A stretch of DNA of 58,379 nucleotides from an uncultured cyanobacterium. GTDB taxonomy: Bacteria; Cyanobacteriota; Cyanobacteriia; Thermostichales; Thermostichaceae. The notes below the pieces were generated by a model. That model saw nothing but the letters and a program-made list of their open reading frames with translations. It searched no databases and was not told the DNA's origin. Within the stretch, counting starts at the first letter, position 1. Every line of letters starts with the position of its first letter. Location of the stretch: assembly GCA_937944885.1 (NCBI GenBank), contig CALFBB010000028.1, forward strand, positions 1 through 58,379, read 5' to 3'. This document shows, one piece after another, positions 1 to 58,379 of the stretch. The position numbers and the translations under genes are program-made.

Positions 1-173
1 GGCTTGAAGTCGTTGTATGGTTTGACCATACCAGCAGACGCCAGGCTGAAAAACCAAAGACAAGGACGGCTACGCTGTCCGCGCTATCCTTCCTCGCCCT
101 GTTAGCTTGCTCCCGCGCAGCGGTAGAGCGGGGCTTGCCGCACAACGGGTCAAGGGCAAGCTCGCTCTTGCTT
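1..173. mobile_element. IS200/IS605-like terminal remnant
   Basis: This noncoding stretch joins a truncated RidA-family pseudogene on its right. It contains an imperfect hairpin at about 128-144 (GCGGGGCTTGCCGC). The block aligns by eye with 8015-8060 (GGTACGGCGGGGCTTACGGC) and shares GCGGGGCTT with 2478-2490. The shared block recurs beside unrelated genes, which fits dispersed ends of a small transposon. No transposase is readable here and the left boundary lies outside the window. Assignment to IS200/IS605 rests on remembered end structure and is inference. Confidence 0.35.
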
Positions 174-343
174 AAGATAAAGCGGGTTTGCCCATAGGGA
201 TCCCCGCATCCCATCACTTGCCCCTGTTCATCTGCGGCCACAGTCCCTGCCACTTCCATCACGGAGCCCACCCGGATCGCCCGCAAATAGCCGACAAACT
301 TCTCTCACGGGGTGCCGGTAGAGACAAGGGGGTGGTCGGTCAT
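174..343 (-). pseudogene. RidA/YjgF-family pseudogene (nonsense mutation and 3' truncation)
   Basis: Reading leftwards from ATG at 343 gives MTDHPLVSTGTP, then an in-frame TGA at 307-305, then EKFVGYLRAIRVG, AGTVAADEQGQV and GDPYGQTRF. This is the N-terminal half of a RidA (YjgF/YER057c/UK114) protein, a family that hydrolyses reactive enamine/imine intermediates. Relatives read TGTPWEK..VGY, so the TGA sits where a Trp codon (TGG) is expected. Similarity stops near position 174, and IS-like sequence replaces the rest of the usual domain of about 125 residues. The gene is therefore dead both by a stop codon and by loss of its 3' half. An overlapping open frame at 503-228 is a shadow. Confidence 0.7.
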
Positions 344-597
344 GGGATCCCATCCAGAACAAGACGCAAGGATTTACCCCTCTCAAAACCCTGCGCCCAA
401 CTCTTGTTGGATAGGTCTTTGACCACAGGGATTGGGTTGGCAGTCCTCCAGAAGCCATTCTCGCGCCGATTCGGGGATCCCCACCAGGATTTTCCTCCAT
501 CAACTGCTAACTTTCCGACACCCTACCTCCGTTTGAGGAATCGGGGAAGATGCCTCAGAATAGGGGAAGTTATTGAACTTTTATTGCGCACCCCACC

Positions 598-1701
598 ATG
601 AGTGAAAGTACCCCTCAAGATTCCTCCCTGCCGGAAATGGCGGCTGAAATGGCCTATGCTGTGGGTTCTCCTGCGGATTCTGGTTCTGCAGATTCAGGAG
701 CTGCTCCAGAACCAACTGCCTCGGAGTCTCAACCTGACAAGTCTGACAAGGCATCCAAACGGGCTCGTCAGCTATTGGGCATGAAAGGAGCTGAGGTGGA
801 ATCCCGCTCCATCTGGCAACTGCACCTACAACTGATGAAACCCGTTACCTGGATCCCTTTGGTGTGGGGGCTAATTCCGGGGGCAGCCTCCTCCGGCCAC
901 TTCACCTGGACTTGGGAAAATGTCGGTTTGATTGTGGTGGGTATGATCCTAGCCGGCCCTCTCATGGCCGGCTACACCCAAACCGTCAACGAGTACTACG
1001 ACCGGGAAATCGACGCCATCAACGAGCCCTACCGACCAATCCCCTCAGGGGCGATCTCCTTAAAACGGGTGATTATCCAGATCTGGGTGCTGCTTCTTTT
1101 GGGCCTAGGTCTGGCCTATGGATTGGATTGGTATACAGGACATGATTTCCCGGTGATCACCTGTATTGCTCTAGGGGGAGCCCTGGTGGCCTATATCTAC
1201 TCAGCCCCGCCCCTAAAGCTGAAGCGGAATGGCTGGCTGGGCAACTACGCTTTGGGGGCTAGCTACATTGCCTTGCCTTGGTGGACAGGCCATGCTCTGT
1301 TTGGTCAGTTGAACTGGACAGTTTGTATCCTAACCCTCATCTACAGCTTGGCTGGACTCGGTATTGCTGTAGTCAATGACTTCAAAAGCATCGAAGGGGA
1401 CAAACAATTTGGCTTGGCTTCTTTGCCGGTGATGTTTGGTGTCATGGGGGCTGCCTGGATTGCAGTACTGATGATTGATCTGTTCCAGTTCAGTATGGCT
1501 TCTTTCTTGGTGGGGGCGGGCATGCAACTGTATGCAGCGATTTTGGTGCTGTTAATCATCCCGCAGATCACCTTTCAAGATATGTACTTCTTAAGGGATC
1601 CCCTCAAAAACGATGTGAAATACCAGGCTAGTGCTCAGCCCTTTTTGGTGCTAGGGATGTTGGTGGTGGGGTTGGCCTTGGGGCGCTCAGGTCTCTGGTA
1701 A
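598..1701 (+). CDS. chlG: Chlorophyll synthase ChlG
   Basis: ChlG is a UbiA-superfamily prenyltransferase that esterifies chlorophyllide a with phytyl or geranylgeranyl diphosphate, the last step of chlorophyll a synthesis, in the thylakoid membrane. The 367-residue product has a polar, Ser/Pro/Asp-rich N-terminal extension of about 75 residues and then roughly eight or nine hydrophobic segments. The two Asp-rich UbiA motifs are visible: NEYYDREIDAINEPYRPIP near residue 130, and DFKSIEGDKQFGLASLP near residue 260. The NEPYRPIPSG wording is typical of ChlG as opposed to other UbiA enzymes. The ATG at 598 is the first good start. The 254 bp upstream (344-597) hold no gene I can support. Transcription is away from the RidA pseudogene. 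Confidence 0.96.
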   Translation: MSESTPQDSSLPEMAAEMAYAVGSPADSGSADSGAAPEPTASESQPDKSDKASKRARQLLGMKGAEVESRSIWQLHLQLMKPVTWIPLVWGLIPGAASSGHFTWTWENVGLIVVGMILAGPLMAGYTQTVNEYYDREIDAINEPYRPIPSGAISLKRVIIQIWVLLLLGLGLAYGLDWYTGHDFPVITCIALGGALVAYIYSAPPLKLKRNGWLGNYALGASYIALPWWTGHALFGQLNWTVCILTLIYSLAGLGIAVVNDFKSIEGDKQFGLASLPVMFGVMGAAWIAVLMIDLFQFSMASFLVGAGMQLYAAILVLLIIPQITFQDMYFLRDPLKNDVKYQASAQPFLVLGMLVVGLALGRSGLW

Positions 1702-1821
1702 CGGGGTCTGCCCATCTTGGCAACAGCAGTGACGGCTTGTGTCCTGGTTTCTGATCGATGCCCAGGCCAAGATCAAACTATCAGAGTCACTATCACTGCT
1801 CCTGGCAGAAGGAGATGTCCG

Positions 1822-2268
1822 ATGAACTTCCTTTTCCCCGTTAAAGCTACCTGTGTGGCCTTGCTAATGGGCTTGGTGACCATGCCTGCAGCAGAAGCAC
1901 AGCGGATCATCATCGATGGGCGCCGCATTCAGGTGGAACCCAGCATAGACGGCACAGTTATCCTCAACCCCAACAATCCTGGTTTTTCTGCGGGGGCACG
2001 TTTCCGTATCGATGAGGCCGGCAATGTTGTTTCTGCCCCGGGCTACCGCTGCAGTGCCGCTACAGCTGCCAGCAATGCCCCGATTATCTGCCGCTCCCAG
2101 TTCAACCGCAACGATGTGGTGGTCTATCACCGCGATGACCAATCCAACACCTTTTTTGTGAATACCGACAGTACGGTGATTCAACCCACCGGCAGTGGTA
2201 TTCGCATTCTGCCCAACTCCGGTACGATAACCCCCTCCGGCAGTGGTATTCGCATTCTGCGAGAGTGA
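1822..2268 (+). CDS. Small exported protein with C-terminal repeat, function unknown
   Basis: The start is ATG 1822, preceded by a clear ribosome binding site (AGAAGGAGAT, 1808-1817), not the open frame from 1717. The 148-residue product begins with a Sec-type signal peptide (MNFLFPVKATCVALLMGL, likely cleaved after AEAQ). The mature part carries two cysteines in GYRCSAATAASNAPIICRSQ, which could form a disulfide. The C-terminus has a short repeat, PTGSGIRILPNSG followed by PSGSGIRILRE, which is also a DNA repeat at about 2190-2265. I do not recognise a family. It follows chlG by 120 bp on the same strand, but co-transcription cannot be judged. Confidence 0.65.
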   Translation: MNFLFPVKATCVALLMGLVTMPAAEAQRIIIDGRRIQVEPSIDGTVILNPNNPGFSAGARFRIDEAGNVVSAPGYRCSAATAASNAPIICRSQFNRNDVVVYHRDDQSNTFFVNTDSTVIQPTGSGIRILPNSGTITPSGSGIRILRE

Positions 2269-2274
2269 ACGACT

Positions 2275-2510
2275 CCCGATACTCATCTTCGTTGAGTAAA
2301 CACAACTCAGATAGAGAGTGGGCTTCACGCTTCATCGACTTGTTTGACAGAGGTCTCGGCGTGCTGCCACCGTGCGACCCACGGCGGAGACAAATCAGGG
2401 AAACTCTCCGGAGATTTGATAGGTCTATATTCACTGCATCAGAGGGGGCTTTCATCCCGACACTCACCTGCGGCAGAGTGCGGGGCTTCCCGCCGATTAA
2501 ATATTCGTAC
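2275..2510 (-). mobile_element. Possible TnpB C-terminal/right-end relic (IS200/IS605-like)
   Basis: On the minus strand this interval holds a hairpin-forming GCGGGAAGCCCCGC (about 2477-2492). It is followed by an open stretch containing DAVNID and SNKSMKREAHSL, which resembles the degenerate tails seen at the 3' ends of cyanobacterial TnpB genes. No start, RuvC motif or zinc finger is present, so it cannot encode a working nuclease. GCGGGGCTT is shared with the relics near 130 and 8040. The alternative is unrelated intergenic DNA with a hairpin. Confidence 0.3.
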
Positions 2511-2561
2511 TGATGGAGTAATGTAGCTCTTATTACCCAAAATCTTGCAAAGCTCGAGAGC

Positions 2562-3935
2562 TTATGGGGAGCTAAGCTGTTGGCGTTTTTCCTCCAGTGC
2601 TCTCAGGATCTGCTGATGGCGCTTCCGGGTCAAGGGGTAAAACCGCACCAACAGGATGCCGCCGATTAAAAACAGAGCAGGCAAAGGGCCAATGGCCAAG
2701 CGGATGGCCAACAACGCCGATTCCGGCTGCAGAGGGGAAGGGGCTCCGGCCACTGAAGGGATGAACCCAGATAGATCCAAAGCTTGCCCGACCAAAAACA
2801 GCCCTAAAGCCAGCCCCACCTTTTGCAACAACACCATAAAGGCGTAGAAGATCCCCTCCCGTCGCTCCCCTGTCTGCAGCTCATCCAGGTCAATCACATC
2901 CGGGAGCATTGACCAAGGCCCGAGATAGGCTGTAGCAGAAGCCCCTACCCCGGCAATCAGGGCCAACCCAATCATCAGCCTCTGCTGCCCCGGCTGCAAA
3001 AAAAACAAACCCACTTGCGCGATTAACCAAAGTCCTGCCCCGATCATGTACATGCTGCGTTTGCCCAAATGAGCGCTCACCTGTGTCCACAGAAATAGGG
3101 TCACTACAGCAATCCCCTGGACTGCCAACACCACCAAGGAAATCCACACCTCCGGTAGGCCCATCCAAAATACAATAAAAAAGGGAATGATCGTGGCAGT
3201 GAACTGAAAGGTAAGCCACGAGCAGAGGTAAATACCCGCTACAAACAGATAGGGACGATTGCGAAGAACGACCCGTAGTTGTTGGGTCAAGGGCAGAGGA
3301 GCCCGTTCTGACTGGTACCGTTCCCGTATCCCCAAAAAGCAGAGTAGCAGGGGCAAAGAAGAGATGACAGCAAAGCAGGTGCCGGCCAGCAGATAGCCTG
3401 CCTCTCGATCCGGCAGCAGGTTATAGAGCAACGGAAATACCGAGACGGCCACAATGCTGCCGCCAACAGAAAAGGCAAAGCGAAACTGGTTCAGTTGGGT
3501 GCGCTCATCGTAGTCTTGGGTCAGCTCCGGGGTAAGGGCAGCATAGGGAATGTTGGCAGCTGAGTAGAAGGTATTGAAGAGCAAAGACACCAGCAGGTAG
3601 TAGGCAAACAGGGGGCCAATCCGGCCCGGAAAAGGGATCCACCACTGCGCCAGAAAGCTCAGGCCAAAAGGAATAGCGGCAAACAGCAACCAAGGGCGGC
3701 GGCGTCCCCAGCGGCTACGGGTGCGGTCGCTCAGGATGCCAATGATGGGATCGTTGATGGCATCCCAAAGGCGGGTAATGGCGTAGATGCTGCCCGCCAA
3801 ACCGGCTGCCATGCCAACGGTATTGGTGAGAAAAGGCAGCAGAAAAAAGAGCAAAATATTGGCGGTCATGCCCGTGCCCAAATCGCCCACTCCATAGGCA
3901 AGCTTGGTCCACAGGCTGAGGCGTTCTCTGGTCAT
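2562..3935 (-). CDS. GPH-family (MelB-like) sugar:cation symporter, MFS
   Basis: This 457-residue inner-membrane protein has about 12 hydrophobic segments. It opens with LSLWTKLAYGVGDLGTGM, the typical start of glycoside-pentoside-hexuronide:cation symporters. The loop 2-3 signature is present as WDAINDPIIGILSDRTRSRW followed by GRRRPW (residues 55-80), the region that carries the cation-site Asp residues in MelB. A second family signature, DVIDLDELQTGERREGIFYA, lies near residue 340. The substrate cannot be inferred. The Uma2 gene lies 82 bp upstream on the same strand. Confidence 0.9.
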   Translation of the reverse strand: MTRERLSLWTKLAYGVGDLGTGMTANILLFFLLPFLTNTVGMAAGLAGSIYAITRLWDAINDPIIGILSDRTRSRWGRRRPWLLFAAIPFGLSFLAQWWIPFPGRIGPLFAYYLLVSLLFNTFYSAANIPYAALTPELTQDYDERTQLNQFRFAFSVGGSIVAVSVFPLLYNLLPDREAGYLLAGTCFAVISSLPLLLCFLGIRERYQSERAPLPLTQQLRVVLRNRPYLFVAGIYLCSWLTFQFTATIIPFFIVFWMGLPEVWISLVVLAVQGIAVVTLFLWTQVSAHLGKRSMYMIGAGLWLIAQVGLFFLQPGQQRLMIGLALIAGVGASATAYLGPWSMLPDVIDLDELQTGERREGIFYAFMVLLQKVGLALGLFLVGQALDLSGFIPSVAGAPSPLQPESALLAIRLAIGPLPALFLIGGILLVRFYPLTRKRHQQILRALEEKRQQLSSP

Positions 3936-4017
3936 GGTGTCCTGTTCCTGGAAGGCCAGGATCCCAGTGTAGGGCTAGGTGGGGATCCCTTTTGGCTTGG
4001 GAGCCTGTAGATCCCAA

Positions 4018-4764
4018 TTACAACTCCGGATCTTCTCCCAGTTCCCGCAGCCGCTGGGCTAGGCGCTCGGCACGGGAGCGTTCTCGGTCAGCCCGTTGCC
4101 GTTCCTGTTCTGCCCGTTGCCGTTCCAGTTCCGCCCGTTGCCGTTCCAGTTCCGCGCCAGTGGGCAACAATTGCCCGGCTCCATCGTACCAGCGCACCCA
4201 AAACCGTTCTCGTCCCTCATAGGATCCCCACCAACGACCGATGCACAAATCCAAATCCGGTAATCGAATCAGGGCCTGTTCTCCAGGGCCTGAGGTGGGT
4301 AGTTGCTCATAGTGTCCACCCTGGAGTTGATACGCATTCAGCTCATCAGTCTCCAACTCAAAGGTGACGTAGTAGGGAATGCGCAGCCGTCGCTCGTAGA
4401 GTTGAAACTTGGCTTGGCCGGGTTTTTCTTCCCCCTGATCATTGCAAATGATCTCCAAGACCAGAATGGGGAAGATATTACCCTCATCCCAAACCACATA
4501 GCTTTTGCGGGCGCTGCCATCCCGCCAACGGGGCACCCCCAAGACCAAAAACAAATCCGGGACAATCACCTGCCGGGGTAGGGCGTAGTAAAGACCCATA
4601 TTACAAGCGACGAAAAAATCCTGCCGCTCTGCCCAGTGCAACAGCAAGGGATCCCGTAGCAACGGGTATTGGCGGCCTTGATCCTCATTGTCCAAGGGGG
4701 TATCGTCCGTATCTGGCAGGTCGTGTTGAGTGGGCCAGCGGTAGGTGGTAACGGTCATAACCAC
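4018..4764 (-). CDS. Uma2-family (DUF820) endonuclease-like protein with coiled-coil tail
   Basis: The protein has 248 residues. The middle contains VPDLFLVLG and, after about 30 residues, PILVLEII, the Asp and Glu positions of the PD-(D/E)XK-like Uma2 fold that is greatly expanded in cyanobacteria. The last 45 residues are a repetitive charged helix built on ERQRAEL/ERQRADRERSRAE units, predicted coiled coil and common in this family. The role of Uma2 proteins is not established; a restriction-like nuclease ancestry is likely. ATG 4764 and an in-frame ATG two codons on are both possible starts. Confidence 0.85.
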   Translation of the reverse strand: MVMTVTTYRWPTQHDLPDTDDTPLDNEDQGRQYPLLRDPLLLHWAERQDFFVACNMGLYYALPRQVIVPDLFLVLGVPRWRDGSARKSYVVWDEGNIFPILVLEIICNDQGEEKPGQAKFQLYERRLRIPYYVTFELETDELNAYQLQGGHYEQLPTSGPGEQALIRLPDLDLCIGRWWGSYEGRERFWVRWYDGAGQLLPTGAELERQRAELERQRAEQERQRADRERSRAERLAQRLRELGEDPEL

Positions 4765-4856
4765 TTAGGAATACCATTCTCCTAGCGTAGCGAAGATAAG
4801 CTGGCTCAGGGGCTGGACCCGCTGTTGCTGAGGTGAGCAGTTGACCGTCGGGTCTG

Positions 4857-6242
4857 TCAGGATTGCATCCGGCTCATCGCTTCCAAATCCAAAATCTCTG
4901 CTACTTGTTCCGGGGTAAGCAGGTGGCGCTCCAGGACAATTTCGCGGATTGACCGACCGGTTTCCAGAGAAATCTTGGCCACCTCTGCCGCCTGCAAATA
5001 GCCGATGTAGGGGTTGAGAGCAGTAACCAGAGCCAGTGTTCCTTCCGCGTAGTAGCGACAGCGCGCCGCTTGAGCTGTAATCCCTTGCAGGCAGCGTTCT
5101 GTAAAGACGCGCAAGCTGTTGTTAAGGATCTGCAAGCTGTGCAGCAGATCATAGGCAATCAGGGGCATCATCACGTTCAGCTCAAATTGCCCCGCCTGGG
5201 CAGAGAGGGCGATGGCACTGTCTAGCCCCATCACCTGAAAGCAGACCATGTTTAACATTTCTGCCATCACCGGGTTGTACTTGCCGGGCATGATGGAGGA
5301 TCCCGGTTGCACAGGCGGTAGCTGGATCTCCTTGAGGCCGGTTTTGGGGCCAGAATCCATCAGACGCAAGTCGTTGGCCAACTTAATGCCATCCTGCGCC
5401 AGATTGCGCAGGGATCCCGACAACTGCACAAAGGGAGCCATACTCTGCATGGCTGCCATGGGGTGGACAGCCGAGGTCAAGGGTAGCCGGGTGAACTCCG
5501 CTAGTCGCTGCACCACCCGTTGTCGATAGTGGGGGTGGGTGTTGAGGCCGGTACCGACGGCGCTTCCTCCCAAGCCCAAGCTGCAAAGGGGCTGGCTGGC
5601 TTGTTCTATCCACTGACGGTGTTGGGCAAAAATGGCGGCATAAGCACCAAAGCTATCCCCCAAGCGCACCGGAACCGCATCCTGCAAATGGGTGCGCCCT
5701 GCCTTGAGAATGGGCCAGAACTCCCTTGCCTTTTGCCGAAGTACCTCCACCATCCCATCCAAAGTGGGCAACAGCTGTTGCCGTACATGCAGCAGAGCGG
5801 CCAGCCGAATGGCGGTAGGGATCACATCATTGGTGGATTGGCCGTAGTTGACGTGATCGTTGGGGCTGACCCGCTCGTAGCGACCCTTAGGTTCACCCAG
5901 CAGCTCTAAGGCCCGGTTGGCCAGCACCTCATTGACATTCATGTGGTGGGAGGTACCGGCTCCCGCTTGGTAAACATCCACCACAAATTGATCCCGCAGG
6001 GATCCCTGTAAAATCTCATCCGCCGCTTGGACAATCGCCTCTGCGACATCTCCCGGAATGCACCCTAGCTCTCCGTTGACCTGGGCAGCCGCCTTTTTGA
6101 TGAGCAGACAAGCATCCACATACTCGGGCAGAGGCTTGAGGCCACTAATCGGGAAGTTGTCGAGGGCACGAGCGGTTTGAATGCCGTAATAGACTGACTC
6201 CGGCAGTTGCCGCTCCCCCATGGAGTCCCGTTCGCTGCGCAC
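4857..6242 (-). CDS. aspA: Aspartate ammonia-lyase (aspartase)
   Basis: Aspartase interconverts L-aspartate with fumarate and ammonia in the cytoplasm. The 461-residue protein starts RSERDSMGERQLPE and YYGIQTARALDNFPISG, which matches aspartase more than fumarase class II. Conserved superfamily blocks are GAGTSHHMNVNEVLANRA, SPNDHVNYGQSTNDVIPTA, GRTHLQDAVPVRLG and the SS-loop signature GSSIMPGKYNPVMAEM near residue 315, which holds the catalytic serine. Aspartase and fumarase C share this fold, so the substrate rests on sequence resemblance. A 101-residue unknown gene ends 12 bp upstream and probably shares its transcript. Confidence 0.88.
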   Translation of the reverse strand: MRSERDSMGERQLPESVYYGIQTARALDNFPISGLKPLPEYVDACLLIKKAAAQVNGELGCIPGDVAEAIVQAADEILQGSLRDQFVVDVYQAGAGTSHHMNVNEVLANRALELLGEPKGRYERVSPNDHVNYGQSTNDVIPTAIRLAALLHVRQQLLPTLDGMVEVLRQKAREFWPILKAGRTHLQDAVPVRLGDSFGAYAAIFAQHRQWIEQASQPLCSLGLGGSAVGTGLNTHPHYRQRVVQRLAEFTRLPLTSAVHPMAAMQSMAPFVQLSGSLRNLAQDGIKLANDLRLMDSGPKTGLKEIQLPPVQPGSSIMPGKYNPVMAEMLNMVCFQVMGLDSAIALSAQAGQFELNVMMPLIAYDLLHSLQILNNSLRVFTERCLQGITAQAARCRYYAEGTLALVTALNPYIGYLQAAEVAKISLETGRSIREIVLERHLLTPEQVAEILDLEAMSRMQS

Positions 6243-6254
6243 AATCGGATCCCC

Positions 6255-6560
6255 TCAGGATTCCTGAGATTGCTTCAGTAAACCGGCCAGTTGTTGGCTG
6301 ATGCGATCGTTGTTTTCTGCCAAAACCAACACCATAGCGGCACAGGCCAGTTGGACTCCAGCTCGGAATTGGGCGGAAGATTTGTACTGAGTCAAGGCCT
6401 CGCTATCCCCCTCGCGCCCACTTAGGATCAGCTGCGCCGACTTTTGGGCCAATTCCGTCAGTTCCCGTTGTGATAGACCTAACTGCACTGCTCCTACCCT
6501 CCCTAAATAAATCCAATGGAGAACATCAAGTGAATCCTGCTGGAGTCTTGACTGCTCCAA
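6255..6560 (-). CDS. Hypothetical protein upstream of aspA
   Basis: This 101-residue, mostly helical, soluble protein contains RVGAVQLGLSQRELTELAQ near residue 27 and AGVQLACAAMVLVLAENNDR near residue 68. I recognise no family. Its stop codon lies 12 bp before the aspA start on the same strand, so the two are probably co-transcribed. Codon use resembles the neighbours, there is no overlapping better frame, and the short gap to aspA supports a real gene. Confidence 0.6.
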   Translation of the reverse strand: MEQSRLQQDSLDVLHWIYLGRVGAVQLGLSQRELTELAQKSAQLILSGREGDSEALTQYKSSAQFRAGVQLACAAMVLVLAENNDRISQQLAGLLKQSQES

Positions 6561-6955
6561 CCGTTACTGTGGTCATCCTACCGTGGTTGTAGCCCTAGAA
6601 TTCCTCAGTCAGAAGATATTACAGCCCTTTCGGCTAGGGGCAGCCTTGCTCTGCATAGCACCCCAACCAGAATATGCTCTCTTAGGATCTTTTCGAATCT
6701 ACTAGGGACATCAGCACCGTTGTAACAAGACCCCATGTAGGGGTGTTGTAGCCTGAGGTGGGCCTTTGCTTTGCACAGTTTGCTTTGCACAGTTTTAACT
6801 AGCTGTAACAGGGCTAGAAAGAGCCTCCAGATGCTAGCTAGTATAGGTGGGGTCTGCCTTGCCTTTGTAGCCGTCTGTTGGCAATCCCACCTCATCGGTT
6901 ACCCTCGGCAGGGGACTTCTTGTTGTCACTTCGTTCACTTCATAGAGAGGAAAAC
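6561..6955. other. Intergenic region with infC leader; 14-bp tandem repeat and hairpin
   Basis: This gap of 395 bp separates the divergent unknown gene (minus) and infC (plus). It contains a small hairpin at 6730-6744 (ACCCC ATGTA GGGGT) and a perfect 14-bp tandem duplication, TTTGCTTTGCACAG, at 6765-6778 and 6779-6792. It should hold the infC promoter. Open frames inside it have no good start or homology and I reject them as genes. infC can be autoregulated through its leader in other bacteria, but nothing here proves that. Confidence 0.5.
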
Positions 6956-7513
6956 TTGACCCTGGAACGTACATTTGATCGCTTCCCTCGTAAGCAGCGT
7001 GCAGAGCTGCCGAACATCAACGAGCGTATTCGTTTCCCCAAGATCCGCCTTATCGATACGGATGGCAGCCAGCTGGGGATTATGAGCCCACGGGAGGCTC
7101 TGCGTTTGGCAGAAGAAAAGGATTTGGATTTGGTCTTGGTAAGCGACAAGGCCGATCCACCTGTCTGCCGCATTATGGACTACGGCAAGTTTAAGTTTGA
7201 GAAAGAGAAAAAAGAACGGGAAGCGCGCAAGAAACAGCACACTGCCGAAGTCAAGGAAGTCAAGTTTCGCTACAACATTGGTGAGCATGATTACAATGTT
7301 CGCCTGCGTAGCGCCCAGCAATTTATGGCGGATGGGGACAAGGTGAAAGCGACGGTCATGTTTCGTGGTCGGGAGGCTCAGCATGCCGAGCTAGGAGAAG
7401 AGTTGTTGCTTCGCCTCTTCAAAGACCTAGAGGATGTAGCGGAAATGCAGCAAGCCCCTCGTAAGGAAGGACGAAATATGATCATGATTCTCTCTCCTAA
7501 GAAACCCGCCTAA
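6956..7513 (+). CDS. infC: Translation initiation factor IF-3
   Basis: IF-3 binds the 30S subunit, prevents premature joining of 50S and checks initiator tRNA pairing. The 185-residue frame has the N-domain start [19 protein letters not shown], the linker [16 protein letters not shown], and the C-domain [18 protein letters not shown] with [11 protein letters not shown] take TTG at 6956 as the start because an AGAGAGG ribosome binding site lies just before it; the open frame continues upstream to 6878 without a better site. A non-ATG start is usual for infC. rpmI and rplT, its operon partners in many bacteria, lie 10 kb away. bcp follows after 15 bp. Confidence 0.95.
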
Positions 7514-7528
7514 GGAGGGATCCCGGCC

Positions 7529-7993
7529 ATGGCTCTTTCGGTTGGGGATCCTGCCCCTGAGTTCACCTTGCCAGACGCTGAGGGCAACCTTGTTTCTCTC
7601 AAGGACTTGCGGGGCCAGCGGGTGGTGCTTTATTTTTACCCCCGCGACAACACGCCCGGCTGCAGCAAAGAAGCCTGTGGTTTTCGAGATGCTTATGCTG
7701 ACTATCAGGCACACGGGATCCAGATCCTAGGGGTCAGTGCTGATGATGCGCGTTCCCACCAAAGGTTTGCCCAGAAGTTGCAGTTGCCCTTTCCGTTGTT
7801 GGTGGATGAAAGGGCCCAGGTGGCCACAGCCTATGGGGTATTTGGCCCCAAAAAGTTCATGGGCAAGGAGTACAACGGCATTCACCGCACCACATTTGTG
7901 ATTGATCCCGAAGGCAAAATTGAGGCTATCGTTAGCAAGGTTAAGGTGGAAACCCACGCGGTCGATTTGCTCAAACAGTTGGTCAACCCTTGA
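7529..7993 (+). CDS. bcp: Peroxiredoxin Bcp/PrxQ
   Basis: This thiol peroxidase reduces H2O2 and organic hydroperoxides using thioredoxin. The 154-residue length fits the Bcp/PrxQ class. The active-site block PRDNTPGCSKEACGFRD gives peroxidatic Cys45 and resolving Cys50, the atypical 2-Cys arrangement. VGDPAPEFTLPD at the N-terminus and a conserved ATAYGVFGPKKFMGKEYNGI region later agree. It lies 15 bp after infC with an AAGGAGGG ribosome binding site in the gap, so it is probably co-transcribed. NTRC or the thioredoxin elsewhere in the window could supply electrons (inference). Confidence 0.94.
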   Translation: MALSVGDPAPEFTLPDAEGNLVSLKDLRGQRVVLYFYPRDNTPGCSKEACGFRDAYADYQAHGIQILGVSADDARSHQRFAQKLQLPFPLLVDERAQVATAYGVFGPKKFMGKEYNGIHRTTFVIDPEGKIEAIVSKVKVETHAVDLLKQLVNP

Positions 7994-8140
7994 CATACTC
8001 CCTGCCCGAATGGGCGAGCTTTCCACCTCTCGGTACGGCGGGGCTTACGGCGCACAGGAGGTAAAACCTCTCTTTAATTTTGAGGAAAGTCTTGCAATCT
8101 GCAAAGCTCAGCTGTCCGTAATTCCGAAGGGGGATTAAAC
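7994..8140. mobile_element. IS200/IS605-like end or MITE remnant
   Basis: Directly after the bcp stop comes TTGACATACTCCCTGCCCGA with a GCCCGAATGGGC palindrome, then GAGCTTTCCACC and GGTACGGCGGGGCTTACGGC. TGACATACTCCC followed by a small hairpin resembles the left ends of IS200/IS605 elements. The GGCGGGGCTT block aligns with the relic at 1-173, and the ACATACTCCC plus AGCTTTCC pair recurs inverted near 51420-51470. No transposase is present, so this is a solo end, MITE or decayed copy. Confidence 0.4.
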
Positions 8141-8168
8141 TGCTGCTCATGACCTTTGGACTTGGGTT

Positions 8169-10127
8169 GTGTCCCGACGTGCTCGCACCACCAAATCCAT
8201 TCATGACACTTACCAGCTTTTGGGTTTGGCTGGTCAGGGGCAGTATGGGCGGGTATTTTGTGCCCGTCCTCACCAGGGAGGGGAGTTGGTGGCCCTCAAG
8301 GAGCTGCAAGTCGAGCGCTTTCCCACCCACAATTTGCTGCGGGAGCTGCGTTACTTGCTCACCCTTAACCACCCCAACATCACCCGCTGCTACGCCCTAG
8401 AGCATGCTCGGGAGGGACGGTATCTGGTGCTGGAGTACTGCGAGGGGGGCACCCTCCGGGATCTGATCAACCAGGTGGAACAGGGGCTATGGTTGCCAGT
8501 GAAGCAGGTGCTGGCCTTTGTGGATCAAATTTTGGCTGGCTTGGCCCATGCCCATCAACAGGGGGTGATTCACTGTGATGTGAAACCTGAGAACATCCTG
8601 CTCAAACCCACAGCCACAGGTTGGCAACTGAAGCTTACGGATTTTGGCATTGCCCGTCATCCTCAGCCAATTGCCGGTGAGATCACAGCCACAGGTTCCC
8701 CTGCCTACATGGCCCCAGAGCGGTTTTACGGACATTTCGGCCCTGCTTCCGATCTTTACGCTGTCGGCATTATCCTGGTGGAGTTACTGACGGGGCAGCG
8801 GCCCTTTTCCGGATCCCCGAATCAGTTGATGCACGCACATTTGAACCAACCCTTTGTCTGCCCGCCAGGGATCCCAGAGCCTTTACAAACCCTTTTGGAG
8901 CTGTCTCTACGCAAGTTACCCCCGCGGCGGTTTCGCACAGCTGCACAAATGCGTTTGGCCCTGACTGATTTTGCCCGAGAATGGCAGGAGCCGCACAGCT
9001 GCTGGGTAGGGCCTTGGTTGGCCACTGCTTCCTCCCCCGTGGTGCAGGTTTGGGCGGGAGTTGATTCTAATCCCTTATCCCCCCAGCAGCTGCAGATCTT
9101 AGTCGATCAGGCCGGTGTGGCAAACCCGTTGCTGCTGCGGGCAACCGAGACAGCCGTGGAATGGTTGCCTCTAGACAATCCCCAGGGATCCTCACCTATC
9201 TACAGGCATTCTCTTCCTGAGCCTCTGCAGGAGTTGTTCCCTCTCAAGACCTACCCCGAAGCCTTGGCTCTGACCCAGAACAGTGTGGTTCACCTCAGCC
9301 CTGCCCGTATCCGCACTTTGCTCAGTTTTCAGGAGGACTGGCAAGCCACCTGGCTAGCGGATCGCCAGCAGTTGTTTTGGGCAACCCCAACAGAATTGGG
9401 AGCCCTTCAACTTCACCCTCACCCCTCGACTGCAGACCATCTTTCCCCCCCCTCCCACTGTTACTTCCGCTGGGATCTCAATGCTCTACAACCAGGCCGG
9501 AAGGGTGGAGTTCCCCGCTTGCTGGCGCTAGCAACTCATTTGGTGTTGCTCTATCCCGATTCTGCCTTGAACCTATATCTGTTGCCTCTAGCAGCTCATC
9601 ACGGCGTTTTAGACCTCAAAACAGGATCTCAACCCGTGTTCTATCGCCTGCTTCTCGATCCAGCAGCAAGGGTTGTCAGCATTGGGGAACGGTTACTCGT
9701 GGATGAGGGGAAGAATCCTAAGCAAATCGGTGGGCCAGGTTGTTATGGCCTGTACTCAGTGCAGGTGAACCCTTTACGGGTGCGCTACTGGTTTCTCAAG
9801 GAACCCCCCTACCAACTCTGCAAAGCTCCCTGGGGAATCGTTTGGCTGGGTAGGGGTCAAAAGACCGACGAAGGGAGTGAATCCCCCTGCTACCTTTGGC
9901 TCTACAGCGAAGCTGGGGATCCCCTGGCCAAACTGGCTCTGCCTGCCGGAGCAGAGATATTACAGGTGGGTCAGCAGGGACAGATTTGGTTGCGGGTGCC
10001 CAAAGCAGCGGGTCCCCAACGCTGGGAAGTTTGGCAACTGGATATGAACCGGCTCCAGCTGAATGATTCTACAGCTGAGCCTATCTGTAAATCCATCACC
10101 ATCAGTTGCTGCAGCAATCCCACTTGA
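8169..10127 (+). CDS. Ser/Thr protein kinase (PknB/Hanks type)
   Basis: The 652-residue protein has a Hanks-type kinase domain at about residues 15-275: glycine loop GLAGQGQYGRVF, ATP-binding Lys in VALKEL, catalytic loop VIHCDVKPENILL, metal-binding DFG in LTDFGIARHP, and SPAYMAPERF. The residue before the catalytic Asp is Cys, not Arg (HCD, not HRD), so it is a non-RD kinase. The remaining 375 residues resemble no domain I know and have no transmembrane helix, so the protein looks soluble. GTG 8169 is the first start ahead of the domain; no strong ribosome binding site precedes it. Substrates are unknown. Confidence 0.9.
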   Translation: MSRRARTTKSIHDTYQLLGLAGQGQYGRVFCARPHQGGELVALKELQVERFPTHNLLRELRYLLTLNHPNITRCYALEHAREGRYLVLEYCEGGTLRDLINQVEQGLWLPVKQVLAFVDQILAGLAHAHQQGVIHCDVKPENILLKPTATGWQLKLTDFGIARHPQPIAGEITATGSPAYMAPERFYGHFGPASDLYAVGIILVELLTGQRPFSGSPNQLMHAHLNQPFVCPPGIPEPLQTLLELSLRKLPPRRFRTAAQMRLALTDFAREWQEPHSCWVGPWLATASSPVVQVWAGVDSNPLSPQQLQILVDQAGVANPLLLRATETAVEWLPLDNPQGSSPIYRHSLPEPLQELFPLKTYPEALALTQNSVVHLSPARIRTLLSFQEDWQATWLADRQQLFWATPTELGALQLHPHPSTADHLSPPSHCYFRWDLNALQPGRKGGVPRLLALATHLVLLYPDSALNLYLLPLAAHHGVLDLKTGSQPVFYRLLLDPAARVVSIGERLLVDEGKNPKQIGGPGCYGLYSVQVNPLRVRYWFLKEPPYQLCKAPWGIVWLGRGQKTDEGSESPCYLWLYSEAGDPLAKLALPAGAEILQVGQQGQIWLRVPKAAGPQRWEVWQLDMNRLQLNDSTAEPICKSITISCCSNPT

Positions 10128-10160
10128 TCGGCCAGGATGCCTCTGCTCAATATGGAACCC

Positions 10161-10182
10161 AAAAGCCCACATCAAAGTGGGC
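10161..10182 (-). terminator. Probable rho-independent terminator for psaM
   Basis: On the minus strand GCCCAC-TTTGAT-GTGGGC is followed by TTTTGGG, a 6-bp perfect stem with a short T-run. It lies about 155 bp beyond the psaM stop, between the convergent kinase (plus) and psaM (minus) genes. The plus orientation has no T-run. The stem is short, so efficiency is uncertain. Confidence 0.5.
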
Positions 10183-10197
10183 CAGAGGACTTGAGTA

Positions 10198-10225
10198 ACA
10201 ATAGGGATCAAACAATAGGGATCAA
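10198..10225. repeat. 14-bp tandem duplication
   Basis: ACAATAGGGATCAA occurs twice without a gap (10198-10211 and 10212-10225) between the kinase gene and psaM. It is probably a slippage product; no function is evident. Confidence 0.8.
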
Positions 10226-10310
10226 ATCCCACCGGCTTTGCGGAGGGGTAGCAGAGCAGCCTTAGCGCTCCCAAGAGCACATCCCTCGATTCATCAGATG
10301 GCGGTGATCT

Positions 10311-10346
10311 GCTTAACTGCAGGCTTAACTGCAGGCTTAACTGCGG
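10311..10346. repeat. 12-bp tandem repeat at the 3' end of psaM
   Basis: Three direct copies of GCTTAACTGCAG (the last ends GG) cover 10311-10346. Read on the psaM strand each unit contains AGTTAA, so each copy places an in-frame TAA. The first copy reached supplies the psaM stop codon and two more follow in the same frame. Confidence 0.85.
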
Positions 10347-10429
10347 GCCAAACCGGATCCCAGAAGCAGGGCCATCACTGCAGGCACCAAAGCAATAGCC
10401 AGAATGGTGAAGACTTGCGCGTCTGTCAT
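10337..10429 (-). CDS. psaM: Photosystem I reaction centre subunit XII, PsaM
   Basis: This 30-residue reading frame is below the usual ORF length cut-off. The product starts MTDAQVFTILAIALVPAV and ends LLLGSGLARS: a very short N-terminus, then one transmembrane helix. The D-x-Q-V/I start followed by an A-L-x-P-A helix and L-x-x-x-L end is the PsaM pattern, a single-helix PSI subunit near the monomer interface. Length (about 30-31) matches the family. GGGAG lies seven bases before the ATG. The gene is alone on the minus strand between two plus-strand genes. Its stop codon lies inside the first unit of a 12-bp tandem repeat. Confidence 0.8.
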   Translation of the reverse strand: MTDAQVFTILAIALVPAVMALLLGSGLARS

Positions 10430-10649
10430 AGCCAACTCCCTAAGGATGGAACTCTGTTCTCAACTCCCTCACTCTACCCTGAGCTCAAGCAGTGCTTTTG
10501 CATCGGAAGGAAAAGCTCAAAATTCTTTACAGTGAGCCCGTTTCCATCTTATTCACATCCTCTTCCCTGCTTCCTGGGGGGTGAGGTAGCCGTGCTACGA
10601 TAGCGTGGCAATTCAGATCCGGTCAGATCTGGCTGAGGAGTTCAGATCT

Positions 10650-10671
10650 AAGTTGGATCTAAGTTGGATCT
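10650..10671. repeat. 11-bp tandem repeat upstream of glyA
   Basis: AAGTTGGATCT occurs twice head to tail (10650-10660, 10661-10671), with further AGATCT copies just upstream (10625-10649). It overlaps an alternative TTG start at 10664, so it may alter the glyA leader. No regulator binding can be claimed. Confidence 0.7.
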
Positions 10672-10705
10672 GGGTTCACAGTTTTCCTTATTTCATGGCC
10701 ATCTT

Positions 10706-12031
10706 ATGGTAGTTGCTCCGCAAAGTTTGTTCACCCAACGGGATAGTTTGTCGATTCTGGCGGAAACCGATCCGCTGGTGTTTGACCTGATCCGGCAGGA
10801 ACTCAACCGGCAACGGGATCACCTGGAGATGATTGCTAGCGAAAACTTCACCTCGCCGGCGGTTTTGGCAGCCCAAGGTTCAGTGCTCACCAACAAGTAT
10901 GCGGAGGGTCTGCCCGGCAAGCGCTACTACGGCGGCTGCGAGTTTGTGGATGAGCTGGAGCAGTTGGCCATCGACCGGGCTAAGCAGCTGTTTGGGGCTG
11001 CCCACGCCAATGTCCAGCCCCATTCTGGAGCCCAGGCCAATTTTGCGGTTTTTCTGGCCCTCCTGCAGCCGGGTGACACCATCCTGGGTATGGATCTCTC
11101 CCACGGAGGTCACCTCACCCATGGCTCCCCGGTAAATGTGTCGGGTAAGTGGTTCAAGGTGGTGCACTACGGGGTGGATCCGCAAACGGAGCGGATTGAC
11201 TTTGAGCAGGTGCGGGATCTGGCGCTGCGCCACCGGCCTAAGCTAATCATCTGTGGCTACTCTGCCTATCCGCGGGTGATTGACTTTGCGGCGTTTCGAT
11301 CCATTGCCGATGAGGTGGGAGCCTATCTGCTGGCGGATATTGCCCACATTGCCGGCCTGGTGGCAACGGGCCATCATCCGAATCCTGTCCCTGTTTGTGA
11401 TGTGGTCACCACCACCACCCACAAGACGCTGCGGGGGCCACGGGGGGGTTTGATCCTGACCCGGGATGCAGAGCTGGGCAAAAGGCTGGATAAAGCGGTG
11501 TTTCCGGGTAGCCAAGGAGGCCCGTTGGAGCATGTGATTGCCGGCAAGGCAGTTGCCTTTGGAGAGGCTTTGCAACCCCACTTTTCCCAGTACTCGGCTC
11601 AGGTAATCGCCAATGCCCAGGCACTAGCGGGATCCCTGCAGAAGCGGGGGATCCGGCTGGTTTCCGGAGGTACCGACAATCACCTGATGCTGTTGGATCT
11701 GCGCTCGGTTTCCGCCGTCCTGGAAAAAAATGGCGCAACGGATTCGGTAATGACAGGCAAACGGGCGGATCGCTTGATGGATGAAATTCACATCACCGCC
11801 AATAAAAACACCATTCCTTTTGATCCACAACCACCCTTTGTGGCCAGTGGCTTGCGGTTGGGATCCCCTGCCCTCACCACCCGCGGCCTAGGGCCAGTAG
11901 AATTTGAGGAAATTGGGGAAGTTATTGCCGACTGTCTGTTTCATCCTGAGGATGCTGCTGTGTTGTCTGGCTGTCGGCAACGGGTAGCACAGCTCTGTCG
12001 CCGTTTCCCCCTATATCCGCACTTGGGATAA
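10706..12031 (+). CDS. glyA: Serine hydroxymethyltransferase
   Basis: GlyA is a cytoplasmic PLP enzyme that converts serine and tetrahydrofolate to glycine and 5,10-methylene-THF; it also links to photorespiratory glycine. Conserved blocks are [47 protein letters not shown]-like [12 protein letters not shown] and the PLP-lysine motif [14 protein letters not shown]. The frame is open from TTG 10664, inside a tandem repeat. I prefer ATG 10706, giving 441 residues, near the family's 420-430. The end is typical for cyanobacteria ([12 protein letters not shown]). A WecA-like gene starts 15 bp later and is probably co-transcribed. Confidence 0.95.
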
Positions 12032-12046
12032 GTTTTACGGCTTACC

Positions 12047-13141
12047 ATGCCCTACCTGGTTGCCTTTCTTGCTGCTGCCTGTGTGGTTTTGTGGGCAACC
12101 CCCATGGTTAGAGCAGTAGGGATCCGCAGCGGTCAATTTGATCTGCCCGATGAGCGCAAAATTCATCAGCAGCCGATGGTGCGCCTGGGGGGTATCTCGA
12201 TTTTTTTTGGCAACCTGGTAGCTTTGCTGCTGTTGTGGGGGACAGGAGCCTTTGCGGGGCTGCGCACAGAGCAGGAGTACGAAATCTGGGGAGTGACCAT
12301 CGGCGGGGTTTTGTTTTTTTTGATCGGCTTGGCGGATGACTTGTTTCACTTGTCGCCCTTTGCTCGCTTGTTGATGCAGTTTACGGTGGCCACCGCTGCT
12401 TGGGGAGTCGGGGTGCGCATTGAGTTTGTGACCCTACCAGGATGGGGGATTTGGTTTTTTCCGGTTTGGCTGAGCCTGTTGATTACCCTGTTGTGGTTGG
12501 TGGGGATGGCCAATGCCATCAACTTTATGGATGGCCTAGATGGGTTGGCAGCAGGGGTATCGGGAATTGCGGCGGTGGTGATGCTAATGGTAACCCTGTT
12601 GCTGGATCGACCTGCGGCAGCCATGATTGCTGCAGCTTTGGCAGGAGCTTGCCTGGGGTTTTTGCGCTACAACTTTAACCCGGCCCAGATCTTTATGGGG
12701 GATGGGGGAGCCTATTTTCTCGGCTTTACCCTAGCCGGGATTGGTGTCATTGGTGTGGCCAAGGTGGTGACAACATTAGCAGTGGCTTTGCCCTTTTGTA
12801 TTTTGGCAGTGCCAATTCTGGATATGTCTACGGTGATCCTCAAGCGCTTATCACGGGGGCAATCGCCTTTCTATCCCGATAAAGGGCACCTGCATCATCG
12901 CTTACTTAAAGCAGGGCTTTCTCAGCGGCACTCCGTTTTGCTCATCTATGCCATGACCCTTTGGGTGGGATCCCTGGCCCTGGCTTTGGCGGGCTTACCG
13001 GCGGGGGTCACCTATCTGGGTGGGGCCTCTCTGGTGCTGGGGGGAGTGGCTTGGGGGGCCTGGCAACGGCATCTCCATAGGAAGAAGCAACTGAAGGAGG
13101 AGCGATCCCTGCCTAGTGGGGATACAGGTGCAGGGGACTGA
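12047..13141 (+). CDS. WecA/TagO-like polyprenyl-phosphate sugar-1-phosphate transferase
   Basis: This glycosyltransferase-4 membrane enzyme moves a sugar-1-phosphate, typically GlcNAc-1-P, from a UDP-sugar to undecaprenyl phosphate and starts polysaccharide synthesis. The 364 residues span about ten hydrophobic segments. Visible family motifs are DLPDERKIHQQPMVRLGGI near residue 30, GLADDLFHL near 95, NAINFMDGLDGLAAG near 155, FMGDGGAYFLGF near 215 and the KGHLHHRLL histidine motif near 285. The last motif and lack of MurNAc-pentapeptide features favour WecA/TagO over MraY. It follows glyA by 15 bp. The C-terminus is a charged cytoplasmic tail. Confidence 0.88.
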   Translation: MPYLVAFLAAACVVLWATPMVRAVGIRSGQFDLPDERKIHQQPMVRLGGISIFFGNLVALLLLWGTGAFAGLRTEQEYEIWGVTIGGVLFFLIGLADDLFHLSPFARLLMQFTVATAAWGVGVRIEFVTLPGWGIWFFPVWLSLLITLLWLVGMANAINFMDGLDGLAAGVSGIAAVVMLMVTLLLDRPAAAMIAAALAGACLGFLRYNFNPAQIFMGDGGAYFLGFTLAGIGVIGVAKVVTTLAVALPFCILAVPILDMSTVILKRLSRGQSPFYPDKGHLHHRLLKAGLSQRHSVLLIYAMTLWVGSLALALAGLPAGVTYLGGASLVLGGVAWGAWQRHLHRKKQLKEERSLPSGDTGAGD

Positions 13142-13276
13142 CTGGGATCTGTTGCTGCAAAGTTCTATCGGCTCACTCACCTGAGTTTTCATCGACTTGT
13201 TCTCATCTCAAGATCTGCCTAGACTAAAGCTATTCCAGCCAAGTTTTTGCTGCTGAAGCCCGGCAGCTCTAGATCT

Positions 13277-13852
13277 ATGCATCCGACACCTGAGTTGGCC
13301 AATCTGTTGCGGCGCACCGCTGATCGCATTCAGTTGCAGCGATGGGGTTTTTGGGATAGGGAATATCGCTGGCAGGATAGTACCCGCTGTAACTGCGGTC
13401 TACTGGTCAGGGAAGCCCTGGGCTGGGATGCAGAGCAGCTCAGTCTGCGCATCCACCGTGGCACTTGGCGCAGCATTGCCCAAACAGCCTATCGTACTGC
13501 TACGGCTGCTGCTCTCACCTTAAGGGATCCCTTGCAGCAGGAGCCGCGCTGCGGCGTAACAGGCTTACGCTTGGGGTATGTTTTCGAAAAGATGGCGGAG
13601 TTGGGGTTGGATTGCCCGGAAGACTTCGCCACCCTAGAGGAGCTGAGTGACCCAGTGATCTTAGCTCGCTTGGCAGCAAAAGGTCTGGAGCAGGTGCAGC
13701 GCAACCATGCACTTCATGTGGCCCTCTACATGCGGGAATTGGCGGATTGGATTGATGAACAATTGCAGGCTCAAGCCCAGCTGAGTCGGCTGACCCAGAC
13801 TCTGCACAGGTCAGAAACGGTTGCCGTTTCGGCTCGAGTTCACCTCAGTTGA
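13277..13852 (+). CDS. Conserved-looking hypothetical protein
   Basis: I take ATG 13277 as the start of a 191-residue soluble protein; the frame is open from TTG 13247. It opens HPTPELANLLRRTADRI and contains RCNCGLLVREALGW near residue 37, with a CxC pair, and several helical segments ending in ADWIDEQLQAQAQL. No signal peptide or membrane helix is seen and I cannot name a family. It is convergent with the moxR gene, and the 170-bp gap between them holds no strong terminator. Confidence 0.65.
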   Translation: MHPTPELANLLRRTADRIQLQRWGFWDREYRWQDSTRCNCGLLVREALGWDAEQLSLRIHRGTWRSIAQTAYRTATAAALTLRDPLQQEPRCGVTGLRLGYVFEKMAELGLDCPEDFATLEELSDPVILARLAAKGLEQVQRNHALHVALYMRELADWIDEQLQAQAQLSRLTQTLHRSETVAVSARVHLS

Positions 13853-14022
13853 TAGGGTATGGTCTGGCTCAGGGGGCTGCCCTAGCTCATCCAGACTGTT
13901 GGGTTTAATCTCGCCAGGCCTCCTGTCCATGCTGCTGCCCTCGCAGAACCTTCCTGCCTGGGATGGCTCGAAGGGAACTGAGGATGGTCCCAACCTGAAC
14001 TGAGACAATCAAGACCCCAATA

Positions 14023-15039
14023 TCAAATGGGAGGCTCTATTGTTGCCACAATGTCTCGGATCACTGCCTCTGCCTCTTGCCGCTGGTTGCCAACCATTTC
14101 TGCAGATCCAAGCAGAGAAATCCGATGCGCCAACACCGAGACAAACAATGCTTGTAAATCCTCGGGCAAACAAAAACTGCGCCCATTCACCAAAGCCTGC
14201 GCCCGTGCTGCCCGTGCCAAAGCTAAGGCCCCACGGGTAGAAACCCCAGCTCGCAACAGCTTCGAGGTGCGAGTAGCCTGCACCACCCGCAAAAGGTAAT
14301 CCACCAGGGATCCCTCCAAATACACGTGATCCACCGCCGACTGAATGCGCCGCAACTCTGCTAACGAAAGAACCGGTTGCAAAGCATCCACCGGCTCAGC
14401 TTGTTGACGGGACAAAAGCAGAGCTCGCTCGATCTCAGGGCTCGGATAGCCAATCGACAAGCGCATCAAAAACCGATCCAACTGACTTTCCGGTAGGGGA
14501 TAGGTACCGTGATATTCCAAGGGGTTTTGGGTCGCCAAAACAATAAACGGATCCGGCAGAGGATAGGTGCGATCATCCACTGAGACCTGCTTTTCCGCCA
14601 TCGCCTCCAACAGAGCACTTTGGGTACGGGGAGAAGTGCGGTTAATCTCATCCGCCAAGATCACATGGGCAAAAATTGGACCAGGACGAAATTCAAACTC
14701 CCCCTTGTCTTTGTTGAAGAGGGTAAGACCCAGAATATCTGTCGGCAACAGGTCGCTGGTGAATTGAATCCGCTGAAAATCGGCCCCCAAACTGCGGGCG
14801 ATGGCCCGGGCCAAGGTAGTTTTACCAACACCCGGTACATCCTCTAATAAAACATGCCCTTCGGCAACCAAGGCTGTGATGACCGCCCGCACTACTTGAG
14901 ACTTACCCTGAAATACCGATTCGATATTGGCGTTCAGCCGACCGATTTGTTGGTGTAACCTTTGTAAGGCGTCTGCTGGGATCCCCATTGGACCAGAAGT
15001 TGAACCAGAAGTAGACAGGATAGGGCCGGCAGCCATAAC
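14023..15039 (-). CDS. MoxR-family AAA+ ATPase
   Basis: MoxR ATPases act as chaperones in assembly or maturation of protein complexes, often with VWA-domain partners; none lies next door here. The Walker A is LLEDVPGVGKTTLARAIA, Walker B is VILADEINRTSPRTQSALLEA, and sensor 1 lies in FIVLATQNPLEYHGTYPLPE, all typical of MoxR. The C-terminal lid contains LRAGVSTRGALALARAARA. ATG 15039 gives 338 residues. The frame is open to ATG 15117 (364 residues), and ATG 14991 would give the family-typical 322; no ribosome binding site decides. A TATGAT box lies just upstream of 15117. Confidence 0.88.
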   Translation of the reverse strand, partial: VMAAGPILSTSGSTSGPMGIPADALQRLHQQIGRLNANIESVFQGKSQVVRAVITALVAEGHVLLEDVPGVGKTTLARAIARSLGADFQRIQFTSDLLPTDILGLTLFNKDKGEFEFRPGPIFAHVILADEINRTSPRTQSALLEAMAEKQVSVDDRTYPLPDPFIVLATQNPLEYHGTYPLPESQLDRFLMRLSIGYPSPEIERALLLSRQQAEPVDALQPVLSLAELRRIQSAVDHVYLEGSLVDYLLRVVQATRTSKLLRAGVSTRGALALARAARAQALVNGRSFCLPEDLQALFVSVLAHRISLLGSAEMVGNQRQEAEAVIRDIVATIEPPI

Positions 15040-15167
15040 TGGTTTCCAAAGAAGCTTATATCCACCATACAGTTTGGATCCCCCTCCAGCAGAGTAGACA
15101 ATCCCGATAAACCCCATTGGTAAGCCGGAGTATCATAGGTTAGATGCCTGCGCAAAGGATGTAAACC

Positions 15168-15602
15168 TTGGAACTGTCTTGCAAAAGTGAATATGCCCTG
15201 CTGGCCCTTCTGGAGTTAGCCCAGCACTACCCTGATGGGCAGGTGTTGCAAATTAAAGAAATCGCCGCCCATCAATCCATTCCCGACCGTTACCTGGAGC
15301 AGTTGTTGGCCACCTTGCGCAGACAGGGATTGGTGCGCAGCCAACGAGGTGCCAAGGGGGGCTACTCTCTGGCACGGGCCCCCTGGATGATCTCGCTGCT
15401 GGATGTGATTCAAGCCATCGAAGGGGAAGATCTCACGGGTTCTGTGCCCAGCGTGGACTCCACCCCAGAGCGGGAAGTGCTGCGCAAGGCTTGGCAAGAT
15501 GCACAAGCTGCTGCTGTAGCAATTTTGCAAAAGACTACCCTGCAAGATCTCTGTGACCGACAAGCTCAACAGCAACCAGCCAATCTGATGTACTACATTT
15601 AG
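15168..15602 (+). CDS. Rrf2-family transcriptional regulator lacking Fe-S cysteines
   Basis: The 144-residue protein has an N-terminal winged helix typical of Rrf2/IscR: MELSCKSEYALLALLELAQH, then IKEIAAHQSIPDRYLEQLL and LRRQGLVRSQRGAKGGYSLA. IscR and NsrR carry three cysteines for an Fe-S cluster after about residue 90; this protein has none in that region (EGEDLTGSVPSVDSTPEREV), with a lone Cys in LQDLCDRQ, so cluster sensing in the IscR manner is unlikely. The start is TTG 15168 with AAAGGAT upstream. It is divergent from the MoxR gene, sharing a short intergenic region. Confidence 0.88.
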   Translation: MELSCKSEYALLALLELAQHYPDGQVLQIKEIAAHQSIPDRYLEQLLATLRRQGLVRSQRGAKGGYSLARAPWMISLLDVIQAIEGEDLTGSVPSVDSTPEREVLRKAWQDAQAAAVAILQKTTLQDLCDRQAQQQPANLMYYI

Positions 15603-15704
15603 ACCCACTGCCCCCATCCTAAGACTGTTCAAGACAAGCTGGGATCCCTGGCAGGTTTTGGGTTATCCTGAAGCCCAATTGCTTTCGCGTTTGATTTTAT
15701 TTCC

Positions 15705-16616
15705 ATGACCGTCCAATCTCCTCGCTCTCAGGCTGCCGATTCTTTCTCCTCAGAAGATTTTGCCCAGGCTTTAGACGCGCAAAACCTTGACTTTCGACCG
15801 GGACAGGTGGTGCGCGGTCGCATCTTCCAGCATCAGAATGACGGTGCTTTGGTAGACATTGGTGGCAAATCTCCGGCCTTTTTGCCCTTGCGGGAAGCAG
15901 GGATCCGCCCAGTGGAGGATTTGAGCCAGCTGTTTCCCCTGAAGACAGAAACCGAGTTTGTCATCTTGCGGGAGGACCCAGATGGACAGATGTTGCTCTC
16001 GGTACGGCGCTTGCAACTGAAGCTAATTTGGGAGGAACTGGCCCAGAAGCAAGCCAACGGTCAGACGGTAACTGTGCCAGTGATCGGCATCAACAAAGGT
16101 GGGGTACTGGTGGATGTGCGGGGGTTACGCGGCTTTATTCCCCGTTCCCACCTCAACCAGCGGGAGGATCTCCAGAATCTGGTGGGGCAATCCCTAACTG
16201 TGGGCTTGATTGAGGTGAATCCAGAAGCCAACAAGCTGGTGCTATCCCAACGGGTAGCAATGCAGGCGGAGAACCTGGGCCGTTATGGGATTGGTCAGGT
16301 GGTGGAGGGCAAAGTCAGTGGTCTGAAACCATTTGGGGTATTCGTGGATTTGGAGGGAGTAGCTGGGCTTTTGCACATTAAGCAGGTAAGCCAGAGTTTT
16401 GTTGCCTCTTTATCGGATTTGTTTAAGATTGGTCAACTGATCAAAGCTGTTGTCATTGACCTGGATGAAGCCAAAGGACGGATGGCTCTTTCCACGCGGG
16501 TCTTGGAGAAGTATCCTGGTGAAGTGTTAGAGCAACTGGCGGTGGTGATGAATGAAGCGGAAGAACGCGCCAGTAAGTTAAAAGGGAAAATCACCACGGA
16601 TGGCAAAGTTATCTGA
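15705..16616 (+). CDS. S1 RNA-binding domain protein (ribosomal protein S1 homologue)
   Basis: This 303-residue protein holds three S1 (OB-fold) repeats: about residues 30-100 (GQVVRGRIFQHQNDGALVDI), 115-185 (GQTVTVPVIGINKGGVLVDV, RGLRGFIPRSHL) and 197-270 (GQVVEGKVSGLKPFGVFVDL, GVAGLLHIKQVS). Cyanobacterial and plastid S1 proteins have three such domains, unlike the six of E. coli. Cyanobacteria often have two S1 paralogues, so this may be either the ribosomal protein or its RNA-binding paralogue. It should bind mRNA and assist 30S initiation. ATG 15705 begins at MTVQSPRSQ. Confidence 0.88.
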   Translation: MTVQSPRSQAADSFSSEDFAQALDAQNLDFRPGQVVRGRIFQHQNDGALVDIGGKSPAFLPLREAGIRPVEDLSQLFPLKTETEFVILREDPDGQMLLSVRRLQLKLIWEELAQKQANGQTVTVPVIGINKGGVLVDVRGLRGFIPRSHLNQREDLQNLVGQSLTVGLIEVNPEANKLVLSQRVAMQAENLGRYGIGQVVEGKVSGLKPFGVFVDLEGVAGLLHIKQVSQSFVASLSDLFKIGQLIKAVVIDLDEAKGRMALSTRVLEKYPGEVLEQLAVVMNEAEERASKLKGKITTDGKVI

Positions 16617-16808
16617 GCCGAATTTCTCCGCCCTTCCTATCAGAATCTTCAGAATCTATTGGACTGCCCTCGCTTCAGCCCAAAAGGGTATCCCTGTGGA
16701 AGACTGCCCAGTCGTGCCTGTATCAAATGGCCTGCAATTCCTATCACAAGAGCTCGACCAAGCTGCGCTGTGGTCAGATGAACCAAACCAAACCTAAATC
16801 CTAAGTTC

Positions 16809-17302
16809 ATGAACGATACCGATCAGAATATCAAGGAGTTAAAAGACCTATTGCTGGTTTTGACCCAGCAGATAACAGGACTTAACGAGCGAATGGCGCG
16901 GATCGAGGAAGGTTTTTACACCCTCGATAAAAAGATGGATGCCCAGTATGCAGCTCTTGATCAGAAGATAGACACTCGATACGCGGCCCTTGATAGGAAA
17001 GTAGATGCTCGGTACTCAGAGCTTGATCAAAAGATGGGCACTCAGTACGTCGCTCTCGACAAAAGACTAGAGGCCCTCGATAAGCGGATGGAGGTGGGTT
17101 TTACAGAGGTCAGGGGTGAGTTCAGACGAGTCGAAGGCGATTTGCGACGAGTTTTGAGGAAACCTTGAGCAGCCGGATTGATGGGATCAACAAGCGGGTA
17201 GACAACCAAGAGTTTTTTAATCGAGGTATACTCCTAGCCGCGATCGGAGGCCCACTGGGCGCTGTTGCTAAGGTCCTCTTTTTCCCCAACTCAGGCCTCT
17301 AG
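16809..17302 (+). pseudogene. Coiled-coil protein with 11-residue repeats, frameshifted before a C-terminal membrane segment
   Basis: From ATG 16809 the frame runs 119 residues to a stop at 17168. Residues 39-82 are four consecutive 11-residue units (LDKKMDAQYAA, LDQKIDTRYAA, LDRKVDARYSE, LDQKMGTQYVA), a hendecad pattern typical of coiled coils, followed by heptad-like LDKRLEALDKRMEVG. After RRVEGDLRRV the -1 frame continues as FEETLSSRIDGINKRVDNQ and then RGILLAAIGGPLGAVAKVLF, a hydrophobic segment, ending at 17302. The join lies at a TTTT run near 17153. The rebuilt product of about 164 residues, helix plus membrane anchor, looks like the original gene. A sequencing error or programmed slippage cannot be excluded. 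Confidence 0.6.
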
Positions 17303-17467
17303 TCTCTAGGCCCGAACAACGCCCAAGCTGAAACTTTATCAATCCCTGGATAATGAATTTGGCTGCAAAACCCTCCCCGAAATCAGAGAGAGGAAAAGCA
17401 TTGGCTGTACCCCCATGTTGTCGGGCTTACAGTGAAGCAGGGGAATTTTCCGCTACACTTAAAAAGC

Positions 17468-17824
17468 TTAAGAAGCTCTAGACTGCTGCGCCTCGGCGAG
17501 CACCTGGGTAAAGGCTTGCGGGTCCAACATGGCCAAGCGGGCCAGCATTTTCCGGTTTAGTTGGATGTTGGACTTTCTCAGGGCATCGATAAATTCGCTA
17601 TAACGCAAGCCCTGAGCACGGGTGGCAGCATTGATACGGGCAATCCACAGACGGCGGAAATCCCGCTTCTTGCGGCGTCGATCCCGGTAGGCACTGCGCA
17701 AAGCCTTCATCACCTGCTGATTGGCAGTGCGGAACAGCTTTGAACCTGCTCCCCGGAAGCCTTTGGCCAACTTCAGAATTTTCTTGCGGCGTTTGCGGGC
17801 AACATTGCCCCGTTTGACTCTCAT
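17468..17824 (-). CDS. rplT: 50S ribosomal protein L20
   Basis: L20 binds 23S rRNA early in 50S assembly. The 118-residue length and basic sequence ([20 protein letters not shown], then [20 protein letters not shown] and [20 protein letters not shown]) are unmistakable. It follows rpmI by 98 bp on the same strand, the conserved L35-L20 pair. infC, which joins this operon in many bacteria, is 10 kb away. A weak CTTAA/TTAAG hairpin sits at the stop codon. Confidence 0.98.
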
Positions 17825-17922
17825 AGTCGGTACTCGAGTATAAAGTTGAACTGCTTGAACGAACCTAGTGTTGGTTGAACCGTTGAACGGTAACCGGAAC
17901 TGGGGATCCCTTTCAGGAAATC

Positions 17923-18123
17923 CTAATGGGTGTTGGGCAACATCAGACGCACATTGATTTCATCCCGTTTATCCACAAGAGCTACCCCCGCCAATTTGCG
18001 TTTGCGGTTGGTGGTTTTGTGCTCAAACAGGTGGTTGTGCCCGGCTTTGCGACGCATAAATTTACCGCTGCCGGTGAGGCGAAAGCGCTTAGCTGCCCCC
18101 TTGCGAGTTTTAATCTTAGGCAT
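17923..18123 (-). CDS. rpmI: 50S ribosomal protein L35
   Basis: The start is at [17 protein letters not shown] 18123, giving the family-typical 66 residues; the frame is open further upstream to 18192 but that extension is not part of L35. The basic sequence with [20 protein letters not shown] is diagnostic. It is the first gene of an L35-L20 transcript. The 88 bp between it and the methyltransferase gene upstream must contain the promoter unless the two are joined. Confidence 0.97.
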
Positions 18124-18211
18124 GATGCGAACCGCAGGATGCTTACGGCTGGAGTGAAGGTCACAGTCTTCTAGCATAAGACATAGCCGCAAGAAAGAGC
18201 AAACCTTTATG

Positions 18212-19435
18212 TCACTCCCGTGGCTCCAGAAGCAACACCTGCTGCTGCACCAGTTGCCCTAGCTCCTCAGGGCTTAAAGCCAGGGGCAAGGAGGCCTGAA
18301 TCTCGGCTACGGTGCGGATCCCGTCCACCTGTTGCAAAAAGGCAAAGGCCGCTTCACCGAGAGAAAGGGCTTCATAGGCATAGTTAAAAATGCTTTGGGA
18401 AGGCCACAAGCCTAGGCAGGGGCTGAGGTGGGCCACAGCAGCCTCAATTGCCTCGACAGACCGCCAATCCTGGTGGGGCAGGGGTGGCTTACCCAGAAAC
18501 AGCTCGTAGTGGGCCACCACGGGATCCAACAACTCAATCAGCCGATAGCGCTGCTGCTCCGGTAGTTGCAAAGCCTGCGCCAACAGAGACTCATCTTTTC
18601 CCAATACCCGCTCCAGCTGCCAAAACTGGGGGTTGGAAAAGCGCAAAAACTGTAAGCCAGAAGCCCGGATTAACTCAAATAAAGTGTCGATGGTGTAATT
18701 GATTTCCTGCGGGTGCAGATACATATCTGCAAAACATTCATCATCCACATTTTCGCTGGCCCAGCGTCTGCGTTCCTGCTGTTGAATAGGATTGTCTGCT
18801 GGCAGGACTTGGAAGAGGCTGCGTCCTATTTTCAGGCCTGTTTGCAATTGCTCGACAGAAGCCAGAGGTTGCTGTTCAGATCCGGTCACGAGTAGGCGGA
18901 TGGCCTTTTGCATCAAGCGAATTTCGTGGCGACCTAATTCTCCATAGACAAACAAATGCAGGATCCCGCCCGGAGCTAATTTACCGGCCAGAGCTTGCAG
19001 CCCGGCAACCGGATCCGGCAGGTGATGAATCATGCCGACGCAATTGATAAAGTCAAATTCACCAGGCAATTGGTCGATATCGTAAACGTTCAGTTCTCGA
19101 AACTGAACCGGCGGGGCCTGCGAGGCCTGACAACGGGCCTGGGCAATTTCTAAGGCTTTGCGGCTGAGATCAAAAGCCCAAATTTCGGCGTCGGGATTTT
19201 GATGGGCGATGTATTCTGTCCCCACGCCGGAGCCGCAGCCGGCATCGAGAATCCGCACCTTGCGCTTGCCGGGATGGATCCCTGTACAGAAAGCATGGGC
19301 CTGGGGCCAGCTCCAACGCCAGTTCCAGCCTGGGGGGGGGAGGGTAGCTATCGGCTGTGGCGGAAAAGGATAGTGTTCGTACAACTGCCGCACTTGGTGC
19401 AGGATCTGCTCGGCGGTGGGAGAAGTGGGCTGCAT
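18212..19435 (-). CDS. Class I SAM-dependent methyltransferase
   Basis: The 407-residue protein has SAM-binding motif [21 protein letters not shown] near residue 60, acidic motif [20 protein letters not shown], and post-motif [20 protein letters not shown]. The first 230 residues form the methyltransferase domain; the last 150, with [16 protein letters not shown] and a helical end, resemble an accessory C-terminal domain found in cyanobacterial relatives. The substrate is unknown. The protein is soluble. It lies upstream of rpmI on the same strand and is divergent from glcD, with 200 bp between them. Confidence 0.85.
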
Positions 19436-19635
19436 GGCGATTCATCAGGGAAGAACTTGCGGGGCTGGGTGTCTGTCTGCAGGAGTACAGGCTGCTCGGT
19501 GAACGGGCTACCGTTGGATGTTGAGGATTGATGTTGAGGCTGGCCTGTCCTCTCTGTCTAAGTGCTGGAAAGGTTATCGAGACTCTATCAACAAGACTAT
19601 AGTGACGATAGCCAACTTGATTGCCTTCGCTACCC

Positions 19636-21120
19636 ATGTCTATTCGAGCTGCTCATCCTCTGCAAGGGGGTTTGACCTTCAACTGGCTGAAGCTGGTTGC
19701 TGAGCTGAAGAAGGTGTTGGATCCAGAACGGGTCATCAGCAAACCGGAAGAATTGCTGGTGTACGAATGCGATGGCTTGACGAGCTACCGGCAGATGCCT
19801 GCTTTGGTGGTGTTGCCCCGCAGCACAGAAGAGATGGCAGCAGTGCTCAAGTGCTGTCATCGGTATCGGGTGCCCTTTGTGGCGCGTGGCTCCGGGACGG
19901 GCTTGTCGGGAGGGGCTTTGCCGGTAGAAAACTGTGTGGTGATTGCCACAACCCTGATGAAGCGGATCTTAGAAATTGATCTGGAAAATCGCTACATGGT
20001 GGTGCAGCCAGGGGTGATCAATAGCTGGGTTACGCAAGCGGTTGCTGCGCAGGGCTACTTCTACGCGCCGGATCCCTCCAGTCAGTCGGTTTGCTCCATT
20101 GGGGGAAATGTTGCCGAAAATTCTGGCGGTGTCCATTGCTTGAAATATGGGGTGACAACTAACCACATCCTGGGGCTGAAAGTCGTGTTACCAGACGGGG
20201 AAATTCTTGAGTTGGGCGGTAAAATCCCAGAAATGCCCGGCTACGACCTGGTGGGCTTGTTTGTCGGATCCGAAGGCACTTTGGGTATTGCCAGCGAAAT
20301 CACCCTACGCCTTGTGAAGAGCCCTGAAAAGATTCAAGTCTTGCTAGCGGATTTTGAGAGTGTTGAGGCTGCCGGGGCCGCTGTCTCCGATATCATTGCC
20401 GCCGGGATCATTCCTGCTGGCATGGAGATCATGGATAACTTCAGCATCAATGCGGTGGAGGATGTGGTCAAGTTGGGGTACTACCCACGGGATGCGGCGG
20501 CTATTTTACTGGTGGAAGTGGATGGCCTGACACTGGAAGTAGCAGAAGCTGCCGAGCAGGTGAAGACCGTTTGCTCCCAAAACGGGGCCCGTCAGGTGCA
20601 GGTGGCCTCTGATCCTGAAGAGCGCCTACAGGTGTGGAAAGGCCGCAAGGCTGCTTTTGCCGCCATGGGTAAGTTAAGCCCCAATTACTATGTGCAGGAT
20701 GGGGTAATTCCCCGCAGTCAGCTTTCCTTTATCTTGAGAGAAATTGAGCGCCTCAGCCGCGAGTATGGTTATCCGGTGGCCAATGTTTTTCATGCTGGCG
20801 ATGGCAATTTGCATCCGCTGATTCTTTACGATGAGGCTGTGCCGGGATCCCTGGAAAAAGTCGAGAAGCTAGGGGGAGAAATTCTCAAGCTGTGTGTGAA
20901 GTTGGGGGGCAGCATCTCCGGTGAACATGGCATTGGCGCCGATAAACGCTGTTATATGCCGGAGATGTTTACGGCTGCCGATTTGGAAACCATGCAATGG
21001 GTTAGACAGGTGTTTGATCCCGAGCATCTTGCCAATCCCGGTAAGATTTTCCCCACGCCGCGCACCTGTGGGGAAGCTGCCCATGCCCATACTCAATGGG
21101 AAGGGATCCCGGCCTTTTGA
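19636..21120 (+). CDS. glcD: Glycolate dehydrogenase subunit GlcD (FAD-linked oxidase)
   Basis: GlcD oxidises photorespiratory glycolate to glyoxylate; cyanobacteria use such a dehydrogenase in place of plant glycolate oxidase. The start is ATG 19636 (MSIRAAHPLQGG), giving 494 residues. The FAD_binding_4 domain covers about residues 45-225 (VARGSGTGLSGGALPVEN, DPSSQSVCSIGGNVAENSGG) and the FAD-oxidase C domain the rest, with VFHAGDGNLHPLILYDE and ISGEHGIGADKRCYMPEMF. D-lactate dehydrogenases share this architecture, so the substrate is inferred from the cyanobacterial context. GlcE and GlcF are not nearby. The gene converges with the AAA ATPase gene 66 bp downstream. Confidence 0.9.
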   Translation: MSIRAAHPLQGGLTFNWLKLVAELKKVLDPERVISKPEELLVYECDGLTSYRQMPALVVLPRSTEEMAAVLKCCHRYRVPFVARGSGTGLSGGALPVENCVVIATTLMKRILEIDLENRYMVVQPGVINSWVTQAVAAQGYFYAPDPSSQSVCSIGGNVAENSGGVHCLKYGVTTNHILGLKVVLPDGEILELGGKIPEMPGYDLVGLFVGSEGTLGIASEITLRLVKSPEKIQVLLADFESVEAAGAAVSDIIAAGIIPAGMEIMDNFSINAVEDVVKLGYYPRDAAAILLVEVDGLTLEVAEAAEQVKTVCSQNGARQVQVASDPEERLQVWKGRKAAFAAMGKLSPNYYVQDGVIPRSQLSFILREIERLSREYGYPVANVFHAGDGNLHPLILYDEAVPGSLEKVEKLGGEILKLCVKLGGSISGEHGIGADKRCYMPEMFTAADLETMQWVRQVFDPEHLANPGKIFPTPRTCGEAAHAHTQWEGIPAF

Positions 21121-21186
21121 GAACGGGAAGGGGGCAAAAGTTGCTCACAGATCCGGAAGACCTAGCCGGAGGACCGCTCCTATCCC

Positions 21187-23082
21187 TCAACTGCTCTGGC
21201 GTTGCCGGTGCAGCTCTTCGTAGGCTTGCCAAAAGTCTGTCTGTTGAATTAGCAAAGTTTTGGCATCGACAACCACGGACTCCGTTCCGCCGGGACGCAT
21301 CGCTTCGGCCCGATGACGACGAATGGCAGCAATGGCTGCTCGGTTGCTCAGCAGAGCCAGGTCGGCGCCACTCCAACCCTCTGTCCGCTCCGCCCAATCA
21401 TCCAAGTCCACATCGGCTGCCAAAGGGCGGGTGCGATTGTGCACGGCCAGGATCTCCCGCCGTCCGGCTTGATCGGGCAGCTCGACACTCAGGTGCAGTT
21501 CTAGGCGACCGGCGCGAGTCAGGGCGGGATCCAAACTGGCTTTGCGGTTGGTAGCAGCCACCAGCAGTACCCCTTGGCTGGAGCGGATCCCGTCCAGTTC
21601 TGAGAGCAGCTGGCCCAACACCCGGTCGCTCACGCCACTGTCGCCGGAGTAGCTCCCCCGTGCCGGGGCTAGGGTATCAATTTCGTCGATAAACACCACA
21701 CAGGGGGCACATTGGCGGGCGCGGGCAAAGAGCTCCCGCACCGCTTGTTCGGAGGATCCCACCCATTTGCTCAGCAATTCTGGGCCGGATACCGCAATAA
21801 AATTGGCCTTGGCTTGAGAGGCAATGGCCTTGGCCAACAGGGTTTTACCCGTTCCGGGTGGGCCACTGAGGAGTACCCCTTTCGGAGTTTGTGCTTGCGC
21901 CTGCTCATATAGCTCCGGGTGCAACAGGGATCCCTCAATAGCCTCTTGCAAGATTTGTTTGGCTTGGTCCAATCCCCCGATTTGCTCCCAGCTCACCTGC
22001 GGAGACTCAATCTCCACCGAACGCAGCACCGCCGGTTTCACCTGTTGCAGGGCCAATTGAAAGTCAGAAGCAGAAACCGTCAAGGACTCCGGCACAGGGG
22101 ATCCCAAATCCGGTATTTGTCGCCGCAACGCCGCATAGGCTGCCGCCTGACACAGACCGCGCAGATCTGCCCCGACAAAGCCCAGGGTTTGATCCGCTAG
22201 GCTATCCAGATCCACATCCGCATCCAAAGGCATATCCCGGGTGTGAATGGCAAGAATTTCCCGCCGCCCCTCCCGATCCGGCACCTTGAAGATCACCTCC
22301 CGGTCAAACCGCCCTGGACGACGCAGCGCCGGATCAATAGCCTCCGGTCGGTTGGTGGCAGCCAGCACCACGATGCCTCTGTGGGTGGCAAACCCATCCA
22401 TCAACCCCAACATTTGGGCCACCAGACGCTTTTCTACCTCTCCCTCCACTGCCGCGCGGTTGGGCACCAAAGCGTCGATTTCATCAATAAACACCAAACA
22501 GGGAGCTGATTTGACTGCCTTTTCAAACACCTGCCGCAGCCGGGCCTCTGCTTCGCCGTAGTACTTGCCGATGATCTCCGGACCTACAATGGCAATGTAG
22601 TTGACCCCTAGGCTTTCGGCTAGGGCACGGGCAGTCAGGGTTTTTCCTGTGCCAGGGGATCCCACCAGCAATACCCCCCGCGGTGGTTCTAACCCCAATT
22701 TGGCCAGCAGTTCCGGTCGCTTTAAGGGAATTTCCACCATTTCCCGCAGAATTTGCAGTTGCTCCTTCAGTCCCCCCACATCCTTGAGGCGGGGCCCCCT
22801 CTGGCCAGACATGGCAGTCGCTTCGGGTGTAGACGTAGCAGGGGTAGCGGTTTGCTGTACCTGAGGCTCACTGCTCCAGGAGGGATCCCCCCCGCCGGTG
22901 GCGGTTTGGACGCTGCTGCGGCGGGGTGGAATCGAGCCGGAACGGGGAATAGAGCTACCGAGGGGGCGACTCTGAATGCGAATTTCGGTCCGTAGCTCCC
23001 CACTTTGCTTTTTCTCATCCAGCTTCTGAGCCAGCTCGATCAGTTGCTCAATACTCTGCACAAAGTCGCTTAGGTTCGCCAT
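21187..23082 (-). CDS. CDC48/p97-like double AAA ATPase
   Basis: The 631-residue protein (start ATG 23082, MANLSDFVQSIEQLIEL) has a helical N-terminus, a low-complexity Pro/Ser/Thr-rich linker to about residue 115, then two complete AAA modules. Module 1 has Walker A GSPGTGKTLTARAL, Walker B CLVFIDEIDALVPN and arginine-finger region DPALRRPGRFDRE. Module 2 has GPPGTGKTLLAKAI, CVVFIDEIDTLAPARG and DPALTRAGRLELH. Both look active. It lacks the CDC48 N-terminal substrate domain, so the linker or coiled N-terminus probably recruits partners. The likely role is protein unfolding or remodelling. An upstream ATG at 23106 is possible. Confidence 0.9.
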   Translation of the reverse strand: MANLSDFVQSIEQLIELAQKLDEKKQSGELRTEIRIQSRPLGSSIPRSGSIPPRRSSVQTATGGGDPSWSSEPQVQQTATPATSTPEATAMSGQRGPRLKDVGGLKEQLQILREMVEIPLKRPELLAKLGLEPPRGVLLVGSPGTGKTLTARALAESLGVNYIAIVGPEIIGKYYGEAEARLRQVFEKAVKSAPCLVFIDEIDALVPNRAAVEGEVEKRLVAQMLGLMDGFATHRGIVVLAATNRPEAIDPALRRPGRFDREVIFKVPDREGRREILAIHTRDMPLDADVDLDSLADQTLGFVGADLRGLCQAAAYAALRRQIPDLGSPVPESLTVSASDFQLALQQVKPAVLRSVEIESPQVSWEQIGGLDQAKQILQEAIEGSLLHPELYEQAQAQTPKGVLLSGPPGTGKTLLAKAIASQAKANFIAVSGPELLSKWVGSSEQAVRELFARARQCAPCVVFIDEIDTLAPARGSYSGDSGVSDRVLGQLLSELDGIRSSQGVLLVAATNRKASLDPALTRAGRLELHLSVELPDQAGRREILAVHNRTRPLAADVDLDDWAERTEGWSGADLALLSNRAAIAAIRRHRAEAMRPGGTESVVVDAKTLLIQQTDFWQAYEELHRQRQSS

Positions 23083-23333
23083 AGCTGGGGTTCCCCATCC
23101 ATACAAGTTGACCTCGTCCTGACCTAGAGCTGAGTTTATCCCTTGCTTGGCTGCAAGAGCCCCAAATGGCCAGTAGATGTGATGTTTAGTATGACCTCTT
23201 TCCCCCGCCTGCCGGCGGTTTTATGCGGCTGATGAGGAGAAGCGCAAAGTCAGAACAGCCAAAGCTGAGACAATCTGTTACAAGGTCCCAATAACAGCCA
23301 GCCTCCTCGGATAGGGCTGTACCTAGAGCCTCC

Positions 23334-24020
23334 TCATGGCCGGCAAGAGCGCAAGGACAGCTGCTCCCGGATCCAGTTCAGCCAGGCATCCAATCCCACC
23401 CCCGTTTTGGCAGAAAGACAAAAAATCGGTACAGTTGGGTTTACCTGGCGAATATTGGCTTGCATACGCTCCAGATCAATCTCCAAAACGGGAACCAAAT
23501 CCACCTTGGTGATCAACAGGCAATCGGCTTCGCGAAACATGATCGGATACTTGAGGGGTTTATCTTCTCCTTCTGTAACACTAAGAAGAGCTACCTTGGC
23601 ATGTTCCCCCACCTCAAACTCCGCTGGACAAACCAGGTTGCCGACATTTTCCACCAAGATTAAATCCAGCTGTCGCACATCCAGCAGCGCTTCCAGTTGG
23701 TGTAAGCCCCCTGCCACCATGGCTGCATCCAAATGACAGGCTCGTCCTGTATTGATGGCAATCACCGGGATCCCGTAGCGCCGCAGCCGTTCTGCATCCA
23801 GCTGAGTGGTCATATCCCCTTCAATCACAGCCAGGCGCAGCTGATCGGCAAGGGCAGCCAAGGTCTTTTCCAGCAGCGAGGTTTTGCCTGCCCCCGGCCC
23901 GCTCATCAGATTCAGGCAGGTTACTCCCCAGCTATCGAAGTGCTCCCGGTTGTGGTCGGCCTGGTGTTGGTTGACATGGAGGAGGTTAATCCCCATATCC
24001 AGCACTTGGTGCATAGTCAA
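23334..24020 (-). CDS. hypB: Hydrogenase nickel-insertion GTPase HypB, metal-binding N-terminus absent
   Basis: HypB is a SIMIBI GTPase that works with HypA to insert Ni into [NiFe]-hydrogenase. The 228-residue protein has P-loop [17 protein letters not shown], switch region [17 protein letters not shown], the metal-site Cys in [13 protein letters not shown] and [17 protein letters not shown], and the G4 motif [10 protein letters not shown]. It lacks the N-terminal CxxCGC and His-rich nickel storage segments of many HypB proteins. The first residues are [20 protein letters not shown]. No other hyp or hydrogenase gene is in the window. cpcS lies 33 bp upstream on the same strand. Confidence 0.92.
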
Positions 24021-24053
24021 GCCTGTCGAGGTTAGGGTACAGAGGAAAAATCC

Positions 24054-24620
24054 TTAAGAAGAAAGGGATTGAGCAATTTCAGACGTAGGGGTGGGGCTGG
24101 CCGAAAGTTTGCGTACCTCTGAACAAAAGGAGGCCATACTGAACCCCCCGAACCGCTTGACCGTACTGGCCCGCAGCCGCAAATTGGGGCTGGCAAACCA
24201 AATGCGCTCCTCCGATTCGGTCATCTCATATTTGGTGTAGAGGGTAAGGGCACCATCTGTCCCCATCACATAGGTGCCGGCCACCGGCACTTTCTCCGCA
24301 TACCCCTGGTCCCGCAACAGTTGCCCGCGCATGGGGTTGGTCTCATCTGGAATGGGTACCAGCACCACATCTCCCTTGTACTCTTCGTTGTCCCAATCCT
24401 GTTCACCATTCCATTGCACCCGTGCTGCCCCCACAGCCCGTCTTGGATCCACCTGAAACAGCTCACAAATACGCAAGACCGCCGGATCGTCTGCTGTCAG
24501 GATGGCGATCTGCACTTTGGATCTGCCCCCCTCAGATCGACGAAAAGCAAGATGGTGGCTGGTACGTTGACTCATCCACTCCCCAGCACTGAGGGCAAAA
24601 AATTCCATTACGGTCATCAT
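24054..24620 (-). CDS. cpcS: CpcS/CpeS-type phycobiliprotein lyase
   Basis: CpcS lyases attach phycocyanobilin to the conserved beta-84 (and allophycocyanin) cysteine of phycobiliproteins. The 188 residues show family blocks: [20 protein letters not shown] near residue 8, VQWNGEQDW near 70, [19 protein letters not shown] near 112, and [17 protein letters not shown] then [14 protein letters not shown] near 138-170. The RTSHHLAF and SPNLRLR signatures distinguish this lipocalin-like family. Subtype (CpcS, CpcU or CpeS) cannot be settled by eye. It precedes hypB by 33 bp; the pair is probably co-transcribed though not functionally linked in an obvious way. Confidence 0.9.
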
Positions 24621-24758
24621 GGCCGACGCGAGAGCCTCAAATCGTTTTGGATAGGGTTTTGGACAAAGATCTATAAAGATTTAAACATCTTAAACATCTT
24701 AAGCCATAGCCATAGATGATAAAGCCTAGGCAAGATTTGCTGATTCTAACCTGACCGG

Positions 24759-25280
24759 CTACCCTTGCTCACGGTTTTGATGTTCCCGCCAAAACTGCTC
24801 CGCAAACGCCACCGTCGGGTGGATGGGCGCTCGTGGGCGGCTGAGCAGAGGCATATTGGCCTCCTCAGGGGTGCGGTTGCCCTTGCGTTGATTGCACCGT
24901 TCACAAGCTGTAACGACATTGTCCCAACTGTGGGATCCTCCTTTAGAAAGAGGCACCACATGATCGAGGGTGAGATTGCTGGTGCTACCACAGTACTGGC
25001 AGGTGTGGTGATCCCGCCGCAACACCTCCCGCCGATTTACCGGCGGTACACGCCAGGTGCGTTCTTTGCCTTTGATGGTGAGGCGAATGTGTTCGGGTAC
25101 CTCAATCACATGGCTAGGGGAGCGCACCTTCCACACCGGCACATTCATCATCGACAGTGGCTCCGCTTTGCCCGTTAGCAGCAACACAATGGCCCGCTTG
25201 ATGTTAATCCGGCTAATAGGCAGATAGTTTTGGGAGAAGACGACTATTGACTGTTCCAGAAGGTGGGTAGCAGCAGTCAT
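24759..25280 (-). CDS. HNH endonuclease domain protein
   Basis: The 173-residue protein has an HNH/zinc module near residues 90-135: CQYCGSTSNLTLDHVVPLSK, GGSHSWDNVV and ACERCNQRKGNR. Two CxxC pairs probably hold zinc, and DH, N and the second basic segment form the catalytic HNH. The first 80 residues (LPISRINIKRAIVLLLTGKAE, VWKVRSPSHVIEVPEHIRL) form the N-terminal region seen in the common cyanobacterial HNH family of unknown role, found as a single chromosomal gene. No intron, phage or methylase gene adjoins it. The start is ATG 25280. Confidence 0.88.
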   Translation of the reverse strand: MTAATHLLEQSIVVFSQNYLPISRINIKRAIVLLLTGKAEPLSMMNVPVWKVRSPSHVIEVPEHIRLTIKGKERTWRVPPVNRREVLRRDHHTCQYCGSTSNLTLDHVVPLSKGGSHSWDNVVTACERCNQRKGNRTPEEANMPLLSRPRAPIHPTVAFAEQFWREHQNREQG

Positions 25281-25633
25281 GGTTTGGCTCTTCCATTTGC
25301 CGCCATTCTCCTGAGGAATTGATCGAATGGCAAGCTTTTCCCCAGCATTGGGATGAGTTCGCCAAGGGAAACCTCCGGAACATCCCTCCCAAGGTAACTA
25401 AATTACGGTGTAGCTTTTTGTAGTATAAGACCATCCTGGGATCCCGCTGTTTATCTTTTGTTTATCTTTAAGGATCTTAAGGATCCGGCTGCAACCTAGG
25501 GCAGGGTTGTAAGGGCAGCATCACAGGAGAATCCTGCAACAACGCAGAGAGCTTAGACATTGCAGAGTTTCTTACGATCGGGAAAAGAAGAGATGGGCTA
25601 CCATCCGGGTGATGGTCGGATCCCGTTTAGCCC
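25281..25633. other. Intergenic region; short possible gene fragment
   Basis: This 353-bp gap lies between divergent HNH and GH57 genes. A plus-strand frame open from 25271 to the stop at 25423 reads SPEELIEWQAFPQHWDEFAK then NLRNIPPKVTKLR, with the composition of real protein, but it has no ATG. TTG 25319 would give 34 residues. It could be a very small gene or a relic; I cannot name it. The rest is AT-richer (25420-25480) and probably holds the GH57 promoter. Confidence 0.35.
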
Positions 25634-27835
25634 ATGACCTACCCGCTTCATGTTGCCCTAATCTGGCACCAGCACCAGCCGCTTTACAAAAGTCCGTTAG
25701 CGGGGAAATATCGCATGCCCTGGGTGCGGCTGCACGGCATTAAAGATTACCTGGATCTAATTCTGCTGTTAGAGCGGTTTCCCCGTTTGCACCAAACCGT
25801 CAATCTGGTGCCCTCCCTGATCATTCAAATCGAAGAGTATGTGGCGGGTTCAGCATTCGACCCTTATTTGGAGTTAACCTTAACCCCGGTGGAGAAGCTT
25901 AACCCTGAGCAGCTGCGCTTTGTGGTCGAACGCTTCTTTGACAGCCACTACCCCCACATGATCGAGCCCTATCCCCGCTATCGGCAGCTCTATGAGCAAC
26001 GGGAAGCTCGGGGGGTCAACTGGTGTCTCCAGTACTGGACGCAGCAAGATTTCAGCGATTTGCTGGCTTGGCACAATTTGTCTTGGTTTGATCCTTTGTT
26101 TCAGGAGGATCCAGAAATTGAAGGCTGGATCAAAATGGGATCCGGGTTCAGCCTGGCGGATCGACAACGGATCTACGCCAAACAGCAGCAGATCCTCAGT
26201 GCCATCATCCCTCAACACGCCAAAATGCAAAGCAGCGGGCAACTGGAGCTGACCACCAGCCCCTATACCCACCCGATTTTGCCTCTACTGGTCAGTGAGC
26301 GATCGGCACGGGTGGCCCGTCCGGGATTGCCTTTACCCCGCTACAGCTTCCACTGGGAGCAGGATGTCCACATTCAGCTAGAACGGGGCAAGCAAGTTTA
26401 CCGCGAGCGCTTTGGTCGGGATCCGCGGGGTCTTTGGCCCTCTGAGCAATCGGTCAGCCCGGCCATCTTACCCTCCATCCAAAAGCATGGGTTTGACTGG
26501 ATCATCTCTGATGAAGGGGTTTTGGGCTGGAGTCTGGGGCATCCTTTTCACCGCGATGAACGGGGCCATATCCTAGAACCGGCAAAGCTTTACCGCCCTT
26601 ATCGTCTGGAAACTGAACTAGGGGAGCTGGCGATCATCTTTCGGGATCACCGACTTTCCGATTTGATCGGCTTCAGCTACAGCGCGATGTCCGCGGATGC
26701 TGCGGCCAAAGACTTGATCGGGCACCTAGAAACCATTCGCAACCGCCTGCCGCAGGATCAACCCTGGCTGGTCACCATTGCCCTGGATGGGGAAAATTGC
26801 TGGGAATACTATCCGCGAGATGGTAAGCCTTTTCTGGAAAACCTCTACACCCGCCTCAGTCAGCACCCCTCTTTGCGTTTGGTTACTGTGTCTGAGTTTT
26901 TGGATCAATTTCCCCCCACCGAGTTTTTGCCCGCAGAACAGCTACACAGCGGCTCTTGGATCGAAGCGGATTTCACCACTTGGATCGGGGATCCCGTCAA
27001 AAACCGCGCTTGGGAGCTCCTTGCCCAAGCCCGGCAAGTGATCCAAGACCACCCCAACGCCAACCCGCAAGCTTGGGAAGCCCTTTGGGCCGCCGAGGGA
27101 TCCGATTGGTTTTGGTGGTTTGGTATGGGGCACTCCTCCGCTCACGATGCCATTTTTGACCAATTGTTTCGGGAACACCTACAAGCCCTCTACAGCGCTC
27201 TCGGGGAGGCGGTACCGATGGCGCTGCATTTTCCCCTCGAAGACCACGATGGCCTTGGGGATCGCCTGCCTCAAGGGTTTATTCACCCCACCATCAACGG
27301 TCGTCCGGCAGAACGAGAATGGACCCAAGCGGGGCGAGTTGAGATCGGCGGAGCAAGAGGTACCATGCACCGCAACAGCGTTGTTCGCCGCCTCTGGTAC
27401 GGCTATGACCACTTCAACTTCTATTTGCGGCTGGATTTTAGCTCAGCCATCCAACGGCCCAAACAACTACAAGTGCTGTGTTTCTATCCCAACCGCACCA
27501 CCATCAACAGTGCCATTCCCCTGCAATCGCTGCCGGAAGAAGCTCCCCTCAACTACCACTACCGTCACCTGTTGCAGCTGACTTTGCCCCCACCTGGCCA
27601 GCATCCGGCTCAGGTCTCCGTTAAGCTCTTGCAAGCGGGAGAGTACCACAGCTGGCATGCCATTGACCATCAAATTCAAGCCATGGTAGATACCTGTCTG
27701 GAGGTAGCGGTTCCTTGGAAAAATTTGGGGGTACAGCCGGGGCAGGAGATGCAATTCATCATTGTGGCAGCAGAGCGGGATGTCTTCCAGGAGGCCATCC
27801 CTCCTAAGGCCACCATTGCTCTGCGTATTCCTTGA
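25634..27835 (+). CDS. Glycoside hydrolase family 57 (amylopullulanase/4-alpha-glucanotransferase-like)
   Basis: GH57 enzymes act on alpha-glucans such as glycogen. The 733-residue protein has the five GH57 regions in order: LIWHQHQP (residues 9-16), the region with MIEPYPRY, RGLWPSEQSVSP near 272 with the catalytic nucleophile Glu, VTIALDGENCWEYY near 385 with the acid/base Asp, and a late DWFWWFGMGHSSAHDAIFDQ near 490. The C-terminal 200 residues are a beta-rich domain typical of large GH57 proteins of cyanobacteria. There is no signal peptide, so it acts inside the cell. Specificity is undetermined. Function may connect with GlgE at 44.2 kb. Confidence 0.9.
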   Translation: MTYPLHVALIWHQHQPLYKSPLAGKYRMPWVRLHGIKDYLDLILLLERFPRLHQTVNLVPSLIIQIEEYVAGSAFDPYLELTLTPVEKLNPEQLRFVVERFFDSHYPHMIEPYPRYRQLYEQREARGVNWCLQYWTQQDFSDLLAWHNLSWFDPLFQEDPEIEGWIKMGSGFSLADRQRIYAKQQQILSAIIPQHAKMQSSGQLELTTSPYTHPILPLLVSERSARVARPGLPLPRYSFHWEQDVHIQLERGKQVYRERFGRDPRGLWPSEQSVSPAILPSIQKHGFDWIISDEGVLGWSLGHPFHRDERGHILEPAKLYRPYRLETELGELAIIFRDHRLSDLIGFSYSAMSADAAAKDLIGHLETIRNRLPQDQPWLVTIALDGENCWEYYPRDGKPFLENLYTRLSQHPSLRLVTVSEFLDQFPPTEFLPAEQLHSGSWIEADFTTWIGDPVKNRAWELLAQARQVIQDHPNANPQAWEALWAAEGSDWFWWFGMGHSSAHDAIFDQLFREHLQALYSALGEAVPMALHFPLEDHDGLGDRLPQGFIHPTINGRPAEREWTQAGRVEIGGARGTMHRNSVVRRLWYGYDHFNFYLRLDFSSAIQRPKQLQVLCFYPNRTTINSAIPLQSLPEEAPLNYHYRHLLQLTLPPPGQHPAQVSVKLLQAGEYHSWHAIDHQIQAMVDTCLEVAVPWKNLGVQPGQEMQFIIVAAERDVFQEAIPPKATIALRIP

Positions 27836-27862
27836 GCTTGTTTTTCCCTGAAAATCTTTGGC

Positions 27863-28813
27863 ATGTTGCGTGAGCTCTATCCCCCCATCCAACCCTATGA
27901 TCAGGGCCGGCTGGCAGTTTCACCTCTGCACACCATCTACTACGAACAATGTGGGGATCCAGCTGGCAAACCGGTTGTCTTTCTGCACGGGGGGCCAGGG
28001 GGTGGCATTGACCCGGTGTATCGCCAGTATTTTGATCCGAAGCGCTGGCGGGTGGTGCTCTTCGATCAGCGGGGTTGTGGCCGCAGCCAACCCTATGGGG
28101 AGCTGCGGGAGAATACCACTTGGGATTTGGTGGCGGATATTGAGAAGCTGCGTCGATATCTGCAGATTGAGCGTTGGGTGGTGTTTGGGGGCAGTTGGGG
28201 CAGTACCCTTGCTTTGGCTTATGGGCAAACCCATCCGCAGTCTTGTTTGGGATTCATTTTGCGGGGTATTTTTCTATTGCGCTCTTTGGAGATCCGCTGG
28301 TTTTATCAAGCGGGAGCCAGCTACCTTTTCCCGGAAGCTTGGCAGCACTTTCTCGAGCTCATTCCTGTCGAAGAACGAGGGGATTTACTGGCTGCCTACC
28401 ACCGTCGTCTGACGGATGCTGATCCGGCGGTGCGTTTACAGGCTGCTCGCGCCTGGTCCATTTGGGAAGCTAGTACCAGTAAGTTAATCCCTAGCTCTGA
28501 TTTGATCGAACGGTTTGGGCAGGGAGAGTTTGCTGAAGCCTTTGCCCGCATTGAGTGTCATTACTTTATTCACAGGGGCTTTCTAGATCCCGAAGATCAA
28601 TTGCTTAGGGACGTGGGGCGCATACGCCACCTGCCGGGGGTGATTGTGCAGGGGCGTTACGATGTGGTTTGCCCTCCTATCTCGGCTTGGGAACTGCATC
28701 AGGCTTGGCCGGAGGCAGAGTTTCAGGTGATCCCGGATGCCGGCCACTCCATCACCGAACCGGGGATCCGCAGTGCCCTCATTGAGGCTACAGATCGATT
28801 GGCTAGCCTGTGA
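27863..28813 (+). CDS. pip: Proline iminopeptidase (S33 alpha/beta hydrolase)
   Basis: This enzyme releases N-terminal proline from peptides. The 316-residue protein opens MLRELYPPIQPYDQGRLAVS, the usual Pip start, and has oxyanion block VVFLHGGPGGGIDP, DQRGCGRSQPYG, the nucleophile elbow VVFGGSWGSTLALAYGQTHP (Ser in GGSWGS, near residue 111), the acid Asp in VQGRYDVVCPPISAWEL and the catalytic His in IPDAGHSITEPG. Length and motifs fit the cytoplasmic monomeric class. It begins 27 bp after the GH57 stop, so a shared transcript is likely. Confidence 0.94.
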   Translation: MLRELYPPIQPYDQGRLAVSPLHTIYYEQCGDPAGKPVVFLHGGPGGGIDPVYRQYFDPKRWRVVLFDQRGCGRSQPYGELRENTTWDLVADIEKLRRYLQIERWVVFGGSWGSTLALAYGQTHPQSCLGFILRGIFLLRSLEIRWFYQAGASYLFPEAWQHFLELIPVEERGDLLAAYHRRLTDADPAVRLQAARAWSIWEASTSKLIPSSDLIERFGQGEFAEAFARIECHYFIHRGFLDPEDQLLRDVGRIRHLPGVIVQGRYDVVCPPISAWELHQAWPEAEFQVIPDAGHSITEPGIRSALIEATDRLASL

Positions 28814-29068
28814 AACCCTGAGATGCCTTATACAAACCAAGTTCTGCTAAGGATCCCAAAACCTTGAAGAATTGCAACACGAATACCAGCAAAAACCTGG
28901 GATCTACTCCAGAAGCACGGGCCAGCCTATCGACAGTTGCCGATTTTGGGTTTATCACTGAGGGGAGGGTGGCGCAAACCTCCTGTCTTTGGCCTCCGCT
29001 GCCGGTTTGTCTACCAGGTGTTTTCCGGATCCAGACTTACCTTTGTTCACTGTCTCCAGGGTTGAACT

Positions 29069-29608
29069 ATGCAGAAACCAAACCATCTGTTCAAGCTTGC
29101 TCTAGCCCTGCCTGCCTCCTTCCTGCTGGCAGATGTTGTTGCAGCCTACCCCTGTGAGGGTGAAGCCTACAACTACCACAGCCCCATGGTTCAGGTTAGC
29201 AGTGATGGGGCCAACAGCTTTACCGTTCAGGTGGTACCTACTGCTTTTGCCAACAGCCTGGCCAATGGGTTTATCGGTGTTGCCATTGAAGCGGTCAACG
29301 GTCAACAAGCCCAGAGTGCCATCAGTCGCCGGCTGTTCGGCCCCACTCCTCCAATTCAGGGGGTGCAAGTGGTGGGTTTGCTCAACGATGGCCCGGCTCA
29401 GCGCGCCGGCTTGGCTTACGGTGATATCTTGATCGGGGTAGATGGGCAACGGGTTACCTCTGTGCAGCATGTCCAGCAAATCATTCAGAATACCCCGGTT
29501 GGCCAATCAGTTCCGATTACCTTCCGTCGGGAGGGTCGGGTCTTGTCCACGGTGGTAACGGTGGGGGATGGCCGTGTGCTGCGCCCCTTGATGCTACAGC
29601 AGCAGTAA
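29069..29608 (+). CDS. Exported PDZ-domain protein
   Basis: The 179-residue protein has a signal peptide (MQKPNHLFKLALALPASFLL, ADVVAAYP) and a single PDZ domain near residues 70-165: GFIGVAIEAVNG, GVQVVGLLNDGPAQRAGLAY, GDILIGVDGQRVTSVQHVQQ and PITFRREGRVLSTVVTVGDG. There is no protease domain, unlike HtrA/Deg or CtpA, so it is a stand-alone periplasmic or lumenal PDZ protein, probably an adaptor. The 255 bp between pip and this gene hold nothing I can support. A small membrane protein gene follows 31 bp later. Confidence 0.8.
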   Translation: MQKPNHLFKLALALPASFLLADVVAAYPCEGEAYNYHSPMVQVSSDGANSFTVQVVPTAFANSLANGFIGVAIEAVNGQQAQSAISRRLFGPTPPIQGVQVVGLLNDGPAQRAGLAYGDILIGVDGQRVTSVQHVQQIIQNTPVGQSVPITFRREGRVLSTVVTVGDGRVLRPLMLQQQ

Positions 29609-29639
29609 GGCTGAGGAGCTAGGAGCTCTCTCGTGCTCT

Positions 29640-29960
29640 ATGGTGACTGATTTCACCACTCCTGCTGGAGCAGGATGGGCGGTCTGGTCTGTTTGTGTCT
29701 TTAATTTTTTTCTCTTCGGGCTTCTGATTGCCAGCTTACCTTTCTTCTGGAAATTAAGGTTGGCCTTTCAAGCAGCGGCTCGTGCTCTTGACAGGTGGAG
29801 TGAGGCGGTGGAGCAGGTGTTCAATCCTACTCCAAGTGGGCTTTTGCATTTGCCGGAGAAGTTGCGAGGCGGTCGGGCTCGGTTTCTGCTTTGGCAGCGG
29901 CGGCTACAGTTTTGGCAAGGGATGCACAGGTTGGTCTTTTGGCTAAGGCGGAGGCTTTGA
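29640..29960 (+). CDS. Small membrane protein, unknown
   Basis: The 106-residue frame starts at ATG 29640, 31 bp after the PDZ gene. Residues 12-40 (GWAVWSVCVFNFFLFGLLIA) form one transmembrane helix; the rest is a basic, amphipathic cytoplasmic tail rich in Arg and Trp (RARFLLWQRRLQFWQGMHRL). I recognise no family. The small gap and same strand suggest co-transcription with the PDZ protein. Confidence 0.55.
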   Translation: MVTDFTTPAGAGWAVWSVCVFNFFLFGLLIASLPFFWKLRLAFQAAARALDRWSEAVEQVFNPTPSGLLHLPEKLRGGRARFLLWQRRLQFWQGMHRLVFWLRRRL

Positions 29961-30081
29961 GCAGAGCCTGAGTAAATGCCTAGGGGTTGTGGACAGAGAT
30001 AATCTAGGGTGCCGGACTGGGATCACTGGAAGAGGATGCCTTTCCGGGGGGTGCTCCCTGAGTTTTGTGTATACAGTCAAC

Positions 30082-31707
30082 ATGGATAGCGGTTCTTCTG
30101 TAACCAGCCCAATTCGGTTGCAGGTGATGGCCAATGCCCTAGCTGGGATCGCTGAAGAGATGGGGGCGCGCCTGATCCGAGGTTCCTATTCGGCCAACAT
30201 CAAGGAGCGGCGGGATTGCTCCACAGCTTTGTTTGATGCCCAGGGATCCTGTATTGCCCAGGCAGCTCATATCCCGGTGCATTTGGGGGCGCTCTCGGAG
30301 GCGGTAGGGGCTGTTATCGCAACCGGTCCACAACCAGGGGATGTGTTTGTCCTCAATGATCCCTATCAAGGGGGATCCCATCTGCCGGATCTGACGGTGG
30401 TAACGGCCATTCCTGCTCTTGAGGATCCCACTGTCATTTGTGCCTATGCGGTCAATCGCGCCCATCACGCCGATATAGGTGGGATGCGTCCTGGGTCTAT
30501 GCCTGCCGATTCGACGGAGATTTGGCAGGAGGGATTGGTGATCCCACCGGTACGCTTGGCCCGCCTACAGGTATCTGGAGCCTTGGATTGGAACGAGGCG
30601 CTGCTGCAGTTGATCTTGGCCAATGTGCGCAATGCCGAGCAGCGCCGTGGTGATTTGCAAGCGCAAGTGGGGGCGAATGCCATCGGGTTACGCCGCTTCC
30701 GGGAGCTACTGGCCCAGTTTGGTGAGGAGGAGGCCTGGCGGTTAATTGCTGCGGTCATCGACTACAGCCGCCGGCGCATGCAGGCTCAAATTCGCACTCT
30801 ACCCGATGGGGTCTACAGAGCAGCCGATCAACTAGAGGGCTACGGGGATCCCCCAGAAGCGATTTGGATTCACGCTCAAGTTGAGGTGAAAGGAGACCGC
30901 CTGCGGGTGGATTTTACAGGTACGGATGCGGCCCACGCAGGGAACTTGAATGCCCCCTTGGCGGTGACCCGCTCGGCGGTGCTGTTTGCTCTGCGCTGCT
31001 TGCTGGATCCCACTGCCCCGAGCAATAGCGGGCTGGAGGAGCCTATTGAGATTGAGGCTCCCCTAGGCTGCTTGGTGAATGCCCAATTTCCCGCAGCAGT
31101 GGTAGCCGGCAACGTAGAAACTTCCCAGCGGATTGCCGATCTGATTCTGCACGCCTTGGCCCCAGTAGCCGGCTCCCTGAGTATTGCCCAAGGTCAGGGC
31201 ACCATGAACAACTGCGTGCTCGGTAACCGCCACTTCACTTACTACGAAACCCTGGGGGGAGGACAAGGTGCCAGTTCTCACCGGCCTGGCCCAGATGGGA
31301 TCCATGTCGGCATGAGCAACACCCTCAATACCCCGATTGAAGCTCTGGAGCTGGAGTATCCCTTGCAGGTGTTGTGCTACGAGCTCCGCCCAGATTCTGG
31401 TGGCCATGGCCGACAGCGGGGCGGCTGGGGATTGATTCGCTCTTTACGGGTTTTGCAAGATTGCACCCTGTCTTTACTCACCGACCGACGCTACCATGCC
31501 CCACAGGGAGAAGCCGGTGGAGGTTCTGGACAGGTGGGGATCAACCGGCTAAATGGGGATCCCTTGCCGAGCAAAATCAGCCGACCTCTGAAGGCCGGGG
31601 ATGTGGTTACCCTGTACACCCCTGGAGGGGGCGCTTGGGGAGCGGTAGAGCCGATCCCCGATGCGGATGCTAACGGGATCCCTGACTCAGACAGGGGAGG
31701 TGGGTGA
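30082..31707 (+). CDS. Hydantoinase B/oxoprolinase-type protein (HyuB)
   Basis: HyuB proteins are ATP-dependent hydantoinase or acetone-carboxylase-like subunits, normally paired with HyuA. I start at ATG 30082 (MDSGSSVTSPIRLQVMANAL), 541 residues; the frame is open from GTG 29989. Family motifs are ARLIRGSYSANIKERRDCST, AAHIPVHLGALS, GDVFVLNDPYQGGSHLPDLT, NRAHHADIGGMRPGSMP and NAPLAVTRSAV. HyuA is not beside it, so the partner must be elsewhere or the protein works alone. The last 38 bp overlap the antiparallel end of the thioredoxin gene. Confidence 0.9.
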   Translation: MDSGSSVTSPIRLQVMANALAGIAEEMGARLIRGSYSANIKERRDCSTALFDAQGSCIAQAAHIPVHLGALSEAVGAVIATGPQPGDVFVLNDPYQGGSHLPDLTVVTAIPALEDPTVICAYAVNRAHHADIGGMRPGSMPADSTEIWQEGLVIPPVRLARLQVSGALDWNEALLQLILANVRNAEQRRGDLQAQVGANAIGLRRFRELLAQFGEEEAWRLIAAVIDYSRRRMQAQIRTLPDGVYRAADQLEGYGDPPEAIWIHAQVEVKGDRLRVDFTGTDAAHAGNLNAPLAVTRSAVLFALRCLLDPTAPSNSGLEEPIEIEAPLGCLVNAQFPAAVVAGNVETSQRIADLILHALAPVAGSLSIAQGQGTMNNCVLGNRHFTYYETLGGGQGASSHRPGPDGIHVGMSNTLNTPIEALELEYPLQVLCYELRPDSGGHGRQRGGWGLIRSLRVLQDCTLSLLTDRRYHAPQGEAGGGSGQVGINRLNGDPLPSKISRPLKAGDVVTLYTPGGGAWGAVEPIPDADANGIPDSDRGGG

Positions 31708-32056
31708 GGAACAACTGCTCACAGCGGCGCAGCACCTCATCCCGGCTGGCGAAGTGTTCTAACCTTTGCACCTCTTGACCTTTCTCAAACAAGATCAAGG
31801 TCGGTAAAGACTGCACCCGATAGCGACGGGAAAGCAAGAAATTCTCATCGACATTCACCCGCACCACCTTCACCGCCCCCTCCCATTCGGCAGCAAGACG
31901 CTCGGTAATCGGCTGAATGAATCGACATAACCCGCACCAAGGGGCGCTAAAATCCACCAAAACCAACCCGGTACTTGTCAAAAGTTCTTGATTAAAGGTA
32001 TCCAGTGCGACTTGCAAGATCGCCACTCCCAAACTAAAGAAGTTCTTTGGGATCAT
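31670..32056 (-). CDS. Thioredoxin-like protein with WCGLC active site
   Basis: Start ATG 32056 (MIPKNFFSLG) lies directly after the stop of the upstream membrane-protein gene, giving 128 residues; a TTG at 32068 would overlap that gene. The fold is thioredoxin: LVLVDFSAPWCGLCRFIQPI with WCGLC in place of the canonical WCGPC, then VKVVRVNVDENFLLSRRYRV and the cis-Pro segment QSLPTLILFEKG. Replacing Pro by Leu usually alters redox potential. It should reduce protein disulfides in the cytoplasm. The 3' end overlaps the convergent hyuB gene by 38 bp. Confidence 0.9.
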   Translation of the reverse strand: MIPKNFFSLGVAILQVALDTFNQELLTSTGLVLVDFSAPWCGLCRFIQPITERLAAEWEGAVKVVRVNVDENFLLSRRYRVQSLPTLILFEKGQEVQRLEHFASRDEVLRRCEQLFLTHLPCLSQGSR

Positions 32057-32057
32057 G

Positions 32058-32798
32058 CTACCAGGCAACTCGGCTGGCTGCAGACACCATTTGTGTATGG
32101 AAGGCGTAAAGAATCAATACAAAGCTGAACACCCCCAAGTAGGCCCAACGGAGAAATTCTCGCAGGCGCAGCTGCTGTCGCTTTTGCAGAATCGCCAAAC
32201 CGGGGATCACGGAGGTGCGGGCCTTTAACTCCCGGAAGGCTTGACCGTATTTGCGCTCTAGGCGGTGATCCCCATGCCAAACCGCAAACAGGTGATAGGC
32301 AATTAATCCTAGAGAAGTCACCACCATAAAACTGGAGCCAATCCAGAGGGAATGGGCCACACACCAAATCACTTGGCCCACCATTTGCGGGTGGCGGGTG
32401 ATGCGAATAATCCCTGTCTCATACAGGTGAATTTCCGGCCTTTGGATGGCAGCAATTTCCAGTAAATTAAAGGTGGCCGGATACAAAAAGAAAAAAGAGA
32501 GGGCCGATAGAAATACAACCGTGCTGTGGATCCCGGGGACTGCCTGGAGATTCCAAAGGCGGATCCCGTCGTAGCGATGGTTAAAAAAGTAGATTAACAG
32601 CAGCAGCGCTAAATTGATACTCACCAAAGCAAAGAACACTCGGTACAGGTGGGCTCCTATCCTGGCTTCTCCCCAAGGACGCAAATAAGCCAATCCACTG
32701 TGGGCGCAGGCAAACCCCAGGATTAGAGCTAGCATCGTCCAATGGGATCCATAGGCGGTTAACCCCTCGAGAAGATTGCTAGATAGAGTGAACTGCAT
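32058..32798 (-). CDS. NnrU-family membrane protein, candidate 15-cis-zeta-carotene isomerase (Z-ISO)
   Basis: The 246-residue protein has about six or seven hydrophobic segments. It resembles NnrU/Z-ISO, a haem-dependent membrane family that in plants isomerises 15-cis-zeta-carotene. The HSGLAYLRPWGEARIGAHLY block at residues 33-52 with RVFFALVS matches Z-ISO well, and ITRHPQMVGQVIWCVAHSL near 135 and WHGDHRLERKYGQAFREL near 190 contribute candidate His ligands. Some cyanobacterial homologues have been linked to carotenoid isomerisation, as I remember it; function here is inferred. It is immediately followed by the thioredoxin gene, a coupled pair. Confidence 0.75.
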   Translation of the reverse strand: MQFTLSSNLLEGLTAYGSHWTMLALILGFACAHSGLAYLRPWGEARIGAHLYRVFFALVSINLALLLLIYFFNHRYDGIRLWNLQAVPGIHSTVVFLSALSFFFLYPATFNLLEIAAIQRPEIHLYETGIIRITRHPQMVGQVIWCVAHSLWIGSSFMVVTSLGLIAYHLFAVWHGDHRLERKYGQAFRELKARTSVIPGLAILQKRQQLRLREFLRWAYLGVFSFVLILYAFHTQMVSAASRVAW

Positions 32799-32864
32799 GG
32801 GTAGTTTGCTCCTCTTCCGCCACCGACTGCCTTATGCTTAAAGATAAGTTACATTGGGCTTCCT

Positions 32865-33266
32865 ATGTTTAAAACCCTTTTCCTGCGCTTCCTTGGCCTG
32901 CTTCTATCTATCACTCTCCTGCTTGGCCTCATGATCCCAGAGGTTCAGGCAGCCCGTCTCACCGGCAAGTATTACGAAGACAGCATGACCATGATCCAAA
33001 CTCTGCGTACTGTTCTTTCTGAAGGGGATCCTGCGATGAACCCGGAAGAGGCTCGCGCCGAGGCTATGGAAGCCATCCAGGAGTTTGCCGGGCGCTATCA
33101 TGGCCAACACTATGACAAGCTGCAGTCTTTTACCACTCTGCGCACCGTCTTCAATACCTTGGCCTCTCAGTACCGCATGTCCAATCGTCCCCTCAAGCCG
33201 GAGCAGATGGAGCGGGTCTTGATGCAGCTGGATCGGGCAGAAGTTGCCCTGCGGCGGGAAGGCTAA
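32865..33266 (+). CDS. psb27: Photosystem II assembly factor Psb27, without lipobox cysteine
   Basis: Psb27 binds CP43 at the lumenal side of PSII intermediates and prevents premature Mn-cluster assembly. The 133-residue protein has a signal peptide MFKTLFLRFLGLLLSITLLL ending EVQAA, then LTGKYYEDSMTMIQTLRTVL and a four-helix bundle with FAGRYHG and LASQYRMSNRPLKPEQMERV. Cyanobacterial Psb27 usually carries a lipobox with Cys after the leader and is lipid-anchored; here no Cys is present, so it should be a soluble lumenal protein as in plants. It is divergent from the NnrU gene, 66 bp apart. Confidence 0.85.
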   Translation: MFKTLFLRFLGLLLSITLLLGLMIPEVQAARLTGKYYEDSMTMIQTLRTVLSEGDPAMNPEEARAEAMEAIQEFAGRYHGQHYDKLQSFTTLRTVFNTLASQYRMSNRPLKPEQMERVLMQLDRAEVALRREG

Positions 33267-33451
33267 ACCAGCATCCGATCCCGATCACAGACAAGCTACC
33301 CTTCCATTTTCTAGACTGAATCCCAATCAAACTGAAGGGTCTCACAAGCTTCTGACCGGCTCCTCAGAACCCTCTCTGAGCCAAAATTGGAAACCAAGCA
33401 GGTCAGGCAGTTTGTTAGGGATCCCTCAGCCTAGAGAGTTGGGAGATTGCT

Positions 33452-33958
33452 ATGGGCAAGATGCAAGGGATAGTTCTTTCGGCCATGTTGGCGGTTGGGA
33501 TCCCAGCAACCCTCTTGATTCAAACGCAACCCTTCAGGGTTCAGGCCCAGACAGCAAGGATCACCTCTGAAAGGGAAGCAGGAGGACCTTTTTGGGCTCC
33601 GGATGGTCTAGCAATCCGGGGTTACGACCCAGTGGCGTACTTTATCGATGCTCAACCGGTTCAGGGTTCTGCTGCGCACGAATGGGGGTGGGGTGGAGTC
33701 ACTTGGCGGTTTGCCAATGCTGACAACCTGGAGCGGTTTCGCAACAACCCGGAGCGATTTGCCCCCCAATACGGCGGATTTTGTGCTTGGGCGGTGGCCC
33801 ATAACTATCTTTACCCGGTGGATCCCTTTGCTTGGCGGATTGTGGAGAGCAAACTTTACTTGAATGCCAACCGGCGGGTGCAGCGCAACTGGGAACGAGA
33901 TATTCCGGAATTGATCAAAAAAGCTGACCTGAACTGGCCCAAACTGAGAGCCCAGTAG
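33452..33958 (+). CDS. Exported YHS-domain protein
   Basis: The 168-residue protein has an N-terminal signal (MGKMQGIVLSAMLAVGIPAT, cleaved near VQAQT) and a YHS domain: AIRGYDPVAYFIDAQPVQGS, GVTWRFANADNLERFRNNPE, RFAPQYGGFCAWAVAHNYLY, then AWRIVESKLYLNANRRVQRN. The YHS family is often linked to metal binding or trafficking; the single Cys in GGFCAW is the conserved one. Its substrate is unknown. It lies 185 bp after psb27 with no gene between. Confidence 0.85.
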   Translation: MGKMQGIVLSAMLAVGIPATLLIQTQPFRVQAQTARITSEREAGGPFWAPDGLAIRGYDPVAYFIDAQPVQGSAAHEWGWGGVTWRFANADNLERFRNNPERFAPQYGGFCAWAVAHNYLYPVDPFAWRIVESKLYLNANRRVQRNWERDIPELIKKADLNWPKLRAQ

Positions 33959-33981
33959 CCTCAATCTTGAGGGACTCTTTT
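33959..33981 (+). terminator. Possible weak terminator after the YHS gene
   Basis: CCTCAA-TC-TTGAGG lies one base after the YHS stop codon and is followed by GACTCTTTT. The loop is tight and the T-run short. A 12-bp direct repeat (TTTGTAAACGAA) follows at about 33979-34002. Confidence 0.3.
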
Positions 33982-34004
33982 GTAAACGAATTTGTAAACG
34001 AACT

Positions 34005-34862
34005 TCAGGCAGTGCGCAACAGTACCCTAATCCCGACTCGGTAGAGGCCACTCTCACAGAGTTCCAGATGCCCCCCCATCTGGCTGAGTAAGCGTTCACT
34101 CACCCGCCAAGCGGCACTGACACCCGGCTCAATCGGGATGTGACAGCGTCCCTCTAAACTCCACTCCAAGCACAGCTGCCCCTCTAGAGAAGGATGGACT
34201 TCTAGGATCATTGACCCGTAGCGTAGGGTGCGAATGCCCCAGCGACATACCCCCAACAATGCCTGTAGCAAACCATGGGGATCCGCCCAGACCCTCAAAG
34301 TTTCAGAGAGGGGGGGCAGATCCGAGCCTTGAAGTTCCGAGCCTTGAAGTTCGGTTGCATGAGCCCATGCGCCTAGCGCTGGCCAATCGTAGCGGATGCC
34401 CTGATCTTTGGCTTGCAAGCGAGTCAGGCTATGGACATCCTGCAAAAGGGGGTAGAGCAAAGTAGGCTGTGGCTGGAGGGGTTGAATGGGAAGATCGTGG
34501 CGGGCAAGACGAGTGTACTCCTCCAGAAGCTGAATCAGCCGCAGCACAGCCTCTTTGGCACCACGGATGTACTCCCGTTCTTCTTCCGGAGACTCACAAA
34601 GATTGGACAACACCAGTTGCAGGGATCCCATTTGGCTGCTGAGGGGGTTGCGCAGTTCGTGACCGATACTGAGGAGTAGCTCCTGTTGAAAGCCGCGCAT
34701 CACTTCTGAGCGCTCAAAGGCAAACTGCCAATCCACCGCCTCTTCATGAGGGGTAAGGAAGGGATCTTGGGAGCTATCCGGTTTTGAACTAGCTGAGCGC
34801 AACATTCCCTCACACAGATTAAGAGAACCGGTTAAGAGAACTGGGGAGCCTGCTTCTTTCAA
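34005..34862 (-). CDS. Histidine-kinase-like protein with degenerate ATPase domain
   Basis: The 285-residue protein has a dimerisation/phosphoacceptor H-box, ELLLSIGHELRNPLSSQMGS, at about residues 60-80 with a His in the normal place. The C-terminal half lines up with a HATPase_c domain (WADPHGLLQALLGVCRWGIR, then VSERLLSQMGGHLEL), but the N-box Asn is missing and the G1 DxGxG motif is not recognisable. It therefore probably cannot bind ATP, though the His could accept phosphate from another kinase. A duplicated TELQGSELQGSDL segment lies near 170. No transmembrane helix or sensor domain is seen. Confidence 0.75.
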   Translation of the reverse strand: MKEAGSPVLLTGSLNLCEGMLRSASSKPDSSQDPFLTPHEEAVDWQFAFERSEVMRGFQQELLLSIGHELRNPLSSQMGSLQLVLSNLCESPEEEREYIRGAKEAVLRLIQLLEEYTRLARHDLPIQPLQPQPTLLYPLLQDVHSLTRLQAKDQGIRYDWPALGAWAHATELQGSELQGSDLPPLSETLRVWADPHGLLQALLGVCRWGIRTLRYGSMILEVHPSLEGQLCLEWSLEGRCHIPIEPGVSAAWRVSERLLSQMGGHLELCESGLYRVGIRVLLRTA

Positions 34863-34946
34863 GCTTTGCTCTCAAACTAAGCTAACCCATACGGAACACA
34901 GATCCCATCTGAGAGGCAAAAAACAAGCTTACCCGGTGAACTCATA

Positions 34947-35858
34947 TTACAAACTGGGCATGAAGCGGGCAGTGATTACCCGCTCGATCCCGGCCAGATC
35001 AAGGTGAACTTGAATCTGCCGGTAACACCCAAGCGCTTGCAATTGCTCCACCACCCAGGGGGCTTGTCCCTGCATCACCTCCACTGCCCAAAAGGCCTCC
35101 TCAGCAAGATACTCAGGTGCTATCCGGATCAACAGTCGCAGGGCATCCAATCCATCTGGGCCACCATCTAGGGCCTGCCGAGGCTCATGCCAACTCACCT
35201 CCGGCATCAGGTGGGCAATTTCTCCAGAAGGAATATAGGGTGGGTTGGAAACCAGGCCCCGCAGCTGACCTCGCCAGGGCTGCAAAGGGGTAAACCAGGA
35301 ACCCTGCAGCAGTTGCACCCGCGCCTCCAACCCATGAGCGGCTACATTGCTTGCGGCTACTGTCAATGCCTCTGGGCTGGAATCCACCGCCAAAAGTTGT
35401 AAATTAGGATGACGATGGGCCAGGGCAATGGCAATGGCTCCACTGCCGGTGCCCAAGTCAGCAACACAGGATCCCTGGGGCACAGGGTTAGCCTGCAGCC
35501 AAGCCGAAGCTTGCTCCACCAACAGCTCGGTCTCCGGACGCGGGATCAAGACCGCCGGAGTGACCTGCAGATGCAGCCCCGCCCACTCAACATGGCCAAG
35601 AAGATACTGTAGCGGGATGCGCTCCTCCAGCCGCCGTTGCCACAGGGCTTGCACTTCCTGCCAGGGATCCGAGTTTCCCTCTCGCTCCCAGTCCCTTGAC
35701 CGAGCCACAGGTTCCCGCCCCATGAGCCGCTGCAAAGGTCCCCAGCCCAACTTTTCCCGGAGTAGAATATCCACTTCTTCAGAAGGGATCCCGGCTGCCT
35801 GTGCTGCACTGATAGCTTGCAAACGCCACTGCTCCAGCTGGGTAACCACCGACGTCAT
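34947..35858 (-). CDS. prmC: Peptide chain release factor N5-glutamine methyltransferase PrmC
   Basis: PrmC methylates the GGQ glutamine of release factors RF1 and RF2. The 303-residue protein has an N-terminal helical domain (LREKLGWGPLQRLMGREPV), IPLQYLLGHVEWAGLHLQVT, the strong IPRPETELLVEQA, SAM motif VADLGTGSGAIAIALAHRHP, and the catalytic NPPY in LVSNPPYIPSGEI. The C-terminal FWAVEVMQGQAPWVVEQLQA completes the fold. It follows the Tic22-like gene by 8 bp on the same strand, so they are probably co-transcribed. Confidence 0.94.
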   Translation of the reverse strand: MTSVVTQLEQWRLQAISAAQAAGIPSEEVDILLREKLGWGPLQRLMGREPVARSRDWEREGNSDPWQEVQALWQRRLEERIPLQYLLGHVEWAGLHLQVTPAVLIPRPETELLVEQASAWLQANPVPQGSCVADLGTGSGAIAIALAHRHPNLQLLAVDSSPEALTVAASNVAAHGLEARVQLLQGSWFTPLQPWRGQLRGLVSNPPYIPSGEIAHLMPEVSWHEPRQALDGGPDGLDALRLLIRIAPEYLAEEAFWAVEVMQGQAPWVVEQLQALGCYRQIQVHLDLAGIERVITARFMPSL

Positions 35859-35866
35859 CCCATGGC

Positions 35867-36733
35867 TCAGGGATTATTGGCAGGACGAGCTAGGGACTGA
35901 ATGTACTCCAGAGAAGAGCGGGAGGGAATAAAAGCAATCTTTTGTACATCCGCCTGGGCATCGGGAGCCAACATGCGCTCCACCACAATGGCCAAAGAGG
36001 TGACTTCAATTTGAGTCTTATTCACCACCTCAGGGTTTTGGGCTGCGGCCCGATCCAAAGCCCCTTTCAGATCATTACGGTCGAAGAAGAAGGGCACCAC
36101 CTCATAGCCATCCTGTTCAATGGTGAGCAGCCCCTCTCCAGAACGGCCATAAAAGAGAGGAACACCAATCGCTTCAGGGGGTACATTTTGGCCGGTTTCC
36201 TGAAGCACTTGCTTGGCTGCTTCTACATCTGCAGCACGCGGTACCACTTCAAAGACAATATCCGTATTTTTGGCCCGTTCTTCCTCAGATTTTTCGTAGG
36301 CATAGCCCAAAGACAAGGGAATAACCCGGGCCTTGCTAGCCACCTCAGGATTGCTGGCTTTCACCTGCTGCAACACTTGCTCAGCCTGGACTTGATCCAA
36401 CCAGAATGAAGCAACCTGAATGGTGCGGCCCTCCCGCTCCACATTGGCCACAACAGGTGTACCATCCTGAGACACAATGGCAAAAACCGGTACCAAATTC
36501 AGCCGCTCCGCCACCTCTTGGCGGCTCATGGGTCCAGCTGGAGCAGCCTGAGCCTGAGCCAATAAGTAACTCTCCTGGGCCAGAACCGGAGTTAAGCTTA
36601 GACCGCCCCAAACGACGCCCATTAGCATCCCAGCCACACCACCCACGCGAGCAGCTCGGCGCAAAAAGGATCCCCTAAGCGCTACTACAGGCACTACATT
36701 GCTGCACATTACTCTCATCTCAACTCCTGGCAT
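35867..36733 (-). CDS. Tic22-family protein
   Basis: Cyanobacterial Tic22 proteins are periplasmic or thylakoid-associated chaperones related to the chloroplast intermembrane-space import factor. The 288-residue product has a signal anchor (ARVGGVAGMLMGVVWGGLSL, cut near VLAQE) and then two similar alpha/beta halves: VFAIVSQDGTPVVANVEREG, VASFWLDQVQAEQVLQQVKA and later VPLFYGRSGEGLLTIEQDGY, VVPFFFDRNDLKGALDRAAA. This internal duplication is typical of Tic22. ATG 36718 (MRVMCSNVV) is an alternative start. The gene precedes prmC by 8 bp. Confidence 0.88.
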   Translation of the reverse strand: MPGVEMRVMCSNVVPVVALRGSFLRRAARVGGVAGMLMGVVWGGLSLTPVLAQESYLLAQAQAAPAGPMSRQEVAERLNLVPVFAIVSQDGTPVVANVEREGRTIQVASFWLDQVQAEQVLQQVKASNPEVASKARVIPLSLGYAYEKSEEERAKNTDIVFEVVPRAADVEAAKQVLQETGQNVPPEAIGVPLFYGRSGEGLLTIEQDGYEVVPFFFDRNDLKGALDRAAAQNPEVVNKTQIEVTSLAIVVERMLAPDAQADVQKIAFIPSRSSLEYIQSLARPANNP

Positions 36734-37114
36734 CCTGCCTTCTTCAGTTATGTATGGCTTCAGTTATGGCTTCCGTCTTGGTTGCTACGGGGCTAGCTCT
36801 ATGGCCACCAGTGTATGAACACGGCGTGAAACTCTCAGCCCGTTGAGCTCATCCGACATACGGTTCACCCCCACGCCTGGGGATCTAGGTCGGTCATGGC
36901 GACGACCACCTCGGCACACCTACCTCAGTAGCGCTTTTGAACCACCCTAGGAGCTAAGATTAAAGCATCTACTTGCCCGCTGTCGAGGGGTAAAGCCCCT
37001 GCTTTGGGTGGGGATACCGCATCTCTTATACTATATACGGGGTAACCTAAAACTGATCCGCACTAGATACAGACCCCAATTGAGATCAAAGCCTGCAAGT
37101 GGGCTCCGGCTCCC
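36734..37114. other. Intergenic region with hairpins, possible mobile-element relic
   Basis: This 381-bp gap holds CCCCCACGCCTGGGG (about 36869-36883), an imperfect hairpin, and AGGGGTAAAGCCCCT (36986-37000), a 5-bp stem. An AT-rich TATACTATATACGGGGTA tract lies near 37027-37045. No frame looks coding. The GC hairpins and sequence style recall the relics at 130, 2480 and 8040, but I could not align them, so a mobile origin is only a suggestion. It separates two minus-strand genes and should hold the tic22 promoter. Confidence 0.35.
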
Positions 37115-37924
37115 TTACACAAACACCATCGGCTTGTGGCGGATTTTCTCAAAGGCTGCCGCATCAAAGCAATAGAGGGTTGCCGGTCGGCCTGCCCCTT
37201 GGGTACTCTTCTGGCCGGTATCTCGCAAAATGCCCAACTTCAGCAAGCGGGCCCGAAAATTGGAGTAGTCGGAGAAACCCTCCCCCAAAACGGTGCCGTA
37301 GAGTTGGTAAACCTCCCCTAAAGTAAAAGTGGCAGGCAAAATGTCAAAGGCAATAGGGCTGTATTCCAACTTGGCACAGAGACGACGGCGAGCATAGCGA
37401 TAGATCTCCTCATGATCAAAAGCCAAAGGGGGGATTTGGTCAGCCGGATACCAGGCAATGCCCTCTACTCCATCGGCCAACAGCTGAGCATCTTGAAACC
37501 GCACCAGAGCAAAGTAACTAACCGACAGATAGCGCACGCCATAGGCATGCTCAGCTTCGCGAGGATCCCGTTCTGGCCCACCAAAGGTGTAGAGCTGTTC
37601 TAAGTAGAGATTCTCAACGCGAATTTTTTCCGCCAGGATGCGATAAGCCGCCGCCTCTAGGGATTCTGTCCGCCGTACCAGAGTACCCGGTAAGGCCCAA
37701 CATCCGCGAAAAGGCTCCTCTCGTCGCCGTACCAACAGCACCAGCAGGCGATTCCGTTCCGTATCAATGGAAAAGATGACAGCATCTACTCCCACCCGGA
37801 ACTCTGCCAGGCTGCTTTTCTCCTCTGGTATACTTCCTACAGTATGAGATCCCTGCATGACTTGGCCCCGAGCTTCTACCAACAGCCTACTGAGTTTGCT
37901 GCCGAACGGGATCTCCTGAGTCAT
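37115..37924 (-). CDS. NrtR-like Nudix transcription regulator
   Basis: NrtR proteins join a Nudix-like sensor domain to a C-terminal winged helix and repress NAD-metabolism genes in response to ADP-ribose. The 269-residue protein has the Nudix-like domain at about 40-180 (GCWALPGTLVRRTESLEAAA, YLEQLYTFGGPERDPREAEH) and the wHTH after ILPATFTLGEVYQLYGTVLG, ending GRPATLYCFD. The catalytic Nudix box RExxEE is absent (the helix reads AAYRILAEK), as expected of NrtR that binds without hydrolysing. The RDPR segment typical of NrtR is retained. NAD genes do not adjoin it, so targets are unknown. Confidence 0.85.
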   Translation of the reverse strand: MTQEIPFGSKLSRLLVEARGQVMQGSHTVGSIPEEKSSLAEFRVGVDAVIFSIDTERNRLLVLLVRRREEPFRGCWALPGTLVRRTESLEAAAYRILAEKIRVENLYLEQLYTFGGPERDPREAEHAYGVRYLSVSYFALVRFQDAQLLADGVEGIAWYPADQIPPLAFDHEEIYRYARRRLCAKLEYSPIAFDILPATFTLGEVYQLYGTVLGEGFSDYSNFRARLLKLGILRDTGQKSTQGAGRPATLYCFDAAAFEKIRHKPMVFV

Positions 37925-38011
37925 TCATGAATCACTCCCAAGGGTGGATCCCCGGTTAAGATCCACCTTTATTCTCTCAAAAAGGTTAACAAGCAAAAAG
38001 GTTAACAAGAC

Positions 38012-39415
38012 TTAGTTGAGGTTGGCCTGAATCACCTCTCGGTACTGGTTTTTGGGCTTTACCCCGATTAATTGAGCCACCAGTTCCTTGTGTTTGAAAA
38101 ACTGCACTGTGGGAGTACCGGTTACGCCCCCCGCCTCAGCAATCTCCGGATCCTTCTCGATGTCAATCTCCACCACATGCAGCTTGTCTTGGAACTCATC
38201 AACAATTTTCTTCAGGATTGGCTTCAGGGCATGGCAGGGACCACAGGTGGGAGCAGTATACTTCACCATGATCAGGCGATCACTTTCGTGATAGAGCCGC
38301 CGCAGGGCATAGCCCCCTTCATGACAGGTTTTACTCAGATCGAAGCCATCCTCGTCACTCTCTGTAAAGTCGGCTTCCTCTACAGTGGACTCTGCTTCCG
38401 ATGCAGTAGCGTGACTGGGTTGAGAATGACTTTCAGAAAGACTATGAAACTCTTGCGCCAAGCCATGCTCGGAGAGCCAGCGCTCCGCCAACATTGCTGC
38501 CATACAGCCTGTCCCGGCAGCCGTAATAGCCTGACGAAACTCATGATCCTGCACGTCCCCAGCCGCAAAGACTCCCTCCACACTGGTGGCCACGGAGCCT
38601 GGGCGGGTAACAATGTAGCCGGTCTCATCCAGTTCCAGTTGACCCTTGAACAGGTCGGTGTTGGGTTTGTGGCCGATGGCATAAAACAGACCCCCTGCCG
38701 GTAGCTCGCGTATCTCCCCGGTTTCATTGTTGCGAATTCTCACGCCGGTCAGACGCAAATCATTCCCCACCACCTCTACAGCCTCGGTATGCCAATGGAC
38801 GGTAATTTTGGGATGATTGAGAACACGGTCCTGCATCGCTTTGCTGGCTCGCATTTTGTTGCTTCGCACCAGCATGTGCACATGGGATCCAAACTTGGTT
38901 AGGTAGGTGGCCTCTTCACAGGCGGTATCTCCACCCCCAATGACCACCAACTCTACCCCTTTGAACATGGGCATAGCTCCATCACAGATGGCACAGGCAG
39001 ACATACCCCGGTTCCAGTAGATGTCTTCTCCGGGCAGATGCAGGCGCTTGGCCGTGGCCCCTGTGGCAATGATGAGGCTGTGGGTGCGGATTTCTCGTTC
39101 ATCGGACCGAACCACAAAAGGCCGCTGGCTTAAGTCCACGAAGGTGACATCTTCGGTGTAAAGCTCCGCCCCCCACCGTACTGCCTGTGCTTTCATGTCT
39201 CGCATCAGCTGTGGGCCGGTAATCCCTTCTGGAAAACCGGGAAAGTTCTCCACTTCGGTGGTGGTCATCAGTTGCCCGCCTGGGATCCCTCCGGCTTGGA
39301 AACCCTCAAACACGACTGGCTTCAGGTTGGCACGCCCAGCATAAATGGCTGCTGTGAACCCAGCAGGGCCAGAACCAATAATCACCACATTCTCAACCCG
39401 ATTTTGCTCCGTCAT
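38012..39415 (-). CDS. NTRC: NADPH-thioredoxin reductase with C-terminal thioredoxin domain
   Basis: NTRC passes electrons from NADPH to 2-Cys peroxiredoxin and to other targets. The 467-residue protein has FAD-binding [20 protein letters not shown] at the N-terminus, the redox-active CAICDG near residue 138, an NADPH site [16 protein letters not shown] and a second FAD motif [21 protein letters not shown] linker rich in Ser/Glu (residues 320-360) leads to a thioredoxin domain with [14 protein letters not shown], where CGPC replaces the usual WCGPC (Trp to Thr). This Thr is typical of NTRC. NTRC is present in some cyanobacteria and in plastids. Confidence 0.95.
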
Positions 39416-39804
39416 GCCATCTGTCTCCTAATTGCAGTAGGGGTACTAAGCCAAACTCATAATGACTACGTTTTAGCTTAACACTCTTTGCCTGACTGAG
39501 GGAGGCCAAGCCCATCTTTCCATTTTGCTTCAGTCCAGTTGGTGGAAGACTGGATCCGGCGATGGAGAGGGATGAATTGGGGTTGGCAGCTTGCTACGGC
39601 ACAGCCTAGAGATCTCAGGGTTGAGGTTGGGATCTTTGAGAGACCAACATGAAAATGGTCCTTTTGGGAGGGGAGGCACCCTGACCTCGGAGCATTCGGA
39701 CACGGATAAAGAAAAGAGCAGAGTTCAACTCTGCTCCCTCTGTATCTCAGTAAGAGGACAAGGGGCTAGAAAGCCATTGCAGCCAAGGTCTCAAACAGAA
39801 TCAG
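39416..39804. other. Intergenic region between DUF2808 gene and NTRC gene
   Basis: This 389-bp gap lies between minus-strand genes. Apart from the terminator at 39708-39736 I see no gene, hairpin or repeat I can support. It includes the promoter region of the NTRC gene. ORF fragments around 39590-39880 on the plus strand have no start or family support. Confidence 0.5.
39708..39736 (-). terminator. Rho-independent terminator of the DUF2808 gene
   Basis: On the minus strand GAGCAGAG-TTGAA-CTCTGCTC, an 8-bp perfect stem that extends further with A:T pairs, is followed by TTTTCTTT. It lies about 70 bp beyond the stop codon of the DUF2808 gene. In the plus direction there is no T-run, so it serves only the minus strand. 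Confidence 0.85.
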
Positions 39805-40425
39805 TTATAGGCTGGGTGCGCTCACTTCCGATGGCCTTGGGGAAGAAGCACCGGCAACGCCTCTCTCCCCGCTCTTGAGTTGGTAAAAATTGGCAGCGGT
39901 ATAGCCTAGGAAATAGGCAAAAGGTTGATCCCCGTCGGGCTTAGCTGTTACCCCAAAAAGGTAGTTAGCCTCCAGAGTTTGGTTGATTTGGGGTTGCAGA
40001 GCAATCGTGACAACGGAGCCGGGGTGAATGGCTTCCTCAAGGTGTACGCGGATCTGCCGGCTATTTCCCACAGGCTCAAAACTCACTTGAATAGGTAGGG
40101 TTTCTGCTCCTGGAACGTAGCGATCCCCCAACACAGCTATTACCCGGTTTTCTGAAAGAACCAGATCTTCAACATTCCGAGCCTGGTCGATCACCAGTGT
40201 GCGCAGAGGTACCGACCCTTCTTCGGGAACCACAACAGAAATACCAATGGTTGAGCCACCGGTGCCCATCTGGGCCTCACGATTCAGCCGCGGTACGGCA
40301 TCAAAATAGGTGGTCCCATCTATCCCCTGCATGGCGGCTGCAGGCTCTACAGCACCTAGCAACGCTGCTGAGGCAAAGGCTACAGAAAGGGATTTCCTAT
40401 GGATGATTTTGCTCATGCTCAACAA
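39805..40425 (-). CDS. Exported DUF2808-family protein
   Basis: DUF2808 proteins are cyanobacterial secreted proteins of unknown function. The 206-residue product has a signal peptide (SKIIHRKSLSVAFASAALLG, AVEPAAAMQ) and a beta-rich body: ISVVVPEEGSVPLRTLVIDQ, EDLVLSENRVIAVLGDRYVP, VSFEPVGNSRQIRVHLEEAI, and YLFGVTAKPDGDQPFAYFLG with the family's late GYTAANFYQ. Start may be ATG 40416 (MSKIIHRK). It ends at a good terminator. Confidence 0.8.
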   Translation of the reverse strand: MLSMSKIIHRKSLSVAFASAALLGAVEPAAAMQGIDGTTYFDAVPRLNREAQMGTGGSTIGISVVVPEEGSVPLRTLVIDQARNVEDLVLSENRVIAVLGDRYVPGAETLPIQVSFEPVGNSRQIRVHLEEAIHPGSVVTIALQPQINQTLEANYLFGVTAKPDGDQPFAYFLGYTAANFYQLKSGERGVAGASSPRPSEVSAPSL

Positions 40426-40752
40426 CTCCTAATCAGACAAAGGCCTTGACCCCCCTGAGAAGTGCTTGGGATCCAAATCCTAATTGCATGGTCCAAGGGG
40501 GTGATCTCGTTATGACCGGAAAGAATAAAGTTCTTGTGAAGACTGCTATGCCCATTAAAAGGATCCCTGGGTAGAGACCCATTTGGGATAACGACAGCTG
40601 CCAGGTACCGCAGGAAGGGGATATGGCTTTTGCCCAGGTTTACAGAGGGGATGATCTAGGTTGTAAAAGATAGCTTTAGTCCTGGGTAGAGTGGCTGGCA
40701 AAAGGGCTATAAGGTGGTGCAAAATACCCCTTACGGATACGGGATCCCTTGC

Positions 40753-42456
40753 ATGTCTGTTGCCCCTTTTGATTTCAGCCATTTTTTCACCCATGCTGAG
40801 ATTCTGGACTTTCTCCGGCAGATGGCAGCAACCTATCCGGATTTGGTCAGTTGGGAGGTGATCGGGCAGAGCTATGAAGGGCGCGATATTTTTTTGGCTA
40901 CTCTGACCCAGCAGAAGACAGGTCCGGCCCTGGAAAAACCTGCCTACTGGATCGACGCCAATACCCACGCGGGAGAAGTGACGGGATCTGCCGTTGCCCT
41001 TTACAACATCCACTACCTCCTCACTCACTATGGCCAAGAAGCACGGGTGACCCGGCTCTTGGATGGCTACGCCCTGTACATATTGCCCCGCATTGCCGTG
41101 GATGGCGCTGAGAAATACTTAACCACACCCTATCGTTTGCGTTCTGGCACCCGCCCCTATCCTGACCTTGAGCCACAGCCAGGTCTGTATCCAGAAGATG
41201 TCAACGGAGATGACAAGATCTTGCAAATGCGCAAAGAGGATCCCTGTGGAGCCTGGAAGGTTTCGGCCCTGGATCCAAGAATTATGGTGCGGCGGGATCC
41301 CGATGAGTTTGATGGCACCTACTATCACTTGATGACTGAAGGTCTGGTCCGCGATTTTGATGGCTACGACGTGCCCTTAGCCCCAACCTTGGAGGGACTG
41401 GACTTTAACCGTAACTATCCCCACGCCTGGGTACCTGAAAATGAGCAGGTGGGGGCAGGGGATTTTCCTTACTCTGAGCCGGAGACCCGCGCCATTGGAG
41501 AGTTTTTGCGCACCCACCGCAACATCAATGGGTTTGTAACCTATCACACCTCCTCGGCGGTTCACATTCGCCCCTATGCCACCCATCCGGACGATTACTA
41601 CCCCCCTGAAGATCTGGAGATCTACAAGCTGATTGGCGAAAAAGCCACCGAGATCACCGGTTACCCAACCATTTCCGGCTACCATCAATTCCGCTATCAC
41701 CCTAAAAAGGTTAGCCACGGCAACTTCAACAGCTATGCCTACGATGCTTTTGGTTGGTATGGGTTTACCACAGAGCTCTGGGATTTGCCTACCGAGGCAG
41801 GGGTGGAAAAAAAAGATTTCATCCAATGGTTTCGTTGGCACCCGGAAACGGATGATTTGCAGATGTTGAAATGGAATGACCGAGTTTTGGGGGGGCGTGG
41901 CTTCATTGACTGGCAGCCCTTTGAACATCCCCAGCTAGGTAGGGTAGAAATTGGTGGTTGGGATTACAAACAAGTTTGGCAGAATGCTCCACCGGAGCTG
42001 CTACCGGATTTGTGTGATAAGCATTGTCGCTTCGCCATTGCCCATGCTTTGATGTCGCCTCGGTTGGCCTTGGCCCGCAGTCAGGTTCACCCTCTTGGGA
42101 AAGCAGCCGGCGGATCCCAGTCTTTGTTTCGAGTGGTGGTGCAATACGAAAATCAAGGGTTCCTACCGACCTACACCAGCCAAAAAGCTCTGGAACGTAA
42201 GGCCGTTCGCCCCATTCAAGTGAGTCTAAATTTACCCCAGGGATCCACCCTAATCCTGGGATCCCCAAAGCAGGAGTTGGGGCATTTGGAAGGACGTGCC
42301 AACAAAGCTTATGGTGAGGTTATGTCCTCAGGTACCGGTATTGACTATCGCCGCAAGGTGGAATGGATGATCCAAGCCGCAGAGGGTAGCTCCCTAGAGA
42401 TTGTTGCCCGAGCAGAGCGGGCCGGAACGGTGCGAACTACGGTGTTGCTAGCTTGA
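40753..42456 (+). CDS. M14-family zinc carboxypeptidase
   Basis: Start ATG 40753 (MSVAPFDFSHFFTHAEILDF); the frame is open from GTG 40714. The 567-residue protein has an M14 fold: zinc ligands in WIDANTHAGEVTG (HxxE, near residue 75) and the third His in GFVTYHTSSAVHIRPYATHP near 260. The catalytic Glu likely lies in FTTELWDLPTEAG near 345, and substrate-carboxylate Arg in DFNRNYPHAWVP. No signal peptide is present, so it is intracellular. The last 120 residues form a beta-rich C-terminal domain. Specificity cannot be read from the sequence. Confidence 0.87.
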   Translation: MSVAPFDFSHFFTHAEILDFLRQMAATYPDLVSWEVIGQSYEGRDIFLATLTQQKTGPALEKPAYWIDANTHAGEVTGSAVALYNIHYLLTHYGQEARVTRLLDGYALYILPRIAVDGAEKYLTTPYRLRSGTRPYPDLEPQPGLYPEDVNGDDKILQMRKEDPCGAWKVSALDPRIMVRRDPDEFDGTYYHLMTEGLVRDFDGYDVPLAPTLEGLDFNRNYPHAWVPENEQVGAGDFPYSEPETRAIGEFLRTHRNINGFVTYHTSSAVHIRPYATHPDDYYPPEDLEIYKLIGEKATEITGYPTISGYHQFRYHPKKVSHGNFNSYAYDAFGWYGFTTELWDLPTEAGVEKKDFIQWFRWHPETDDLQMLKWNDRVLGGRGFIDWQPFEHPQLGRVEIGGWDYKQVWQNAPPELLPDLCDKHCRFAIAHALMSPRLALARSQVHPLGKAAGGSQSLFRVVVQYENQGFLPTYTSQKALERKAVRPIQVSLNLPQGSTLILGSPKQELGHLEGRANKAYGEVMSSGTGIDYRRKVEWMIQAAEGSSLEIVARAERAGTVRTTVLLA

Positions 42457-42641
42457 GCTCAGTCGGTTTTGCTGCTGTGTGAGACCAAGCAGGACTCAGG
42501 TGTTTGCTTTGCGGTTGAACGCTGTTAGATTTAAGGTGGCAGCCGAACTGCCGTCCTTGAGATCCGGGTTATCTAGGTTGGGTGAGGTCTAGCTGATAAC
42601 TAGCTGATAATAGGAGTGCCCCTCCATCGTGATAGCCTGCT

Positions 42642-44000
42642 ATGCCTAAGTCTAGTCCTTTGATATCTCCCGAAAACCTGCTGGATCTCTGTGAACAGGG
42701 AGTGCAAAAGGCCTTGGCAGCGGGAGCGGATCAAGCAGAAGTGTTTGCCAACTCGGGTCGAGAAACCGAGGTAACCTTCGAGAAAAACGATCTGAACCTG
42801 GCCCGCAGCAGCAGTGAAACCCTGTTTGGTATTCGTGTTTTTTGTCAGGGTAGGCTGGGCTTTGCTACCTCCAATCGTCCGGAAGAACTGGCAGACATTG
42901 CTGCAGAGGCAGTGGCTCTGGCCAAGGCCTCGCTGGCAGATCCTCTCAATGGTCTACCGGAGCCGCAACCTCTGCCCTCGGTTCCCTTTGCCCTCGATGC
43001 CGGTTTGTTGGAATTGGATGCTGCCACCCTTACTCAACTGGGATGTGAACTCCTAGAACGGGTACGCGCCCAAGACAGCCGCATCACCATAGATAGCGGC
43101 TCCATCAGCGTGGAAGAAGATACCCTGGCTATTGCCTCCTCCACCGGCATCCGCGCCAACTACCACAGTGTCGAAGCAGGGGGATCCCTGTTCGGCATGG
43201 CCGTGGATGGGGATGAGGTGGGAAGCTTTGCCTACGATGGTGACAGTGTACAGACGCGGGCAGAATTGATCCCGGCGCTGGAACGAGCTTTTGACCGCTT
43301 CGTTCACAAGTGTATCGGAGCCCTAGGAGCCACTCAGGGGGAGAGCTTTCGCGGTACCATTCTGCTCCCGCCCGACTCGGTGGATGAGTTGCTAGGGGAT
43401 CTGATCGCGGTTTTGGCAGCAGATGCAGTGCGCAAAGGCAAAAGCCCCCTTGCCCAAAAAATGGGATCCCGGATTGCCAGCCCCCTACTGACGGTGGTTT
43501 CGGAAGGACGGGGTCTGCCGGGGCATACTATTGAACCCTTTGATCGAGAAGGGATTCCCCGCCAGGTTACTCCCCTGGTGCATGAGGGGATCCTCTGTAA
43601 CTTCATGTACAACAGCTACGAGTCTCGCGCTGCTGGGATCCCTTCCAATGGACATGCTACGGGGGGAGCAGGGAGCCTACCGGGGGTAGGGCCTGCCTGT
43701 TTGAGTGTGGCCCCCGGCAAAACCCCCTTGACGGAGCTGTACAACGTGGAGCGGGGCATTATCGTCACCCGCCTGTCCGGCAGCAGCAACCCGATCACCG
43801 GCGACTTCTCTGGGGTAGTCAAGGGAGGATTTTTGGTCAAAGGCGGAGAAAAACGCCCCATCTTGGAAACCACAATTGCTGGTAACCTCTACGACTGTTT
43901 GCGCAACATCTCAGCTATTTCACAAGAAGTGACCATTTTTAATGGCAGCACTGCTTTTCCGGCTTTGCGCATTGAAGATGTCTCAGTAACAGCAGGCTAA
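42642..44000 (+). CDS. pmbA: TldE/PmbA-type subunit of the TldD/TldE peptidase
   Basis: TldD and TldE (PmbA) form a heterodimeric metallopeptidase that trims peptides and is required for microcin and toxin maturation in other bacteria. The 452-residue protein has the family's start region (AGADQAEVFANSGRETEVTF), SSETLFGIRVFCQGRLGFAT near 50 and the C-terminal hallmark ITGDFSGVVKGGFLVKGGEK near 395. The zinc-binding HExxxH motif of TldD is absent, so it is the TldE/PmbA side. TldD is not in the window. Confidence 0.9.
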   Translation: MPKSSPLISPENLLDLCEQGVQKALAAGADQAEVFANSGRETEVTFEKNDLNLARSSSETLFGIRVFCQGRLGFATSNRPEELADIAAEAVALAKASLADPLNGLPEPQPLPSVPFALDAGLLELDAATLTQLGCELLERVRAQDSRITIDSGSISVEEDTLAIASSTGIRANYHSVEAGGSLFGMAVDGDEVGSFAYDGDSVQTRAELIPALERAFDRFVHKCIGALGATQGESFRGTILLPPDSVDELLGDLIAVLAADAVRKGKSPLAQKMGSRIASPLLTVVSEGRGLPGHTIEPFDREGIPRQVTPLVHEGILCNFMYNSYESRAAGIPSNGHATGGAGSLPGVGPACLSVAPGKTPLTELYNVERGIIVTRLSGSSNPITGDFSGVVKGGFLVKGGEKRPILETTIAGNLYDCLRNISAISQEVTIFNGSTAFPALRIEDVSVTAG

Positions 44001-44171
44001 GGGTGAGTTCAGCCCCTGTCTGGCCCAAAAAATAGCTTACCTTGGTCGAGTTCACTACCTGCAGGCCAAGAGCCTGTGGGATCCTGCCTAGTATCATGGG
44101 AGCGGCAGACCAGCCGGCGCGCAAGCAGGACAGATTGTTCGTGAATATGTAGTTGACAGCAGAGGGATCCC

Positions 44172-46136
44172 ATGATGTGGCCAGCGGAAGGGCGGCAACG
44201 TGCCATCATCGAGTCGGTGGTACCAGAAATTGACGGTGGACGCTACGCCATCAAGCGCACAGTAGGCGAGTATGTGGTAGTAGAAGCCGATATTTTTGGG
44301 GATGGCCACGATCAGCTATCGGCGGTGCTCTGTTTTCGGGAAGCCGGTAGCAACACTTGGCAGGAAGTTTGGATGGAGCCGATCGGCAACGATCGCTGGC
44401 GGGGCCAATTTCAACTTAACCAAGTGGGGCAGGCCTCCTACACCATTCACGCTTGGGTGGACCATTTCAAAACCTGGCAGCAGGATCTCAAAAAGCGCGT
44501 TGAGGCTGGGCAAGAGGTCTCTATCGAGCTGTTGATCGGAGCAGAGTGGATCGAGGCAGCTGCCCAGCATCACAGCGGGGATGTTCAGGATAAGCTGGGT
44601 CACTACGCCCAAACACTGCGGTTGGCTGAGGCTCCCGAGCATTTGGATGCTGCGATTGAAACGGCTCTTTCGCCTGAGCTTGGCGAGCTGATGCAGGTGT
44701 ATGGGGAGCGTCCTTTTGTCAGCACCTACCCGGAACGGCGGGTCTGGGTGGATCCTGTCAAGGCGCGCTTCAGTGCTTGGTACGAGCTGTTCCCGCGCTC
44801 CTGCGGCCCTGATGAACACACCCACGGCACCTTCCGAGATGTAATCGCGCGTCTACCGATGATCGCGGCGATGGGGTTTGACGTGCTCTACTTGCCGCCG
44901 ATCCATCCGATTGGGCAGACCTTCCGCAAGGGCAGAAACAACTCCATGACTGCAGAACCCGGCGATCCCGGCTCCCCTTGGGCCATTGGTGGACCAGAGG
45001 GAGGACACAAAGCCATTCACCCCCAACTGGGATCCCTAGCTGATTTTCATGAGTTGGTGGCCCAAGCCAAACAGTTGAACATTGACATCGCCCTGGATAT
45101 TGCTTTCCAATGTTCCCCGGATCACCCCTATGTCAAAGAGCATCCTGAATGGTTTAAGAAACGTCCCGATGGCACCATTCAGTATGCGGAAAACCCACCC
45201 AAGAAATATCAGGACATCTATCCTCTCAACTTCGAAACAGAAAACTGGAAAGCTCTCTGGGAAGAGCTAAAAAGTGTGATCCAATACTGGATTGATCAAG
45301 GGGTAACCATCTTTCGGGTGGATAACCCCCATACCAAGGCTTTTGGCTTTTGGGAGTGGTGCATTCAGGAAATCAAAGCCAAGCACCCAGAGACAATTTT
45401 TTTATCAGAAGCTTTTACCCGGCCAAAGCTGATGAAATCCTTGGCTAAGCTAGGCTTTACCCAATCCTACACTTACTTTACCTGGCGCAATGACAAGTGG
45501 GGCTTAACGGAGTATCTTACCGAGCTAACCCAAACTCCGATGCGGGAGTACTACCGACCCAACCTCTGGCCCAATACGCCCGATATTTTGCATGAGTTCT
45601 TGCAAACGGGGGGGCGCCCGGCATTTATGTTGCGTTTTATCTTGGCTGCCACTTTGGGATCCAACTATGGCATTTATGGGCCGGCTTTTGAGCTGTGTGA
45701 AGGGCGTGCAGTTCGTGAAGGTAGCGAAGAATATCTAGATTCCGAGAAATATCAAATTCGCCACTGGGATCTGGATCAACCGGGTCATTTGCGGCCATTG
45801 ATCACCGCTGTAAACCAGATTCGACGGGAAAATCCAGCCCTCCAGAGCGACTGGAGCTTGGTGTTTCACCCCACCGACAATGATGCCCTGATCTGCTACT
45901 CTAAACGCACGTTTGATGGCTCCAACCGCATTTTGGTTGCTGTGAATTTGGATCCCTTTCACATTCAATCCGGCTGGGTTAACCTGAACCTAGCAGCCTT
46001 GAACTTAGAGCATTGGCAGACCTTTCAGCTGACAGATTTGTTGGATGGTCAACAATACTCTTGGCAGGGCTCCACCAACTACATCAAGTTGGATCCCTGG
46101 ACAATGCCCGCCCACATCTTCTGGCTGGAGAGCTAA
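44172..46136 (+). CDS. glgE: Alpha-1,4-glucan:maltose-1-phosphate maltosyltransferase GlgE
   Basis: GlgE (GH13_3) extends alpha-glucan from maltose-1-phosphate, in a route with TreS and Pep2. The 654-residue protein has an N-terminal beta domain, then the catalytic barrel: SAWYELFPRSCGPDEHTHGT near 200, DVLYLPPIHPIGQTFRKGRN near 235, nucleophile Asp in TIFRVDNPHTKAFGFWEW near 380, acid/base Glu in IFLSEAFTRPKLMKSL near 410, and GIYGPAFELCE with the C-terminal beta domain at the end. The FRVDNPHTKAFGFWEW wording is specific to GlgE. It is a single gene, with treS/pep2 not adjacent. Links to GH57 (25.6 kb) are metabolic inference. Confidence 0.95.
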   Translation: MMWPAEGRQRAIIESVVPEIDGGRYAIKRTVGEYVVVEADIFGDGHDQLSAVLCFREAGSNTWQEVWMEPIGNDRWRGQFQLNQVGQASYTIHAWVDHFKTWQQDLKKRVEAGQEVSIELLIGAEWIEAAAQHHSGDVQDKLGHYAQTLRLAEAPEHLDAAIETALSPELGELMQVYGERPFVSTYPERRVWVDPVKARFSAWYELFPRSCGPDEHTHGTFRDVIARLPMIAAMGFDVLYLPPIHPIGQTFRKGRNNSMTAEPGDPGSPWAIGGPEGGHKAIHPQLGSLADFHELVAQAKQLNIDIALDIAFQCSPDHPYVKEHPEWFKKRPDGTIQYAENPPKKYQDIYPLNFETENWKALWEELKSVIQYWIDQGVTIFRVDNPHTKAFGFWEWCIQEIKAKHPETIFLSEAFTRPKLMKSLAKLGFTQSYTYFTWRNDKWGLTEYLTELTQTPMREYYRPNLWPNTPDILHEFLQTGGRPAFMLRFILAATLGSNYGIYGPAFELCEGRAVREGSEEYLDSEKYQIRHWDLDQPGHLRPLITAVNQIRRENPALQSDWSLVFHPTDNDALICYSKRTFDGSNRILVAVNLDPFHIQSGWVNLNLAALNLEHWQTFQLTDLLDGQQYSWQGSTNYIKLDPWTMPAHIFWLES

Positions 46137-46265
46137 ACTCTGCCCCAGGGATCCCGCTTCGGCTTGGCCAACAGTGGGGTAGGTGGGTGTGCTAATCTTA
46201 GCTGAATTGGCAGTCCTCAACCTGCCCCTTTGATCATCCCTGTAAACTCAAGGCGAGGTTAGCAG

Positions 46266-46601
46266 ATGAACAGCGACCCATGCGACGATTTGCGCGATGC
46301 TATGAGTACCTCGGGTCGCTCCATCAAAAAGGCTGCCCGGCGAGGAGCTTACGAAACAGCTCAGGCGGTGGGGGAAGAACGGCGGCGTGTCCGAATTCGT
46401 ACCCTTGATGGCACAGATATTCGGGGGGAAGTGTTTTTGGAAGGCACCGAGTTCGAACGACGGGTTTCCAGCTTGCTCAACGATGAGCGTACATTTGTGG
46501 CCATGACCGACTCAGAAATGTTTGTCAATGGTCGCCGAGTTGCCCACGCAGAGTTCATTTGTGTTAACAAAAATGCCATCTCTTATGTGCTAGAGGAATG
46601 A
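46266..46601 (+). CDS. Hypothetical protein (small, acidic-basic, unknown family)
   Basis: The 111-residue frame starts at ATG 46266 with GGTTAGCAG just upstream. A polar N-terminus (MNSDPCDDLRDAMSTSGRSI, KKAARRGAYETAQAVGEE) leads to a beta-rich part: RVRIRTLDGTDIRGEVFLEG, RRVSSLLNDERTFVAMTDSE, and FVNGRRVAHAEFICVNKNAI. The second half looks like a small compact beta domain of the sort that in other cyanobacteria is annotated as uncharacterised. No membrane helix is seen. It lies between glgE (129 bp) and a cyclic-nucleotide-binding gene. Confidence 0.65.
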   Translation: MNSDPCDDLRDAMSTSGRSIKKAARRGAYETAQAVGEERRRVRIRTLDGTDIRGEVFLEGTEFERRVSSLLNDERTFVAMTDSEMFVNGRRVAHAEFICVNKNAISYVLEE

Positions 46602-46698
46602 TGGTATGGGCTATGAGGAATGATGGCTGAGGTTGACAACCCGAACCCGATATCTGCCCCATCCCTCTGTCCATCTTCTCTTTTCCTCCAAGGGTAGG

Positions 46699-47244
46699 AT
46701 GAGACAGATGCAGACCCCCTTACCTATGAGTAGCACCCGCCATCTCTCTTTCGAGCGTATTCGTGAGCACCTGCTGTTTCAATCCCTAGAGGATGTCGAG
46801 TGGCAAGCCCTGACTGCGGCGCTTTTGCCCAGTCGCTTTCAACCGGGCCATGTGATTTTTCAAGAAGGGGATCCCAGCAGTGATCTGTACGTGATTCTCA
46901 GTGGGGTGGTGGAGCTGCGCCGGCAGTATGTACGGCACCCAGGGGACTATTTGCTGGCCACTTTGCATGCAGGGCGGGTGTTTGGGGAGCTTTCTCTACT
47001 GACGGGGCGACGGCGCTCCTTTACAGCCATAAGCCTGATGGATGTGCAAACCCTACGCCTCTCAGCAGAAGGGTTAGTCCTGTTGCCTCTCGAAGTTCAG
47101 GTGAAGCTCTACCGCGCCTGGAGCGGCATCATCAGCGAACGCTTGTACTGGGTAGACAGTATGTTTACAGATCTACTCGAACAACGGGGGGTAGAAAATG
47201 TTGCCTCGGCAATGGCTTTGCTGCATCAGCGATATCCCTCCTAA
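46699..47244 (+). CDS. Cyclic-nucleotide-binding domain protein without DNA-binding domain
   Basis: Start ATG 46699 with AAGGGTAGG before it gives 181 residues. The CNB domain covers residues about 15-125: LLFQSLEDVEWQALTAALLP, GHVIFQEGDPSSDLYVILSG, and the phosphate-binding cassette FGELSLLTGRRRSFTAISL with the Glu and Arg that bind cAMP/cGMP (GE...RR). The last 60 residues are helical (LYRAWSGIISERLYWVDSMF) and contain no helix-turn-helix, so it is not a CRP-type regulator; it probably modulates a partner. Confidence 0.8.
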   Translation: MRQMQTPLPMSSTRHLSFERIREHLLFQSLEDVEWQALTAALLPSRFQPGHVIFQEGDPSSDLYVILSGVVELRRQYVRHPGDYLLATLHAGRVFGELSLLTGRRRSFTAISLMDVQTLRLSAEGLVLLPLEVQVKLYRAWSGIISERLYWVDSMFTDLLEQRGVENVASAMALLHQRYPS

Positions 47245-47349
47245 CATTCTCTTGACACCGGTGGAGAGTGGCTTAGAAGCAAAAAGGAGAATCAAATCAA
47301 AGTTTTCTCTGGTGCTCCGCACCTTGCAGAGCAAGATACTCCAGAACTC

Positions 47350-48060
47350 TTAAACCGTTACTAGCTCTGGACGGCGGCTGTTGCGGATACTGCGGATCGC
47401 CTCTGCATAGTCCTTAGCTTTGAACACCGCCGACCCTGCCACAATCGCATTGGCACCGGCTTCTAGCACCTGCCAGGCATTGCTCCCCTTGAGGCCACCA
47501 TCCACCTCAATCCAGGGATCCAAGCCGCGCTCATCACACATCGCCCGTAGCTGGCGAATTTTGGGTACCACCGCCGGGATGAAACTTTGGCCACCGAAAC
47601 CCGGGTTGACACTCATAATCAACACCAGATCCACCAGCTCCAGCACATACTCAATCCAATCCAAAGGACTGGCGGGATTGAGCACCACACCGGCTTGTTT
47701 GCCTAGATCTTTAATTTGGCTCAGGGTACGGTGCAGGTGAATGGTGGAGCTAGACTCTGCATGCACAGAAATGATGTCAGCTCCTGCCTTAGCAAAATCC
47801 GCTACATAGTTCTCCGGCTCTACGATCATCAGGTGCACATCCAGAGGCTTTGCTGTAACTGGGCGCAGGGCTTCCACCACCAAGGGGCCAATGGTGATAT
47901 TGGGTACAAAGCGACCATCCATGACATCCACATGGATCCAGTCAGCCCCGGCCTCATCCACTGCTCGCACCTCATCCCCCAGGCGGCTAAAGTCTGCCGA
48001 AAGAATGGACGGGGCAATCACAATCGGTTTCTGCCCAGAGGTTGCTGGCGTTTTGGTCAT
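47350..48060 (-). CDS. rpe: Ribulose-phosphate 3-epimerase
   Basis: Rpe interconverts ribulose-5-phosphate and xylulose-5-phosphate in the Calvin and pentose-phosphate pathways. The start is ATG 48060 ([20 protein letters not shown]), 236 residues. Family motifs: [74 protein letters not shown] and [20 protein letters not shown], which carry the metal-binding His and Asp residues of the TIM barrel. An upstream frame extension to 48138 is unlikely to be translated. It is divergent from the flavodiiron gene with 223 bp between. Confidence 0.95.
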
Positions 48061-48283
48061 GGTAAATGTCCCAGTTTTGTAAACAGAAGAACGATGGCAG
48101 GTGTTTCTCCATGGTACGAGCTTTGATCCCCTTTGCAAAGCTTGATATTCTCCCAGATCTCAAAAAGTCTCAAAAGGTAGGGATTCTTGAGGATGGAACT
48201 GGTCATTGTACTGACAAAAGCGTTTCCATCCTGTAGCCCAACTTTTATGGCAAGTTGAGAACAAATGCTGCCATGGAGCCGTT

Positions 48284-50119
48284 ATGGAGAGAAAGTCCCT
48301 ATCCCGCGATGTCCAGGTCGCCTCAATCGGCCCTGCCACCCTGGTGCTACGCTCCCGCACTTGGGATCGGCTGAAGTTTGAAATCGAGTATGCCCGCCAA
48401 CGAGGTACCACCGCCAATAGCTACCTGATCCAGGCACAGCAATCTATTTTGATCGATCCACCGGGGGAATCCTTCACCGATATCTTTCTAGAAGAACTGG
48501 CCCAGCATCAATATCTGCAACGATTACACTATATCCTGCTCAGCCACGTCAATTTCAACCGCATTGCCACCTTAAAAGCACTTTTGCCCCTTGCCCCCTA
48601 TGCCGTCGTGCTTTGCTCTAAGCCAGGAGTGATCACGTTGCGGGCCGCCTTTGAGACGGATCCCTTGCCTGGTCTGCCGGCGCGGGACGAAGAAGAGGCT
48701 GCTGATTTGGGGATTACCTACAACGGTGACCAGTCCTTTCGTTTGCGGGTGGTACGGGATGGGGAACGTTTGGATCTGGGAGAAGGTCACGAACTGCACT
48801 TTCGCACAGTACCTACTCCCCGTCATCCCGATGCCCTGTGCACCTATGACCCTGCCACTGGGATCCTCTACAGCGACAAACTTTTTGGCGCCCACGTCTG
48901 TGATGAACCGATCTTTGATGAGCATTGGCGGCAGTTGAGTGAGGATCGCCGTTACTATTTCGATTGTCTGCACTGCACCCAAACGCAGCAGGTAAAGGCA
49001 GCCTTAGCCAAATTGGCGGATTTTCCAGCTAGCACCTACGCTCCTGCCCATGGCCCCTTGGTGCGCCACAGTCTGCGCCGCCTCCAGCAAGACTATCAGA
49101 CCTGGTGTGAAGAGCACCCCAGCAGTGAACCACGGGTTGCCCTCCTGTTTACCTCCGCCTACGGCAATACCGGCTTGATGGCAGCTGCCCTAGGACAGGG
49201 GTTGGAGCGGGCCGGTGTGATCGTGGAGAGGATCAATTGCGAGTGGGTCAGCCCAGAGGAAGTTACACAGGCCCTAGAGCGCTGTCAAGGTTTCATCATT
49301 GGCTCCCCAACATTGGCCGGTCATGCCCCGGTACAAATCCAGACAGCCCTGGGCATTATCCTATCCTCCACTCCCAATACCAAGCTGGCAGGGGTGTTTG
49401 GCTCCTACGGCTGGAGTGGGGAAGCGGTAGATTTTATCGAGAGCAAGTTGCTCAATGCCGGCTTTTCACTGGGCTTCCCAACCATCCGCGCCAAGTTCAA
49501 ACCCACCCCTGAAGTGTTACAGACTTGTGAACAGGCGGGATCCCAGTTTGCCCAAGCGCTACGCAAAGTGATGCGCGCCCGTTCTTCCCGTCCAAGTGGC
49601 AGTGAAACCCAAGGGGATCGAGCCGTTCGCATCAGCGGGACGAGATCCTTACAAGCCCTCAGTCGGGTGGTGGGATCCCTATGTGTGGTTACGGCTCAAC
49701 AGGGAGGGATCTGGCGCGGGTTTCTCACCTCTTCTGTTTCCCAAGCCAGTTTCAACCCACCTGGTCTAACCCTTTCTGTCAGCAAAGATCAAGAGGCAGA
49801 ACTGTTCACCCAACCCGAAGCTCCCTTTGTCTTAAACATTCTGCGAGAGGGTAAAGGTGGGCCCGGATCCAGCTCTTCCAGCAGTTTGCAACGACATTTT
49901 CAGCGTCCGCAACGCCCAGGGGAAGATCGCTTTGCCGGGGTAGCAACCTTTCCTGCCGAGAACGGCTGCCCGATTTTGCAGGAGGCGCTGGCCTACCTGG
50001 AGTGCCGAGTGAGAAACTGGATGGACTGCGGCGATCGCTACCTCATCTATGCAGAGGTAGAACGGGGCAAGGTCCTAGATCCAACCGGGGTAACTGCCAT
50101 ACAGCATGGGCGCCTTTGA
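48284..50119 (+). CDS. Flavodiiron protein (Flv1-type, non-canonical diiron site)
   Basis: Cyanobacterial flavodiiron proteins reduce O2 to water downstream of photosystem I. The 611-residue protein has the three-module photosynthetic architecture: metallo-beta-lactamase-like domain (1-270), flavodoxin (about 290-430, LLFTSAYGNTGLMAAALGQG) and C-terminal flavin reductase-like module (about 455-611). The first iron-ligand motif HxExDH is replaced by HVNFNR, losing Glu, Asp and His; later ligands remain (PTPRHPDAL, LYSDKLFG, YAPAHGPL). This matches Flv1/Flv2-type subunits, which pair with canonical Flv3/Flv4. The partner is not in the window. Confidence 0.9.
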   Translation: MERKSLSRDVQVASIGPATLVLRSRTWDRLKFEIEYARQRGTTANSYLIQAQQSILIDPPGESFTDIFLEELAQHQYLQRLHYILLSHVNFNRIATLKALLPLAPYAVVLCSKPGVITLRAAFETDPLPGLPARDEEEAADLGITYNGDQSFRLRVVRDGERLDLGEGHELHFRTVPTPRHPDALCTYDPATGILYSDKLFGAHVCDEPIFDEHWRQLSEDRRYYFDCLHCTQTQQVKAALAKLADFPASTYAPAHGPLVRHSLRRLQQDYQTWCEEHPSSEPRVALLFTSAYGNTGLMAAALGQGLERAGVIVERINCEWVSPEEVTQALERCQGFIIGSPTLAGHAPVQIQTALGIILSSTPNTKLAGVFGSYGWSGEAVDFIESKLLNAGFSLGFPTIRAKFKPTPEVLQTCEQAGSQFAQALRKVMRARSSRPSGSETQGDRAVRISGTRSLQALSRVVGSLCVVTAQQGGIWRGFLTSSVSQASFNPPGLTLSVSKDQEAELFTQPEAPFVLNILREGKGGPGSSSSSSLQRHFQRPQRPGEDRFAGVATFPAENGCPILQEALAYLECRVRNWMDCGDRYLIYAEVERGKVLDPTGVTAIQHGRL

Positions 50120-50439
50120 ATGTTCGGCTATGATCCATCGGGAGCTGGGCAGTTCGATTTTAATCTCCACGGTTGGCAAGATCACCCTTTCACCCTGCTC
50201 AACCGCAAGGAGCTACACCAGGGTGTATCTTACCCCAGTCCCGCCTGGAGCGGGGATTGTGTTTCATGATGGGACCCATGGGGGATCCTAGTTTGTCAGA
50301 ATGACACAGCGGTTGATTCCAAGGTTGCGGGGGTTACACTTTGTTCGTATCGTTGGCTCCTTGAGAACCATTCCGGTTGCACGGGAAATTGGATATTGAA
50401 TACAGTGAAGTCAAGCATAGGCATGGGAGCAAGAAGGCC
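50120..50439. other. Intergenic region; possible short LpxC-like relic
   Basis: This 320-bp gap follows the flavodiiron gene. In one plus-strand frame at about 50215-50280 it reads VYLTPVPPGAGIVFHDGTHG, which recalls the N-terminal LRPAP..TGIVF strand of LpxC, but the flanks do not match and the frame soon stops. It may be a decayed fragment or chance. The promoter of the PspA-like gene must lie nearer 50300-50430. Confidence 0.25.
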
Positions 50440-51189
50440 ATGGGCGCACGCAAGGTGATCTACGGTATTTTTGGGCAACAGGCAGGCAGTGTTATTGTCG
50501 GCACTTGGAACTGGCTGTGGGGGATCCCTGTAGATAAGGGCGGCACAGGGGCTGTCATGGTTGCAGAAGAATCCCTGCGCACCATGCAAGAATCTGTTCA
50601 GCGCCTCACGGAAGCCGTTGCCACCCAAGTAGCCGCCTACCAACGGGCGGAGCAGAAGTACATGCAGAAGGTGCGCGAATATCAAGCTCTGGAGAACAGG
50701 GCCCGCCTTGCTGCCCAGCGAGGGGACCAAGAAGCCGCGCGTCTGGCTATGACCCAAGCTTTGCAGATTGAAGCCGTTCTCGGCCCTCTCAAAGAAAACG
50801 TCGAAACCGCCGAGCGCTACGTTACGGCAGCCAAGCAGAAATTGGCTCGCGAAAAAGAGAAGCTGGCTGCTTACAAGAACGAGCTGAGCAACATGAAGGA
50901 CATTAACGAGGTGAACCAAGCCCTCGAGCAGATAGCTCGTGTTAACAACGCCTTCAACATCGACTCCGCCAAGTCACAATTTGAAGCGGCTAAAAGTGCG
51001 GTGCAGGCTCGTCAGTTTAAAGCCCGTGCCATGAGTGAACTCTCAGAAGATCGCACTGAGCAGATCTCGGCGCAACTAGACGACATGGCCATGGAAGATG
51101 AAGTGTCGCGCCGCTTGGCCATGTTATCGGGGCAGAGTAGCCCCAAGGCGAATCTACCCATGCCCGATCTGGACTTTAAGGTAAAGTAG
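50440..51189 (+). CDS. PspA/IM30 (Vipp1)-family protein with atypical N-terminus
   Basis: PspA/IM30 proteins are ESCRT-III-like membrane-remodelling proteins; Vipp1 acts on thylakoid membranes. Start ATG 50440 gives 249 residues. Residues about 45-215 are the long coiled helices of the family (EESLRTMQESVQRLTEAVAT, LENRARLAAQRGDQEAARLA, LKENVETAERYVTAAKQKLA, NAFNIDSAKSQFEAAKSAVQ). The usual amphipathic helix MGLF.R...  is not seen; in its place stands MGARKVIYGIFGQQAGSVIV plus a Trp-rich GTWNWLWGIPVDKGG. It is probably a paralogue distinct from canonical Vipp1. An upstream frame to 50377 is open but without support. Confidence 0.82.
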   Translation: MGARKVIYGIFGQQAGSVIVGTWNWLWGIPVDKGGTGAVMVAEESLRTMQESVQRLTEAVATQVAAYQRAEQKYMQKVREYQALENRARLAAQRGDQEAARLAMTQALQIEAVLGPLKENVETAERYVTAAKQKLAREKEKLAAYKNELSNMKDINEVNQALEQIARVNNAFNIDSAKSQFEAAKSAVQARQFKARAMSELSEDRTEQISAQLDDMAMEDEVSRRLAMLSGQSSPKANLPMPDLDFKVK

Positions 51190-51532
51190 AAGCTGGCAGA
51201 AGCTTGGATTCAGCTTGTATCTCAAAGCGCTTGGCTTGAGTCAACTGCCCGACTCTGACCGGTAAGGGGGCAGCTTCCTGTAGTTCTGCAGTTAACCTCT
51301 TGCAAAGCGCAAGGCATGAACCGGGAGTAAGTTTGCCAGTTCCCGCTAGGATGTTTTTCCTGCTGTCCAGCTCAGGGTCAGCAATGTCCTTGCCTTTTAC
51401 CCGAAGCACTGTAGGGCCTCGTCCTGCGGAAAGCTTGCCGAGGGGAACGGGGAGTATGTTAACAATGTTTAACAATTTGCTGATTTGGGATATTCTGCGA
51501 GAGTAATTCGGAAAACCCGAACTACTGCATCA
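51190..51532 (-). mobile_element. Possible IS200/IS605-like relic
   Basis: Read on the minus strand, the interval begins (near 51470) with GTTAACATACTCCCCGTTCC and CGGCAAGCTTTCCGC, resembling the TTGACATACTCCC...GAGCTTTCC head of the relic at 7994. Most of the remainder is an open stretch (51475-51176) without homology. Both strands have open frames of 68-99 codons but no support. I treat the interval as a decayed mobile end, not a gene. Confidence 0.35.
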
Positions 51533-52033
51533 CTACTGCATCCCGCCAAGATACCTGCCGATTAACAGGCAATTGCGCCCATCCCCTTGACGAGTGTAGC
51601 TAAGGTGGTTGGCTAAAGCTTTCATGAGTAAAATGCCGCGCCCCCCTTCCGAGTCGGCGTCTATCTTGGTTGGCAATTTTTGGGCAAACCCTTCTAGGTT
51701 GAACTCCTGCCCGTAATCCCAAATGCGCAACTCCAACTCCTGTGGTGTCAAGGTTAGCTCAATGTCGATTGGGGTGGTTTCCGGCAAGGCCTGGTGGGCA
51801 TGGCGGACGGCATTGGTGAACCCTTCCGCAAGAGCCAACTGACACTCCCTCCAGATGGGTTCAGGGATACCTGCGTTGCGAAAAGTTTCAAACCAGTTTA
51901 AAACCTCGCTGAGGGCATCCAGAGTGGTGCTCACTCTGAGCGAAAAAGTCTGAACATTACCGGTAGGGGTCTGTGACGTATTCAAGATGGAACTCGAAGC
52001 TTCTAGTGTAAGGCTCACCTGCACCCACTCCAC
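51533..52033 (-). CDS. RsbW-like anti-sigma/switch-kinase ATP-binding protein
   Basis: The 166-residue protein is a GHKL ATPase of the RsbW/SpoIIAB type: ECQLALAEGFTNAVRHAHQ with the N-box Asn, LELRIWDYGQEF with the DxGxx motif, and GGRGILLMKALANHLSYTRQ as the G2 region. Such proteins bind ATP and act as anti-sigma factors or partner-switch kinases with STAS and PP2C partners; none is beside it. The start is ATG 52033. It is followed by IS-like sequence. Confidence 0.85.
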   Translation of the reverse strand: MEWVQVSLTLEASSSILNTSQTPTGNVQTFSLRVSTTLDALSEVLNWFETFRNAGIPEPIWRECQLALAEGFTNAVRHAHQALPETTPIDIELTLTPQELELRIWDYGQEFNLEGFAQKLPTKIDADSEGGRGILLMKALANHLSYTRQGDGRNCLLIGRYLGGMQ

Positions 52034-52092
52034 AAATTAAGCTAGCTGAGTTGTAGTTTCAAGGATCTGGCTAGGTGTGTCATCCCCACTTT

Positions 52093-52908
52093 CTAGGGGG
52101 CAATGATCAAATCCACACGACGGTTGCGTTGTCGGCCCTCTTCGGTGTCGTTATCGGCTACGGGGGCAGTGGGGCCAAAGCCAGAGGTGGTCCAACTGAT
52201 GCGATTGTCTGGGGGTAGCAATTTGAGCAAGTAATCTTTAACAGCATTGGCACGGCGCAAAGACAGGGCCAAGTTGTAATTCAAGGGGCCGATGTTGTCG
52301 GTGTGGCCGTTCACTTGAATACGGGCTTCTGGCATCGTTGCCAAGGATTCGGCCACTTGAGCCAAAAGTGAGGCTGCCTCAGGACGAATTTCTGCTTTGT
52401 CAAAATCAAACATTAGATCCCCTGGCAGACTGATGGTTTGAGTTCCCACCTGAAAGGATGTGGGGGTGGGAGTGGCTGTGGGGGTGGGAGGGGGTGGGCT
52501 ACTGTCTATGTTGGCCTCTCCGGTTGCAATCTCGGCAGTGGTGGAAGACTGCCGCACGGGATCCCCTGTTTGGGAACGCAACCGCTGCAGACGGGATTCT
52601 AGCTCTTCAATCTGCATCAACAACCGGATGACCTGCTGCCGCGTTTCCCGAATATCGGCTTCGATCTCAGCAAAGCTCTTGCGCTCGTCCGGATCAATGC
52701 CCGGGGGGTTGGCCTGGGGTTGAGCTGGAGCAAGGGTAGCCAGGATCTGGGGCGTCGGTATGGCCGGGTCAGCAGAGGAGGAGTCCGTGGCCGGCTGGAT
52801 CTGGGTTTGGGCCGGTAGTACCATCCCGACTAGGATGCCGCTGCCGAGTAAAAGGATCCCACTCAACAGATTGAGAAGAAGGGTAAGTCTGTGGAGTGGG
52901 CGAGACAT
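52093..52908 (-). CDS. OmpA-family peptidoglycan-associated protein
   Basis: The 271-residue protein has one N-terminal membrane helix (LTLLLNLLSGILLLGSGILV), a Pro/Gln-rich linker, a coiled-coil segment (KSFAEIEADIRETRQQVIRL and EELESRLQRL), another Pro/Thr-rich linker, and a C-terminal OmpA domain: DFDKAEIRPEAASLLAQVAE, IQVNGHTDNIGPLNYNLALS and LRRANAVKDYLLKL. The conserved Asp and Arg that bind peptidoglycan meso-DAP are in TDNIGPLNYNLALSLRRA. It should anchor an envelope complex to the cell wall. It shares strand with the RsbW-like gene, 59 bp away. Confidence 0.87.
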   Translation of the reverse strand: MSRPLHRLTLLLNLLSGILLLGSGILVGMVLPAQTQIQPATDSSSADPAIPTPQILATLAPAQPQANPPGIDPDERKSFAEIEADIRETRQQVIRLLMQIEELESRLQRLRSQTGDPVRQSSTTAEIATGEANIDSSPPPPTPTATPTPTSFQVGTQTISLPGDLMFDFDKAEIRPEAASLLAQVAESLATMPEARIQVNGHTDNIGPLNYNLALSLRRANAVKDYLLKLLPPDNRISWTTSGFGPTAPVADNDTEEGRQRNRRVDLIIAP

Positions 52909-53016
52909 TGGATCAACCTCCGTGCAGGTAGGTTTTGGACAAGGGTTTTACCCAATCCTAACCAGGTGGAGGATCTTGCCAAGGGGGTTGTCGGACAGCC
53001 TAGCTTCCTCTTTCCG

Positions 53017-53661
53017 CTACTCAAGGCTGATACGGCCTCGGTAGCGGCCAATGATGGTCAAGCCGTTGGTGGGATCTGCCAAATCAACTGTGAAGGGTGG
53101 AAAGCGGGGATTGTCACTGATGACTTTGATCTGAGAACCGGGTAGTCGCTGCAGCCGTTTGACCAGTAAATCCCCATCCATTTGGAAAACGTAAATACCC
53201 TCGTGACAGTTGTCTTGCTCCTCCTGCCGTTCCACAAAAATCAGATCTCCATCTGCCAAGGTAGGAGACATGCTATCCCCCTGTACTCGAATCAGACTGA
53301 GATCGGTGAGATGCCCCTTCAAGCGGGCTTGCAACCACCTGCGTTCAAAGCCGATCACCGATTCAATCGATTCCTCCTGCACCAGTACCCCTGTGCCGGC
53401 AGAGGCAGCCACATCAATAAAGGGTACGTAGACGTAGTCCACTTCCACAGGGGATCCCTCACCGGTTATTAACCAATTGAGGCTCACCCGGCCTACTTGG
53501 GCAATTTGCAGAGCCTTTTCAATGCTAGGAACGGATCCCTTCAAGTAGCTGCGCAGAGCAGTATCGCTAATGCCGGCCCGGCGAGCAAAAGCATAGATGG
53601 CTTCACCGCCGATCACCTGTCGCAAACGGGCTGCAAACGTGGAGCTAGAGGGGGAATTCAT
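53017..53661 (-). CDS. S24 (LexA/CI-like) repressor-type regulator
   Basis: The 214-residue protein has an N-terminal helix-turn-helix (IYAFARRAGISDTALRSYLK) and an S24 peptidase-like C-terminal half with nucleophile Ser in VQGDSMSPTLADGDLIFVER and general-base Lys in DGDLLVKRLQRLPG. A possible Ala-Gly cleavage site sits in ASAGTG near residue 87. This is the layout of phage CI or SOS-type repressors capable of self-cleavage. No phage gene neighbours it, so it is a solitary chromosomal regulator. It is divergent from the small unknown gene 53865. The start is ATG 53661. Confidence 0.87.
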   Translation of the reverse strand: MNSPSSSTFAARLRQVIGGEAIYAFARRAGISDTALRSYLKGSVPSIEKALQIAQVGRVSLNWLITGEGSPVEVDYVYVPFIDVAASAGTGVLVQEESIESVIGFERRWLQARLKGHLTDLSLIRVQGDSMSPTLADGDLIFVERQEEQDNCHEGIYVFQMDGDLLVKRLQRLPGSQIKVISDNPRFPPFTVDLADPTNGLTIIGRYRGRISLE

Positions 53662-53864
53662 CGGTTCAATGTCAGTTTGACACTACAGGTTGTGGAGAAC
53701 ATAGCTGACAACCACTATATCTTGACTACCTATCGATTTGGAGATAGCCTAAGTTCAGGGCCTCGCTAAATTTAGTGAAGGCTTTTAGTGAAGGATTCGT
53801 GCAGGAAGCCCGGTCTCTGGTGCGTTTGGGGGGGTTGGCCTGCTTAGCCTGGGGAGGGGATGCT

Positions 53865-54170
53865 ATGCAATTGAAATCGGGTCGCTTATCTTCAAGGGTA
53901 TGGCCGCAGGAGAACTGGCTACGTCGCTACTTGCGTTTTTTGTGGGGGGGATCCCCTCAACCTACAACTCGACTTTCAACACCGACCCAGCAAGAACCTC
54001 AACCTTTCTACACAGAATCTGGTGTAAAGTCTTACCCTCCTCTGCAGCTTTGGTGGGAAGGACGCAAGGTGGGGCGAATTTTTGCCCAAAATCGCATTCA
54101 ACGGGCAACCAAACCAGCGATGCGGGCCCATCCTGCTCCATCAGCCGATGGGTATCCTGATAGGATTTAG
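53865..54170 (+). CDS. Small hypothetical protein
   Basis: I start at ATG 53865 because GGGGAGGGG lies just upstream; the frame is open from 53775. The 101-residue product is basic and Trp-rich (VWPQENWLRRYLRFLWGGSP, LQLWWEGRKVGRIFAQNRIQ) and has Pro/Gln-rich middle. No family is recognised. Its end is 40 bp before the next gene on the same strand. Half-confidence only. Confidence 0.45.
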   Translation: MQLKSGRLSSRVWPQENWLRRYLRFLWGGSPQPTTRLSTPTQQEPQPFYTESGVKSYPPLQLWWEGRKVGRIFAQNRIQRATKPAMRAHPAPSADGYPDRI

Positions 54171-54209
54171 ACTGAGTTTAGGATTTTTCTTATCCCCTTT
54201 CGATACCTT

Positions 54210-54449
54210 ATGACCTCCTCCGACTTCAAACGCTGGCTAGATAACCTGCTGATTGCCATTGTCTTTTTGGTGTTCGCCGGATTTATTTGGTTCGTCTTTT
54301 CGGTAACGGGGGCCTTCGTCGGGATCCCATTGGGTTACAAGCTTTGGATGCGGCTCTGGCTACCTTTGTTTCAACCTGCTTTGGGAATCCTGATGGGGGG
54401 GGCTTTGCTGAGTGGGGTTTGGGGTTGGTGGGAAAAGCGGCGTTCATGA
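54210..54449 (+). CDS. Small membrane protein (two helices)
   Basis: The 79-residue product has two hydrophobic helices, NLLIAIVFLVFAGFIWFVFS and PLFQPALGILMGGALLSGVW, with GAFVGIPLGYKLWMRLW between, and a basic C-terminal WWEKRRS. It resembles conserved small cyanobacterial membrane proteins of unknown role. The start is ATG 54210 and it ends at 54449. Confidence 0.65.
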   Translation: MTSSDFKRWLDNLLIAIVFLVFAGFIWFVFSVTGAFVGIPLGYKLWMRLWLPLFQPALGILMGGALLSGVWGWWEKRRS

Positions 54450-54518
54450 TGCAACCGGCTTACAGCTTTTTTCCGACGTATTTACTGCGGCCAGTGCAGA
54501 CAAAACAGACAAAAGCAG

Positions 54519-54550
54519 ATCAATGCAGAATCAATGCAGAATCAATGCAA
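54519..54550. repeat. 11-bp tandem repeat in the 54.5 kb gap
   Basis: ATCAATGCAGA occurs at 54519-54529 and 54530-54540, then a shortened ATCAATGCAA at 54541-54550. The 222-bp gap (54450-54671) also holds a CCGGC-ATAAA-GCCGG hairpin near 54612-54628. No gene is supported there. Confidence 0.75.
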
Positions 54551-54671
54551 TGGAGCAATGGACAGTATCTGATGGAGGTAGGTAATCGTTACGCCTGCTG
54601 AAGGGCGAAGCTCCGGCATAAAGCCGGTCAGGGCAGAGACAGGAGAAAAAATGGCGTCTGCGTCGAGAGAC

Positions 54672-57617
54672 TCAGCCAACTGGACTGAACTCCTCATTAC
54701 CCAGCGGTAGGAGGAGGCGGGAGACGCAGCGCCCATCGGTGGACTGATAGAAGGAGAGCTGCCCCCCCATCCGCTGGATCACCCGTTGACAGAGGCCTAG
54801 TTCTAGGCCAGGGCTGACCGTGAGGGGAGACTTGAGTAGGGGATCCGCATAGATCACCCTCTCCGCATCCCACTGCAGAGCCACCATCAAGTTGGGGTCG
54901 AAGTGGCCTTGATCCACCACCAACAGCTCCACATACCCCTCACTGACCTGACTCCACAAATCCAGCCGTCCTCCTTCCGGGCTCCGCTGTGCTGCTGCCA
55001 TCAATACCTCCCAGAGAATCATCTCCAGCCGTCCTGAATCCCCCTGAACGGCAATACTCATATCCCCGTGGACCCGGGGCCAGAGTTTACGTTTCTGGGT
55101 CAGCCCTTCCACGCGGCGTAGCCCTTTGCGCACCAAAGCTGCCAGAGGTACCGACACCGACTGCGGCTGTACCTGCCAAGACTCTAACTGGAGCAACGGC
55201 TCTGTGGAGGTAGCCAAATCCCGCAAGCCTCTGCCGATCTCCACCACCTTCTGCCAGCGGGTTACTTCATTACCAGCAGTTTCCGGCACCTGACCCAGGC
55301 GACGTAGGCTCTCCAGGAGGGTATTCTGCATATCCAGCAGGCGGCGCTGCTTGTACCAATTCAATTCACTGAGCACCTCTTGCCGCTCCTGCAAGGTTTG
55401 CATCCAGAGCAAGCGCCGCAGCGTCCAGCAACAGGTTTGGGCAATCAACATCACGGCCCCCTGATCATCGGGATCCCAGCTTTTGCCGGCTTCTGCCCCC
55501 AAGATTAAAACCCCCAAAGGTGCCAACAGATCTCCCCCAGAGCCCAAAGGCATGAGCAACCAGGATCCCAAGCCGACTGTATTTAACCAAGTACGGCTGA
55601 TGGGGGGGATCTCTTCTTGGGTGAGGGGTAGAGGTTCTACTGCTTGCAGAGCGTAGGCCAGTAAGGGATCCTGCAGATCGATCTCGGTAGGGCCGTTGGG
55701 TTGAAACTCAGGTGCTGTGGCGAAGGGGGGTTGCAATTGACCCTGACTGGCCCCTGGCTGCCAAGTCACCAAGAGAGCCAAAGGGATCCCCAACAATTGA
55801 GCGGTCTGTTGAACGGTGGTGGTGTAGATCTCCGTCGGGGTGGATAGGTTTTGTAGAGTCGAACAGAGGCTAATCAGGCCCTGCAGCAGTTTTGCCTGGC
55901 GTTGGCGGGCTTCTTCCAATTGGGTTTGCCGCAACACCACCCCCAGTTGTTGGGCGATCCCGCGCAGCAGCTGCCGTTCCTCTCGCTTCCAAGCGCGCAG
56001 CTGCTGGTGCATAACCAGGATCAATCCTTCAGTCGGTGCGGCGCTGCCTTCACCCACATGGCCGGTGTAGGTGAGCATCAGAGAACGGATGCCCAAGGCT
56101 GCGCATTCTTGCCGCCAGGAGAGCAGGCGGAGATCTTGGTCGTAGTTTTCTGCCACCAGCACCTCGCTACGCATCAGATCTCCCCAGTCTTGTTCGCTTA
56201 AGGGGGGAAATTGTTTGGGGAGCGGCTGCTTCCCTTCCCGACGCTGCTCATAAACAAGGTGGAGAGCTTGGCTACCGGGATCCAGCCTCAACACAGCCAC
56301 AGCACCCACCTGCAGCCGCTCAGCTAGGCCGACAATGGCCTCTTGGAGAGCCTGTTGCAGATCCGCTTGGCTGTAAACCGAACGGGCCACCTGCTGCACA
56401 AAGGCTTGGTGATCCGCCAACTGGCGTATCCTCTGATCCAGATCTTCTAGAGGAGTAGCCAGGGCCAGCCAGTTTCCGGCAGCAGCCACCAATTGCCGCT
56501 CACTATCCTGCCAGGTACGAGGCACGTCTGACTGCACACAAATAAACCCAAGCAGGTCTTTTTCCAAAAGAATTGGAGCTGCCAAAACCGCTTGGGCCCG
56601 CAACCGTTGCATTAACTTAGGGGTGATCTCAGAGCGAGTTGCCCCTGTAGCATCATGGGCCACCACCACCTGCCCGTCGGCAAGAGTGTAGTACATATCC
56701 CCCAAGTCTCGCAGCAGCAGGCCACCAGAAGACTCCGTCCCGCCGTCGCTGAAGCGTTGCGTAGCAACAACGCGAACAGAAGCCGGGGTAGCTACAGGTT
56801 TGGCTCCTTGCGTGGGAGGGCTGGCTTGGGAGAGTCTACCCCGGGGGACAAACTGCCCTTGACCCTGTGCATGCCAGTACACTTCAACGCGTACTGCGCC
56901 GATAAAGGACTGCAACTCCTGGATGACTGAGCTGACCCGCTCCTCTAGGGATCCCGCCTGCCGCATAGCCCTCCCTAGGGTAAGGAGAGGATCCTCAAGG
57001 CGTTTTTCGGTTTGCTGTTTCCAGGCGTTTTCAATCTGCTGCAACGAGGCTGCTAACTGCCCCAGCAAAATGCCCAGGAGCGCCTTTTCTTCTTCGCTGG
57101 TGGTAACGCCCCACAGCTGGGATCCCAGCATCAGCACCCCCAAGCAACGCCGCTGGCCGCGGATGGGGTAGATCAAGCAGCCTTGGATCCCGCCCAGTCG
57201 CCCAGCTTCCCGCTGCCAGATGCCCATGCGCGGCTCCTGGGACATATCCGGCAGGCTGATGGGCCGCTGCTCGATCACCACCTGCTCCAGGATTTCCCCC
57301 GGCTGCAGGGGGTGCACCGCTTGCAACAGCGTTGGATCTTCCAGCAGAGTCACTCCCCCCTGGCCCACCAATTGATGGTTTGAGTAGTCGTAGAGGGCTA
57401 GCCAAATCAGAGGAGCAACAAACACAGCCTTGACATAATCCAGGGTGAGCCGAATCAGGAGCCTGGCATCCGTCTGCTCCCGCATCTGTTGCAACGTGAC
57501 CTGTAGGGCCACCAAAGGCGGCATTGCCTCCGACCCGTGAGCATAGTGGGGCCCAGACTGAACCATATTTGAGCTCTCCCAAGGGCAAAAAGCTGTATTG
57601 GCCAGATTCTGGCTCAC
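54672..57617 (-). CDS. Multi-GAF sensor with degenerate histidine-kinase C-terminus
   Basis: This 981-residue soluble protein has several GAF-like domains: about 25-180 (LTLDYVKAVFVAPLIWLALY, GCLIYPIRGQRRCLGVLMLG), about 205-385 (VLAAPILLEKDLLGFICVQS), about 400-560 (LQVGAVAVLRLDPGSQALHL) and about 570-745 (LLGIPLALLVTWQPG, LLMPLGSGGDLLAPLGVLIL). Then LSELNWYKQRRLLDMQNTLL replaces a phospho-His region and the end has the skeleton of a HATPase (ELGLCQRVIQRMGGQLSFYQ), but no N-box Asn or intact DxGxG. It is probably a signal-binding scaffold or pseudokinase. GAF ligands are not identifiable; no bilin CH motif is seen. An alternative start is ATG 57566. Confidence 0.8.
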   Translation of the reverse strand: MSQNLANTAFCPWESSNMVQSGPHYAHGSEAMPPLVALQVTLQQMREQTDARLLIRLTLDYVKAVFVAPLIWLALYDYSNHQLVGQGGVTLLEDPTLLQAVHPLQPGEILEQVVIEQRPISLPDMSQEPRMGIWQREAGRLGGIQGCLIYPIRGQRRCLGVLMLGSQLWGVTTSEEEKALLGILLGQLAASLQQIENAWKQQTEKRLEDPLLTLGRAMRQAGSLEERVSSVIQELQSFIGAVRVEVYWHAQGQGQFVPRGRLSQASPPTQGAKPVATPASVRVVATQRFSDGGTESSGGLLLRDLGDMYYTLADGQVVVAHDATGATRSEITPKLMQRLRAQAVLAAPILLEKDLLGFICVQSDVPRTWQDSERQLVAAAGNWLALATPLEDLDQRIRQLADHQAFVQQVARSVYSQADLQQALQEAIVGLAERLQVGAVAVLRLDPGSQALHLVYEQRREGKQPLPKQFPPLSEQDWGDLMRSEVLVAENYDQDLRLLSWRQECAALGIRSLMLTYTGHVGEGSAAPTEGLILVMHQQLRAWKREERQLLRGIAQQLGVVLRQTQLEEARQRQAKLLQGLISLCSTLQNLSTPTEIYTTTVQQTAQLLGIPLALLVTWQPGASQGQLQPPFATAPEFQPNGPTEIDLQDPLLAYALQAVEPLPLTQEEIPPISRTWLNTVGLGSWLLMPLGSGGDLLAPLGVLILGAEAGKSWDPDDQGAVMLIAQTCCWTLRRLLWMQTLQERQEVLSELNWYKQRRLLDMQNTLLESLRRLGQVPETAGNEVTRWQKVVEIGRGLRDLATSTEPLLQLESWQVQPQSVSVPLAALVRKGLRRVEGLTQKRKLWPRVHGDMSIAVQGDSGRLEMILWEVLMAAAQRSPEGGRLDLWSQVSEGYVELLVVDQGHFDPNLMVALQWDAERVIYADPLLKSPLTVSPGLELGLCQRVIQRMGGQLSFYQSTDGRCVSRLLLPLGNEEFSPVG

Positions 57618-57674
57618 CTTGAGCTTAGCCCCCAGACCGGAGGCTGGGTAGCCGCAAAGAAGAGGACCTCTGCT

Positions 57675-58319
57675 CTAAGCCCCATGAACCGGAATGCCCC
57701 GCAGTTTGTAGGTGTTGGTAACCAAGCTCTGGGCAAAGCGCTGGAACCGTTGTTGGAGATTCTCATCCTTGAGATTGCCCTGTTCATCAAAGGCGTTCCA
57801 GGCTTTACCAATGGCAATTTGATCAGGGATGACCCAGCCGCGCACCCAACGCACGATCAGACGCATTTGATTGAGAGTATTGCTGTTGGTTTCGCCCCCC
57901 AAAACGCTGATCAGCCCAAAGACTTTCCCCTCCAACTCCTCAAAGCTCAGCAGATCCAATGCATTTTTCAGGATGCCACTGATGCCACCGTGATATTCCG
58001 GGCTGGCCAGAATGATCCCATCCGCCTGTTTCATGGTTTCTCTCAACACCGCAACGTCAGGATAGTCGGGGTAGGCTTCTGACCCATCCACAAAGGGCAG
58101 GTTCATCTGCCGCAGATCCAGAATATGCAGCGGGATCCCCAGCTTTTCAAACTCCCGCCGCGCTACCTCTAAAGCCCGATAGGTGGAGGAGTTGGGTCGC
58201 CGACTACCCCCAATCGCCACAAAACAAGCCGCAGAAGCCTGGGAAATACTGGTTTGAGGAGTGGCAGTCAGGGATTGCTCGTGTATGCGGGCCGTAGAGC
58301 TTAGAGTTGAGGGAGACAT
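57675..58319 (-). CDS. NADPH-dependent FMN reductase family protein
   Basis: The 214-residue protein has a flavodoxin-like FMN_red fold after an N-terminal extension of about 30 residues: ACFVAIGGSRRPNSSTYRAL with the FMN-phosphate loop, LHILDLRQMNLPFVDGSEAY, GIILASPEYHGGISGILKNA and ISVLGGETNSNTLNQMRLIV. It should be an NAD(P)H:FMN or quinone/chromate-reductase type enzyme of the cytoplasm; the precise substrate cannot be read. It is on the same strand and 58 bp upstream of the GAF sensor. Confidence 0.87.
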   Translation of the reverse strand: MSPSTLSSTARIHEQSLTATPQTSISQASAACFVAIGGSRRPNSSTYRALEVARREFEKLGIPLHILDLRQMNLPFVDGSEAYPDYPDVAVLRETMKQADGIILASPEYHGGISGILKNALDLLSFEELEGKVFGLISVLGGETNSNTLNQMRLIVRWVRGWVIPDQIAIGKAWNAFDEQGNLKDENLQQRFQRFAQSLVTNTYKLRGIPVHGA

Positions 58320-58379
58320 GAGGCTAGCTTGAAAACATTCATCAGATTATGAATAATCATAACTCGTACTAATTCCGCT

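Follow-up and report, generated by a model that had tools for sequence, protein, structure and literature searches.

The closest described relatives of the protein analyzed here are the Psb27 lipoproteins of Thermosynechococcus (structures 7nhp and 2y6x) and Synechocystis (2kmf) and the Arabidopsis homologue Psb27-H1 (5x56). The family itself is well known, as is the absence of a lipid from its plant homologues (PMC5895690, in the part of the text available). The accessible portions of two further papers describe the lipoproteins of photosystem II (PSII) as ones that "seem to be conserved in cyanobacteria," and the same authors call the role of the lipid on Psb27, CyanoQ, CyanoP, and Ycf48 unclear (PMC8038367, PMC9458691); the available text of PMC5895690 has "in most cyanobacteria," citing Fagerlund and Eaton-Rye 2011. 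No statement on loss of the Psb27 lipobox in cyanobacteria was found in the literature searched, although Fagerlund and Eaton-Rye 2011 may list exceptions. Relative to that literature, the lineage-wide loss of the Psb27 lipobox described below, its recurrence, and its pattern with CyanoQ and Ycf48 are new; CyanoQ without a lipobox in a few cyanobacteria (PMC4180030) and nonlipidated Ycf48 in some (PMC8038367) have already been published, going by the portions of these papers at hand.

The window, a stretch of 58,379 nucleotides of cyanobacterial DNA from the assembly G000, contains an intact psb27 open reading frame that begins with ATG. The gene, its parts, and its neighbors are arranged as follows:

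32865..33266, plus strand: psb27 gene, 133 codons, zero cysteines; open reading frame, profile, and structure-sequence matches.
32865..32951, plus strand: putative Sec-type leader, residues 1–29, with K3, R8, a hydrophobic core, and a P-E-V-Q-A end; predicted cleavage after V27-Q28-A29, before A30.
32952..33263, plus strand: mature Psb27, A30–G133, predicted four-helix bundle (AlphaFold2 model, Foldseek).
32802..32864, plus strand: in-frame stretch from TAG to ATG upstream of psb27, without ATG, GTG, or TTG.
32058–32798, minus strand: NnrU-type membrane protein, divergent, upstream of psb27.
31670–32068, minus strand: thioredoxin-like protein beyond the NnrU gene, with a WCGLC motif.
33452–33958, plus strand: YHS-domain protein with its own leader, downstream of psb27.

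Two profiles identify the product as Psb27, Pfam PF13326 at 35.9 bits (cut-off 25) and NCBIfam TIGR03044 at 136.7 bits (cut-off 117.35), and its best solved relative by sequence is 7nhp, "Photosystem II lipoprotein Psb27" (E 1.3e-12; the matches to 7nhp, 2y6x, and 2kmf range from there to 8.6e-11). The TIGR03044 cut-off is passed by six of the nine genomes of the window's order, with G006, G007, and G008 below it. The Pfam score is low beside the 74–99 bits of the 29 top-listed genomes, and some function of the protein may therefore have shifted. An AlphaFold2 model of middling confidence (pLDDT 77.7, pTM 0.64) places a helix at residues 3–22, a poorly determined segment at 23–28, and bundle helices within 36–132. 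At that level of confidence the model has the four-helix bundle of Psb27, and its best Foldseek matches are all Psb27 (2kmf, 2y6x, and 5x56; three at E 0.001 or better), with TM scores, normalized to the query, of 0.67–0.71 for 7nhp, 2y6x, and 2kmf. Ten alignment columns, G34 to R117, are invariant between the window protein and 28 others, which suggests that function has been kept.

Within this shared family and fold, the window protein differs from the cyanobacterial lipoproteins in having no lipobox, no cysteine, an end to its leader that resembles a signal peptidase I (SPase I) site, and a mature tail before the L-T-G motif of only about two residues; its identity to 21 aligned Psb27 sequences from outside its family is 27–36%, a strong divergence. 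Arabidopsis Psb27-H1 has the same four-helix bundle, at 26–27% identity over the structural match. Plant Psb27 is likewise no lipoprotein, and the N-terminal extension of Psb27-H1 is likewise very short, two residues in the structure (available text of PMC5895690). On present evidence, the lack of a lipid common to the plant and window proteins is convergent and does not point to close kinship.

A lipobox is defined here as [LVI][ASTVI][GAS]C at the leader end, after the accessible text of PMC8038367 and PMC9458691. The sequence-only reading had held that the lipidation cysteine is missing, and the count over the whole protein is indeed zero; the window protein is a Psb27, yet by this definition no PSII lipoprotein. 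Its leader, MFKTLFLRFLGLLLSITLLLGLMIPEVQA, combines basic residues at K3 and R8 with a hydrophobic core (Kyte-Doolittle mean of up to 2.67 over 12 residues, starting at residue 9) and a V/A pair at −3/−1, and has no twin-arginine motif. The leader end had been described as AQA/EVQAA, which needs a slight correction: E-V-Q-A-A, SPase-I-like, is present in the window, but the literal AQA occurs only in six relatives (G001–G005 and G007). An A/V-Q-A end is kept in seven of the eight family members in the alignment, and G005 has one cysteine early in its hydrophobic core, outside a lipobox context. In the survey described below, 14 of the 30 distinct leaders without a lipobox have a strict A-x-A ahead of the mature domain, as against 8 of the 99 distinct ones with a lipobox (Fisher p 7.6e-6, which is no real probability since the rows are related); the window leader, being V-x-A, falls outside the strict form, as do 16 of the 30.

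An alternate start that would add a lipobox was looked for upstream of 32865, and the frame is free of ATG, GTG, and TTG from the TAG at 32802 up to the psb27 start. The sole upstream cysteine codon in frame, TGC at 32835, has no start codon 5′ of it; the rare starts ATT and ATA sit 3′ of it, and its cysteine would precede the hydrophobic core. A lipobox hidden behind an alternate start is ruled out, as the stretch 32802–32864 holds no usable start. A second Psb27, the other place where a lipobox might have been kept, was searched for as well, and the assembly (95.26% complete, 62 contigs) returned a single match.

The same leader type runs through the window's family (Thermostichaceae-like, f1), where Psb27 is without a lipobox in all eight genomes, so that no sequencing accident is involved; in the sister family of the same order (G008), Psb27 keeps the lipobox VSGC. 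Among 157 surveyed genomes with intact Psb27, 32 genomes in five families lack the lipobox, 124 have it, and one, G300, is ambiguous, with LGSC inside the core and A-E-A later. By family, the lipobox-less genomes are 8 of 8 in f1, 17 of 35 in f3 (which also holds G300), 1 of 1 in f11, 2 of 2 in f24, and 4 of 6 in f34. The published phrase "conserved in cyanobacteria" fails for Psb27 in these 32 genomes. The motif rule as applied by script had given 38 of 157 as lipobox-less and had scored G300 as lipobox; on checking by eye, G207, G294, G115, and G199 (anchor motif misplaced) and G028 (NLGC) and G118 (LYGC), with a well-placed cysteine in an unusual lipobox, were moved to the lipobox class. 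Stop-containing, pseudogene-like matches in three genomes (G175, G209, and G292) and a weak second match in G149 were dropped before counting. Those three genomes belong to one genus (2.8–3.1 Mb), their Psb27 remnants have several stops, and stops occur also in CyanoQ of G175, which suggests decay of photosynthesis genes; in G084 (3.8 Mb single contig, 99% complete), neither Psb27 nor CyanoQ was found.

In the Pseudanabaenaceae-like order to which f24 belongs, 34 of 38 genomes have Psb27, of which 30 are without a cysteine near the site, two have a cysteine outside a lipobox, and two (G327 and G323) have a lipobox. Among the best 80 of 337 confirmed named GTDB loci, a biased part, ten lack the lipobox: four from Prochlorococcus, two from Pseudanabaenaceae, one each from Leptolyngbyaceae and Lyngbya, and two uncultured or unplaced; a fifth Prochlorococcus locus, L298, carries L-T-G-C. 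Leaders of f3 genomes of 1.6–1.9 Mb resemble those of the named Prochlorococcus loci. The lipobox-less Psb27 of the Prochlorococcus type, of most of the Pseudanabaenaceae-like order, and of some f34 members share the state of the window protein and its SPase-I-like end, but have separate origins on the RpoB tree. Most Pseudanabaenaceae-like Psb27 differ from the window protein by an extra ..TKE..NAG.. stretch, kept between leader and domain (L422–L455, for example L451). None of nine genomes of the Gloeobacterales or Gloeobacter-like order has a Psb27 match at E 0.01, in agreement with the absence of Psb27 from Gloeobacter violaceus given in the available text of PMC5895690.

Changes of state were counted on a tree of RpoB from 66 genomes, built by a quick search under LG+G4, with 23 of its 63 inner branches open, and rooted on G020, which has no Psb27; of 70 genomes asked, G011, G016, and G144 (in pieces) and G159 (no match) were left out. 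Parsimony requires at least eight changes, six of them forced by starred, well-supported branches; G020 and the ambiguous G300 were unscored, and the count is still eight with G300 taken as lipobox-less. A tree built from mature Psb27 itself (104 columns, with many of its forks unresolved and a long-branch warning) was excluded from the counting. Both states occur in one genus, where G173 has L-F-G-C and G213 has no lipobox, and in f34, f3, and f11 the lipobox-less members clearly lie within lipobox-bearing groups. Judged from leader sequences placed on this tree, lipobox-less Psb27 is a recurrent state, probably reached mostly by loss.

At the base of the tree, the direction is open to the opposite reading, in which Psb27 started out soluble and acquired its lipobox later, on one or more occasions. 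The lowest two branches with Psb27 on the G020-rooted tree (f24, and f1 with f2) are mostly lipobox-less, 30 of the 34 sequences in f24's order have no cysteine near the site, and plain parsimony gives the same score to an ancestral lipobox with losses in f24 and f1 as to a lipobox-less ancestor, which requires that G008 and the remaining lineages gained one. A primitive unlipidated state is nevertheless unlikely, because the loss of a single cysteine is presumably easier than the gain of a four-residue lipobox in the right place, because lipoboxes are carried by G008 and by two members of f24's order, G327 and G323, and because of the nesting in f34, f3, and f11. Loss being favored on these grounds, the lipobox would have disappeared on the branch to the window's family after the split from its lipobox-keeping sister. 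The missing cysteine had been thought to bear on the early evolution of PSII assembly; with VSGC in the sister, no Psb27 in the Gloeobacterales genomes, and recurrence in unrelated families including the Prochlorococcus type, that suggestion is not supported in its original form, and the bearing is weaker than had been hoped. The alignment with Gloeobacter proposed along with it has no Psb27 gene to draw on.

Psb27 is not alone among the lumenal PSII factors of this lineage. In the window's family the lipobox is absent from CyanoQ in 8 of 8 genomes and from Ycf48 in 6 of 6 checked, and is present in CyanoP in 6 of 6 checked (I-S-A-C in G000); in the sister G008, CyanoQ and Ycf48 are without a lipobox and Psb27 and CyanoP have one. 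Psb27 thus seems to have been the last of the three to lose its anchor. Some CyanoQ and Ycf48 leaders of the family and sister have a cysteine elsewhere, beside the start or in the core, outside a lipobox. The Ycf48 leaders of the family and sister (L223, L217, L219, L232, L238, L239, and L230) run into the mature protein as ..LLLMAAR/G.P.MR..PW.., with no lipobox and no evident A-x-A; these Ycf48 proteins may be tied by an uncut leader.

Both Lgt and LspA were found in every one of the 19 genomes queried, among them G000, and the missing lipobox is therefore a property of the psb27 gene and not of the cell; together with the CyanoP lipobox, their presence means that the lipidation machinery has at least one PSII-related substrate. 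Three of the four lumenal factors (Psb27, CyanoQ, and Ycf48) would bypass this machinery in the window's family. A similar pattern is seen in the f24 genomes G030 and G306, with Psb27 and Ycf48 lacking the lipobox and CyanoP carrying it. In f34, Psb27 is the one factor of those examined that lost the lipobox: G138, G147, G179, and G213 keep cysteine lipoboxes in CyanoQ and Ycf48, and the first three also in CyanoP, G213 having no CyanoP match. In G173, CyanoP is split in two, with a TAG; the close relatives G173 and G213, which differ in the Psb27 lipobox, differ here too. CyanoQ leaders of G017, G026, G028, G030, and G306 are incomplete at their ends and were not used. A tree-corrected test of the Psb27 lipobox against the Ycf48 lipobox gave p 1 (five pairs, nearly all without difference). 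It can be proposed, tentatively, that nearly the whole set of lumenal PSII assembly lipoproteins has left the membrane in this lineage, with only CyanoP keeping its lipobox. If so, PSII assembly here would be independent of a network of lipid-tethered factors at biogenesis zones, such tethering being a role that has been proposed in print for these lipids, and the lineage would work like chloroplasts, by convergence.

For Psb27 itself, a simple model would hold that the window protein is a soluble lumenal four-helix bundle, exported by Sec and cut by SPase I, whose lipobox was lost in the lineage; the combined evidence makes this model likely. Sec would export the precursor and SPase I would most likely cut it after V-Q-A; as there is no cysteine, neither lipidation by Lgt nor cleavage by LspA would take place. 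The mature protein would then be free in the lumen and would find PSII assembly intermediates, presumably docking at CP43, through its protein surface alone, by analogy with the plant homologues. The loss would belong to a broader pattern in the lineage, whose CyanoQ and Ycf48 are also without a lipobox and whose CyanoP has one. A soluble Psb27, as in plants, is the most likely inference.

Results from Synechocystis indicate that such a factor does not necessarily work without its lipid: in the accessible text of PMC5033237, CyanoQ lacking its cysteine dropped to 17% with its leader retained, and CyanoQ given the PsbO leader was undetected. Lineages without the lipobox must, on the proposed model, have met such a problem otherwise, by acquiring a new cleavage site, by docking more tightly, or by depending less on a tether. 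The same experiment raises the alternative that the leader of the window Psb27 stays uncut and its hydrophobic N terminus holds the protein at the membrane, a peptide anchor replacing the lipid anchor. CyanoQ-C22S, with its leader kept, entered the detergent phase (PMC5033237, same portion), a former signal peptide can act as an anchor according to the text available of PMC9458691, and the long core and predicted helix of the window leader would suit such a role. The A/V-Q-A kept at −3/−1 in seven of eight family members and the higher frequency of strict A-x-A among leaders without a lipobox are both unexpected for an anchor, however, and make a retained leader quite improbable.

Loss of the Psb27 anchor might also have followed the loss of CyanoQ, which shares the Psb27 site on PSII: with no competitor, no tether would be needed. 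The lineages listed as lacking CyanoQ in PMC4180030, in the part available (Prochlorococcus, two JA strains, and Gloeobacter, in which CyanoQ went undetected), looked like those without lipidated Psb27. In f3, CyanoQ is absent over cut-off from 8 of 16 genomes asked; seven of these eight have no Psb27 lipobox, the eighth being the ambiguous G300, and all eight genomes with CyanoQ have one. Yet six genomes (G012, G014, G015, G021, G023, and G163) keep the Psb27 lipobox without CyanoQ, lipobox-less genomes of f1, f24, f11, and f34 do possess CyanoQ, and in the tree-corrected comparison of six pairs, 1.0 changed the same way, 1.2 the opposite way, and 3.8 showed no difference (p 1), which leaves this explanation very little probability. 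As a general rule for anchor loss it is ruled out by that p value and by CyanoQ in 8 of 8 family genomes.

These family CyanoQ matches (TIGR03042; G000:C43:29921-30301; loci L195–L202) contrast with PMC4180030, as far as its text was available, and the family genomes seem to include the two strains reported there as lacking CyanoQ. Against the cut-off of 106.9 bits, G001, G003, G004, and G005 lie over and G000, G002, G006, and G007 under, with scores of 104.6 bits or less in three of the eight genomes.

An artefact, with a lipobox concealed because the start is misplaced, the frame is shifted, or a second gene is missing, is conceivable for a draft genome in 62 contigs but is scarcely credible, given the lack of an upstream start and the same leader type in eight of eight family genomes, including two single-contig ones (G001 and G004), each with one Psb27 match.

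More generally, species with a lipobox-less Psb27 are natural experiments on the purpose of its anchor. Close pairs that differ in the trait, such as G173 and G213 within one genus and G008 beside the Thermostichaceae-like family, offer a direct way to test what the anchor does.

A scan of 32700–33500 for promoters and terminators returned 0 and 0. The NnrU, thioredoxin, and YHS genes are absent within 1.5 kb on each side of psb27 in three loci of other genera or the sister family, and the neighborhood gives no sign of a special psb27 operon. The usual thioredoxin active site is WCGPC, as compared with WCGLC in the window. Within the genus, the NnrU and thioredoxin genes keep their place beside psb27 in all six loci and the YHS gene in five, the exception being L033 of G001.
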